DNA of 47,844 bases, taken from assembly GCA_009702455.1 (NCBI GenBank), contig WLIA01000007.1:1-47844 (forward strand), written 5' to 3'. The notes beneath the pieces are model-generated. The model was not told where the DNA came from and did not search any database. It saw only the letters and a list, made by a program, of their open reading frames with translations. How positions within the stretch are numbered: the first letter of the stretch is position 1; every line of letters starts with the position of its first letter. The DNA is from Actinomycetota bacterium (GTDB lineage Bacteria; Actinomycetota; Actinomycetes; Actinomycetales; Microbacteriaceae). Positions 1 to 47,844 of this stretch are shown one piece after another. Both the position numbers and the translations under genes were made by a program.

Positions 1-1317
1 ATCTACGGCACAGCCTGGTCTAGCAAGGATGATCTCAGGGCCCATCAGGAGCGACTCGAGGAAGCGGCGAAGCGCGACCACAGAAGGCTCGGCCAAGAAC
101 TCGACCTGTTCTCATTTCCAGATGAGATTGGCTCGGGTCTAGCGGTCTTCCACCCGAAGGGTGGCGCTATGAGAAAAGTCATGGAGGACTACTCTCGCCA
201 AAGGCACGAGCAATCGGGCTACGAATTTGTCTATTCGCCACACATCACGAAGTCGAATCTTTTCGAAACCTCTGGGCATTTGCAGTGGTACGCAGACGGC
301 ATGTTCCCACCGATGAAACTAGATGAAGAGGTTGATGCCGAAGGCATTGTTCGCAAGCAGGGTCAGGATTACTACCTGAAGCCGATGAACTGCCCTTTTC
401 ATATTTTGATTTTCAAGTCTCAGGGCAGAAGCTACCGTGATTTGCCTATGCGATTGTTTGAGTTCGGATCGGTATACCGCTATGAAAAGAGTGGAACTCT
501 GCATGGCCTCACCCGCGTCAGGGGAATGACTCAAGACGACGCACACCTTTTTGTTACCCCAGAAACTCTGGAGGCCGAGCTGAGCAGCGTGCTCGATTTC
601 GTTCTCGGCTTGCTGCGCGATTACGGCTTGAATGACTTCTACCTAGAACTTTCGACAAAAGAAGACGGAAATCCCAAGTTCGTTGGCGATGACGCCATAT
701 GGCAACTCGCAACAACAACATTAGAAAGTGTTGCCAAGAAATCCGGTTTAGAGCTCATCCAAGATCCGGGTGGTGCCGCTTTCTATGGCCCGAAGATTTC
801 GGTTCAAGCGCGAGACGCAATCGGCAGAACCTGGCAAATGTCGACAATTCAACTCGACTTCACGCTTCCTCAGCGCTTCGATCTCGAATACACGGCCGCC
901 GATGGCTCGCGCCAGCGTCCAATCATGATTCACCGTGCGCTCTTCGGTTCAATTGAAAGATTCTTTGGTGTTCTCACCGAGCACTATGCCGGTCACTTCC
1001 CGCCATGGCTTGCGCCCGTGCAAGTTGTAGGCATCCCTGTGGCCAATGAATTTGTCGATTACCTCGATGAGATTGCTGAGCAGTTGAAGGCGAATGGCGT
1101 CAGGGTTGAAGTTGATCGCGGCGATGACCGTATGCAAAAGAAGATTCTGAACCACACCAAAGCCAAGGTGCCGTTCATGTTAATCGCGGGTGGTCAAGAC
1201 CGCGACTCGGGAGCCGTCAGTTTTAGATTCAGGGATGGTTCGCAAGAGAACGGTGTTCCGGTTCAGAAGGCCATAGAGCGAATTCTGCAATCGATAGTAA
1301 CCAAATCGCAGGTGTAG
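1..1317 (+). CDS. thrS: Threonine--tRNA ligase, 5'-truncated by the window edge
   Basis: Threonyl-tRNA synthetase charges tRNA-Thr with threonine in the cytoplasm. The reading frame is open from base 1, so the N-terminal TGS and editing domains lie outside the window and 438 residues are visible. The class II core is present. The zinc-ligand cysteine sits in MNCPFH (codons from base 385). Motif 2 reads as a YRYEKSG segment followed by RGMTQDDAH, whose histidine is the second zinc ligand. Motif 3 contains [14 protein letters not shown] with the third ligand. The C-terminal anticodon-binding domain starts near [12 protein letters not shown]. The next gene, a HIT protein, begins 1 nt after the stop, so the two are probably co-transcribed. 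Identification is very secure; only the 5' end is missing. Confidence 0.98.
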
Positions 1318-1318
1318 T

Positions 1319-1846
1319 TTGCAAAACTCTCACGAGCTTCCAGGTGTGCCGAGTTCTTTTCAACATCTTTGGACGCCACATCGCCTCGTTTACATCAAAG
1401 AGGGGCAGCAGCCTTCGGAAAATAATTGTCCATTCTGCCTGGCTACAGCTAACTCAGATGAAGAGTCACTCATTGTCTACCGCGGGCAGCGCGCCTATGT
1501 AATTCTGAATCTATTTCCATACAATTCCGGACATCTACTCATTTGTCCCTACCGTCACATCGCTACCTACGATCAGGCAACGCCAGAAGAGGTTGCTGAG
1601 ATCGGTTTGCTTACCCAGCAGGCTATGAAGGTTCTTGGCAACGTGAGTCGCAGTCACGGATTCAACATAGGCATGAACCAGGGCGAGGTTGCCGGAGCGG
1701 GCATCGCTGGACACCTTCACCAACACATCGTGCCGCGCTGGCGCAATGACTCGAACTTCTTTCCGATAATCGCCGAAACCAAGGCCATTCCTCGCCTATT
1801 GGGAGAGGTTCGCGAAGAACTTGCCGCTGCCTGGTTGAATTTATAG
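1319..1846 (+). CDS. HIT family protein, AP4A phosphorylase-like
   Basis: This 175-residue histidine-triad protein probably cleaves diadenosine tetraphosphate. The whole chain resembles the mycobacterial AP4A phosphorylase (Rv2613c type) that also sits next to thrS. The catalytic triad motif is GHLHQHIVPRW, with histidines at about 132, 134 and 136. An earlier NPGH-like segment reads YNSGHLL, and a CPFC pair at 37-40 could bind zinc. The start is a TTG one base after the thrS stop; a weak AGG lies just upstream and no ATG occurs before residue 103. A GTG at residue 10 is an alternative start. In other actinobacteria phosphatidylinositol-lipid genes often follow; here pdxS follows directly. 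The HIT family call is firm, the exact substrate is inferred. Confidence 0.9.
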   Translation: MQNSHELPGVPSSFQHLWTPHRLVYIKEGQQPSENNCPFCLATANSDEESLIVYRGQRAYVILNLFPYNSGHLLICPYRHIATYDQATPEEVAEIGLLTQQAMKVLGNVSRSHGFNIGMNQGEVAGAGIAGHLHQHIVPRWRNDSNFFPIIAETKAIPRLLGEVREELAAAWLNL

Positions 1847-1847
1847 C

Positions 1848-1882
1848 CAGCAGCTGCTGCAGACAGGTTTAGGATAAAAGGC
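1848..1882 (+). promoter_or_regulatory. Candidate pdxST promoter with 12-bp palindrome
   Basis: The 36-nt gap before pdxS holds a perfect 12-bp palindrome, CAGCAGCTGCTG (1848-1859). It also holds an actinobacterial -10-like TAGGAT (1870-1875) ending 7 nt before the ATG. That spacing would give a leaderless or nearly leaderless mRNA. No convincing -35 is visible. The palindrome could be an operator or just the end of the upstream transcript; it has no U-tract. Low confidence. Confidence 0.35.
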
Positions 1883-2779
1883 ATGAACGAGCCAAAATCA
1901 AATACCGGTAGCCCACTAGTCAAGCGCGGCCTAGCAGAGATGCTTAAGGGCGGTGTAATCATGGATGTGGTTACCCCCGATCAGGCCAAAATCGCCGAAG
2001 ACGCAGGCGCTGTGGCTGTTATGGCTCTCGAGCGCGTTCCAGCCGACATCCGCGCTCAGGGTGGCGTTGCTCGAATGAGCGACCCAGACATGATCGACGG
2101 AATCATAAGTGCCGTGTCGATTCCGGTGATGGCGAAGGCCCGCATTGGCCATTTCGTTGAGGCGCAGATTCTTCAGTCGCTCGGCGTCGACTACATCGAT
2201 GAATCAGAAGTTTTGTCACCGGCTGACTACGTCAACCACATCGATAAAACAAAGTTCACAACTCCGTTTGTTTGCGGCGCAACCAACCTCGGTGAAGCTC
2301 TTCGCCGCATCACCGAAGGTGCAGCCATGGTTCGCTCAAAGGGCGAGGCCGGCACCGGCGACGTTTCTGAGGCGATGAAGCACATTCGCACGATTCTTGG
2401 AGAGATCCGCTCGCTTGCCGCGAAGTCAGAAGACGAGCTCTATGTTGCGGCGAAAGAATTGCAGGCTCCTTACGATCTAGTTTGTGAAGTTGCACGAACA
2501 GGCAAGCTTCCGGTTGTTATGTTCACCGCCGGTGGCGTTGCAACTCCAGCCGACGCAGCGTTGATGATGCAAATGGGCGCTGATGGCGTTTTCGTTGGTT
2601 CAGGAATTTTCAAGTCTGGTGATCCGGTTGCAAGAGGCAAAGCGATTGTTAAGGCCGTAACATTCTTCAACGACCCCGACGTTCTTGCCTCCGCTAGTCG
2701 AGGACTCGGTGAAGCCATGGTTGGCATCAACGTCAAGGACATTCCTGCTCCGCACCGATTGGCCGACCGCGGTTGGTAA
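1883..2779 (+). CDS. pdxS: Pyridoxal 5'-phosphate synthase, lyase subunit PdxS
   Basis: PdxS makes pyridoxal 5'-phosphate from ribose 5-phosphate, glyceraldehyde 3-phosphate and ammonia delivered by PdxT. The two proteins form a large cytoplasmic glutaminase-synthase complex. The 298-residue chain has the normal family length. The ribose-binding lysine is visible in [11 protein letters not shown] (about K85), the second catalytic lysine in [11 protein letters not shown] (about K153), and the conserved aspartate in MDVVTPDQA (about D28). The ATG follows a -10-like TAGGAT by 7 nt and there is little Shine-Dalgarno. The last 7 nt overlap the TTG start of pdxT, indicating translational coupling of the two subunits. 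Very secure identification. Confidence 0.98.
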
Positions 2780-3351
2780 ATCACACCATAGGTGTGCTCG
2801 CACTTCAGGGTGACGTTAGGGAACACGTTGTTGCCCTTGAGTCACTCGGGTGCAAAGTCATTGAAGTTCGAAAGCCAGACGAGCTCGAATTAGTCGAAGC
2901 ACTGGTGATTCCAGGTGGTGAATCGACTACCATCTTCAAACTCGCCGAAGTTTTTGGCATGACCGAGCCGCTGAGAAAATCTATTGCTTCTGGCCTTCCA
3001 GTTTTGGGAACCTGCGCTGGGCTCATATTGCTAGCCCGAGAAATACTTGACCCTGCAAGCGGCCAACAATCGTTCGGTGGGCTCGATATATCGGTTCGCA
3101 GAAATGCCTTCGGAAACCAGAACGACTCGTTCGAGACCGAACTTTCTGTCAGTGGAATCGAAGGGTCAATCAAGGCCGCGTTCATTCGAGCGCCAATCGT
3201 CGACTCGGTTGGCGAATCAGTTGAGGTGATTAGCACTCTGCCGAGTGGACAAATCGTTGGGGTCAAGCAAGGCAAGGTAATCGGCATTTCGTTTCACCCC
3301 GAGATTTACGGCGATGCACGCGTTCATCAGTTGTTGATTGACACCATCTAG
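2773..3351 (+). CDS. pdxT: Pyridoxal 5'-phosphate synthase, glutaminase subunit PdxT
   Basis: PdxT hydrolyses glutamine and channels ammonia to PdxS. It is a class I glutamine amidotransferase-like protein of 192 residues, the usual size. The family signature [10 protein letters not shown] is at the N-terminus. PGGEST (about 48-53) forms part of the oxyanion region. The nucleophile cysteine is in GTCAGL (about C81), and the His-Glu pair lies in FHPE near the C-terminus. The TTG start inside the end of pdxS gives a 7-nt overlap and places the first conserved residues (IGVLALQG) correctly. A promoter-like TTGACA for yebC lies in its last codons. Confidence 0.97.
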
Positions 3352-3396
3352 CTCACGCTCAAACTAAACTTCTCGCAGAGACGATTTACCAGGGAG
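3338..3396 (+). promoter_or_regulatory. Candidate yebC promoter and ribosome binding site
   Basis: A perfect TTGACA (3338-3343) lies in the end of pdxT. It is followed by CAAACT after 16 nt or TAAACT (3365-3370) after 21 nt as possible -10 elements. A good Shine-Dalgarno AGGGAG (3391-3396) precedes the yebC ATG by 4 nt. The -35 is clear; which -10 is used is uncertain. Confidence 0.4.
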
Positions 3397-3400
3397 CATT

Positions 3401-4153
3401 ATGTCTGGCCATTCCAAATGGGCTACAACCAAACACAAGAAGGCCGCTATCGATGGCAAGCGCGCAAAGCTATTCGCCAAGCTCATCAAAAACATTGAGG
3501 TAGCCGCAAGGCTCGGTGGCCCAGATCTAGCCGGCAATCCAACGCTCTACGACGCGGTTCAGAAGGGTCGCAAGAGTTCTCTGCCAAACGACAACATTGA
3601 GCGGGCAATCAAGCGAGGTTCGGGTGTCGGCGCAGATGCGGTCGAGTACATGACGATCATGTATGAGGGTTATGGCCCAAACGGCGTAGCTCTTCTCATC
3701 GAGTGCCTAACCGACAACAAGAATCGCGCCGCTGCCGAAGTTCGTCTCGCAGTATCGCGAAACGCTGGAACCATGGCAGACCCAGGTTCGGTGTCTTACC
3801 AATTCAGCCGCAAAGGCGTGATCGTTGTCGCAAAGAACGAGGCGACAACCGAAGATTCGATTCTCGAAGCCGTTCTCGAGGTTGGCATTGAAGATCTTGA
3901 AGACAGGGGGGAGCAGTTTGTTTTGACAACCGACCCTAGCGACATGGTCAAAGTTCGTTCGGCACTTCAGCAGGCTGGCCTCGACTACGAGAGCGCAGAC
4001 GCCGAGTTTGTGTCATCGATGCCAATTCAGGTTGACGTCGATACGGCTCGCAAGGTTATCGATTTGATTGATGCTCTTGAAGATCTTGACGACGTGCAGA
4101 GCGTTTACTCAAACTTCGACATGACCGCCGAGGTTGCGTCGCAACTTGGCTAG
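3401..4153 (+). CDS. yebC: YebC/PmpR family transcriptional regulator
   Basis: This 250-residue protein is a full-length member of the YebC/PmpR family. It carries the invariant start [21 protein letters not shown], the middle [12 protein letters not shown] segment, and the [10 protein letters not shown] and [11 protein letters not shown] motifs. Members bind DNA or act on ribosomes, affecting transcription or proline-rich translation depending on the species; the role in this organism is not shown by the sequence. It sits upstream of ruvCAB, the conserved arrangement in many bacteria, and its last 8 nt overlap the chosen ruvC start. The ATG has a strong Shine-Dalgarno AGGGAG. Family assignment is secure, molecular role uncertain. 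Confidence 0.95.
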
Positions 4154-4718
4154 ATATACGCGGCGAGTTATGGCCATTGACCCTGGCCTTACTCGCTGCG
4201 GTGTTGCCGTTGTTGAAGTTGCCGCAAATAGAAAAGTGACGTTCGTTTCTGTTGAGACACTTCGAACAGCTTCTGACGCCGATCTACCGCAGCGAATTCT
4301 TGAGCTATCTATCGCTCTTGAGAAAATTATTGAACGAACCAATCCTGATTTAATCGCGATTGAAAGAGTCTTCTCTCAGCAGAACTTGCGAACCGTGATG
4401 GGAACAGCGCAGATTTCAGGTGTCGCGATGTTGCTCGCTGCCCGCCGCTCAATACCAGTGCAAATGCATACCCCGACCGAAGTTAAGGCAGCTGTCACCG
4501 GCTCTGGCAGAGCCTCCAAGCAGCAGGTAGGCGTCATGGTTGCCAAGCTTCTTGGCCTCGATGAGATTCCAAAACCGGCCGACTCGGCCGACGCCCTAGC
4601 AATCGCGATTACCGCCGGATGGCGGTCGAGCACCGTTATTGCAGTTGGCGATCAAACCCCCGCTCAATTGGCTTGGCAAAGCGCCGAGGTGGCATCCAAG
4701 AAAAGAACTAAGGGTTAG
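4146..4718 (+). CDS. ruvC: Crossover junction endodeoxyribonuclease RuvC
   Basis: RuvC resolves Holliday junctions in recombinational repair together with RuvAB. The RNase H-like catalytic acidic residues are visible: Asp in [10 protein letters not shown], Glu in [10 protein letters not shown], and two aspartates in [12 protein letters not shown]. The chain is about 190 residues from the TTG at 4146, which overlaps the yebC stop by 8 nt. A further in-frame TTG at 4134 and an ATG at 4170 are alternatives; the ATG would leave only two residues before the catalytic Asp and is unlikely. None has a strong Shine-Dalgarno, so the exact start is uncertain although identity is not. Confidence 0.95.
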
Positions 4719-4719
4719 T

Positions 4720-4732
4720 TAGTCTTTTGGCG
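4720..4732 (+). promoter_or_regulatory. Candidate leaderless promoter (-10) for ruvA
   Basis: The hexamer TAGTCT (4720-4725) is followed by exactly 6 nt and the GTG start of ruvA. Transcription would therefore begin at or next to the start codon. No Shine-Dalgarno lies at normal distance; an AAGGG-like run is about 17 nt away. The same geometry recurs before rarA, aroQ, rpe and trpB in this window. Confidence 0.45.
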
Positions 4733-5301
4733 TGATTGCTTCGCTCAATGGAACCGTTCTCGTAAAGGGACTGAACTCGCTCGTGCTAGATGTGGCCGGC
4801 GTTGGTTTTAGCGTCATGGTGCCAAACTCTTTGGCTGCCAGGGTTTCCATTGGTGAGAAAACAAGGGTTTTCACCTCACTAATCGTGCGCGAAGACGCTT
4901 TCGTCTTGTTTGGTTTCGAGGATGCCGAACAGATTTCGCTGTTCGACCACCTGCGCAGCGTTTCTGGCGTTGGGCCCAAGACGGCACTTGCCGCCATCTC
5001 AACTCTTTCGCCAGCCGAAATCGCCAATGCTGTCGCAAACGACGACGCATCAGCATTTCAGCGCGTTGTCGGAATCGGGGCCAAGACCGCCAAGCTAATT
5101 GTCGTTAGCCTCTCGGGGAAACTCAGTGCAATGGAGACCAACAGCACTGACTCAGGCGACTTGCTTGCCGCAATGCAGAGTCTTGGTTGGGCCGAGAGGG
5201 TTGCTGAACCAGTTGTTAGGCAGGTTCTCAAGACTCGTGCAGATAAACCATTCGGTGATTTGATTCGCGAATGTCTAGCAATTCTTGGTGCCAAGCAGTG
5301 A
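4732..5301 (+). CDS. ruvA: Holliday junction branch migration complex subunit RuvA
   Basis: RuvA binds four-way junctions as a tetramer and loads the RuvB motor. The 189-residue chain has the N-terminal OB-fold (MIASLNGTV to about 63). Two helix-hairpin-helix segments follow: [15 protein letters not shown] near 75-90 and [16 protein letters not shown] near 110-125. A C-terminal domain III (about 142-189) contacts RuvB. It begins with GTG; its stop overlaps the ruvB GTG by 4 nt. A leaderless-type -10 precedes the start, so it could be transcribed independently of ruvC. Confidence 0.97.
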
Positions 5302-6302
5302 GCGATCTAACAGATTCGAACCAAGAACCTAACGAGTTAGCTTTTGAAGCCTCGTTGCGACCCCAGTCGCTAACTGAATTTGTCGGTCAAGAAAATGTTC
5401 GTAAGCAGATGACCCTGATTCTCGACGCAGCGAAAATGCAAGAACGAGTTGCAGATCACATGCTGCTAGCTGGGCCACCGGGATTAGGTAAGACAACCCT
5501 TGCCATGATTGTGGCAAGAGAATCGGGTAGCGGCCTTAGACACACGAGCGGTCCCGCGATTCAGCATTCCGGAGATCTCGCAGCGGTTCTGTCATCACTA
5601 CTTCCGGGTGAAGTTCTGTTCATCGATGAAATACACCGAATGGCAAGATCGGCAGAAGAGATGCTTTACCTTGCCATGGAAGATTTTCGCATCGACGTGA
5701 TGGTTGGCAAGGGGCCAGGTGCGACAAGTGTTTCGCTTGAAATTGCACCGTTCACTCTTGTTGGAGCAACAACACGCTCGGGTGTTCTCGCCAGCCCACT
5801 CAGAGACCGATTCGGCTTCACCGCAAATTTAGAGTTTTATTCGCAACAGGAGCTAAGCCAGGTGGTTGGCAGAACGGCAGAGGTTCTTTCTGTCGCGCTG
5901 ACTCCAGATGCGCTATTCGCAATCGCGAGCAGAAGCAGGGGAACACCTCGAATAGCCAATCGCCTGCTTCGACGGGTTAGAGACTTTGCACTAGTCAACA
6001 ACTCAAGCGAGATATCGCTTGAGGTGGCCAATAAGGCACTCGAGCTATATGAAGTCGATTCGCTCGGTCTCGATCGACTTGACAGGCAGGTTTTGACGGT
6101 TCTTTGCACCAGTTACGCCGGCAGGGCTGTTGGTCTGTCGACAATCTCGGTTTCGGTTGGCGAAGATCAAGAGACCGTGGAGTCTGTCGTGGAACCGTTT
6201 CTGGTTCGCAGCGGCCTAGTCATTCGCACTCCGAAGGGCAGGCAAGCTACTGCTTTGGCCTACGCTCATCTCGGTTTCAAGGCACCCGAAGGCTCAAACT
6301 AG
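5298..6302 (+). CDS. ruvB: Holliday junction branch migration ATPase RuvB
   Basis: RuvB is the hexameric AAA+ motor that drives branch migration on RuvA-bound junctions. From the chosen GTG the protein has 334 residues. Walker A is GPPGLGKT at 59-66, Walker B IDEIH at 109-113, sensor 1 GATTRSG, and the arginine finger region is [10 protein letters not shown]-terminal winged-helix domain follows. The GTG at 5298 overlaps the ruvA stop as GTGA. An ATG at 5271 in the same frame would add nine residues and a 31-nt overlap, so the GTG is preferred. The operon order ruvC-ruvA-ruvB is standard. Confidence 0.97.
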
Positions 6303-6325
6303 GGCGCTGACGGGCCAGTTTCGCC

Positions 6326-6369
6326 TATAATTGCCTAGGCGCCATCGCGTCTTGAAGCTTAAAGGTAGG
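6326..6369 (+). promoter_or_regulatory. Candidate yajC-secDF promoter and ribosome binding site
   Basis: A consensus -10 TATAAT (6326-6331) lies in the 72-nt gap after ruvB, followed by a perfect 8-bp palindrome GCCTAGGC (6333-6340). A purine-rich Shine-Dalgarno AAAGGTAGG (6361-6369) sits 5 nt before the TTG start of yajC. No good -35 is seen at 16-18 nt. Confidence 0.5.
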
Positions 6370-6374
6370 CAATT

Positions 6375-6716
6375 TTGGACTCTCTGTTTCTTTTTGCGGC
6401 GCTAGCTGTGCTAATCGTCTTCATGTTCCGCAGCAATCAAAAGCGCAAGAAGCAGGCCGAAGAACTGCAGTCTTCTATCGCTGTTGGCGCGAACGTCATG
6501 CTTACCAGCGGCATTTACGGCGAGATTAAGTCAATCGACGGTGACCGACTGGTAATTGAGACCACCCCTGGCACAAAACTGAGCGTCATCAAGCTTGCCG
6601 TTCGAGAGATTGTTTCGGTACCGGAAGCAAAGGCGAAGAAGACCACTGCAAAGTCAGAGCAAAGCACTAAGCCAGTCGCTGCTACAAAGCCTGCAGCCAA
6701 AAAGACCGCAAAGTAA
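6375..6716 (+). CDS. yajC: Preprotein translocase subunit YajC
   Basis: YajC is a small inner-membrane partner of SecDF in protein export. The 113-residue protein has one N-terminal membrane span (about 4-18) followed by a basic stretch, FRSNQKRKKQ, that would stay in the cytoplasm. The conserved YajC core has the signature VGANVMLTSGIYGEI (about 37-51). The last 30 residues are a lysine/alanine-rich tail typical of actinobacterial members. It starts with TTG and has a good Shine-Dalgarno. secD follows after 14 nt. Confidence 0.93.
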   Translation: MDSLFLFAALAVLIVFMFRSNQKRKKQAEELQSSIAVGANVMLTSGIYGEIKSIDGDRLVIETTPGTKLSVIKLAVREIVSVPEAKAKKTTAKSEQSTKPVAATKPAAKKTAK

Positions 6717-6730
6717 GCGAAGGATTCAAA

Positions 6731-8446
6731 TTGGCTTCATCTGTAACTAAACCGGCGCGCAAGAAACTTGCATGGATGCTCGCACTTCTTGTCACCTGTG
6801 CTGGCTTAATCGGAATCGGCGTTGCCACCAATCAACCTGGTGCTGCTTTTACTCCCGAGTTGGCTCTTGACCTTCAGGGCGGAACTTCAATCATCCTTTC
6901 TCCAACGGTTGCCGAAGGTGAAACCGTCTCAACCGAGCAGTTGAACCAGGCCGTCGGAATTATTCGTCAGCGTGTTGACTCAACCGGTGTCTCGGAGTCG
7001 ACTATCACCACCTCAGGAAATGCCAACATTGTCGTTGAGATTCCAGGAACACCTTCTGAGACAACCCTTCAGTTGATCAAGAGCAGCGCAAAACTTGAGT
7101 TCAGAGCTGTGCTACTAGCTTCGGCCGGCACAGCCGCACAAGTTGGTGGCGACGCAACTGCAACTGCAAGCCCGTCGGCTAGTGCAACACCAAATCAGCC
7201 GGCGACGCAGCCAAGTATCGCGCCGACAAACGGAAGCGACTTGAACTGGATCACACCCGAGTTGCGCAGACAGTTTGATGCTTTCGATTGCTCGACACAG
7301 TTCAGAGCACCTGGCCAGGTCGACGACATGAAGGCACCGCTTATCACTTGTGACACTGGGCGTTTTCAGAAGTACATTCTTGGTCCGGTAGAACTCGACG
7401 GAACCAACATTTCAGATGCCACAGCCGGAACCATCACTACACAGACCGGTGCCTCTACCAACGAGTGGGCAGTCAACCTGGTATTTGACGGTGCGGGAAC
7501 ATCGATTTTCAGTGCGGTCACCTCACGACTGTTTCCGTTAGAAACACCGCGCAACCAGTTTGCGGTGACCCTTGATGGTTACGTAATCACCGACCCTGCG
7601 GCCAAGGCTGTCATCACCAATGGTGAGGCGCAGATCACCGGTGGTTTCACCAAGGAGTCATCGCAGTCGCTGGCTGACCAGCTGAAGTACGGCTCGCTAC
7701 CGATCGGCTTTGAAGTTCAGAGCCAAGAAAACATCTCGGCAACCCTCGGAAGCGAATCGCTTCGCAGCGGTCTCTTGGCCGGTCTCATCGGCCTATTGCT
7801 CGTTGTCATCTATTCGCTATTCCAGTACCGCGCACTTGCCGTTGTGACTGTCGGTTCGTTACTTGTGGCAGCCGTGCTGACCTATCTGTTGATTGCTTTG
7901 CTTTCATGGCGTCAGGGATACCGCCTCTCGCTCTCTGGTGTAGCCGGTTTGATCGTGGCCATCGGTATCACGGCCGACTCGTTCATCGTCTACTTTGAGC
8001 GTGTTCGAGACGAGCTGCGTGACGGCCGCTCACTCAGCACCGCGGTTGATGCCGCATGGTCTCGCGCGATTCGAACCATCCTTGTTTCGGACGCGGTCAG
8101 CCTTCTTGCCGCTGTGGTTCTCTTCTCGCTAACCGTCGGTAGCGTGAAGGGCTTCGCGTTCACTCTCGGCCTTACAACGCTTGTTGACCTTGCAGTCGTA
8201 GTTCTCTTCACGCACCCGATTCTTCAAGTGCTAGCGCAACGAAAGTTCTTCAGCTCCGGTCATAAGTGGTCGGGTTTCGATTCGAAGGCTATAGGTGGAG
8301 CGATGTATCTGGGTCGCGGAAAATTCAGCGTCTCAGATCGCGTAAGCGAAGCGAAGCGCGGCAAAGCGTCTAAAGAGGCCGAGAAACGCCAGACGATTGC
8401 AGAGCGCAAACTCGCAGAAGCCAATGAAAATGGAGCGAAGAGCTAA
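6731..8446 (+). CDS. secD: Protein translocase subunit SecD
   Basis: SecD, with SecF, uses the proton gradient to pull secreted proteins out of the SecYEG channel. This 571-residue chain has a first membrane span at about 13-32 and the P1-head signature LDLQGGTSI. A long extracellular region contains an Ala/Thr/Pro/Ser-rich stretch (about 136-168) and two cysteines (in FDCSTQF and ITCDTGR), as actinobacterial SecDs often do. The second extracytoplasmic repeat is followed by five C-terminal spans containing GLIVAIGITADSFIVYFER. The TTG start has a GAAGGA Shine-Dalgarno. The TAA stop shares one base with the secF ATG. Confidence 0.96.
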   Translation: MASSVTKPARKKLAWMLALLVTCAGLIGIGVATNQPGAAFTPELALDLQGGTSIILSPTVAEGETVSTEQLNQAVGIIRQRVDSTGVSESTITTSGNANIVVEIPGTPSETTLQLIKSSAKLEFRAVLLASAGTAAQVGGDATATASPSASATPNQPATQPSIAPTNGSDLNWITPELRRQFDAFDCSTQFRAPGQVDDMKAPLITCDTGRFQKYILGPVELDGTNISDATAGTITTQTGASTNEWAVNLVFDGAGTSIFSAVTSRLFPLETPRNQFAVTLDGYVITDPAAKAVITNGEAQITGGFTKESSQSLADQLKYGSLPIGFEVQSQENISATLGSESLRSGLLAGLIGLLLVVIYSLFQYRALAVVTVGSLLVAAVLTYLLIALLSWRQGYRLSLSGVAGLIVAIGITADSFIVYFERVRDELRDGRSLSTAVDAAWSRAIRTILVSDAVSLLAAVVLFSLTVGSVKGFAFTLGLTTLVDLAVVVLFTHPILQVLAQRKFFSSGHKWSGFDSKAIGGAMYLGRGKFSVSDRVSEAKRGKASKEAEKRQTIAERKLAEANENGAKS

Positions 8447-9417
8447 TGGCAAAATTCAGTAACTTCGGAAACGATCTTTACAGCGGTGCTCGCTCAATCG
8501 ACTTCGTTGGTCGGCGCAAGATTTTCTACATCATCTCTATCGTCATGGTTATTCTTGCGGTTGCACTTCCGGTCGCTCGCGGCGGATTCAATTTCGGTAT
8601 TGAATTCAGAGGCGGCTCGGAGTTTAGAGTTAGCGGAGTTGACCAGAGCCAACAGCGTGTTGCCATCGATGCAGTTCGGGATGTTGTCCCCGAGACCAAC
8701 CCCGTGGTAACTGCAGTAGGAGCCAGCGACCTTCGAGTTCAGACAGAGCAGCTGTCTCCGGTTGAGTCTGAAGAGGTTCGAGTTGCTTTGGCTAACGCCT
8801 TCAACATCAACTCGTCTGGCGTCGCTAGTTCGTTCATTGGAGCAAACTGGGGAGCAGACATCACGAGCAAGGCCTTTTTGGGTCTACTCGTTTTTATTCT
8901 CATGGCTTTCGTGTTGATGGCGATTTACTTTAGAACCCTAAAGATGTCATTTGCCGCCATGATCGCCCTTTTTCACGACCTCATTCTTACCGCCGGCATC
9001 TATGGAGCTTTAGGTTTCGAGGTAACCCCGGCGGCTGTCATCGGCTTCTTGACGATTCTCGGCTACTCGCTTTACGACACCGTGGTGGTTTTCGACAAGA
9101 TCAGAGAGAACACTTTCGAGGTTGAGTTCAGCGAAACCAGTACGCTCGCCGAACGAATCAACCTGGCCGTAAACCAGACACTTGTGCGTTCGATCAACAC
9201 ATCCGTGGTGGCGGTACTGCCAGTTGCCTCGATTTTGTTCATAGGTGCGGTACTGCTCGGCGCTGGAACCCTCAGAGACATCGCTTTGGCGCTGTTCATT
9301 GGAATGATTGTTGGCACCTACTCGTCGATCTTTATCGCAGCCCCTGTCTACTCGCACATGCGCGAGGGTGAGAAGAAGTATCTTGAGGCAGCCAAGAAAG
9401 TTATCGCTAGTCGTTAG
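8446..9417 (+). CDS. secF: Protein translocase subunit SecF
   Basis: SecF completes the SecDF proton-driven export motor. The 323-residue protein has a span at about 27-45, the signature FGIEFRGGSEFR after it, and a short extracytoplasmic domain. Five more spans include the conserved GYSLYDTVVVFDKIREN segment carrying the functional aspartates. The ATG overlaps the secD stop by one base. In many actinobacteria apt (adenine phosphoribosyltransferase) or a peptide-binding protein gene follows; here rel follows after 28 nt. Confidence 0.97.
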   Translation: MAKFSNFGNDLYSGARSIDFVGRRKIFYIISIVMVILAVALPVARGGFNFGIEFRGGSEFRVSGVDQSQQRVAIDAVRDVVPETNPVVTAVGASDLRVQTEQLSPVESEEVRVALANAFNINSSGVASSFIGANWGADITSKAFLGLLVFILMAFVLMAIYFRTLKMSFAAMIALFHDLILTAGIYGALGFEVTPAAVIGFLTILGYSLYDTVVVFDKIRENTFEVEFSETSTLAERINLAVNQTLVRSINTSVVAVLPVASILFIGAVLLGAGTLRDIALALFIGMIVGTYSSIFIAAPVYSHMREGEKKYLEAAKKVIASR

Positions 9418-9445
9418 GCTTGTTTCCTAGTCATAGGAGTAAGTC

Positions 9446-11695
9446 GTGAGCGATCCAACCCCGACGACAAGCATCGGCAGCCTAAAGGGCATGTTACCGA
9501 GGCTGTTTTCGAAGCATGGAGCTTACACAGCCGCGCTCGGCGAAATAACTCGACTGGTCAAGCTAAATCACCCAAAGAGTGACGTTTCTATCATTGAGCG
9601 TGCCTTCGTAGCCGCCGAACTTGCGCATCGCGAGCAATTGCGCAAGAGCGGTGAGCCATACATCACGCATCCGCTCGCGGTAACTCAGATTTTGGCCGAA
9701 CTAGGCATCGGCCCGATAACCCTTGCCGCTGCCCTGCTGCACGACACGGTAGAAGACACCGACTATTCGCTTGCGCAGCTCGAGAAAGATTTCGGGCCAG
9801 AGGTAGCCATGTTGGTCGATGGTGTAACCAAACTCGACAAGGTGAAGTTTGGCGACCACGCACAGGCCGAAACGGTTCGCAAAATGGTTGTCGCCATGTC
9901 GAAAGACATCCGTGTTCTAGTTATCAAACTTGCAGATCGCCTTCACAATGCTAGAACCTGGGGATTTGTGCCTCCAGAACAGGCGAGACGAAAGGCTCAA
10001 GAAACTCTGGAGATTTACGCTCCGCTTGCGCATCGACTCGGTATCAGCACAATCAAGTGGGAACTCGAAGACATTTCTTTCTCAGTTCTTTATCCGAAGG
10101 TTTACGAAGAGATCGTAAATCTCGTCGCTCAGCGCGCACCTCAGCGCGAGGAGTTCATAGCTTCGATTCTCAGTGAGATTGATGAGGACCTGCGCGAGAA
10201 CAAGATCAAGGGCAGCGTTGCCGGCAGGCCAAAGCAGTTCTACTCGATCTATCAGAAGATGGTGGTTCGGGGTCGTGAGTTCGATGACATCTATGACCTG
10301 GTCGGAATTCGTGTTCTAGTGAGCTCTATTCGCGACTGCTACGCGGTGCTCGGCGCAATTCACGCGCGCTGGAATCCGGTTCCTGGCCGATTCAAGGATT
10401 ACATCGCGATGCCGAAGTTCAATCTCTACCAGTCTCTGCACACAACAGTTATCGGGCCAAAGGGCAGAACCGTTGAGATTCAGATTCGCACCCAAGAAAT
10501 GCATCAGCGCGCCGAGTACGGTGTTGCTGCCCACTGGAAATACAAGGAGCAGGCCGGAAAGACCGGAGAGGTTGCCGACGAAGATCTAACCTGGCTCAAA
10601 CACCTCACCGACTGGCAGGCCGAGACTCAAGACCCGAGCGAATTCTTAGACTCGCTACGATTCGAAATTGGTGCCAAAGAGGTTTACGTATTCACTCCGA
10701 AGGGCAAGGTAATCGGTCTCACGGGCGGTGCAACGCCGGTTGACTTCGCCTATGCGGTTCACACGGATGTTGGCCATCGCACCATGGGGGCTAAGGTCAA
10801 CGGGCGACTCGTGCCGCTTGAGACACCCTTGAATTCGGGTGACGTTGTCGAGATCTTCACGAGCAAGTCTGTCGAAGCCGGACCATCTAAAGACTGGCTC
10901 TCTTTCACAAAGTCACCACGGGCAAGGGCCAAGATTAAGCAGTGGTTCAGTGCTGAGCGACGCGAAGATGCCATTGAGCAGGGCAAGGAATCAATTGCTA
11001 AGGCGTTACGCAAGCACAACTTGCCGCTTCAAAAGATGATGTCTGGCGAATCGCTTCTCTCGCTCGCGCAAGATTTGAAGCTTTCTGATGTTGAGTCGCT
11101 CTTTGCCGCGGTTGGTGAGAACCATGTCTCGGCCCAACAGGTGGTTGAGAAACTCACGGCCTCTCTTGCGACCGATTCAGATGCGGCAGAGGCCGTATTT
11201 GAGCTACCGACCAAACCGCGCTCGGCAAACAGCGGACGCCAGGTTTCTGCTGGCGTTTTGGTCAGGGGAGATGCAGACGTGATGGCAAAGCTCGCCCGCT
11301 GCTGCACTCCGGTTCCGGGCGACAAGATAATTGGCTTCGTAACTCGCGGAAGCGGAGTGTCAGTGCACCGCGACGATTGTCGCAATGTCGAGCAACTGCG
11401 CCTCGAGCCAGAGAGACTCATGGAGGTCTCGTGGGCAGCAAACTCCAAGTCGCTGTTCCTAGTGCAAATTCAGATTGAAGCGCTCGATAGATCGGGGCTT
11501 TTAAGTGACGTAACCCGAGTGCTTAGCGAACACCACGTGAACATCTTGTCAGCTTCGGTATCTACTCGAAGCGACAGAGTTGCTCTAAGTCGATTCGTCT
11601 TTGAGATGGGTGACGCCAATACGCTTGAGCACCTATTGAATGCCGTGCGTCGAATCGAAGCCGTCTACGACGTTTATCGAGTAAACAACGGTTAG
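9446..11695 (+). CDS. rel: Bifunctional (p)ppGpp synthetase/hydrolase Rel
   Basis: This 749-residue RelA/SpoT homologue makes and degrades the stringent-response alarmone (p)ppGpp. The order is an HD hydrolase domain with conserved H61, H75 and H99-D100 (LLHDTVEDTD), suggesting active hydrolase. Next come the synthetase domain (GRPKQFYSIYQKM, then FKDYIAMPKFNLYQSLH and EIQIRTQEMH), a TGS domain (YVFTPKGKVIGL, about 413 onward), and a C-terminal zinc-finger-like CCTPVPGD region and ACT domain. The GTG start has AGGAGT 5 nt upstream. Its stop faces the stop of a minus-strand gene 2 bp away. Bifunctionality is inferred from intact motifs. Confidence 0.97.
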   Translation: MSDPTPTTSIGSLKGMLPRLFSKHGAYTAALGEITRLVKLNHPKSDVSIIERAFVAAELAHREQLRKSGEPYITHPLAVTQILAELGIGPITLAAALLHDTVEDTDYSLAQLEKDFGPEVAMLVDGVTKLDKVKFGDHAQAETVRKMVVAMSKDIRVLVIKLADRLHNARTWGFVPPEQARRKAQETLEIYAPLAHRLGISTIKWELEDISFSVLYPKVYEEIVNLVAQRAPQREEFIASILSEIDEDLRENKIKGSVAGRPKQFYSIYQKMVVRGREFDDIYDLVGIRVLVSSIRDCYAVLGAIHARWNPVPGRFKDYIAMPKFNLYQSLHTTVIGPKGRTVEIQIRTQEMHQRAEYGVAAHWKYKEQAGKTGEVADEDLTWLKHLTDWQAETQDPSEFLDSLRFEIGAKEVYVFTPKGKVIGLTGGATPVDFAYAVHTDVGHRTMGAKVNGRLVPLETPLNSGDVVEIFTSKSVEAGPSKDWLSFTKSPRARAKIKQWFSAERREDAIEQGKESIAKALRKHNLPLQKMMSGESLLSLAQDLKLSDVESLFAAVGENHVSAQQVVEKLTASLATDSDAAEAVFELPTKPRSANSGRQVSAGVLVRGDADVMAKLARCCTPVPGDKIIGFVTRGSGVSVHRDDCRNVEQLRLEPERLMEVSWAANSKSLFLVQIQIEALDRSGLLSDVTRVLSEHHVNILSASVSTRSDRVALSRFVFEMGDANTLEHLLNAVRRIEAVYDVYRVNNG

Positions 11696-11697
11696 AG

Positions 11698-12930
11698 CTA
11701 GTTGGCTGAAGCCTTGACGGTTGCGAGCCATGCCTTGCGAGCTTCTAGCGCCTCGGTTGCGTTGTCGATTTTCTTCTTGTCACCAGATGCAGTCGCCTTG
11801 ACTAACTCTGACTCAAGTTTTGCAATGGCCGTCTCGAGCTGCGAGATAACTGAATTGCTTCTATCGATAGATGCAGGGTCGCTCTTGCGCCACTGATCTT
11901 GTTCCGCAGCCTTAACCCGAGACTCGATTGCACGAAGCTTGTCTTCAACCTCGCGGATCTTGTCTTTAGGAACCTTGCCAATCTTTTCCCACTTCTTCTG
12001 AAGTTCTTGTAGCGACTTCTTCGCGGCCTCTAGGCCAGAACTCGGGTCGATGCTCGAGTAGGTCTTGAGCAACTCGAGTTTGGCGGCCAGGTTTGCACCC
12101 TGTTCACCGCTTTCGCTGGCAGCAGTAACCTGACGTGCTGCGTAAATAGCGTCGCCCGCAGCCTTGAATCGAACCCAAAGTGCGTCATCAGACTTTCCAG
12201 GAGTGCGCCCGGCAGCTTTCCAAGCGTCTAGAAGTTTGCGGTATTCGCTAGTGGCATCAGAGCCACCGGTGGCAAGCTTCTCTGCTTGCTCGACTATTTC
12301 AACCTTGTTCGCTCGAACAGCTTTGTTTGCAGAGTCGATACCCGCAAAGAAAGCGCGCTTACCTGCTTCAAATTTGGTGCGAGCTACAGAAAAACGCTTC
12401 CAGATTGGGTCAGCGTCTGCCTTCGAAACTTTTGGACCAGATTTTTGAACAGCCTGCCATTGCACGAATAGCTCTGCCATCTTCTCGGATGATTGCTTCC
12501 ACTGGGTCTTTGTCGAATCTTGGTTGGCAATCGCTTCTGCCGCTTCGGCGAGATCTAGCCTCGACTTTAGTGCTGCGACAGCTGCCTCTTTGTTCGCTGC
12601 GCTGCGCTGAGCAGAAAGCTCGTTGATTTTCGCCTCTAGAGCAGCCACTCTGGTGCGAAGCGAGTTAAGATCGCCAACGGCGTTTGGGGCGACCAAGTCT
12701 GCAGTCAATTTCTTGAACTGCGACATGAGATTGCTCGCTACGACATTGCTCTTGATGCGTTGCTCAAGGATTCTTACCTGTGCTTCGAGGTCGGCGAACT
12801 TTGTCTCGAAGAATGCCATTGCGGCTTCTGCAGAAACTTTTGGATACTGTCCGACTTTGCGCTCAGAACCAAGTTCAAAAACGTAAACGTTATTCTCTGC
12901 GTCGACTCTTCCGAATTTGTTTGCTGACAT
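11698..12930 (-). CDS. DUF349 domain-containing protein
   Basis: A 410-residue cytoplasmic, highly charged alpha-helical protein without signal peptide or membrane span. After an N-terminal segment (FGRVDAENNVYVFE), a predicted coiled coil covers about 40-110. Several DUF349-type helical repeats follow, recognisable by W-x-x-x-G-R/K motifs such as DAWKAAGRTPGKSDDALWVRF and LQKKWEKIGKVPKDKIREVE. DUF349 proteins occur beside rel in many actinobacteria; no catalytic function is established that I can apply here. The ATG has a strong AAAAGGAG Shine-Dalgarno. It follows the cyclophilin gene by 46 nt on the same strand and is probably co-transcribed with it. Confidence 0.88.
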   Translation of the reverse strand: MSANKFGRVDAENNVYVFELGSERKVGQYPKVSAEAAMAFFETKFADLEAQVRILEQRIKSNVVASNLMSQFKKLTADLVAPNAVGDLNSLRTRVAALEAKINELSAQRSAANKEAAVAALKSRLDLAEAAEAIANQDSTKTQWKQSSEKMAELFVQWQAVQKSGPKVSKADADPIWKRFSVARTKFEAGKRAFFAGIDSANKAVRANKVEIVEQAEKLATGGSDATSEYRKLLDAWKAAGRTPGKSDDALWVRFKAAGDAIYAARQVTAASESGEQGANLAAKLELLKTYSSIDPSSGLEAAKKSLQELQKKWEKIGKVPKDKIREVEDKLRAIESRVKAAEQDQWRKSDPASIDRSNSVISQLETAIAKLESELVKATASGDKKKIDNATEALEARKAWLATVKASAN

Positions 12931-12976
12931 GGTTAGCTCCTTTTGCTAGACGCTCTCGCGTTCGTTTACGACTTGA

Positions 12977-13771
12977 TTAGTTTAGAACTATGTCGCCCAA
13001 CTTGGTTTCGACAACTGGTTTTCCATCGCCCTGTCGGCCTGAGTCCGGTTGAACACCCGCGTCGATGATTGGCTTCAAGCCGTCAAGGCCAGAAGTGATT
13101 CGACCAAACACCGTGTAGTCGGGCAATAGCGAAGTATCGGCGTAGACGATGAAGAACTGAGAGCCATTTGAGTACGGCGATCCAGAATTGGCCATTGCCA
13201 AGACTCCGGTCTGATAGACCGCTGTTCCGGCTGCGGTGGCGGCCGGGGCATTCTCAATCGGACCGAAACTGTAACCAGGTCCTCCGGTTCCGGTGCCCGT
13301 CGGGTCTCCGCACTGAAGAACGAAGAGACCAGAGGTGGTCAACCTGTGGCACGAAACATTCTTGAAGAAGTCTTTGCGGGCTAGGTCGATAAAGTTTGCC
13401 GTTGCCTGAGGTGCCCTGTCACCAAAGAGCTCGATTGAGAGCTTTGCATCGTTGACCATCATCGAACCGGTCCAAACGCGGCCCTCGGCAATCGCGGGGT
13501 CTGGCACTAAGGCTGAGTTTGTCTGACTAGGCGTAGGGGTCGGAGTCGCCGATGGTTCTGCTTCAACAACCTGTGACACCTGCATCGAAGACCAGATCAG
13601 TTGAGAAGTTACGGTGAGAGCAAGAACTGCGAGACCCGCCACCAAGGCAATCCTGTTATCGCGCCTTTTGCGAAGAGCTTGCTTCTCGCGCTGCAACTGC
13701 TTTTGTTCGTATTCGGCCAACTTGCCAGAAGTGCTGCTGAATAGGTTTTGCTGCTTCTTTTTCGACGCCAA
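12977..13771 (-). CDS. Membrane-anchored cyclophilin-type peptidyl-prolyl isomerase
   Basis: A cyclophilin that would assist folding of exported proteins. From the chosen TTG it has 264 residues: a lysine/arginine-rich N-terminus with a possible short coiled coil (17-38), a membrane span at about 41-60, and a Pro/Thr/Ser linker. The cyclophilin domain runs from about 90 to the end. The catalytic-arginine region CHRLTTSG and the SNGSQFFIVYAD motif are visible. The TTG at 13771 has GGAGG 5 nt upstream (13777-13781) and a TAAAAT -10 (13800-13805) behind it. The -10 lies downstream of the in-frame ATG at 13810, arguing against that longer start. Orientation N-in, C-out is inferred. Confidence 0.92.
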   Translation of the reverse strand: MASKKKQQNLFSSTSGKLAEYEQKQLQREKQALRKRRDNRIALVAGLAVLALTVTSQLIWSSMQVSQVVEAEPSATPTPTPSQTNSALVPDPAIAEGRVWTGSMMVNDAKLSIELFGDRAPQATANFIDLARKDFFKNVSCHRLTTSGLFVLQCGDPTGTGTGGPGYSFGPIENAPAATAAGTAVYQTGVLAMANSGSPYSNGSQFFIVYADTSLLPDYTVFGRITSGLDGLKPIIDAGVQPDSGRQGDGKPVVETKLGDIVLN

Positions 13772-13799
13772 GATTTCCTCCAGATAATTACCCTTGCCA

Positions 13800-13805
13800 A
13801 TTTTA
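13800..13805 (-). promoter_or_regulatory. -10 element of the cyclophilin-DUF349 operon
   Basis: On the minus strand TAAAAT lies 28 nt upstream of the TTG start at 13771. A transcript would start near 13793 and carry the GGAGG ribosome binding site. No clear -35 is seen. This supports the downstream start of the cyclophilin gene. Confidence 0.45.
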
Positions 13806-13818
13806 CGCATCCTTGGGT

Positions 13819-13845
13819 CAGATTCTGACGGGTAATCTGGATGAA
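13819..13845 (+). promoter_or_regulatory. Divergent promoter region with inverted repeat; leaderless -10 for rarA
   Basis: TAATCT (13833-13838) is followed by 6 nt and the ATG of rarA, a leaderless arrangement. An inverted repeat CAGATT-N9-AATCTG (13819-13839) overlaps this -10 and lies between the two divergent -10 elements, so it could be an operator for a regulator acting on one or both genes. Evidence is positional only. Confidence 0.35.
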
Positions 13846-15182
13846 TGAGCGAAAGCATGTTTGAGGGTCTGGCACCACTTGCCGCTCGCATGCGACCAAC
13901 GAATCTGAGCGAGATTGTCGGTCAGGAGCACATCCTTCGCAAAGGGTCGCCGCTCTATCAGCTAGCTCAGCCAGAAGACCAACGCAGTTTTGCCAGTTCT
14001 ACAAGCGTTGTGCTCTGGGGTCCGCCTGGCACCGGAAAAACCACTCTTGCTAAGGTCATCGCGCTCACCAGTCAGAGACAGTTTGCAGAACTCAGCGCGG
14101 TTACCAGCGGCGTTAAGGATGTTCGCGAAGCTATCGATCGCGCCAGGCAAGACCGGGAGTCATTTGGCGTAAGCACGATTCTGTTTCTAGACGAGATTCA
14201 TCGCTTCTCGAAAGCGCAGCAGGATGTCTTACTGCCTGCCGTTGAAGCCGGCTGGGTTGTGCTAATAGCGGCCACCACTGAAAATCCGAGCTTCTCTGTG
14301 ATAAGCCCACTTCTATCTAGGTCTTTGTTGCTAACTCTCAACCCGATATCCGATGAGGATCTGCAGACTCTGATTCAGCGAGCCGCAGATGACCCGAGAG
14401 GGCTCAAGGGGCGAGTCAGCTTGGATGATGAGGTTAGAGCTCAAATTTCGGCATTGGCTGGGGGAGACGCAAGGAAGGCCTTGACTATTCTCGAGGCAGC
14501 TGCTCAGGCAGTCTTAGCCGGCTCAGAGTCGGGCAAGGCCCTAATTACCCTGCACGACGTTGAGGCCTCGATTGATCGAGCCTTGGTGCGATACGACGCT
14601 AATGGTGATCAGCATTACGACGTGATCAGCGCCTTTATTAAGTCGGTTCGAGGCAGCGATGTCGACGCGGCCTTGCACTACCTCGCGAGAATGGTCGAGG
14701 CCGGCGAAGACCCTAGGTTCATCGCTCGAAGGCTAATTATCTTGGCAGCCGAAGATGTTGGTCTAGCCGATCCGAGCGCACTTACCCTGGCCACGGCTGC
14801 GGCAGATGCGGTTGCAAAAATCGGAATGCCCGAAGGACGCATCCCGCTTGCTGAAGTCACGATTTATCTTGCTCTCGCGCCCAAATCGAACTCCGCGTAT
14901 TTGGCTATCAATCAGGCAATCGAAGACGTTCGCGCCGGCAAGACGGGCCAGATACCGCTTTCGCTGCGAAGTTCCAACTATCCAGGCGCGATTAAGACCA
15001 CGGGAGCAGGGGTCGGCTACCGATATCCGCATGACGATAAGCGTTCGGTGGTCGAACAGCAGTATCTCGAAGGCAAAGTGGCTGACACCAGCTACTTTCA
15101 GCCCAAAGACCTGGGTGCCGAAAAGGAACTTGGTGAACGCTGGGCACGCCTCAGAAGCATCATCAGGGCGTTTAGAAAGTAG
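13845..15182 (+). CDS. rarA: Replication-associated recombination protein A (RarA/MgsA)
   Basis: RarA is a clamp-loader-like AAA+ ATPase acting at stalled replication forks. The 445-residue protein has Walker A GPPGTGKTTLA (about 64-74), Walker B LFLDEIHRF, sensor 1 ATTENPSF and the arginine finger LLSRS. The MgsA C-terminal tetramerisation domain follows, with SAFIKSVRGSDVDAALHYLARM and RSSNYPGAIKTTG. The ATG at 13845 follows a -10-like TAATCT by 6 nt with no clear Shine-Dalgarno. The neighbour on the other strand is the cyclophilin gene; downstream is the rpsD leader. Confidence 0.95.
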   Translation: MSESMFEGLAPLAARMRPTNLSEIVGQEHILRKGSPLYQLAQPEDQRSFASSTSVVLWGPPGTGKTTLAKVIALTSQRQFAELSAVTSGVKDVREAIDRARQDRESFGVSTILFLDEIHRFSKAQQDVLLPAVEAGWVVLIAATTENPSFSVISPLLSRSLLLTLNPISDEDLQTLIQRAADDPRGLKGRVSLDDEVRAQISALAGGDARKALTILEAAAQAVLAGSESGKALITLHDVEASIDRALVRYDANGDQHYDVISAFIKSVRGSDVDAALHYLARMVEAGEDPRFIARRLIILAAEDVGLADPSALTLATAAADAVAKIGMPEGRIPLAEVTIYLALAPKSNSAYLAINQAIEDVRAGKTGQIPLSLRSSNYPGAIKTTGAGVGYRYPHDDKRSVVEQQYLEGKVADTSYFQPKDLGAEKELGERWARLRSIIRAFRK

Positions 15183-15216
15183 CGCTAAACCCTATCTTTG
15201 GGCCTGGATACCTTGC

Positions 15217-15377
15217 TAAACTTGCGAGGTTGCCGACTAGAGCAAATTCGTGGCTGCGAATTACTCACACGGTGCGATTTGTCTAATAGCCAGACGAATC
15301 CGTGGCAAAAGGTTCGACCTCTCGATCCGCTTTTGTGAACAAAATAAACGCTATTGAGCTTCGGCTCACTGAAAGGA
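15217..15377 (+). promoter_or_regulatory. Structured rpsD 5' leader, candidate S4 autoregulatory RNA
   Basis: A -10-like TAAACT (15217-15222) would start a leader of about 150 nt. TTGCCG (15230-15235) can pair with TGGCAA (15303-15308) to close a three-way junction. It encloses hairpin AATTCG/CGAATT (15245-15262, 6-nt loop) and a 9-bp hairpin with one G-U (15276-15284 with 15292-15300, 7-nt loop). Downstream come AGGT/ACCT (15310-15320), TTTTG/CAAAA (15331-15344) and TGAGC-TTCG-GCTCA (15355-15368), which has a UUCG tetraloop and sits 2 nt before the Shine-Dalgarno GAAAGGA (15371-15377). Ribosomal protein S4 represses its own mRNA in several bacteria; control here is inference. Confidence 0.5.
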
Positions 15378-15381
15378 ACAC

Positions 15382-16011
15382 GTGTCAAAAACAACACGTA
15401 CTCGCAGCAAGACTCGTCTGTCTCGCGCACTCGGTATCCCGCTAACCCCAAAGGCAGCGAAGTACCTAGAAAAGCGTCCGTACGCTCCAGGTGAGCACGG
15501 TCGCACCAAGAAGAAGGCTGACAGCGACTTCGCCGTTCGTCTTCGCGAAAAGCAGCGTCTACGCGCTCAGTATGGAATTCGTGAAGCTCAGCTTCGCAAG
15601 ACTTTCCAAGAAGCGAAGCGCGCCGAAGGGCTTACCGGTGAAAACCTAGTTGAGCTTCTAGAGATGCGTCTTGACGCACTCTTGCTTCGCGCAGGTGTCG
15701 CCCGCACTATCGCTCAGTCTCGTCAGATGGTTGTGCACCGTCACATCCTCGTCAACGGACAGCGCGTCGATCGCCCATCTTTCCGCGTGAAGCCAGGCCA
15801 AATGATTCACGTTCACCCAAAGAGCGAACTAACTGAGCCTTTCCAGGTAGCAGCAGCCGGAGGACACGTTGATGTTCTTCCGCCTGTTCCTGGTTACATC
15901 GACGTTCAGCTAGACAAGTTGCAGGTGACCCTAGTTCGCCGTCCAAAGCGCGCAGAAGTTCCGGTTACTTGTGAAGTTCAGCTCGTTGTTGAGTACTACG
16001 CGGCTCGATAG
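15382..16011 (+). CDS. rpsD: 30S ribosomal protein S4
   Basis: S4 is a primary 16S rRNA-binding protein that nucleates assembly of the small subunit body. The 209-residue chain has normal length. It carries the basic N-terminal segment, RPYAPGEHGRTKKK, and the S4 RNA-binding domain near residues 98-160 (MRLDALLLRAGVARTIAQSRQMVVHRHILVNG). The GTG start has GAAAGGA 4 nt upstream. The gene stands alone rather than in the alpha operon with rpsM, rpsK and rpoA, so it needs its own control; its leader is strikingly structured. A 6-bp hairpin GATAGA/TCTATC (16007-16025) spans its stop codon. Confidence 0.98.
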   Translation: MSKTTRTRSKTRLSRALGIPLTPKAAKYLEKRPYAPGEHGRTKKKADSDFAVRLREKQRLRAQYGIREAQLRKTFQEAKRAEGLTGENLVELLEMRLDALLLRAGVARTIAQSRQMVVHRHILVNGQRVDRPSFRVKPGQMIHVHPKSELTEPFQVAAAGGHVDVLPPVPGYIDVQLDKLQVTLVRRPKRAEVPVTCEVQLVVEYYAAR

Positions 16012-16029
16012 AGATTCGGTCTATCTCGG

Positions 16030-16380
16030 ATGAGCGGCGGAGAAATCGCATCGATAATTGCAGCTGGAGCGTTCGCTCTGCTTGTGATTTTCATTGGCGT
16101 ACCCCTAATCAAATTGGGTGGATTAATCGATGAGACTCGCGAATCAGTTCGCGGGTTAAACGAAACCGTCACTCCGCTGCTCACCGAGGTAACCACAACA
16201 GTTACCGAAACAAACAAGGCTCTTGCCAAACTTGATGTCATCACCGAAAACGTCGTTGACGTGACCACCAACATCAATTCACTAGTGGCAGTCTTCAGTG
16301 CCTCTGTCGGAGCTCCGCTCTTGAAATTGGCGGGCCTGACGAAGAGCCTGCGCTCTGCTTTGCTAGGAAAGAAGAAGTAA
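16030..16380 (+). CDS. DUF948-type membrane protein
   Basis: A 116-residue protein with one N-terminal membrane span (about 5-27) and a helical region rich in Thr, Val and Leu, with heptad-like spacing (about 33-90). This matches the DUF948 family found beside alaS in actinobacteria and in Firmicutes. The function is unknown; a structural role at the envelope is plausible but not shown. The ATG has no obvious Shine-Dalgarno and lies 18 nt after rpsD. It is followed after 2 nt by another small gene, so the pair is co-expressed. Confidence 0.75.
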   Translation: MSGGEIASIIAAGAFALLVIFIGVPLIKLGGLIDETRESVRGLNETVTPLLTEVTTTVTETNKALAKLDVITENVVDVTTNINSLVAVFSASVGAPLLKLAGLTKSLRSALLGKKK

Positions 16381-16382
16381 GA

Positions 16383-16682
16383 ATGAAGAAACTATTCTGG
16401 TTCGCCACCGGCATCGCTGCTGGTTTGGCAGTTGCCAAGCAAATGCGCGAGAACCCTGAAGCAAGGGCTGCCGTAGAAGATGCTGCCAAGCGCGCACGAG
16501 CTATTGGTGAGGCGTTTACCACAGGCTACAAAGAGCGTGAGCTAGAGATCAAGCGCGCCGAAGGTGCAGCTAAGAAGCCAAAAACTGCGACCAAGAAGCC
16601 TGCTGCTCCTAAAGCTGCCAAGCCTGCCACCGCTAAGAAACCGGCCGTCAAGAAGACTGCCGCCAAGCCCACTGCGAATTAA
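16383..16682 (+). CDS. Small Lys/Ala-rich protein with N-terminal hydrophobic segment (DUF6167-like)
   Basis: This 99-residue protein begins MKKLFWFATGIAAGLAVAK, a short hydrophobic helix that could anchor it in the membrane. A helical middle (NPEARAAVEDAAKRARAIGEAF) follows, then a Lys/Ala/Pro-rich tail of about 40 residues that resembles nucleic-acid-binding histone-like tails. Position between a DUF948 gene and alaS matches the actinobacterial DUF6167 family. Function unknown. Its stop TAA shares one base with the alaS ATG. Confidence 0.7.
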   Translation: MKKLFWFATGIAAGLAVAKQMRENPEARAAVEDAAKRARAIGEAFTTGYKERELEIKRAEGAAKKPKTATKKPAAPKAAKPATAKKPAVKKTAAKPTAN

Positions 16683-19339
16683 TGCAAACCGCCGAAATCG
16701 CCCGGCGCTGGCTCAGTTTCTTCGAGAAGAAACAACACACGGTTGTACCCAGCGCGTCTCTAATTAGCGAAGACCCTACCCTTCTTTTCACCGTTGCCGG
16801 AATGGTGCCTTTCATCCCATTTATGTCTGGCCTGGTGCCTGCGCCTTACTCGCGAGCAACGAGCGTGCAAAAGTGCGTGCGAACTCTCGACATCGACGAA
16901 GTGGGTAAGACCACCCGACACGGAACTTTCTTTCAAATGAATGGAAACTTCTCTTTCGGCGATTATTTCAAGCCGGAGGCGATTGCTTTTGCGTGGGAGT
17001 TTTTGACTGGCTCGAGAGAATCTGGATGTTTAGAAATCGATCCTCAGTTGCTCTGGGTAACCGTATACCAAGACGACGACGAGAGCATCGATCTGTGGCG
17101 CAAGATTGCCGACATCCCGCTTGAGCGCATCCAGCGTCGTGGAATGAAAGACAACTACTGGTCAACTGGCCAGCCTGGTCCAGCTGGGCCATGCTCAGAG
17201 ATTTACTACGACCGTGGCCCTGCCTATGGTCGCGAGGGCGGCCCCGAGGCCGATGAAGACAGATACATCGAAATTTGGAACCTCGTCTTCATGCAGTACG
17301 AGCGCGGAGCATCGCTCGGTGGCGATAACTTCGAGATCTTGGGCGAACTGCCAAAGAAAAACATCGACACAGGCATGGGGCTCGAGCGAGTCGCATTTCT
17401 CTTGCAGGGTGTCGAGAATCTGTATGAGATCGACCAGGTTCGCCCTGTTCTAGACCTGGCTGCTCAACTAAGCGGCAAGACCTACGGTGCTTCTGTAGAG
17501 GACGACGTTCGTCTTCGTGTCGTTGCCGATCACGTTCGCAGTGCCCTGATGCTTGTCTGCGATGGCGTAACTCCGGCAAATGACGGAAGAGGATACGTAC
17601 TTCGTCGTCTGATGAGAAGAACTGTTCGCGCTATGCGCCTGCTAGGAGTAGAGCGCAACACTTTCACCGAATTGTTCACGACCTCGAAGAACGCAATGCG
17701 TGATGCCTATCCGGAGCTCGATCGCGAGTTCGATCGAATCATGCGCGTTGCTCTTGCAGAAGAAGAGGCTTTTCTCAGAACCCTTACCGCCGGAACTATC
17801 GTGCTAGAAGAAGCCGTGGCTTTGGCTAGCCAGGGCAAATCCAAGAAAATCAGCGGTGACACCGCGTTCTTGCTTCACGATACATATGGATTTCCGATTG
17901 ACCTGACTCTCGAGATTGCAGAAGACGCTGGGCTTTCGGTTGACCGCGATGGCTTCAAGGCACTGATGGCCGAGCAAAAAGATCGAGCCAAGGCCGACGC
18001 TCGAGAAAAGAAACTCGGCGGCACTGACCTGAGCGTTTATGCGGCTTTCCGACAGCTTGGAACCACGAAGTTCACGGGCTACGAAGAACTCGAGACGTCA
18101 GCGAAAATCATCGGACTTATTTCAGACGGCAAGGAATCAAAGACCGCAGCAGGTGGCCAAGTTGTCGAGGTGCTTCTAGACCAGACGTCTTTCTATGCGG
18201 AATCGGGCGGTCAAGATTCTGATGCTGGATTCATATTTGGCGATGGCTTCGAGCTCGAGGTGCTTGATGTTCAGAAGCCGGTTAAGGGTCTTGTCAGCCA
18301 CAAGGCGCTTGTTCGCAAGGGTGAGATCTCGCTAGGGCAGAATGCAACCACACAGGTCGACCCCGAATGGAGATTAGGTGCTGCTCAGGCACACTCGGCA
18401 ACTCACGTTGTGCACGCCGCGCTTCGTCAAGTGCTCGGGCCCGAGGCGTTGCAGTCTGGCTCGTATAACAAGCCTGGCTACATGCGTCTCGACTTCTCGT
18501 GGGCTCAGTCGCTAAGCAATGAAACCAAGACTGAAATAGAAGAAATTAGCAATCAGGCTATTCGAAAGAATCTCGCCGTGAGTGCCAATTTCATGAGCAT
18601 TGATGAGGCGCGAGCCTTCGGAGCCATTGCCTTGTTCGGTGAAACCTACGACGAGAGTGTTCGCGTTATTCAAATTGGCGGACCTTGGTCTCGTGAGCTC
18701 TGCGGAGGTACGCACGTATCCCGCAGTTCGCAGATTGGTGTCGTGTCTCTTCTAGGAGAGTCTTCTGTTGGATCAGGCTCGCGAAGGATTGAAGCACTCG
18801 TTGGAATCGAAGCGTTTAGGGCACTGGCCGTTGAGCGTGCTTTGGTATCGAGGCTTGCTGATCTTGCCAAGGTTCCACGCGATTCTGTTGAAGAGAAATT
18901 TCTGGCTGTTCTTGAAGAACTAAAGGCAACCCAGCGAAAGCTCGCCGCGGTTCAAAGTGCTCAACTCTCAGCTTTAGCCCCAGAGATCGCGGCTAGCAGT
19001 CGCACGGTTGGCGGCTACCTATTCGCCAGTCGCTTTGTCGGAGACATCGACTCGGTTGACACCATTAGAAATCTAGCTACACAGGTTCGCGACAGAGTCT
19101 CACAAACCCCAACTGTTGTATCGATTTCAGGAATCGTTGATTCAAAACCGATGTTAGTTGTTGCGATTACAAAGCCTGCAGAGCAACTTGGCGCGCATGC
19201 GGGCAACCTCGTGCAATTGGCTAGCTCTGTGCTCGGCGGTGGCGGTGGCGGAAAGCCAGATATCGCTCAGGGTGGTGGCGTTGACACTGCAAAGGTCGAT
19301 GCGGCTATCCAAGCCATGGAGCTGAGCCTCGGCGCTTAG
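16682..19339 (+). CDS. alaS: Alanine--tRNA ligase
   Basis: Alanyl-tRNA synthetase charges tRNA-Ala and edits mischarged serine. The 885-residue protein is full length. The class II catalytic core is at the N-terminus, with GMVPFIPFMSG, motif 2 around NFSFGDYFK and the motif GMGLERVAF. The editing domain has the zinc motif HSATHVVH (about 571-578) and CGGTHV (about 673-678). A C-terminal C-Ala/DHHA1 domain ends in the glycine-rich GGGGGGKPDIAQGGG. The start overlaps the upstream small gene by one base; ruvX follows 2 nt after the stop, the conserved alaS-ruvX-mltG order. Confidence 0.98.
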   Translation: MQTAEIARRWLSFFEKKQHTVVPSASLISEDPTLLFTVAGMVPFIPFMSGLVPAPYSRATSVQKCVRTLDIDEVGKTTRHGTFFQMNGNFSFGDYFKPEAIAFAWEFLTGSRESGCLEIDPQLLWVTVYQDDDESIDLWRKIADIPLERIQRRGMKDNYWSTGQPGPAGPCSEIYYDRGPAYGREGGPEADEDRYIEIWNLVFMQYERGASLGGDNFEILGELPKKNIDTGMGLERVAFLLQGVENLYEIDQVRPVLDLAAQLSGKTYGASVEDDVRLRVVADHVRSALMLVCDGVTPANDGRGYVLRRLMRRTVRAMRLLGVERNTFTELFTTSKNAMRDAYPELDREFDRIMRVALAEEEAFLRTLTAGTIVLEEAVALASQGKSKKISGDTAFLLHDTYGFPIDLTLEIAEDAGLSVDRDGFKALMAEQKDRAKADAREKKLGGTDLSVYAAFRQLGTTKFTGYEELETSAKIIGLISDGKESKTAAGGQVVEVLLDQTSFYAESGGQDSDAGFIFGDGFELEVLDVQKPVKGLVSHKALVRKGEISLGQNATTQVDPEWRLGAAQAHSATHVVHAALRQVLGPEALQSGSYNKPGYMRLDFSWAQSLSNETKTEIEEISNQAIRKNLAVSANFMSIDEARAFGAIALFGETYDESVRVIQIGGPWSRELCGGTHVSRSSQIGVVSLLGESSVGSGSRRIEALVGIEAFRALAVERALVSRLADLAKVPRDSVEEKFLAVLEELKATQRKLAAVQSAQLSALAPEIAASSRTVGGYLFASRFVGDIDSVDTIRNLATQVRDRVSQTPTVVSISGIVDSKPMLVVAITKPAEQLGAHAGNLVQLASSVLGGGGGGKPDIAQGGGVDTAKVDAAIQAMELSLGA

Positions 19340-19341
19340 AA

Positions 19342-19809
19342 ATGCAAACCGGTCGAAGAGTAGCTCTAGACGTAGGCAAGGCGCGCATTGGCTTTGCGAT
19401 TAGCGACCCGCATTCAATATTGGCGAGCCCACAAGAGGCTGAGCCAAGAAACGATACGAGCGCGGCAACGATTGTTGCTCGCATCAAACAGCACTCTGAC
19501 GTCGTGGCAATCTATGTCGGACTGCCAGTTAACTTGAAGTCTTTATCAACTGAATCAACCAAAGACTGCGTGCTCTTTGCCAGAGAACTTCAGCAACTAC
19601 TAGATATTGAAGTGCGCCTTGTCGACGAGAGATTTAGCACAAAGATCGCTTCTCAAAAGCTCTCAACTGCCGGAAAGAACACTAAGCAGCAGCGTCAGAT
19701 AATCGATTCAGAGGCCGCCTCCGTCATACTTGAATCTGCAATCGAATTTGAAAAGCGCACCGGGCAATTGCCGGGCTCAAGTGTCTCGGGGTACAGATTT
19801 GAAGACTAA
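19342..19809 (+). CDS. ruvX: Putative pre-16S rRNA nuclease / Holliday junction resolvase-like protein
   Basis: A 155-residue YqgF/RuvX protein with an RNase H-like fold. It is thought to process the 5' end of 16S rRNA, and in mycobacteria has been studied as a Holliday junction resolvase. The first acidic motif is VALDVGKARIGFAISD (catalytic D10), followed by VYVGLPVNL-type and VDERFST motifs and a final acidic residue near DSEAAS. Its 3' end overlaps the chosen mltG start by 11 nt, implying coupled translation. Confidence 0.93.
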   Translation: MQTGRRVALDVGKARIGFAISDPHSILASPQEAEPRNDTSAATIVARIKQHSDVVAIYVGLPVNLKSLSTESTKDCVLFARELQQLLDIEVRLVDERFSTKIASQKLSTAGKNTKQQRQIIDSEAASVILESAIEFEKRTGQLPGSSVSGYRFED

Positions 19810-20839
19810 GTTTCTAGTTCGCCGTTTGGTCATTGTATTCTCGGCACTCGCGCTTATTGCTATCGTCCTTTTTGCTAATCGCTCACAAATACGAGATGTT
19901 TTCGATCAACTAGCCGGTTCTGATTACACGGGTGGTGGAAATGGAACTGCTGTTCTTCAGATTGAACCAGGGGACGATGGCGCAATTGTTGCACAGGAAC
20001 TCGTTGACTTGGGTGTTGTAAAAACCTACAGAACGACTTATCGATTGATTATCGAACGCGATGTCGTGTTCTATCCGGGCAGCTATAACCTCAAGTTACA
20101 AATGAGTTCATCAGCCGCTCTCGACGCGATCGCTGATCCAAGTAGTCGGGCCGCAAACCGAGTTCTCATTCGCGAGGGTCTGAGAATCGAAGACGTCATT
20201 GCCGCCCTTGCGAAGGCCACAGGAATATCGAAGGGCGAGTTCGAGTCTGCGAGCAAAGACCTGGCTGCCTTGGGAATACCAACCACCGAAGTAAGCGCAG
20301 AGGGATGGCTATTTCCAGCAACGTACGAATTCGATCAACAAATGACGGCGAATCAGATTCTCAGCAAGATGGTCAGTCGTACCATCGTTGAACTTGACAG
20401 ATTTGGTGTTAAACCCTCAGACCGACATGATGTGCTGACTCTCGCATCAATCGTTGAAAAAGAAGTTCGGAACACCTCTGACTTCTACAAGGCTTCCAGG
20501 GTCTTCACAAACCGTCTAGAAACCGGCATGCCATTACAGTCTGATGCAACCGTGAGTTACGGCGTAAAAGGCTCAACGTTCACCACCTCGAAAGCCGACC
20601 GGGCCGACGCCAACCGCTACAACACTTACAAGTACCCTGGGCTTCCAATTGGTCCGATTGGCGCGCCTGGTTCGCTTGCCATTGACGCGGCAGTGAATCC
20701 AGCCGACGGTGATTGGTTTTACTTTGTGACCGTCAACCTGGCAACTGGTGAGACAGTATTCACAAATACCTATGCAGAACATCAAAAGGCAGTCAGGCAG
20801 TGGCTGGCTTGGATGCGAGAGAATCCCGGTTATGACTAA
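19799..20839 (+). CDS. mltG: Endolytic murein transglycosylase
   Basis: MltG cuts nascent peptidoglycan strands in the periplasmic/wall space and helps set glycan length. From the TTG at 19799 it has 346 residues: a basic N-terminus (KTKFLVRR), one membrane span at about 9-26, a LysM-like region, and the YceG domain. The catalytic glutamate is in LASIVEKEVRN (about E220). The substrate-binding segment reads LQSDATVSYGVKG and YNTYKYPGLPIGPIGAPG. An upstream TTG at 19730 in the same frame would put 23 unrelated residues before the span, so the nearer start is chosen. It overlaps aroE by 8 nt. Confidence 0.94.
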   Translation: MKTKFLVRRLVIVFSALALIAIVLFANRSQIRDVFDQLAGSDYTGGGNGTAVLQIEPGDDGAIVAQELVDLGVVKTYRTTYRLIIERDVVFYPGSYNLKLQMSSSAALDAIADPSSRAANRVLIREGLRIEDVIAALAKATGISKGEFESASKDLAALGIPTTEVSAEGWLFPATYEFDQQMTANQILSKMVSRTIVELDRFGVKPSDRHDVLTLASIVEKEVRNTSDFYKASRVFTNRLETGMPLQSDATVSYGVKGSTFTTSKADRADANRYNTYKYPGLPIGPIGAPGSLAIDAAVNPADGDWFYFVTVNLATGETVFTNTYAEHQKAVRQWLAWMRENPGYD

Positions 20840-21680
20840 GCAGTACGCCGTTGTCGGAAGTCCGATCTCGCATTCGAAGTCACCAATCATTCATCGTGCC
20901 GCCCACAGAGTGCTGTCGCTCGACTGGAACTACTCCGCAGTCGAGATTTCTGAAGGCAGGCTTTTGCAGTTTCTCGAAACTCTCGATGATTCATGGCATG
21001 GGCTCAGCGTCACAATGCCACTGAAACTTGAGGCCACACGCTTGGCCAGCGAACTCGATCCAGTCGCGCAAGTCACCCGTGTGACCAACACCCTTTGCCG
21101 CACGCAGCAGGGCTGGAAGGGTTTCAATACCGACGTTTTCGGCATTCAGTCTGCGCTAAAAGATTCGATCTCTTCAGGTGCGCCAAGGGTTATGATTTTA
21201 GGCTCTGGAGCCACCGCGACGTCAGCGGTTTTCGCGGTCTTACTTTCTAACCCAGCTTCAAAGGTGACCGTGGTAGCAAGAGATGCAATGAAGGCCAAGC
21301 AGACCAGGTCACTCGCTTTAGATGCGGGCTTTAGCATCGACATTCGTTCTTTCAAGGCTCTATACAGATCGCTGGCGGCTGCAGACATTGTCATATCCAC
21401 TCTTCCGGCTGGCGCGCTGGACTCGTACGCTACGAAGCTTGGACGTAACTGGTTCTTCAAACCTCGGGGTCTGTTCTTCGACATCGCCTACAGTTCATGG
21501 CCAAGTGCATTCGCGTCAGCATGGGTGGCGAGATCGCTACCGGCAGTTAGCGGTATCGAGATGCTGATTTTTCAGGCCATTGCCCAATTGCGTGTTTTCA
21601 CTAGTGGCGATGTCGATGCTGCACTTCCAAACGAGCGAGCCGTCGAACTGGCGATGCGCGATAGCCTTGGACTCATCTAG
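20832..21680 (+). CDS. aroE: Shikimate dehydrogenase
   Basis: AroE reduces 3-dehydroshikimate to shikimate with NADPH. The 282-residue chain has the shikimate-binding SHSKS motif (13-17), the catalytic lysine K65 in VTMPLK and Asp101 in GFNTDVFG. A nucleotide-binding segment, [10 protein letters not shown], departs from the usual GAGGA pattern, so cofactor contacts may differ slightly. The ATG overlaps the mltG stop by 8 nt and places the first motif correctly. It heads a run of five shikimate-pathway genes. Confidence 0.94.
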
Positions 21681-21712
21681 ACCAGACAACGCGCTTGTGG
21701 CAGACTTATCCA

Positions 21713-22918
21713 ATGTTGCGTTGGTTAACCGCTGGTGAATCCCATGGCCCCGAGTTGGTTGCCATCCTTGAAGGCCTACCCGCTGGCGTTCCAATCACAA
21801 CCTCAAACGTTCAAGAGAGTCTCGCGCGTCGGCGTCTGGGTTACGGTCGCGGCGCTCGAATGAAGTTCGAACTCGACGACGTTCACTTCAGCGGCGGTGT
21901 TCGGCATGGTTTAACTATGGGCGGTCCGGTTGCCCTAAGAATTACCAATACCGAGTGGCCAAAGTGGCAAGAGGTAATGTCTGCAGATCCGTTGCAGGAA
22001 GAGCTCACGGGCGCTAGGGCAGAAGCATTGACTCGCCCTAGACCTGGTCACGCCGACTTCACAGGAATGCAGAAGTACTCATTCACAGACAGCAGGCCCG
22101 TGCTTGAGCGAGCTAGCGCTCGAGAGACAGCAGCAAGGGTCGCCCTCGGGTCTGTTGCCTCGAGTTTCTTGCGTGAACTTGGCATTGATTTGGTAACACA
22201 CACTGTCGCAATCGGTGCAGTTTCAGTGGCACTTGACTATCAGTTGCCCACTCCTGCCGATGTTCAGCAGATCGATGCCGACCCGGTTCGCTGCTTTGAC
22301 GCAAACACGTCTGCATCAATGGTTGATGCTATCGACGAGTGTCACAAACAGGCAGACACTCTCGGGGGAGTCACCGAGACCCTGGTCTATGGCGCCCCTC
22401 CTGGATTGGGTTCATTCGTGCACTGGGATCGACGCCTCGATTCACAACTTGCTGGCGCGCTAATGGGTATCCAAGCAATTAAAGGCGTTGAGGTGGGTGA
22501 TGGTTTCGAGACAGCACGCCGCCGCGGCTCGGTTGCTCACGACGAAATCGTTAGAGAGAACGGCGTGGCGAGCAGACTCACAGACAGAGCCGGCGGCATC
22601 GAGGGTGGCATGTCAAATGGCGAAGTAATTCGCGTGCGTATTGCAATGAAACCGATTAGCACTGTTCCGAACGCGTTGAAAACTATCGACATTGCCACAG
22701 GTGAAGCTTCCAAGGCTCAGCACCAGCGCTCAGATGTTTGCGCGGCACCGGCAGCTGGAATAGTTGCCGAGGCGATGGTCGCTCTTGTTCTGGCGAATTC
22801 AGTGCTTGAAAAGTTCGGCGGAGACTCGCTGGCAGAGACTCGCAGAAATCTTCAGAGTTACCTCGCCAACATCCCAGCTGAGTTGCGTTCAAAATCAACT
22901 GGCCAGCAAGATGGATAA
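21713..22918 (+). CDS. aroC: Chorismate synthase
   Basis: AroC forms chorismate from 5-enolpyruvylshikimate 3-phosphate using reduced FMN. The 401-residue protein shows the family signatures [18 protein letters not shown] at the start, GRGARMKFE near 45, [13 protein letters not shown] near 108-120, and [25 protein letters not shown] lies in the C-terminal half. The ATG at 21713 lies directly before the conserved [11 protein letters not shown]. An upstream in-frame TTG (21695) would add six residues and is less likely. The final 8 nt overlap aroK. Confidence 0.97.
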
Positions 22919-23405
22919 GCAAACCATCGTGCTGGTTGGCCCAATGGGGGTCGGCAAAACGACAGTTGGCAGAAAGCTCGCTGCGAGTTTAGACCTCGAC
23001 TTTCGCGACACCGATTTAATCTTCAAGTCTCAGCACGGGCCAATTGACGTCTTTTTTGCCGAACAGGGTGAACCCAAGTTTCGAGCTCTCGAGGGCGTCA
23101 TTGTCGAAGAAGCCATTTCACAGCCAGGCGTAGTGGCGACCGGTGGCGGCGTAGTGCTGAGCGAAAAGACCCGAGAGAAACTCAAGGCCACAACGGTTGT
23201 CTATTTGAGCACCGATGGAACACACATGGCTCAGCGGCTAAGTCAGGGAAAGAGACCGCTTATTCAAAACGGTCTTGCCGATTGGAAGCGAATCTATAGC
23301 GATCGAAAGCCGCTTTACGAAGAGGTTGCCGACATCACGATTGACTGCTCGGGGCAGCCAATAAAAGTGACGGTTACAGAGATTGTCGAGGCTCTGAGCA
23401 AGTGA
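22911..23405 (+). CDS. aroK: Shikimate kinase
   Basis: AroK phosphorylates shikimate with ATP. The protein has 164 residues. The P-loop is GPMGVGKTT (10-18), the shikimate-contacting Asp is in FRDTDLIF, and the [12 protein letters not shown] segment and the lid region KRPLI are present. The ATG at 22911 overlaps the aroC stop by 8 nt. An open frame extends further upstream inside aroC but has no family similarity. The TGA overlaps the aroB GTG by 4 nt. Confidence 0.96.
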
Positions 23406-24481
23406 CAGAACTACGAAGAGTGCAGGTGGGCGGCGACTCACCATACGAGGTCTTAATAGGTAGATCGCTTCTTAATAACGTCGCCTCAAGCCTGAGCGAT
23501 AAGACCAAAAAGGTTCTCATTGTGCATCCTGTTGCTCTCTCACAGAGTGCCGAGGCGCTGCGCGAAGAACTAATTGGAGCCGGATTCGAAGCAATACTTG
23601 CCGGAGTTCCCGATACAGAAGAAGCCAAGCGAGTAGAGGTGGCCGCATTCTGCTGGCAGGTTCTTGGTCAGGCAGATTTCACTCGAACCGACGCAATCAT
23701 TGGTTTCGGTGGGGGATCAACCACCGACCTTGCTGGTTTCGTTGCAGCAACCTGGCTTAGAGGTGTCGATGTCGTTCAGATTCCTACAACTGTTTTGGCG
23801 ATGGTCGATGCCGCGGTCGGTGGCAAAACGGCAATCAACACGGCCGAAGGAAAGAACCTGGTTGGTGTGTTTCACTCACCGCGCGCTGTCTTGGTTGACC
23901 TTGACACGTTAGCGACTCTTCCAAGAAATGAAGTCCTAGCCGGTTTCGCTGAGATCGCAAAGTGCGGCTTCATAGCAGACACTCGCATCCTAGAAATAAT
24001 CGAATCTGACATTGCCGCTGCCACCAACACCGACTCGAGTGAATTCTTTGAGTTAGTTGAACGAAGCATCGCGATCAAGGCGAAGGTGGTTAGTGCCGAT
24101 TTTAAGGAATCCGGGCTGAGAGAAATCCTCAACTATGGCCACACTCTAGGGCACGCAATCGAGCACAACGAACGCTACCAATGGCGACACGGTGCAGCGA
24201 TCGCTGTTGGCATGATGTTCGTCGCCGAGTTAGCAAGGCTTGCCGGTCGACTTGATGACGCAGCTGTCGAACGTCACAGGAGCATTTTCAAGCTAATCGG
24301 CTTGCCGACAACCTACCCCGCTCGAGAGTTCGAGAAGTTGCTTGCCGCAATGCAGCGCGATAAGAAGTCTCGCTATGGAGTGCTGCGTTTCGTAGTGCTC
24401 GACGGCATAGCAAAACCGACAATCATGCAGGCACCAACCACCGAGATGCTGCACGCCGCGTATCAGGAAATCGCCGAGTAA
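23402..24481 (+). CDS. aroB: 3-Dehydroquinate synthase
   Basis: AroB converts DAHP to 3-dehydroquinate using NAD and a divalent metal. The 359-residue chain shows the NAD-binding GFGGGSTTDLAGFVAATWLRG (about 100-120) and the IPTTVLAMVDAAVGGKTAIN motif. Metal ligands are an early Glu (in FAEIAKCG) and the histidines in NYGHTLGHAIEH and RHGAAIAVGM. The GTG start overlaps the aroK stop as GTGA. Confidence 0.97.
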   Translation: MTELRRVQVGGDSPYEVLIGRSLLNNVASSLSDKTKKVLIVHPVALSQSAEALREELIGAGFEAILAGVPDTEEAKRVEVAAFCWQVLGQADFTRTDAIIGFGGGSTTDLAGFVAATWLRGVDVVQIPTTVLAMVDAAVGGKTAINTAEGKNLVGVFHSPRAVLVDLDTLATLPRNEVLAGFAEIAKCGFIADTRILEIIESDIAAATNTDSSEFFELVERSIAIKAKVVSADFKESGLREILNYGHTLGHAIEHNERYQWRHGAAIAVGMMFVAELARLAGRLDDAAVERHRSIFKLIGLPTTYPAREFEKLLAAMQRDKKSRYGVLRFVVLDGIAKPTIMQAPTTEMLHAAYQEIAE

Positions 24482-24486
24482 TCGGC

Positions 24487-24498
24487 TAGTTTTAGAAC
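24487..24498 (+). promoter_or_regulatory. Candidate leaderless promoter (-10) for aroQ
   Basis: TAGTTT (24487-24492) is followed by 6 nt and the ATG of aroQ. The 17-nt gap between aroB and aroQ contains no Shine-Dalgarno. No -35 is evident. The geometry matches ruvA, rarA, rpe and trpB. Confidence 0.4.
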
Positions 24499-24936
24499 AT
24501 GTCAAAAGTCTTGGTACTCAACGGCCCAAACCTCTCGAGGCTTGGCGCGCGCGAGCCTGAGATCTACGGAAACGCCTCGTGGGCTGATTTGGTGTCTCTA
24601 GTCGAAAACACGGCCGCGAAGTTGAATCTTGCAGCTGAAGTTCGCCAGACCGACTCTGAGTCGGAGCTAATCGGTTGGATTCACGAGGCAATCGATTCGT
24701 CATCAGACGTGGTAATCAACCCGGCAGCCTTCACTCACTACTCATATGCTCTGCGTGATGCCTGCGCCATGCTGACCAAGGCGAAGCTCAGACTTATTGA
24801 GGTTCACATCAGCAATCCACACGCCCGCGAGGAGTTCAGGCACACAAGCGTGATTTCTGGCGTGGCAACCGGCGTTATCGCCGGATTCGGCATCGACTCA
24901 TACGCGCTCGCTCTTCAACAACTAGCAAAAAGCTAG
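24499..24936 (+). CDS. aroQ: 3-Dehydroquinate dehydratase, type II
   Basis: This enzyme dehydrates 3-dehydroquinate to 3-dehydroshikimate by the anti-elimination (type II) mechanism, as a dodecamer. The 145-residue chain has the signature [18 protein letters not shown] with the catalytic Tyr (about Y23). [16 protein letters not shown] and [20 protein letters not shown] carry the substrate-binding histidines. The family normally reads GPNLNLLG; the S-R replacement in that loop is modest. With it the window holds aroB, aroQ, aroE, aroK and aroC; aroA and the DAHP synthase gene are elsewhere. Confidence 0.96.
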
Positions 24937-24964
24937 CCAGCAGACTCAATCAAACCTCGTGTCG

Positions 24965-24970
24965 TAGACT
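24965..24970 (+). promoter_or_regulatory. Candidate -10 element for efp
   Basis: TAGACT (24965-24970) lies 38 nt before the efp ATG, identical to the hexamer in front of trpB. Transcription would start near 24977 and include the purine-rich GAAATGGAA (24994-25002) that can serve as ribosome binding site. No -35 was recognised. Confidence 0.35.
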
Positions 24971-25008
24971 TGCCGAGGTTAAATCTTTAGCAAGAAATGG
25001 AATAGTTC

Positions 25009-25572
25009 ATGGCAACCTCTAACGACCTAAAAAACGGCATGGTTCTAAACATCGAGAACCAACTATGGGCCGTAATTGAGTTTCAGCACGTAAAGCCTGG
25101 CAAAGGTCCAGCTTTCGTTAGGACAAAGCTAAAGAACGTTCTGAGCGGAAAGGTTGTCGACAAGACCTTCAACGCGGGCGTCAAAGTTGAGACTGCCAAT
25201 GTCGACAAGCGAAACATGACCTATCTATACAACGATGGCAGTGGCTTTGTGTTCATGGATGTCGACAGCTATGAGCAGTTCACTGTTGCCGAGGCTACGG
25301 TTGGCGAAGTTGCCGGCTACATGCTTGAGAACCAGTCGGCAGTTGTTGCACTGCATGAGGGCAACCCGATCTATGTCGAACTACCAGCCTCGGTGATTTT
25401 AGAGATCACCTACACCGAACCAGGCCTCCAGGGCGATCGCTCAACCGGTGGCAATAAGCCGGCCACTCTTGAAACCGGCCTTGAGATTCAGGTGCCGCTC
25501 TTCGTCGAGCAGGGAACCAAAGTCAAGGTCGACACTCGCACTGGCGACTATCTCGGTCGCGTTACCGACTAA
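25009..25572 (+). CDS. efp: Translation elongation factor P
   Basis: EF-P relieves ribosome stalling at consecutive prolines. The 187-residue chain has the three-domain length of the family: an N-terminal KOW-like domain, the tip loop [17 protein letters not shown] with Lys32 at the position that enters the peptidyl-transferase centre, two OB-type domains, and the C-terminal signature [12 protein letters not shown]. Lys at the tip is shared with species that modify it, but no modification gene is in this window. A pepQ gene often found between aroQ and efp in actinobacteria is absent; nusB follows after 3 nt. Confidence 0.98.
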
Positions 25573-25575
25573 TCT

Positions 25576-25995
25576 GTGAGCGCTAGATCAAAGGCACGCA
25601 AGAGAGCAGTTGATGCTCTCTTTGCCGCCGACTTACGAGAGCTGAGCGCTATCGAGATGCTCGATGAGAGCGAACGACTAAGCGACGAACGAGACGATCA
25701 GGTTGAGATTTTCGCCTATGCCAGAAAATGCGTCGTTGGAGTAACCGAGAACGGTGCCGAAATTGACGACACGCTAGAGACCTACGCACAGGGGTGGACA
25801 ATAGCGAGAATGCCAGCCCTAGACAGAGCGATTTTGAGGCTAGGCAGCTGGGAGATTCTCTTTAACGACGAGATTCCTGACGCCGTAGCCGTGAACGAGG
25901 CCGTCGAGTTGGCAAAAGAGCTTTCGACAGACGACTCGGCTGGTTTCGTCAACGGGCTGCTTTCTAAGATCGTTTCGACAAAATCGGCCAAGTAG
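25576..25995 (+). CDS. nusB: Transcription antitermination factor NusB
   Basis: NusB binds boxA RNA with S10 (NusE) and supports rRNA antitermination. The 139-residue all-helical protein begins [18 protein letters not shown], the family's arginine-rich RNA-contact helix. It ends with [28 protein letters not shown], the most conserved block. The GTG start is 3 nt after efp. The end of the gene contains the probable -35 of the pyr operon. Confidence 0.94.
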
Positions 25996-26003
25996 CCTAG
26001 TAT
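25975..26003 (+). promoter_or_regulatory. Candidate pyr operon promoter
   Basis: TCGACA (25975-25980), five of six matches to TTGACA, is separated by exactly 17 nt from TAGTAT (25998-26003), an actinobacterial TAnnnT -10. Transcription would start near 26010, leaving a leader of about 47 nt that contains the PyrR-type hairpin. Confidence 0.55.
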
Positions 26004-26016
26004 TTACAAAGCATCA

Positions 26017-26051
26017 TCCTTTAACAGCGCTCTGTGAGGCGCAGAAGGAGG
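26017..26051 (+). promoter_or_regulatory. PyrR-type binding hairpin sequestering the pyrR Shine-Dalgarno
   Basis: The hairpin GCGC-TCTGTGAG-GCGC (26027-26042) carries CTGTGAGG (26032-26039), matching the CNGNGAGG core of known PyrR RNA-binding loops. A lower stem pairs TCCTT (26017-26021) with AAGGA (26045-26049), the first bases of the Shine-Dalgarno AAGGAGG (26045-26051). PyrR bound with UMP would stabilise the hairpin and block ribosome entry, which fits the translational repression reported for mycobacterial pyr mRNA. The motif is seen; regulation is inferred. Confidence 0.6.
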
Positions 26052-26056
26052 TGGGC

Positions 26057-26593
26057 GTGACTTCACGCACCGTCTTGAACAGCGACGACATTGGTCGCGC
26101 TATAACGCGCATCGCGCACGAGATTCTCGAATCGAATCACGGCACAGACGACCTAATCATTCTTGGGATTCCAACCCGCGGCGTTGTTTTAGCTGAGCGC
26201 ATTGCTGAAATCATCAGAAGAAACGGCTCGGCAATGCCCGCCGACTTTTTAGGTCGCATTGACATCACGATGCATCGTGATGATTTGGCCCGACAACCGG
26301 TTCGGGCAGTAAGCCCAACCAACATCCCGGCTGGTGGCATCGATGACAAAGTCGTGGTTCTAGTAGACGACGTCTTATTCACCGGCAGAACGGTAAGGGC
26401 GGCGCTAGACGCGCTGAATACAATCGGCCGCCCAAGAGCGGTTCGTCTCGCTGTTCTGGTTGATAGGGGCCACCGTCAACTTCCCATCCGAGCAGACTTC
26501 GTTGGTAAGAATCTTCCAACGGCCAAGGACGAACGAGTAAGCGTTCTGCTCAGCGACATCGACGGTAGCGAATCGGTGGTGATCGAACAGTGA
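26057..26593 (+). CDS. pyrR: Bifunctional pyr operon regulatory protein / uracil phosphoribosyltransferase PyrR
   Basis: PyrR senses UMP and binds pyr leader RNA; many members also have uracil phosphoribosyltransferase activity. The 178-residue chain has the PRPP-binding motif [12 protein letters not shown] (101-112) and the conserved [15 protein letters not shown] near 36-50. The GTG at 26057 has AAGGAGG at a 5-nt spacing. A GTG at 26051 overlaps the Shine-Dalgarno and is rejected. The 4-nt GTGA overlap with pyrB couples their translation, so control at the pyrR start would spread downstream. Confidence 0.96.
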
Positions 26594-27543
26594 AGCATCT
26601 ACTGAGCACATCCGAGCTATCGCGTGAAGACGCGATTCACCTGCTCGATCTTTCAGATCAGATGGCAGAGGTAAACACCCGCGAAGTGAAGAAGCTGCCA
26701 ACGCTAAGGGGCAAAACAGTTGTCAATCTGTTTTACGAAGACTCGACACGCACCAAAACCTCATTCGAGCTCGCAGCGAAGCGATTGTCTGCCGATTTGA
26801 TCAACTTCTCGGCCAAGGGGTCGAGCGTCTCAAAGGGCGAAAGCCTCAAGGACACCGCACTAACGCTTGCTGCCGGGGGAGCAGATGCCTTCGTGATTAG
26901 ACACTCTGCATCTGGTGCTGCACACACTCTTGCTAACAGCGGTTGGATCAATGTTGCCGTTGTTAATGCAGGTGACGGAACTCATGAGCACCCAACCCAG
27001 GGTCTTCTAGATGCCATGACGATGCGTCGTCGAATTCATGGACTGGGCGCTACAGCACAGCGTGATCTCAGCGGAGTATCGGTTTTGATAGTCGGCGATA
27101 TTCTCCACTCGAGAGTTGCCCGCTCAAACATCCATCTGCTCAAGCTGCTAGGAGCAAAGGTGACTCTTGTTGGCCCATCAACTTTGATGCCACACACAGA
27201 ATTGTTCGAGGTCGATGTGAATCTAGATTTTGACGATGCTCTTGCCGCCAACCCAGACGTCGTCATGATGTTGAGAATTCAGACAGAGCGCATGAGTGGA
27301 AACTTTTTTCCGAGCGAACGCGAGTATGTTCGCAACTGGGGACTCACCGCCGAAAGATTCGCTCGACTTAAACCCAAGACGTTGATCATGCATCCTGGCC
27401 CGATGATTCGCGGATTAGAAATTTGCAGCGAAGCGGCAGACAGCCCGCAGTCGACAATCGTCGAGCAGGTAGCAAATGGTATTTCGGTTCGAATGGCTGT
27501 TCTCTACAGCCTGATTTCAGGAGAGAGGTCATTGGATGTCTAG
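26590..27543 (+). CDS. pyrB: Aspartate carbamoyltransferase catalytic subunit
   Basis: PyrB joins carbamoyl phosphate and aspartate, the first committed step of pyrimidine synthesis. The 317-residue protein has the carbamoyl-phosphate motif [10 protein letters not shown] (51-60), the family [12 protein letters not shown] motif, and the aspartate-binding segment MMLRIQTER. No pyrI regulatory subunit gene is nearby, as usual in actinobacteria. The GTG start overlaps pyrR and the stop overlaps pyrC by 8 nt. Confidence 0.97.
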
Positions 27544-28828
27544 TTTCGTTCTCAGAGGCGCAGTCTTTGCCGATGATTCAGTCGCAGACGTGCTAGTCGC
27601 AGACGGGCGCATTGTCGAGATTGGCAATAACCTGCAAGGTGATGAGGTGATCGACTGCACCGGCTTGCGCCTGCTGCCTGGCTTTGTTGATTTGCACACT
27701 CACCTTAGAGAGCCCGGCTTTGAAGCTAGCGAAACAGTGCTCACGGGTTCGCAGTCGGCTGCGCTCGGCGGTTACACAGCTGTACACGCGATGGCCAACA
27801 CCAACCCGGTGGCCGACAACGCAGCGGTAGTCGAGATGGTTCGCAACCTTGGCGCGCGTGCGGGTTACGTTGAGGTGTTTCCGATTGGAGCCGTAACAAA
27901 GGGCCTTGAGGGCGCTCAGATGGCTGAATTGGGCCTAATGAATCAGTCTCAAGCGCAGGTCAAGGTTTTCAGCGATGACGGTAAATGCGTTAGCGACGCC
28001 CTGGTTATGAAGCGCGCTCTTGAGTATGTGAAGAGTTTTGACGGTGTGATCGCACAGCACGCGCAAGAGCCAAAACTCACTGACGGCTCGCAAATGAACG
28101 ATTCTGAACTGAGCGCGGTGCTAGGGCTAAAGGGATGGCCGGCGGTTGCTGAAGAGTCGATAATCGCTCGCGATGTTTTGCTTGCCGAACACACCGGCGC
28201 TCGACTGCACATCTGTCACCTCTCGACAGCTGGTTCGGTCGAGGTTATTCGATGGGCAAAGTCACGGGGTATAAATGTCACAGCCGAGGTGACACCGCAC
28301 CACCTCATGCTCACCGAACAGCTTGTGAGCGAATACAACCCGCTTTACAAGGTAAACCCCCCGTTGAGAAAGCAATCAGATGTTCTTGCTCTTCGCGAGG
28401 CCTTGATTGACGGAACCATCGACATTATTGCAACCGATCACGCTCCACATGCGGCCGAACTAAAGGACTGTGAGTTTTCTGCGGCTGCTTTTGGCATGGT
28501 TGGCCTAGAGACTGCAGCAGCTGTAGCGCAGAACGTACTTATCGAATCTGGCAGATCGAACTGGCAGAGATTTGCCGAAGTCATGTCGCACAACCCAGCG
28601 CGCATTGGTCGCGACGAGAACCAAGGCGAGGCGATTGCGGTAGGAGCCGTTGCGAATCTGACACTGATCGACGCCGAAGCAGTCAGGACTATAGCCGCAC
28701 AAACAGCGAGCAAGAGCTCAAACAACCCATACCAGGGATTGCAACTAAAGGGAAAAGTAGTGCACACGATTTATCGCGGTCAATTCACAGTGCGAAACTC
28801 AGAGCTTCAGAAAGTAGTTTCAGCATGA
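27536..28828 (+). CDS. pyrC: Dihydroorotase
   Basis: PyrC cyclises N-carbamoyl-aspartate to dihydroorotate. The 430-residue size and motifs fit the class I enzymes that accompany active-type PyrB. Metal ligands are in [10 protein letters not shown] (H54, H56). The bridging Asp lies in KVFSDDGKC, where class II enzymes have a carbamylated Lys. Further ligands are in AQHAQEP and HICHLST, and the catalytic Asp is in ATDHAPH. The ATG overlaps pyrB by 8 nt and the stop overlaps the next gene by 4 nt. Confidence 0.97.
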
Positions 28829-29328
28829 GCCAGAGAGACATAGTCGCGATTTTCAGCGCACTGTTGTTTTTAGCGCTTATTGCGCTTGCGGTCACTGCGA
28901 TAAAGCGTCGCGCTCAGAAACAGCTCGCTATTGGCAACTTGACACCGATTGATGCAATTTCAGGAGCAATTGTTGCCGAGGCTTTAGGTTTTTACGTATC
29001 AACTGTATTCGCGGCAAAGCCGCTAGAGAGACTCGTCAGCCACGGTTTGTTGCATAGGGGCAAGGCCGAGTTAGTCGTGAGGGCCGACGGCATCCAAGTC
29101 AGCAGGCTCGGCGAGACTTCATTTGGCATCGCTACAAGTGCCATAACAAATGTCTCGAGGGCATCTGCCACAATCGACCGAGGTGTCGAACAGTCAGGCT
29201 TGCTAGCAATTAGCTGGACGCTTGGTGAAACAGAGGTAACCACAAACTTCAGGCTCGACGCAGCCGACGACACACAGGCGTTCTTCGAAAAACTCTCTCA
29301 ATTCAAAGGCATAGGTGCAGGCAAATGA
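28825..29328 (+). CDS. Membrane-anchored protein of the pyr operon (Rv1382-like position)
   Basis: A 167-residue protein with one N-terminal span (about 7-25), a positively charged KRRAQKQ after it, and a soluble beta-rich domain. A homologue-like gene occupies the same place between pyrC and carA in mycobacteria and other actinobacteria (Rv1382). The soluble part may be PH-like, but I do not recognise a catalytic motif. Both ends overlap neighbours by 4 nt, so it is translated in step with the pyrimidine enzymes. Function unknown. Confidence 0.7.
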
Positions 29329-30455
29329 GCTCAGCGTTTCTAGTTCTAGAAGACGGTCGCGTCTTCACGGGAGCACCGTATGGAAAGCAGGGCAGCAGCT
29401 TGGGTGAGCTGGTTTTCGCAACCGGCATGACCGGATATCAGGAGACCCTAACCGACCCCTCGTATGCCGGTCAAATAGTTGTTCAGACAGCCCCTCACAT
29501 TGGCAACACTGGTGTGAATCAAAAAGACGAGGAGTCTGACCGCATCTGGGTCGCCGGTTACGTGGTTCGTGACCCCTCAAGAATCGTTAGCAACTTTAGA
29601 GCAGAGAGCTCTCTTGACGACGAGTTAGTCAAACATCAGATTGTTGGAATCAGTGGGCTTGATACTCGCGCACTCACGCGTCACCTCAGGAGTGCGGGAG
29701 CAATGCGCGCCGGAATCTTCAGCGGTGCTGCAGCAGAGAAACCTCAAGACGAGCTTCTTTCGATTGTGCGTTCTTCGGTTGAGATGAAGGGTCAGTCACT
29801 CAGCGACGTGGTCAGCACGCATGAGAGATACATTGAAAAACCCACTGGTGAAAGCATCGGCACGGTTGCGATTGTCGACCTTGGAATCAAACGCTCAACG
29901 ATTGAACACATGCTAGCCAGAGACTTAACCGTTGAGGTGTTTCCTGCCACTGTCTCTGCCGAGGTCTTGCTTTCAAACCAACCTGATGCGGTTTTCTATT
30001 CCAATGGTCCTGGTGACCCTGAAGCAGCCGGAGATCAAGTTGAGGTTCTTCGCAAGGTTCTCGACCAAAAGATTCCCTTCTTTGGAATTTGCTTTGGAAA
30101 CCAGTTGCTAGGTCGCGCTCTCGGCTTTGAGACATTCAAGCTTCCGTTCGGTCATAGGGGTATCAATCAGCCGGTCATGGATAGAACTACGGGCAAAGTA
30201 GAGGTAACCGCCCACAATCATGGCTTCGCTGTAAAAACAGATGGATTAGATAACTTGCAGAGCGCTAATGGTTACGGTGGTGTGCGAGTTTCACACGTAT
30301 CGCTAAACGACGACTGCGTTGAGGGATTAGAGTGCCTCGACATTCCCGCCTTCTCAGTGCAGTACCACCCAGAAGCTGCGGCTGGGCCGCATGACAGCAA
30401 CTACCTCTTTGATCGACTCGTCGACCTAATCAAAGCAAACAAGAAGGTCAAATAA
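29325..30455 (+). CDS. carA: Carbamoyl-phosphate synthase small (glutaminase) subunit
   Basis: CarA releases ammonia from glutamine for carbamoyl phosphate synthesis by CarB. The 376-residue chain has the N-terminal CPSase domain ([21 protein letters not shown]). A class I amidotransferase domain follows, with SNGPGDP, the nucleophile cysteine C256 in [10 protein letters not shown] and the His-Glu pair in [19 protein letters not shown] is the common actinobacterial form. The last base of its stop is the first base of carB. Confidence 0.98.
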
Positions 30456-33400
30456 TGCCAAAGCGTAGCGATATCAAAAGTGTTCTGGTCATCGGCTCTG
30501 GCCCGATCGTCATCGGTCAGGCCTGCGAGTTTGACTACTCTGGCACCCAGGCTTGCCGCGTGCTTCAGGAAGAGGGTATTCGAGTCATCTTGATTAACTC
30601 GAACCCGGCAACAATCATGACCGACCCAGACTTCGCAGATGCCACCTACGTCGAACCGATTACCCCTGAGGTTATCGAATCGATCATCATCAAGGAGCGA
30701 CCAGACGCAATTTTGCCGACTCTCGGTGGGCAAACTGCCCTGAACGCAGCAATGGCTCTCGACGAGCTGGGCATTCTCAAGAAGTACAACGTCGAACTCA
30801 TCGGCGCGAAGATTGAGGCAATCAAGAAGGGTGAAGACCGCCAGCTCTTCAAGCAACTGGTTCTCGATGCCGGTGCTGACGTTGCCAAATCAGTTATCGC
30901 CCACAACCTGGATGAGGTGCTGGCTGGAGCAGAAATCCTTGGCTACCCACTCGTAGTGCGTCCATCCTTCACAATGGGTGGATTAGGTTCGGGCTTCGCA
31001 TACAACGAGCAAGACCTGATTCGTATCTCGTCTGCTGGTTTGCAGGCGAGCCCAACAACCGAAGTTTTGCTTGAAGAGTCGATTCTCGGTTGGAAAGAGT
31101 ACGAACTCGAACTCATGCGCGACAAGAACGACAACTGTGTCGTGGTTTGCTCTATCGAGAATGTCGACCCGGTAGGCGTTCACACCGGCGACTCAATCAC
31201 TGTCGCGCCGGCGCTCACACTTACAGATCGCGAATACCAGAACCTGCGAGACATCGGCATTCAAATCATTCGAGATGTTGGCGTCGACACGGGCGGTTGC
31301 AACATTCAGTTCGCTGTTGATCCGGCCGACGGTCGAGTGATTGTTATTGAGATGAATCCGCGTGTTTCGAGATCATCGGCACTAGCTTCAAAAGCGACCG
31401 GTTTTCCTATTGCCAAAATTGCGGCAAAGTTGGCAATCGGCTACACGCTAGATGAGATTCCCAACGACATTACCAAGGTGACACCGGCAAGCTTTGAGCC
31501 AACTCTTGACTACGTGGTCGTGAAAGTTCCACGCTTCGCGTTCGAGAAGTTTCCGGCGGCCGACCCTACGCTAACCACGACGATGAAGTCAGTTGGCGAG
31601 GCAATGGCACTCGGCAGAAACTATACCCAAGCGCTGCAGAAGGCTCTCAGGAGCCTTGAACGTCGAGGTTCTTCATTCCACTGGACGGGACAACCGGGTG
31701 ATAAGGCCGCCCTGCTAGAGCAAATCAAGGTGCCAACCGACGGCCGCATAGTAGCCGCACAGCAGGCTCTTCGAGCCGGAGCGACGAACGAAGAAGTCTT
31801 CGAATCGACAAAGATTGATCCTTGGTTTATTGATCAGATGATTCTGATCAACGAGGTTGCAGAGTTCATCAAAACTGCAACGACATTCGGTGCTGAAGAA
31901 ATCAAACACGCAAAGAATCACGGATTCAGCGACAGTCAGCTAGCTCAGTTGCGAGACATCACCGAAGCCGAGGTGCGTGCGATTCGCCACTCGATTGGCT
32001 TGCGGCCGGTCTATAAGACCGTGGATACCTGTGCTGGAGAGTTTCCGGCTGAGACGCCGTATTACTACAGCACTTATGAGCAGGAGACCGAGGTCTCACC
32101 CTCGTCACGACGCAAGGTGGTTATTCTCGGGTCTGGCCCGAACCGCATAGGCCAGGGCGTCGAGTTCGACTATTCGTGCGTTCACGCGTCTTTTGCCCTT
32201 CGCGATGCCGGCTACGAAACCATCATGATTAACTGCAACCCAGAGACAGTGTCTACCGACTATGACACTAGCGATCGACTTTACTTTGAACCGCTAACAC
32301 TCGAAGACGTTATCGAAGTCATTCACGCTGAACAGCAGAGCGGTGAACTCGTTGGCGTCGTCGTGCAGCTCGGTGGGCAAACTGCTCTCGGGCTCGCGAA
32401 GGGTTTGAAAGAGGCTGGAATTCCAATTCTCGGAACGTCGCCAGAGGCCATCGATTTGGCAGAGGAACGCGGTTTGTTCCAGAAGATTCTCGACGAAGCC
32501 AAACTGCTTTCGCCGGCAAACGGCACCGCCATCAATCTAGACGAGGCCGTTGTGATTGCAGCACGCATCGGCTATCCGGTGTTGGTTAGACCTTCTTATG
32601 TTCTCGGTGGGCGAGGAATGGAAATTGTCTACGATCAGATTGCACTGGTTGATTACTTCGATCGCATCGCAGACCAGGGAATAGTTGGTTCAACGCATCC
32701 GCTTCTGGTTGATCGCTTTTTAGACGATGCCATCGAGATTGACATCGACGCACTCTATGACGGCGAGCAGCTCTACGTCGGCGGCGTAATGGAGCACATC
32801 GAAGAGGCGGGTATTCACTCGGGTGACTCGAGTTGCACTCTTCCACCAATCACGATGAGCTCTGCGCAAATTGGTCGTGTGCGTGAAGCAACGCTCGCGA
32901 TCGCCAAGGGCATCGGTGTTCGAGGTCTTCTAAACGTTCAGTTCGCACTTGCCAGCGATGTGCTCTACGTGCTCGAGGCGAATCCAAGAGCATCGAGAAC
33001 GGTTCCTTTCGTTTCGAAAGCGCTCGGCATTACGCTTGCCAAGGCTGCCGCGCGAGTGATGGTTGGTGAAAGCATCGATTCACTAATCGCAGACGGTGCA
33101 CTGCCAGCTAAAGACGGCACCTACATTCCAGCCGGGTCCGCGATTTCTGTTAAGGAGGCAGTGCTGCCATTCAAGCGCTTTGCAACCAAGGATGGGCGCT
33201 TCGTCGATTCGCTTCTCGGCCCTGAGATGCGTTCAACCGGCGAGGTTATGGGCATCGACGTTGATTTTCCGAAGGCATTTGCCAAGAGCCAGTCGGCGGC
33301 TGGTTCAGCTCTGCCTAAATCGGGCAGCATCTTCATATCGGTAGCCGACAGAGACAAGCCGCACCTGATGTTGCCGGTGAGAAGACTTCAGCAACTGGGC

Positions 33401-33751
33401 TACAAGGTTCTTGCCACCTCTGGCACAGCAGCCATTTTGGCCAGACACGGTATCGAGGTTCAGGTGGTTAGAAAGCACTCTGACCCTGACACAGTTCAGG
33501 GACCGTCGATTGTCGAACTAATCACCGCCGGCAAGGTTGACGTGGTTGTGAACACGCCGAGCGGCTCAGACGCACGCAAAGACGGCTACGAGATCAGAGC
33601 AGCGACAACGGCTGCCGATAAGGCGATCTTCACCACGATCGCCCAACTCAGCGCGGCCATCGGATCGTTTGAGGCCGTGATAGCTGGCCCATTCAGCGTA
33701 AAGTCGCTTCAAGATCACGCGAAAGACAGAAAGGCCGCACTTGGCAGCTAG
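30455..33751 (+). CDS. carB: Carbamoyl-phosphate synthase large subunit
   Basis: CarB makes carbamoyl phosphate from bicarbonate, ammonia and two ATP, feeding pyrimidine and arginine synthesis. The 1098 residues are normal. The two homologous ATP-grasp halves begin at [17 protein letters not shown] and at [17 protein letters not shown] (about 560). Each has an ATP-grasp domain with [15 protein letters not shown] or [16 protein letters not shown]-terminal MGS-like allosteric domain (about 940-1080) is where UMP or other effectors bind. The overlap with pyrF is 11 nt. Confidence 0.98.
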
Positions 33752-34595
33752 TTTCGGCGCTCGACTTGAGCAGAGCTTCGCGCAATACGGACAGCTCTGC
33801 GTCGGGGTAGACCCGCACGCCTCACTTCTTGAAGAGTGGGGTCTCGAACAGAGCATAGAGGGCTTGAAAACTTTCTCGATGTCGGTGCTCGAGGCATCGG
33901 TTGGTCGAGTTGGCATCATCAAGCCGCAGGTTGCATTCTTCGAGAAGTTCGGTTCCAGGGGTTTCGCGGTTCTAGAGCAATTCGCAGCAGAGGCGCAGGA
34001 AACCGACATCGTTGTCATCATGGATGCGAAACGCGGCGACATCGGCTCGACCATGAACGGTTACTTTGAAGCCTGGTTGGAAAAGGATGCCCCATTTGTC
34101 TGCGACGCACTGACGGTTAGCCCATTCTTAGGAATTGATTCACTGGCAGAGGTCATGAGCGAATCGCTAGAGCGTTCAAAGGGTCTCTTTGTGCTGGCTG
34201 CAACTTCAAACCCCGAGGGCAAGAGCATTCAGCGAGCCAAAATAGCCGAGTCAACAATCTCTGCTGAGATTCTTAAGCAACTTGATGCAATAAATGCCGT
34301 GAGCAAGAGCGGCGGCGCTCGACTCGGATCTTTCGGTGCCGTGGTCGGCGCTACATTGAATTTTGCTGCGAGTGGCATAACAAGTGTTCAGACTGACCAA
34401 GATTCTGCAACGCCGATACTTGCGCCCGGTTTCGGTGCTCAGGGAGCAAGTCTCTCAGAAGCGCGAGATCTTTTTCAGTCGGCGTCAAACCGAGTTATCG
34501 CGTCGGTCTCACGCAGTGTCACCGCTGTCGGCAAGAATTCACTGGTGGCGTCAATCGAACAGGCAAAGAGCGAGCTTCGAAAGGGGCTTTCTTGA
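33741..34595 (+). CDS. pyrF: Orotidine 5'-phosphate decarboxylase (type 2)
   Basis: PyrF decarboxylates OMP to UMP, the last step of the pathway. The 284-residue chain belongs to the longer type 2 group common in actinobacteria and mycobacteria. The catalytic Asp-Lys-Asp set is in [19 protein letters not shown] near the N-terminus and [10 protein letters not shown] bind the phosphate and base. The C-terminal phosphate loop reads LAPGFGAQG. The TTG start is preceded by GAAAGG. pyrD, the dihydroorotate dehydrogenase gene, is not in the window. Confidence 0.96.
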
Positions 34596-35146
34596 AAAGT
34601 CCAAAGCTATTGGTAATTGCAGGGCCGACAGCGGTCGGCAAGGGAACCGTCGCCCGGCGCATCCTTGAGACGAATTCGGACATCGTGCTAAGCGTCTCAG
34701 CGACCACCAGACAACCGCGTAAGGGTGAGGTTGATGGGGAGAGTTACTTTTTTCTCTCCGACGCCGAATTTGACCGATTGATCGAGTCTGGCCAGATGCT
34801 CGAATTCGCCGTGGTTCACGGCACGCACCGCTACGGAACCCCACGACAGCCCGTTTTGGCGGCCATTGAAGCCGGAAAGAACGTTCTGCTCGAAATAGAC
34901 ATCCAGGGCGCTAGCCAGGTCAAAGAGCAAATGCCCGAGGCAATCACCGTGTTTATAGCCCCACCGTCATGGGAGGAACTCGTTCGACGGCTCGAGGGTC
35001 GTGGCACCGAGGATTCGGTTGAAATGGAGCGCCGCCTGGCTACCGCCCGCATAGAACTTCAGGCCCAAGGCCAGTTTGACCACGTTGTAATCAACGATGA
35101 TGTAGCCAAATGTGCCCAGTCGGTCGTAGAATTGCTAAGCGCTTAA
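34592..35146 (+). CDS. gmk: Guanylate kinase
   Basis: Gmk phosphorylates GMP to GDP. The 184-residue protein has P-loop GPTAVGKGT (11-19), the GMP-binding [14 protein letters not shown] segment (about 38-51), YFFLS, and the [11 protein letters not shown] motif. The TTG start overlaps the pyrF stop by 4 nt (TTGA), with a GAAAGGGG-like Shine-Dalgarno about 6 nt before. In many actinobacteria the nucleoid protein gene mihF lies between pyrF and gmk; it is missing here. Confidence 0.97.
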
Positions 35147-35169
35147 GCGCCCTTTCAGAGAGAAATCAA

Positions 35170-35427
35170 ATGTCAGAAAAACTCGTTGGTATTGTTTCGC
35201 CATCAATCGATAACTTGCTTTCAAAGCCAGAAATCGCTTCGAAGTACGAGCTAGTGATCTTCGCATCAAAGCGCGCCCGCCAAATTAACGACTACTACTC
35301 TGCACTGCAAGACGGACACCTATTTCAGGTCGTTGGCCCGCTAGTCGACACCACAATCAACGAGAAGCCATTGACCATTGCTCTCAAAGAAATCGACCAG
35401 AACAAACTGGCTAAGAAGACTCTCTAA
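35170..35427 (+). CDS. rpoZ: DNA-directed RNA polymerase omega subunit
   Basis: Omega helps assemble RNA polymerase around the beta-prime subunit. The 85-residue protein has the expected small size, with the core segment [19 protein letters not shown] (about 24-42) and [12 protein letters not shown] near the end. The ATG at 35170 has AGAGAGAAA upstream and lies 23 nt after gmk; an open frame continues upstream into gmk without family similarity. The gmk-rpoZ-coaBC-metK order is strongly conserved in actinobacteria. Confidence 0.95.
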
Positions 35428-35439
35428 TCGAGTGATGTC

Positions 35440-36627
35440 GTGGCTCGCATAGTTCTCGGCATAACCGGGGGAATAGCGGCCTACAAGGCAACTGCTATCA
35501 TCCGCTTGCTAACCGAGCAGGGTCACAGCGTGAAGGTTATTCCAACCCAAAATGCCCTGCGTTTCATCGGCGCGACAACTCTTGAAGCGCTCTCACACAA
35601 CAGCGTTGATCCAGATCTCTACACGGATGTCGAGTCGGTCAAGCACATCGCCTTGGCTCAAGAGGCAGAGCTTGTAATTGTTGCTCCCGCTTCGGCGTCG
35701 TTTCTTGCGCGTACAGCTTCTGGCATTGCAGACGACTTGCTATCGAACACAATCTTGGCAACCAAAGCCCCGGTGCTAATCGCGCCAGCAATGCACACCG
35801 AGATGTTTCTCAATGAGGCGACACAAGCAAACATCAAGACACTCGAGAGTCGTGGTCTCGCGATTCTTGAACCCGCGATCGGTCGCCTTACCGGTGAAGA
35901 TTCTGGTATCGGTCGACTTCCTGAGCCCGAACAAATAGTCGAAGCAGCGCTCGCCCTACTCGAACCTAAAGATTTTCTTGGTAAGCACGTGGTTGTTACG
36001 GCCGGTGGCACGCAAGAGCCAATTGACCCGGTTCGATTTCTCGCAAATAGATCGTCAGGCATGCAGGGAGTCGCACTAGCGAAGGCAGCGTCTGCTAGAG
36101 GCGCTCGAGTCACATTAATCGGCGCTAACATCGCTGAGTTGCCGGGAGTGAGTTTTGTTTCTGTTTCGACTGCACTAGAACTGCAGAGCGCACTCGATGC
36201 CGTTCTCTCTGATTGCGATTACTTGATTATGACCGCTGCAGTCAGTGACTTCAGGGTTAAGCACGTATCTGACGTCAAGGTAAAGCGCTCGGTTGTCGGT
36301 CAGAACACAACCCTTGAACTAATTGCTAATCCCGACATCCTGCAGATGGCGGTTTCCAAAATCAACGATTTGGGTCTAGCCGTCAAGACTGTCGGCTTTG
36401 CGGCCGAAACAGCCTCAGACGTTTCGCAACTGAGACAACTCGCGGCTCACAAATTAATGGGCAAGGGCTGTGATCTTCTGGTAGCCAACGATGTGAGTGC
36501 TGGTCGGGTTTTTGGAGCGAGTGACAATTCGGTGCTGATTCTCACCAAAACCGGAATCGAGCGCAGCATTTCGGGAACTAAGACCGAGGTGGCGTCAGCG
36601 GTTCTAGATATACTTGGCGAGATATGA
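35440..36627 (+). CDS. coaBC: Bifunctional phosphopantothenoylcysteine decarboxylase/synthetase
   Basis: CoaBC couples cysteine to 4'-phosphopantothenate and decarboxylates the product, two steps of coenzyme A synthesis. The 395-residue fusion has an N-terminal flavoprotein decarboxylase half ([11 protein letters not shown], catalytic His in [18 protein letters not shown]). A C-terminal synthetase half starts near residue 183 ([24 protein letters not shown]), with a nucleotide-binding AAVSDFR and the KIK-like segment shortened. GTG start, 12 nt after rpoZ. The stop overlaps metK by 4 nt. Confidence 0.96.
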
Positions 36628-37817
36628 CAAACATGAAGCTCTTTACCTCGGAATCGGTTACCGAGGGACATCCTGACAAGATCTGCGACCAGATCTCTGA
36701 CACGCTGCTAGACGCTATTCTCGAGCAAGACCCCAACGCTCGCGTTGCCATCGAGACAATGGTTACCACAGGCCTTGTGCACGTGGCCGGAGAGCTCACC
36801 ACCTCGGCATACGTAGAAATGCCGAAGCTAATTCGCGAAAAGATTGTAGAAATTGGTTACACCTCGAGCGAAATCGGCTTCGACGGTCTCAGCTGTGGTG
36901 TCTCAATGTCAATTGGGCAGCAATCTCCAGACATCGCGCAGGGTGTTGACGCAGGTCTTGAGGCTAGACAAGAGAACTCGAAAGACCCACTAGACGGGCA
37001 AGGCGCTGGTGACCAGGGCTTGATGTTCGGATATGCAACCGACGAGACCTATTCATTCATGCCAAGCGCAATTAGTTTGGCTCATCAACTGGCCGAGCGG
37101 CTCGCCTTTGTGCGCAAGGCCGGCCTAGTCGATTTCTTGAGACCGGATGGAAAGACTCAGGTGACGATTGGCTATGAAGACAACGTTCCAAAAACCATAG
37201 ACACGGTAGTTGTTTCTACACAGCACAACCAGTTTGTTTCACAGAGCGATGTTCAGGCCGCAGTTCGAGAACTTGTGATTGCGCCCATCCTAGAATCATC
37301 AACTCTTGATTCGAGCAGAGCGCGTTTTTTGATGAACCCAACCGGCAGCTTCGTTGTTGGTGGGCCAATGGGAGATGCAGGCCTTACCGGACGAAAGATC
37401 ATTGTCGACACCTACGGTGGCTGGGCTCGACATGGCGGCGGCGCTTTTAGCGGTAAAGATCCCTCGAAGGTTGATAGGTCTGCTGCTTACGCCATGCGTT
37501 GGGTGGCGAAGAACATAGTTGCTGCCGGGTTGGCAAAAAGGGCAGAAGTGCAGGTGGCTTATGCAATCGGCAAGGCGCAACCCGTAGCGCTGTATGTTGA
37601 AACTTTCGGAACCGCCACGGTCAGTGAAGAATCAATAGCTAAAGCCATTAGCGAGGTTTTCGACTTGAGGCCTAAGGCAATCATTGAGGCACTGAATCTG
37701 CTGCGACCGATTTACTCTGAAACGGCAACTTACGGTCACTTCGGTCGCGACCTTCCAAACTTCACCTGGGAGTGCCTAGACAAGGTTTCTGACCTTCAGC
37801 GAGCCGTTGGCATCTAG
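36624..37817 (+). CDS. metK: S-adenosylmethionine synthase
   Basis: MetK makes S-adenosylmethionine from methionine and ATP. The 397-residue chain has [16 protein letters not shown] with catalytic His16, [12 protein letters not shown], and the P-loop-like [19 protein letters not shown] (about 271 onward). The ATG at 36624 overlaps the coaBC stop as ATGA; an ATG at 36633 three codons later is possible. There is no room for a SAM riboswitch upstream, so any control acts on the longer operon. Confidence 0.98.
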
Positions 37818-37821
37818 TCAG

Positions 37822-39702
37822 ATGAGCAAGATTGCTCGGGTAATACTTGATTCTCCGCTGCCGAATCTCGACAAGGTCTTCGACTACGCGGTAGCAGACG
37901 AGCTCGCCGACAAAATTTGCGCCGGTCAAAGAGTTAGGGTTCCGTTTGGTCGTAGCAAGAAGGCGATAGACGGCTACGTAATTGAAGTTGTTGCTGAGTC
38001 ATCATTCACCGGGAAGCTAAGCCAACTTACAGAGATCGTTTCTGCAGTGTCTGTGCTACCAGACAACATCTACAAACTCATCACGGCAGTTGCTTTGCGG
38101 CAGGCTTCAACCACAGGAGACGTGCTTGCTTCGGCAATCGTCGCTCGTTCGGTGAGGGTCGAGAAGAAGTTCAATGACAGCCAAGTGGCCTTGCAGTTGA
38201 GAAAACAACCCGACGGCTTCACGATTTCGGCGGCACTCGCCAGACCAACACTTGTCGCAAGTAGGCACACCAATGGGGCAACTGCAGCGTGGATTGATTT
38301 GATTCTGTCTGCCGCTTTCGAAACAATTTCTAGCGGTCTCAGCGTAATTGTTTTGGTGCCTGACTACAGAGATCAGGCATTATTTAGAACTGCCATCGCG
38401 GCTTCGCGGTTTAGCAATCACTACATTGACTTCTCTACCGAGCAAAGAGGCTCCCTAAGGTACGAGAACTTTCTCGAATGCCTCACAGAAGGTGCACACC
38501 TTGTGGTGGGTTCGCGTTCAAGCCTTTACGCACCATTGCAGAATCTCGGGTTGATTGTCTGTTTCGATGACGGAGATCGAAATTATCAGGATCAGCAGAG
38601 TCCCTATGCTCACGCACGCGACATTGCCTTGCTCAGGCAGGCCGAAGAGAAGTGCTCGCTGCTGTTTGTTTCTCATTCGAGAAGCACAGAGGTGCAGAGA
38701 CTAGTTAACATTGGTTATGCATCAGAGCTCACCGAAACTTTTGTTGCACCTAAGCTTGCCTTTGACGAGACGACGGCGAGAGTTTCAACGCTCGCTTGGC
38801 AAACTATCCGAGAGGCTGCCGAAAGCGGCGTCGTGCTAGTTCAGGTGGGTTCCAAGGGCGTGGCCCGCACTGCCTACTGTTCCGATTGTTCTAAGCGTGC
38901 CCTCTGCACACGCTGCAACGGTCCGATTTGGATAGACGCAACGTCAACACCTCGCTGCCGCTGGTGCAATGCTCAAAATTTGGCATTCAAGTGTGGCGAC
39001 TGCGGGAGTTCGAAATTGCGTCAAGGCGCTGGGGGAGCTACTCGAACAATCGCCGAATTTGGTGCCGCTTTTCCGGGTTTGCAATTGGTTGAGTCAACCG
39101 GAGACAAACCACTTCTCTCAGTTGATGGAAAAAGAAAGATCGTTGTTTCGACTCCGGGGGCAGAACCACAGGCAACGGGCGGTTACAGTGCCGTGGTCAT
39201 CCTTGATGCCAAACAGGCTCTCAATCGTGACTCTTTGCGGGCATCAGAGGATGCGGTAAGGGAGTGGAGCAACGCCATAGCCAAGCTGGCTCCCAAGGGT
39301 CGAGCAGTAATCGTGGGGATTCCAAACAACTTGGGGCAACGACTTGCTCTTTGGCAGCAGGCGGAAATTGCGCGAGATGAACTAGAGAATCGGCGCGATT
39401 TGGATTTTCCACCGCATTTGAGGCTTGGATCGGTCGAGGGGCCACTAGAAGCAATCTCTGACATTGCAGCGAGCGTGAAAATCGATGGAGTTCAGACGCT
39501 TGGTCCGATATCCGTGCTCTCGCGAACCGGTGAAGAGCGACAGAGGCTAGTTCTGAAATACACCTTTACATCTGGGCACGAACTAGCTCTGACCCTTAAG
39601 GCCGCGCAGCTGAGATTCACTGCAGGCATGACTAAGACGAGCGCTGCCGGCAGAGTGAGCAGAGCGGTTCGCATAAGAATGGATGACCCCGAAGTAATCT
39701 AG
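37822..39702 (+). CDS. priA: Primosomal protein PriA homologue lacking helicase motifs
   Basis: PriA restarts replication at forks and D-loops. The 626-residue protein keeps the N-terminal DNA-binding domain (VILDSPLPNLDKVFDYAV, RVPFGRSKKAIDGYVIEV). It also keeps the zinc-binding region with paired cysteines, CSDC, CTRC, CRWC and CGDC, at about 352-395. The usual Walker A GxGKT is replaced around residues 149-160 by HTNGATAAW, and the DEEH motif reads FDDGDRNYQ. This loss is known for actinobacterial PriA, so the protein is probably a structural primosome factor. The ATG at 37822 is preferred over a TTG at 37807. Confidence 0.9.
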   Translation: MSKIARVILDSPLPNLDKVFDYAVADELADKICAGQRVRVPFGRSKKAIDGYVIEVVAESSFTGKLSQLTEIVSAVSVLPDNIYKLITAVALRQASTTGDVLASAIVARSVRVEKKFNDSQVALQLRKQPDGFTISAALARPTLVASRHTNGATAAWIDLILSAAFETISSGLSVIVLVPDYRDQALFRTAIAASRFSNHYIDFSTEQRGSLRYENFLECLTEGAHLVVGSRSSLYAPLQNLGLIVCFDDGDRNYQDQQSPYAHARDIALLRQAEEKCSLLFVSHSRSTEVQRLVNIGYASELTETFVAPKLAFDETTARVSTLAWQTIREAAESGVVLVQVGSKGVARTAYCSDCSKRALCTRCNGPIWIDATSTPRCRWCNAQNLAFKCGDCGSSKLRQGAGGATRTIAEFGAAFPGLQLVESTGDKPLLSVDGKRKIVVSTPGAEPQATGGYSAVVILDAKQALNRDSLRASEDAVREWSNAIAKLAPKGRAVIVGIPNNLGQRLALWQQAEIARDELENRRDLDFPPHLRLGSVEGPLEAISDIAASVKIDGVQTLGPISVLSRTGEERQRLVLKYTFTSGHELALTLKAAQLRFTAGMTKTSAAGRVSRAVRIRMDDPEVI

Positions 39703-39717
39703 GGTCAGAGGTGCTTC

Positions 39718-40650
39718 TTGAGAATAGTTTTTGCGGGAACGACAGAAAATGCTGTCGATGTGTTGCGCTATCTCACCGAGGTTGCCAAACACGAAATCGT
39801 CGGGGTGTTGACCCGCGAAGACGCGTTGGTCGGAAGAAAGCAAACGCTCACGCCCTCCCCGGTGGCGCAGTATGCAGAAAGCAAGGGCCTGATTGTTCTG
39901 CGTGCAAATCGAGTAACTGAGAGCGTCAACGAACAGCTTTTGAAACTCGACGCGGAGTTGGGCGTTGTCGTTGCATACGGCGCGCTGCTGAAGAGAACAA
40001 CCCTTGATCTTGTAAGACACGGTTGGATAAACATTCACTACAGCCTGCTTCCGAAGCTGCGAGGTGCCGCGCCTGTTCAACGTGCGCTGATTAACGGTGA
40101 TCGCGAGATCGGCGTAACAGTCTTTCAACTTGACGAGGGCATGGATACCGGCCCGATTCACGCTCAACTAGAGACGGTTATCGAGCCAACAGAAAACGCA
40201 GGGGAGTTGCTGGATCGACTAACCACTCTCGCCGTAACGATGCTTGATGAAGTACTTGCCAAAATTGACGCTGGCTTTGGCCAGCCAGTGCAACAGTTTG
40301 GCGCGGCAACAATGGCACCAAAGTTGTCTAGGAGTGACTGCAAAATCAACTTCGAAAAGACGGCTCTTGAAATCGAAGGGCTAGTGCGTGGTTGCAACCC
40401 TGAACCCATGGCATGGGCCGAGCACGAAGGTGAGCCGATTCGGGTATTGCGCGCAAGGGCAGTTGAATCGTCGGCCATCGAACACACCGCTTTACCAGCA
40501 GGCAAAGTCGAGCTAATCGGCTCCAGGATTCTGGTGTCTGCGGCAGATCAAAGCCTGCTTGAACTTCTCGAGGTTCAACCTGCCTCGAAACGAGTCATGT
40601 CGGCAGCCGATTGGCACAGGGGGCTGTCTGGCTCGGTGAAACTCACTTGA
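39718..40650 (+). CDS. fmt: Methionyl-tRNA formyltransferase
   Basis: Fmt formylates initiator Met-tRNA using 10-formyltetrahydrofolate. The 310-residue protein begins MRIVFAGTTENAVDVL. The catalytic core has Asn and His in INIHYSLLPKLRGAAPVQ and Asp in QLDEGMDTGPI. A C-terminal OB-type tRNA-binding domain follows (about 205 to the end). The TTG start has AGAGG 6 nt upstream. The def gene, often paired with fmt, is not adjacent. The stop overlaps the rsmB start. Confidence 0.96.
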   Translation: MRIVFAGTTENAVDVLRYLTEVAKHEIVGVLTREDALVGRKQTLTPSPVAQYAESKGLIVLRANRVTESVNEQLLKLDAELGVVVAYGALLKRTTLDLVRHGWINIHYSLLPKLRGAAPVQRALINGDREIGVTVFQLDEGMDTGPIHAQLETVIEPTENAGELLDRLTTLAVTMLDEVLAKIDAGFGQPVQQFGAATMAPKLSRSDCKINFEKTALEIEGLVRGCNPEPMAWAEHEGEPIRVLRARAVESSAIEHTALPAGKVELIGSRILVSAADQSLLELLEVQPASKRVMSAADWHRGLSGSVKLT

Positions 40651-42023
40651 GAAACGCCTTCAAGCAGTCTGCTAGATCGGTGGCCTTCGAACTCCTTCTT
40701 GCCGTAGACAAAGACGATACTTATGCAAATTTGCATCTGCCTAAGCTGCTCTCGCAAGCAAAACTAGAAGACCGTGATTCCGCACTGGCGCAAGAGCTTT
40801 CGTTTGGAACCATAAGAAATCAGTTGTTTTACGACAAGGTAATCCAGATTTGTGCCAAGCGTGACTCAGCAGAGATTGAATTGCGCTCGAAGTTATTGCT
40901 TAGACTCGGCGCACACCAATTGCTCTCAATGAGAATTCCTAGCCACGCAGCTCTAAACGAGACTGTTGATCTCACCAAGTCGGTGGCCAGCCAAGGTGCG
41001 GTCGGTTTCGTAAACGGAGTGCTTCGAAGAATCTCTGAAAAGAGCATCGAGCAATGGAAAACTGAGGTACTCAATTCGGTCAACGACCCAATTGAGAGAC
41101 TCTCAATCGAGTACTCGCATCCCGCCTGGATTGTAAGAGCGCTTCAACAAGCGCTAAAGGTTGATGGTCGAGCCGATTCACTCGAGACACTCTTGCAAAC
41201 AAACAACCTTGCAGCCGATGTGAATCTCGTGGCTCTGCCAGGCATGGCCAAACCAGATCACACCGAAAACCTGACCGCTGGGCTGGCGAGCCCAATTGGC
41301 TTCACCATGAGTGGCGGTGATCCGGCCAAGCTCGCCGCAATGCGAGATGGATTTCTCAGAGTTCAGGATCAAGGCTCTCAACTCGCGGCACTTGCCCTAA
41401 CCAATGCGAGTGCCATCACTAGTGGTGAAAAGTGGCTCGATATGTGTGCTGGTCCGGGTGGAAAAGCAGCGTTGCTCGCTGCAATCGCCAAGGCAGAGCA
41501 GGCAAAACTCGAAACTAACGAGATTTCTGACCACCGAGCGAAGCTGGTTTCGCAGGCGCTAAGCAAGGTAGACCCAACGGTGCCGGTTTTCGTTTCTGAT
41601 GCCATAACCATCGGGCAAGATGCGCCGGAGAGCTTCGATCGAATCATGCTCGACGCGCCCTGCACCGGCTTGGGTGCATTGCGAAGAAGACCAGAGTCAC
41701 GGTGGCGCAAGCAACCGAAGGACGTATCTGAGTTAGCTAACCTTCAGCAGCAACTGATTGAGAGCGCTTGGCAGGCTCTCAAACCAGGTGGAGTTCTCGC
41801 GTACGTGACATGCACACCGCACTCGGGCGAATCCCTCGCGATAGTCGATTGGCTAGAGAGACAACATCCAAAGCAGGTGCATTTGCTCAACGCAACCGAG
41901 GTTCTAAAGCGTTTGAATTCGAATCTAGAACTAAACGAGAACAGAAAAACGGTTCAACTCTGGCCGCACATCAACGGCACGGATGCCATGTTTATTGCCC
42001 TGATTACTAAATCGGTAGGCTAG
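40647..42023 (+). CDS. rsmB: 16S rRNA (cytosine-5)-methyltransferase RsmB
   Basis: RsmB (Fmu/Sun) methylates C967 of 16S rRNA. From the TTG at 40647 the protein has 458 residues. The N-terminal NusB-like domain (ARSVAFELLLAV to about 145) precedes a Rossmann methyltransferase. It contains the SAM-binding MCAGPGGKAALLAA, the catalytic-region DAPCTGLGALRRRPESRW, and the nucleophile cysteine in VTCTPHSGE. The TTG overlaps the fmt stop as TTGA and places the NusB-like helix correctly; an upstream TTG at 40611 is possible. Confidence 0.94.
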   Translation: MRNAFKQSARSVAFELLLAVDKDDTYANLHLPKLLSQAKLEDRDSALAQELSFGTIRNQLFYDKVIQICAKRDSAEIELRSKLLLRLGAHQLLSMRIPSHAALNETVDLTKSVASQGAVGFVNGVLRRISEKSIEQWKTEVLNSVNDPIERLSIEYSHPAWIVRALQQALKVDGRADSLETLLQTNNLAADVNLVALPGMAKPDHTENLTAGLASPIGFTMSGGDPAKLAAMRDGFLRVQDQGSQLAALALTNASAITSGEKWLDMCAGPGGKAALLAAIAKAEQAKLETNEISDHRAKLVSQALSKVDPTVPVFVSDAITIGQDAPESFDRIMLDAPCTGLGALRRRPESRWRKQPKDVSELANLQQQLIESAWQALKPGGVLAYVTCTPHSGESLAIVDWLERQHPKQVHLLNATEVLKRLNSNLELNENRKTVQLWPHINGTDAMFIALITKSVG

Positions 42024-42027
42024 AAAC
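42016..42027 (+). promoter_or_regulatory. Candidate leaderless promoter (-10) for rpe-trpE
   Basis: TAGGCT (42016-42021) sits exactly 6 nt before the rpe ATG. A TTGCCC (41995-42000) lies 15 nt upstream of it as a possible -35. The 4-nt gap to rsmB has no Shine-Dalgarno of its own. The promoter would serve rpe and the overlapping trpE. Confidence 0.45.
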
Positions 42028-42684
42028 ATGACCGTTCGCATCTGTCCCTCGATTCTTTCGGCTGACTTTGCCAATTTCGAGTCTGAACTAGCGACTATTT
42101 CTGACAGCGACCTTATCCATGTCGATGTCATGGATAACCATTTTGTGCCCAACCTAACTTTCGGTCTGGCCACGGTCGAGCGATTGCAACAGCTCTCAGC
42201 CAAGCCCCTCGATGTGCACCTAATGATCGAAGATGTCGACAGATGGGCCGAGAAGTACGCAGAGCTTGGTGTTTTCTCGGTAACTTTTCACGCTGAAGCC
42301 ACTGACAACCCACGTTTGCTGGCTCAAAAATTGCGTGAGCGTGGCTCAAGGGCTGGCCTCGCACTCAAGCCAAACACACCGGTTGAAAAGTACGCAGATG
42401 TTTTTGCTTCATTCGACCAAGTACTCATCATGACGGTCGAGCCTGGCTTCGGTGGTCAGTCGCTTATTGAGCACACACTCGACAAAGTCGCGCAGGCCCG
42501 AGCCGTTATCGATAGCAACGATCTGACTACGTGGCTCCAGGTAGACGGAGGCATAGACATGAGCAACATCGCCCGAGCTGCAGAAGCCGGGGCCGACACA
42601 TTTGTTGCCGGCAGCGCAATCTTCAAGCACGTCGACAGAAACGCTCAGATTGCTCTTATGAGAGCGGCCGCGTCAGGTTCATGA
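42028..42684 (+). CDS. rpe: Ribulose-phosphate 3-epimerase
   Basis: Rpe interconverts ribulose 5-phosphate and xylulose 5-phosphate in the pentose phosphate pathway. The 218-residue TIM barrel has ICPSILSADFANFE, the metal site VDVMDNHFVPNLTFG and DVHLMIED. Also present are the loop MTVEPGFGGQ and VDGGIDMSN with the catalytic Asp. Its stop overlaps the trpE ATG by 4 nt, tying pentose phosphate supply to tryptophan synthesis at least at the level of operon structure. Confidence 0.97.
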   Translation: MTVRICPSILSADFANFESELATISDSDLIHVDVMDNHFVPNLTFGLATVERLQQLSAKPLDVHLMIEDVDRWAEKYAELGVFSVTFHAEATDNPRLLAQKLRERGSRAGLALKPNTPVEKYADVFASFDQVLIMTVEPGFGGQSLIEHTLDKVAQARAVIDSNDLTTWLQVDGGIDMSNIARAAEAGADTFVAGSAIFKHVDRNAQIALMRAAASGS

Positions 42685-44204
42685 AGCCTTCGAAAACTTT
42701 AGAAGAGGTTCAACAGCTTGCGGCAGAGTTTCGAATCATTCCGCTTACCCAAACGCTGTTTAGCGGCAACGACACACCACTGTCGATTTACGAAAAACTA
42801 ACCGATGGTAGGCCAGGTTCATTTCTGCTCGAATCGGCCGACCAGGGGGTTTGGTCTCGCTATAGCTTTATCGGGGTGAACTCGAGGGGTTCGCTGATCA
42901 AACAACGCGATGGCCTTTGCAAGTGGGTGTCAACATCAGGCGAATTTGCCCTTCCCGATTCCACTAGCAAACTTGCAGATGGTGGGCTTGATTCAATCGA
43001 GGCGGTCATCCGAGCTTGGCCATCGCATACGCAGACAGATCTTCCTCCACTGACCTCTGGTTTGGTCGGAATGATCGGCTGGAACATAATCCGTGAAATT
43101 GAAGACCTAAAGGCATCCAAGCCTTCAGATTACGAAAGCCCGGATGTTTGCCTCAGCATGGTCTCAGACATGGTAATCGTTGACCATCTCACCGGAAATC
43201 TAGTCTTGCTCGCCAATGTTTTTGTAGTCGATGGGCAAGCGGTTGAATCGGCCTATGAAGCGGCATTGGCGCGCTTGGTTGATATGAAGACAAACTTGCT
43301 GAAACCTGCGCAATCTTTTCTGGCAGAGATCGATTTCGCTGCTTCAGGCGACGCAACCAGTCGAACAACACGAGTAGAGTTTCTCGATTCGGTCGAGCAA
43401 GCAAAAGATCACGTGAAAAAGGGTGATGTCTTTCAGGTCGTCTTGTCACAGCGATTTGATCAGCGATTAGACGCCTCTCCACTTGACTGCTATCGAGTTC
43501 TCAGATCCATTAATCCGAGTCCTTACATGTATCTGCTTAATCTCTCAGATGAATCTGGAGACTTTTCAGTTGTTGGTTCATCGCCAGAAGCACTTGTCAC
43601 AGTTGCCGCCAACGCTGTCACCATGCATCCGATCGCTGGCTCACGCCCGAGAGGCAAAAACACAGACGACGACAACGCTCTTGCCGCGGGTCTGATCGAA
43701 GACGCTAAAGAGACTGCCGAACACCTAATGCTCGTAGACCTAGCAAGGAATGATCTGCTGAAGGTATGCGATCCGGCTTCGGTAGAGGTTAGCGAATTCA
43801 TGCAAATTCGTCGGTTCAGCCATATAATGCACTTGGTTTCAACCGTTGAAGGAGCGCTGTCTGCCGAAAAGTCGGTTGTTGACGTTTTCCGGGCGACTTT
43901 TCCGGCAGGCACACTGAGTGGTGCTCCTAAACCAAAGGCGCTTGAAATCATCGAGAGATTAGAGCCAACCAGCCGCGGAATCTTCGGCGGGGTTGTCGGC
44001 TATTTTGATTTTGCTGGCAACGCCGATCTCGCCATCGCCATCAGAACTGCGTTCATCAGAGACTCAGTTGCGCACGTTCAGGCCGGTGCCGGAATTGTTC
44101 TCGATTCTGACCCGAGCTCGGAGTTTGCCGAAACCGTCAATAAAGCGCGAGCGACCCTAGCGGCGATCGCAGCAGCCAATGAGATGCGGGTTGTAAATGA
44201 GTAG
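42681..44204 (+). CDS. trpE: Anthranilate synthase component I
   Basis: TrpE converts chorismate and ammonia to anthranilate, the first step of tryptophan synthesis. The 507-residue protein has the tryptophan feedback motif LLES (49-52). The chorismate-binding C-terminal domain includes GDVFQVVLSQRF, PSPYMYLL, ARNDLLKVC, VSTVEGALS, FPAGTLSGAPKPKA and GGVVGYFDFAG. The ATG at 42681 overlaps the rpe stop, which leaves no leader for a trp attenuator or T-box. The amidotransferase partner trpG and trpD are not in the window. Confidence 0.97.
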   Translation: MKPSKTLEEVQQLAAEFRIIPLTQTLFSGNDTPLSIYEKLTDGRPGSFLLESADQGVWSRYSFIGVNSRGSLIKQRDGLCKWVSTSGEFALPDSTSKLADGGLDSIEAVIRAWPSHTQTDLPPLTSGLVGMIGWNIIREIEDLKASKPSDYESPDVCLSMVSDMVIVDHLTGNLVLLANVFVVDGQAVESAYEAALARLVDMKTNLLKPAQSFLAEIDFAASGDATSRTTRVEFLDSVEQAKDHVKKGDVFQVVLSQRFDQRLDASPLDCYRVLRSINPSPYMYLLNLSDESGDFSVVGSSPEALVTVAANAVTMHPIAGSRPRGKNTDDDNALAAGLIEDAKETAEHLMLVDLARNDLLKVCDPASVEVSEFMQIRRFSHIMHLVSTVEGALSAEKSVVDVFRATFPAGTLSGAPKPKALEIIERLEPTSRGIFGGVVGYFDFAGNADLAIAIRTAFIRDSVAHVQAGAGIVLDSDPSSEFAETVNKARATLAAIAAANEMRVVNE

Positions 44205-44766
44205 GCCAAGAGCTTTAGCGATTGCTCTAGCGCCGCAACTTTTGGCCCTGCTAGTTCTAGCACAACCCTGGTTTAAGGTATCGATGCAGGTTGATGGCTC
44301 AACCGTTGAACTCGGCTCCTTCGACGGAGCAACAACATTTGCGGCGACATCACCCATCGCTCTGCTGTCATTGGCTGCACTTTCGGTTGTGGCCATTTCG
44401 GCAGCCAAGACCCGCATTGCCGCACTTATCATTTTGATTTCGTCAAACTTTTTAGCGCTGATCTTGATTGCACCGATGATTTTGCAAAAGCAGATTTCAG
44501 CACTCGACAGCGAATTAGACCGTCTAACCGGCATCGCGAACACCCACGGTCTGTCGAACGTCACCGTTACAAGCAGCGGATTCGAGTATCTCTGGATAGC
44601 CTCTGTCTCTGTAACCATTGTTCTAGGAGTCTGGCTTCTTCGGGTTTCAAAAGGCTGGAGCAATGAGGATAAATCAGCAGTCGGCACACCACGAGCAGGT
44701 AGTCGGCGCGTGTCAAAGGCAAAACCTGAGAGTTCGATTGACCTCTGGGATAACCAGCGCGGTTAG
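44197..44766 (+). CDS. Trp operon-associated membrane protein
   Basis: A 189-residue protein with four probable spans (about 6-23, 51-67, 72-94 and 131-147) and a charged C-terminal tail. Position between trpE and trpC and overall form match the Trp-region conserved membrane protein family of actinobacteria. It contains the early QPWFKV segment and the loop between spans 1 and 2 with polar Ser/Thr residues. Function unknown; a transport or sensing role is only a guess. Overlaps trpE by 8 nt. Confidence 0.82.
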   Translation: MSRPRALAIALAPQLLALLVLAQPWFKVSMQVDGSTVELGSFDGATTFAATSPIALLSLAALSVVAISAAKTRIAALIILISSNFLALILIAPMILQKQISALDSELDRLTGIANTHGLSNVTVTSSGFEYLWIASVSVTIVLGVWLLRVSKGWSNEDKSAVGTPRAGSRRVSKAKPESSIDLWDNQRG

Positions 44767-44786
44767 AATTGGCTAGAAGAGAAAGG
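44764..44786 (+). promoter_or_regulatory. Candidate promoter and ribosome binding site for the HGxxPAAW-like gene
   Basis: TAGAAT (44764-44769) is a good -10; TTGACC (44738-44743) lies 20 nt upstream, rather far for a -35. GAAAGG (44781-44786) is a proper Shine-Dalgarno before the ATG at 44792. This could be an internal promoter of the trp cluster. Confidence 0.35.
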
Positions 44787-44791
44787 CTGAC

Positions 44792-45019
44792 ATGTCAGCA
44801 AACAACACAGATTTAGGTCACGGAGACTCGGTTGCGGCCTGGGTTACAGTTTCGGCAATCATGGTCGCCTCGGTTGCTGGCACGGCGGCTGTCTGGTTCG
44901 GTAGTGCCGCACTTGCTATAGCAGCAGTAGTTCTCACCCTAGGTGGCTTGGTTGCAGGCTTCTTGCTAAAGAAGGCCGGCTACGGCGTAGGTGGCAGTAA
45001 GAGCAAGAGCTCACACTAG
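44792..45019 (+). CDS. Small membrane protein of the HGxxPAAW family, variant motif
   Basis: A 75-residue protein with two probable spans (about 15-36 and 39-61) and a lysine/serine tail. In actinobacterial trp clusters a small HGxxPAAW protein sits directly before trpC. Here the motif reads HGDSVAAW, with valine for proline. The second family feature, a glycine-rich GYGVGG near the end of span 2, is present. Function unknown. Its stop codon shares a base with the trpC GTG. Confidence 0.75.
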   Translation: MSANNTDLGHGDSVAAWVTVSAIMVASVAGTAAVWFGSAALAIAAVVLTLGGLVAGFLLKKAGYGVGGSKSKSSH

Positions 45020-45789
45020 TGCTTGCTGGGCTGTACGCCGGCGCACTCCAGGATGCCGAACTCAGAGAAAAGAACTTGAGTCGCTCACGACTTGAAAGCA
45101 TTGTGTCTGATCAGACCAGATCAATTGATGTTCTCAACGCTTTGGCACCCTCGAATCATATGAAAGTACTTGCCGAGATTAAGCGCGCCAGCCCGTCAAG
45201 GGGCAAACTAGGTGACATCGAAGACCCAGCGGCTCTAGCTTCGGTCTATCAAACCGCGGGTGCGAGCGCAATCTCAGTTCTTACCGAGCAACGCGCGTTT
45301 CTTGGCTCCCTCGACGACCTCGCGCAGGTTAGGGCAGAGGTTGGCCTTCCGCTGCTTAGAAAAGATTTCATCTCGACCGAATACCAGATTCTCGAGGCGC
45401 GAGCCTTCGGTGCAGACATGATTCTTCTCATTGTCGCTGGACTACCTGGTGCTCGATTAGTCGAATTGAAAGCATTTGCCGAACAGCTTGGTATGCAAGT
45501 GCTTGTCGAAACACACACCGATGAAGAAGTTAGGTTCGCGGTTGACAACGGTTGCGCGATCGTCGGAATCAACGCTCGAGACTTGTCGACGTTTGAAACA
45601 GACCGCTCGCTATTCGAGACTCTCTGTCACTTGATTCCCGCTCAAACAATCAAAATTGCCGAAAGTGCAGTTAGAACTGTCGAAGATGTTAGGCAATACC
45701 GTGATGCCGGTGCAAACGTTGTTTTGGTAGGAGAAGCGCTGGTTACCGGCGACGCAAGCGAGCTAATTAGGCAATTCACCTCGGTCTAG
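45019..45789 (+). CDS. trpC: Indole-3-glycerol phosphate synthase
   Basis: TrpC closes the indole ring from carboxyphenylamino-deoxyribulose phosphate. The 256-residue TIM barrel shows the family block AEIKRASPSRG (K55), LLRKDFISTEYQI, VGINARDLSTF and AESAVRT with VLVGEALV. The GTG start overlaps the upstream small gene by one base. No trpF is present; in many actinobacteria PriA (HisA-like) carries out that step, a possibility that cannot be tested here. Confidence 0.97.
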   Translation: MLAGLYAGALQDAELREKNLSRSRLESIVSDQTRSIDVLNALAPSNHMKVLAEIKRASPSRGKLGDIEDPAALASVYQTAGASAISVLTEQRAFLGSLDDLAQVRAEVGLPLLRKDFISTEYQILEARAFGADMILLIVAGLPGARLVELKAFAEQLGMQVLVETHTDEEVRFAVDNGCAIVGINARDLSTFETDRSLFETLCHLIPAQTIKIAESAVRTVEDVRQYRDAGANVVLVGEALVTGDASELIRQFTSV

Positions 45790-45795
45790 GCGATT

Positions 45796-45807
45796 TAGAC
45801 TTTACTC
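45796..45807 (+). promoter_or_regulatory. Candidate leaderless internal promoter for trpB
   Basis: TAGACT (45796-45801) is followed by 6 nt and the trpB ATG in the 18-nt gap after trpC. TTCACC (45775-45780) lies 15 nt upstream. There is no Shine-Dalgarno. This could drive trpBA-lgt independently of trpE. Confidence 0.45.
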
Positions 45808-47004
45808 ATGGCAAACCTTCGAGAGCAGAGCGGTCCGTACTTTGGTGAGTACGGCGGTCGCTTCGTGCCCGAGAGCCTGATTGCCGCATTAGATGAGCTC
45901 GAGCTCACATACAACGCGGCAAAGAACGACGATTCGTTTCGAGCCGAATTATCCGAGCTGCACCGCACCTACACCGGCAGGCCTTCGATAATCACCGAGG
46001 TTCCCAGATTCGCGAGCCACGCTGGCGACATCCGTGTTTTTCTAAAGCGTGAAGATTTGAACCACACCGGTTCACACAAGATAAACAATGTGCTCGGGCA
46101 AGCTCTGCTTGCAAAGCGCATGGGCAAGAAGCGCATAATTGCCGAGACCGGAGCCGGTCAGCACGGTGTTGCCTCGGCAACCGCTGCCGCGCTATTCGGT
46201 CTCGATTGCGTTGTTTACATGGGTGAAGTTGACACCGAGCGCCAGGCACTCAATGTGGCACGCATGAAGCTACTCGGGGCTGAAGTTGTCGCCGTGAAGA
46301 CGGGCAGCCGCACGCTGAAGGATGCCATCAACGAAGCTCTTCGCGACTGGGTGGCAAATGTTGAATCAACACACTATTTGCTTGGTACCGTCGCCGGACC
46401 TCATCCGTTTCCAACCATGGTGCGCGATTTTCACAGCGTGATCGGCATCGAAGCGCGAGCACAGATGCTCGATGAGTTTGGCTTTCTGCCAACTGCCCTC
46501 GCAGCCTGTGTTGGCGGAGGCTCGAACGCCATCGGCCTCTTTCATGCCTTTCTCGACGACGAGTCGGTGGCCCTATATGGTTTCGAGGCCGCGGGTGAAG
46601 GCATGAATACCAATAAACACGCTGCAACTTTAAACTTCGGCCGACCAGGTGTGCTGCACGGTGCTAAGAGTTACTTGCTACAGGATGAAGACGGACAAAC
46701 CGTTGAGAGCCACTCGATATCTGCAGGGCTCGATTACCCGGGAGTCGGACCGGAGCATTCATGGCTCAAGGATCTTGGCCGAGCCAACTATCGTGGCATC
46801 AGTGACGATGAAGCCATGCAAGCACTCAGACTGTTGGCACAAACCGAAGGAATTATTCCGGCTATCGAGACCGCTCACGCACTAGCCGGCACCCTAAAAC
46901 TCGGCAAGGAGTTGGCACCGGGGTCAAGCGTTTTGATAAACCTAAGCGGTCGTGGTGACAAAGACATGGAAACTGCCGCAAAATACTTCGGATTCATCGG
47001 TTAG
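45808..47004 (+). CDS. trpB: Tryptophan synthase beta chain
   Basis: TrpB joins indole and serine to make tryptophan with pyridoxal phosphate. The 398-residue chain has the PLP lysine K91 in [15 protein letters not shown], the GAGQHGVA motif, [11 protein letters not shown] for phosphate binding, and GRGDKD near the end. It is translated without an obvious Shine-Dalgarno, consistent with a leaderless promoter. trpA follows after 3 nt so the two subunits are made together. PLP itself would come from pdxST in the same window. Confidence 0.98.
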
Positions 47005-47007
47005 TAG

Positions 47008-47793
47008 ATGTCAAAAACTGAAAGCGCGTTGCGCACGAATCTCGACAAAGGCAAACCGAACCTCATTGGTTACTTTCCATTGGGCTTTCCTAATCTCGAA
47101 GCATCGATTGAAGCATGCATTGAAATGTGCAAGAGCGGCATTGACGTTCTTGAGCTAGGAATCCCTTACAGCGATCCGGTTATGGATGGAATCGAGATTC
47201 AGGAAGCAACCGAGTTAGCGATACAAAACGGTTTCAAACTCTCACAAACCTTCGACGCGCTCAAGCGAATCACATCGGCCGTAGACACTCCAGTTTTGGT
47301 CATGTCTTATTGGAATCCTGTGCTGCAGTTTGGCGTCGAGAAGTTCGCGAGCGGGCTCAAGGATGCCGGGGGAGCAGGACTCATCACTCCAGATCTAATC
47401 CCCGATGAAGCCGGCCAATGGCTCGAGATAGCCGAGCAACTCGATTTGGATCGTGTATTTCTTGCGACCCCATCGTCTTCGAGCTCGAGAGTCGACACGG
47501 CGAGTGAAGTCAGCAGAGGGTTCACCTACGCCGTATCGACCATGGGCATAACTGGCGAACGCCTTGAATTAGACCAATTGGCCCGAACAGTAGTGAAGAA
47601 AATCAGAGATTCTGGTACATCGCAACTGGCAGCAGTAGGCATTGGAATTAGCACAGCCGAGCAGGTTCGCGAAGTTATCAGCTATGCAGACGCAGCCATT
47701 GTTGGATCGGCTTTTGTTAGGGCCTACTCACGCGGAGGCCTATCGGGGCTCAAGGATAAAGTAAGAGAACTAAGCCAGAATGTGGAGATCTAA
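47008..47793 (+). CDS. trpA: Tryptophan synthase alpha chain
   Basis: TrpA releases indole from indole-3-glycerol phosphate and passes it to TrpB. The 261-residue TIM barrel has the catalytic Glu49 and Asp60 in LELGIPYSDPVMDG. The usual proline after DG is replaced by isoleucine (DGIEIQ), a mild departure in the substrate loop. The phosphate region near GSAFVRAY is intact. The TAA stop shares a base with the lgt ATG. Confidence 0.96.
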   Translation: MSKTESALRTNLDKGKPNLIGYFPLGFPNLEASIEACIEMCKSGIDVLELGIPYSDPVMDGIEIQEATELAIQNGFKLSQTFDALKRITSAVDTPVLVMSYWNPVLQFGVEKFASGLKDAGGAGLITPDLIPDEAGQWLEIAEQLDLDRVFLATPSSSSSRVDTASEVSRGFTYAVSTMGITGERLELDQLARTVVKKIRDSGTSQLAAVGIGISTAEQVREVISYADAAIVGSAFVRAYSRGGLSGLKDKVRELSQNVEI

Positions 47794-47844
47794 TGAACAT
47801 CTTGAATAGCATTCCGAGCCCAGATGTTTCTTCATTTGAGCTTG
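47793..47844 (+). CDS. lgt: Prolipoprotein diacylglyceryl transferase, N-terminal fragment
   Basis: Only 17 codons are visible before the window ends: MNILNSIPSPDVSSFEL. The SIPSP start and its place after trpA match Lgt, the membrane enzyme that adds diacylglycerol to lipoprotein precursors, in actinobacteria. The rest, including all spans and catalytic residues, lies outside. Identification rests on this short stretch and synteny. Confidence 0.75.
   Translation, partial: MNILNSIPSPDVSSFEL

Follow-up and report, generated by a model that had tools for sequence, protein, structure and literature searches.

A folded RNA ahead of rpsD, the gene of ribosomal protein S4, is conserved across most genera of the Microbacteriaceae. 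In the stretch of DNA analysed here (47,844 nucleotides in all, hereafter the window) it occupies the leader of a stand-alone rpsD gene, and we consider it probable that it is an S4 autoregulatory element, that is, a ribosomal protein leader of the rpsD mRNA, which would act at the level of translation. As is characteristic of the ribosomal protein leader class, a conserved and covarying structure lies in the 5′ UTR of a ribosomal protein gene, the placement in the 5′ UTR being deduced from a predicted promoter. That S4 would be both ligand and repressor is suggested by the gene association, by the generality of autoregulation among ribosomal proteins and by recurring loop motifs.

Locus and promoter of rpsD

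The host of the window is a Rhodoluna-like Microbacteriaceae MAG, and the nearest loci are those of freshwater Micrococcales, Rhodoluna and Microbacteriaceae MAGs. The rpsD gene (15382-16011, + strand) has a GTG start and encodes 209 amino acids; it follows a rarA-like gene ending at 15182 and precedes two small genes and then alaS, the genes being named from sequence resemblance. The gap ahead of rpsD measures 199 nt (15183-15381) and is, as the preliminary description of this DNA had noted, the longest internal non-coding stretch in the window; the longer uncovered interval at 44767-45018 holds a 75-aa ORF. This ORF (44792-45019, containing GHGDSVAAW) fills the sole longer gap between large ORFs and, standing ahead of a trpC-like ORF, is likely a real small gene. 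The location of rpsD outside the alpha operon, also noted earlier, agrees with the complete genome of a member of the same genus, which has rpsM-rpsK-rpoA-rplQ with no rpsD between; the gene order was taken from that genome, the assembly of the window itself having no contig with rpsK.

An extended -10 promoter box, TGCTAAACT, is predicted at 15214-15222 (+ strand), in the position that TGNTANNNT takes in relatives. In 76 of 81 leaders TGNTANNNT lies 34-43 nt ahead of GGCTG, with no other occurrence further upstream. From this conserved box we infer that the rpsD transcript probably starts at about 15228-15230, so that stem P1 (see below) would form the very 5′ end of the RNA. A consensus scan scored no sigma-70 -35/-10 pair, a result in keeping with a promoter of the extended -10 type. 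The predicted promoter is upstream of the whole element, hence the start would not be downstream of 15310. The leader had originally been taken to begin at 15217; this position falls within the -10 box, and the 5′ end of the RNA is very likely close to 15228.

Structure of the leader

All hairpins and pairings quoted in the preliminary description are present in the DNA at the positions given. The core of the leader is a three-way junction of P1 (15230-15234/15304-15308), P2 (15240-15266), P1b (15269-15271/15301-15303) and P3 (15276-15300), on the + strand like all features of the leader. The enclosing segments TTGCCG (15230-15235) and TGGCAA (15303-15308) do pair, the last pair being a G-U, and P1 itself joins TTGCC to GGCAA. 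The 6-bp hairpin, AATTCG at 15245-15250 with CGAATT at 15257-15262, lies within P2 and displays loop L2, TGGCTG, at 15251-15256. P1b joins ACG (of CACGG) to CGT, and the 9-bp hairpin, GATTTGTCT at 15276-15284 with AGACGAATC at 15292-15300, is P3, which closes the 7-nt loop L3, AATAGCC, at 15285-15291.

Downstream of the junction are hairpin P4 (15311-15328), which carries CCTCT in its loop and whose stem was assigned by inspection across the genus, and a small hairpin, TTTTGTGAACAAAA, at 15331-15344, recognised from sequence and alignment, of which TTGTGAACAA is kept among near relatives. P6, the TGAGC-TTCG-GCTCA hairpin at 15355-15368, adjoins the ribosome binding site, 2 nt separating its end from the Shine-Dalgarno sequence GAAAGGA (15371-15377), which is kept in relatives. 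P6 covaries among near relatives (12 sequences, arm swap 0/20000). The adjoining GCTATT at 15350-15355 is complementary to AATAGC of L3 (15285-15290) and is a candidate pseudoknot strand: among near relatives this GCTAT(T/A) is complementary to L3, and wherever the loop reads TATAGC the opposite strand reads GCTATA (Fisher p 0.005, the relatives not being independent), which suggests that the two strands pair as a pseudoknot. Around the rpsD start codon of the window (15378-15402), ACGTGT...ACACGT could also fold as a hairpin over GTG, and Aquiluna-type relatives have a similar TTGTC-AAA-GACAA at the TTG start of rpsD.

Covariation and distribution in the Microbacteriaceae

The folding energy of 15217-15381 is ordinary (z -1.32, 25 of 200 shuffles equally good), and reaches z -2.82 when the flanks are included (15183-15420). 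Since folding energy alone proves nothing, acceptance of the leader structure was based on comparative evidence, for which we retrieved 80 loci comprising rpsD together with the DNA ahead of it. From a plain MAFFT alignment RNAalifold recovered little of the structure; we therefore adopted anchors and arm-swap tests, in which 3′ arms are exchanged between sequences. When 20 Rhodoluna-type leaders were aligned over the 81-86 nt core, 90% of cells in the three-way junction pair, compared with 35-44% in slid controls, and the covariation score of the junction was reached by 0 of 500 shuffles. Compensatory changes occur in 13 of the 23 junction pairs among these near relatives, as would be expected of the folded leader first described from a single sequence; in this genus set they affect 7/8 pairs of P2 and 6/8 of P3, while P1 and P1b are nearly unvarying at this depth and P1 is invariant. 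The arm-swap test on the Rhodoluna-type set (n = 35) gave 0/20000 for both P2 and P3. A covariance model built from the 20 leaders (R1) had 46 matches on 79 loci, all directly upstream of rpsD, of which 26 were outside the training set, down to E 2e-7. The window's own genome has one good match to the element.

Upstream regions of rpsD collected from 60 Microbacteriaceae genomes revealed a layout common to most of them, consisting of an extended -10, GCC, P2 with GUGCGGCUGCG, a GGGA-type strand, P3, UCCC, GGC and AUCCCUCU, in which P3 closes a 7-nt loop with UAGCC at its end. Among 22 leaders of other genera, both partners change in 12 of 17 pairs, P1 now showing compensatory changes, and the covariation score is 0.362 versus 0.202 in shuffled sets, with 0/500 shuffles reaching it. 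Arm swaps in the family set (n = 46) gave 0/20000 for P2, P3 and P1 and 7/20000 for P1b, and the shifted control in the P1/P1b test was not significant; P1 and P1b thus have support in the family set. These arm-swap and shuffle statistics do not model the tree; the reciprocal model searches are independent of it.

Because a strictly filtered genome-wide scan with R1 matched few genomes outside the genus, a second model, R2, was built from other genera only, with zero Rhodoluna leaders in training. In a search of 300 kb, R2 recovers the window element in place (15229-15309, E 7e-4), and every one of its 39 matches there is upstream of rpsD. The cultured Cryobacterium tepidiphilum (L077), which is outside the training set, is matched at E 9e-21. 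At E ≤ 0.1, R2 matched 218 of 299 genomes across the family, in 66 of 78 genera; about 170 of the genomes match at 1e-5 or better. All 53 best matches whose position we compared with that of rpsD share its strand and precede it by 63-242 nt. The idea of a lineage-specific RNA thus gains a definite scope: the element is found at the level of the family and stands before rpsD in every case checked. Outside the Microbacteriaceae R2 had zero matches at 1e-5, and those it did have (best E 3.8e-4) were taken as noise. That an ordinary spacer between genes has produced these hairpins by chance, a reading with which the unremarkable folding energy of the leader alone (z -1.3) would agree, is refuted by the covariation, the held-out model matches and the fixed place before rpsD over dozens of genera, and we give it almost no credence.

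The element has been partly lost within the family: Aquiluna-type relatives have only a P2-like hairpin, some genera only a P3-like one, and several none. Six Microbacteriaceae loci without the element (L132, L139, L149, L160, L168 and L177) have in common an inverted repeat that immediately precedes rpsD and reads approximately ACGTCCGTGAG..CG(C/T)GA(C/A)AG..CGCG..CCACGT, which is possibly a replacement leader.

Control of rpsD

S4 is among the primary assembly proteins of the small ribosomal subunit. In the mechanism that we propose, transcription would start at about 15228; the first 80 nt fold, as covariation shows, into the three-way junction, two hairpins of which display the conserved loops (U/C)GGCUG and UAGCC. 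Surplus free S4, in excess over 16S rRNA, would bind the junction, and the bound state would stabilise the leader as far as the ribosome binding site and so hinder initiation at GTG 15382. In this genus the route would be the L3-GCUAU pseudoknot together with the hairpin at 15355-15368; in other genera it would be a long-range CCUCU stem, as there the CCTCT stretch pairs within the 25 nt that precede the Shine-Dalgarno sequence (family set, 1/20000). Pairing of CCTCT with the Shine-Dalgarno sequence itself was tested and was unsupported. The 3′ half of the leader, with the pseudoknot and P6, is present only in near relatives, so that the way in which binding would lead to repression, itself a guess, is not conserved.

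Many Gram-positive ribosomal protein leaders act by transcription attenuation, and a leader with several hairpins might likewise contain a terminator toggled by S4 binding or by translation status. We regard this as very unlikely here, since no hairpin followed by a U-run, and hence no intrinsic terminator, occurs on the + strand over 15183-15381 (a finding compatible with Rho-dependent termination), and the final hairpin adjoins the ribosome binding site instead. A leader without an intrinsic terminator points to control that is probably translational.

A more serious alternative, which we nevertheless hold to be unlikely, is that this is a real cis-regulatory RNA of rpsD that responds to some other effector (another ribosomal protein, 16S rRNA, a stress factor or a ribonuclease) or merely stabilises the 5′ end. 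Structure and gene association are established and would serve such an RNA equally, the ligand being a matter of deduction; the loop motifs are moreover reverse complements of both strands of the 16S helix-18 pseudoknot, a correspondence noticed afterwards that would fit pairing with rRNA. S4 is favoured over other effectors by the fact that rpsD is the sole gene found downstream of the element where this was checked, and by the tests in E. coli and Bacillus that confirmed S4 autoregulation (PMC7247131). The strict conservation of the loops and the family-wide retention of the element favour a specific ligand over a mere stabiliser.

Comparison with known S4 leaders

Autoregulation by S4 is proven in E. 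coli and B. subtilis (PMC7247131, PMC10931766). Eckert and Weinberg (2020) list S4 leaders for Gammaproteobacteria and Firmicutes and add new ones for Bacteroidia, Clostridia, Flavobacteria and Fusobacteriales, with none for Actinobacteria (PMC7247131). Searches with Rfam 15 gave zero matches in the window at gathering, none relevant in the leader at E up to 10, and zero at E up to 1 in the upstream regions of 20 relatives. As far as Rfam 15 includes it, the Firmicutes S4 leader had no model match in the window, the leader or the 20 relatives. It resembles our element in being, in B. subtilis, the structured 5′ UTR of a stand-alone rpsD with S4 as ligand, but its architecture is different, and its GUAA, which resembles the 16S site (PMC7247131), is absent here: there is no GTAA in 15228-15381 and none conserved in the relatives' alignments (A1 and A5). 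The E. coli alpha-operon site (Alpha_RBS), which also had no Rfam match, shares S4-linked control near the start site and the involvement of a pseudoknot; however, it precedes rpsM and overlaps the start, whereas in the window a stand-alone rpsD has a leader with a three-way junction as its core, at the 5′ end of the mRNA. The leaders of Bacteroidia, Clostridia, Flavobacteria and Fusobacteriales, where Rfam 15 includes them, gave no match; like ours they are lineage-specific and predicted by covariation (PMC7247131), but they belong to other phyla, other scaffolds and alpha-operon contexts. The leader of the window most likely works like an S4 leader, yet it matches no known S4 leader family tested. 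In the main text of a 2024 ncRNA survey rpsD goes unmentioned, and the open-access literature searched, supplements aside, contained no description of such an actinobacterial S4 leader. The element provides a covariation-supported candidate S4 leader in dozens of genera, cultured Cryobacterium included, and makes S4 autoregulation in Actinobacteria directly testable.

Loop motifs and other actinobacterial rpsD leaders

Loops L2 and L3 are nearly invariant, and the contact that they could make through GGCU and AGCC accordingly comes without compensatory changes. Each of the two loop motifs is the exact reverse complement of one strand of the 16S helix-18 pseudoknot; in the 16S rRNA of one genome of the same genus these complements each occur once in that sense, 16 nt apart. 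We noticed this afterwards and treat it as no more than a lead. In the established 16S structure the helix-18 strands pair together, so the candidate GGCU/AGCC contact would imitate that pseudoknot. We raise, as a tentative idea that is rather less likely than its negation, that in the actinobacterial S4 leader kissing GGCU/AGCC loops recreate the helix-18 (530) pseudoknot beside the S4 site, and that the motifs were redistributed over other scaffolds in other Micrococcales families; if true, the redistributed motifs would be a natural series of solutions to S4-RNA recognition. The same short motifs, GCGGCUGC or UUAGCC, do occur before rpsD in other Micrococcales families, in different scaffolds, a recurrence expected if one protein recognises the motifs. 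Families of the order appear to use different rpsD leaders with common loop motifs, which should help the study of how one protein recognises changing RNAs.

Among these other Micrococcales, one type of rpsD leader consists of GGTTG, a hairpin, and CTGGG(G/A)YC with (T/C)TAGCC or a variant, partnered by GG(C/T)CCC, often with ACGACAGGA before the start (loci L185, L186, L189, L192, L193, L275, L276, L279, L280, L283, L291 and L293-L297). It is probably a second class of S4 leader. In two further families the rpsD leader has short hairpins, one displaying GCGGCUGC on a GAAUCC...GGAUUC stem (L190, L289, L290, L292 and L298), the other GGUUGGCUGCUG on a UCGCGG...CCGCGA stem (L191, L281, L282 and L285). 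Lastly, using for each genome the rpsD closest to the S4 of the window, we observed a palindrome resembling an iron box, TTAGGTTAGSCTAACCTAA (14 or more of 19 positions), just upstream of the rpsD start in 18 of 24 genomes outside the Micrococcales and in a few Micrococcales (loci L195 and L198-L221, from other Actinomycetes families). It occurs in 0 of 60 Microbacteriaceae and in 2 of 1200 shuffles, and its sequence suggests DtxR/IdeR-type metal control of the S4 gene in those other Actinomycetes families.
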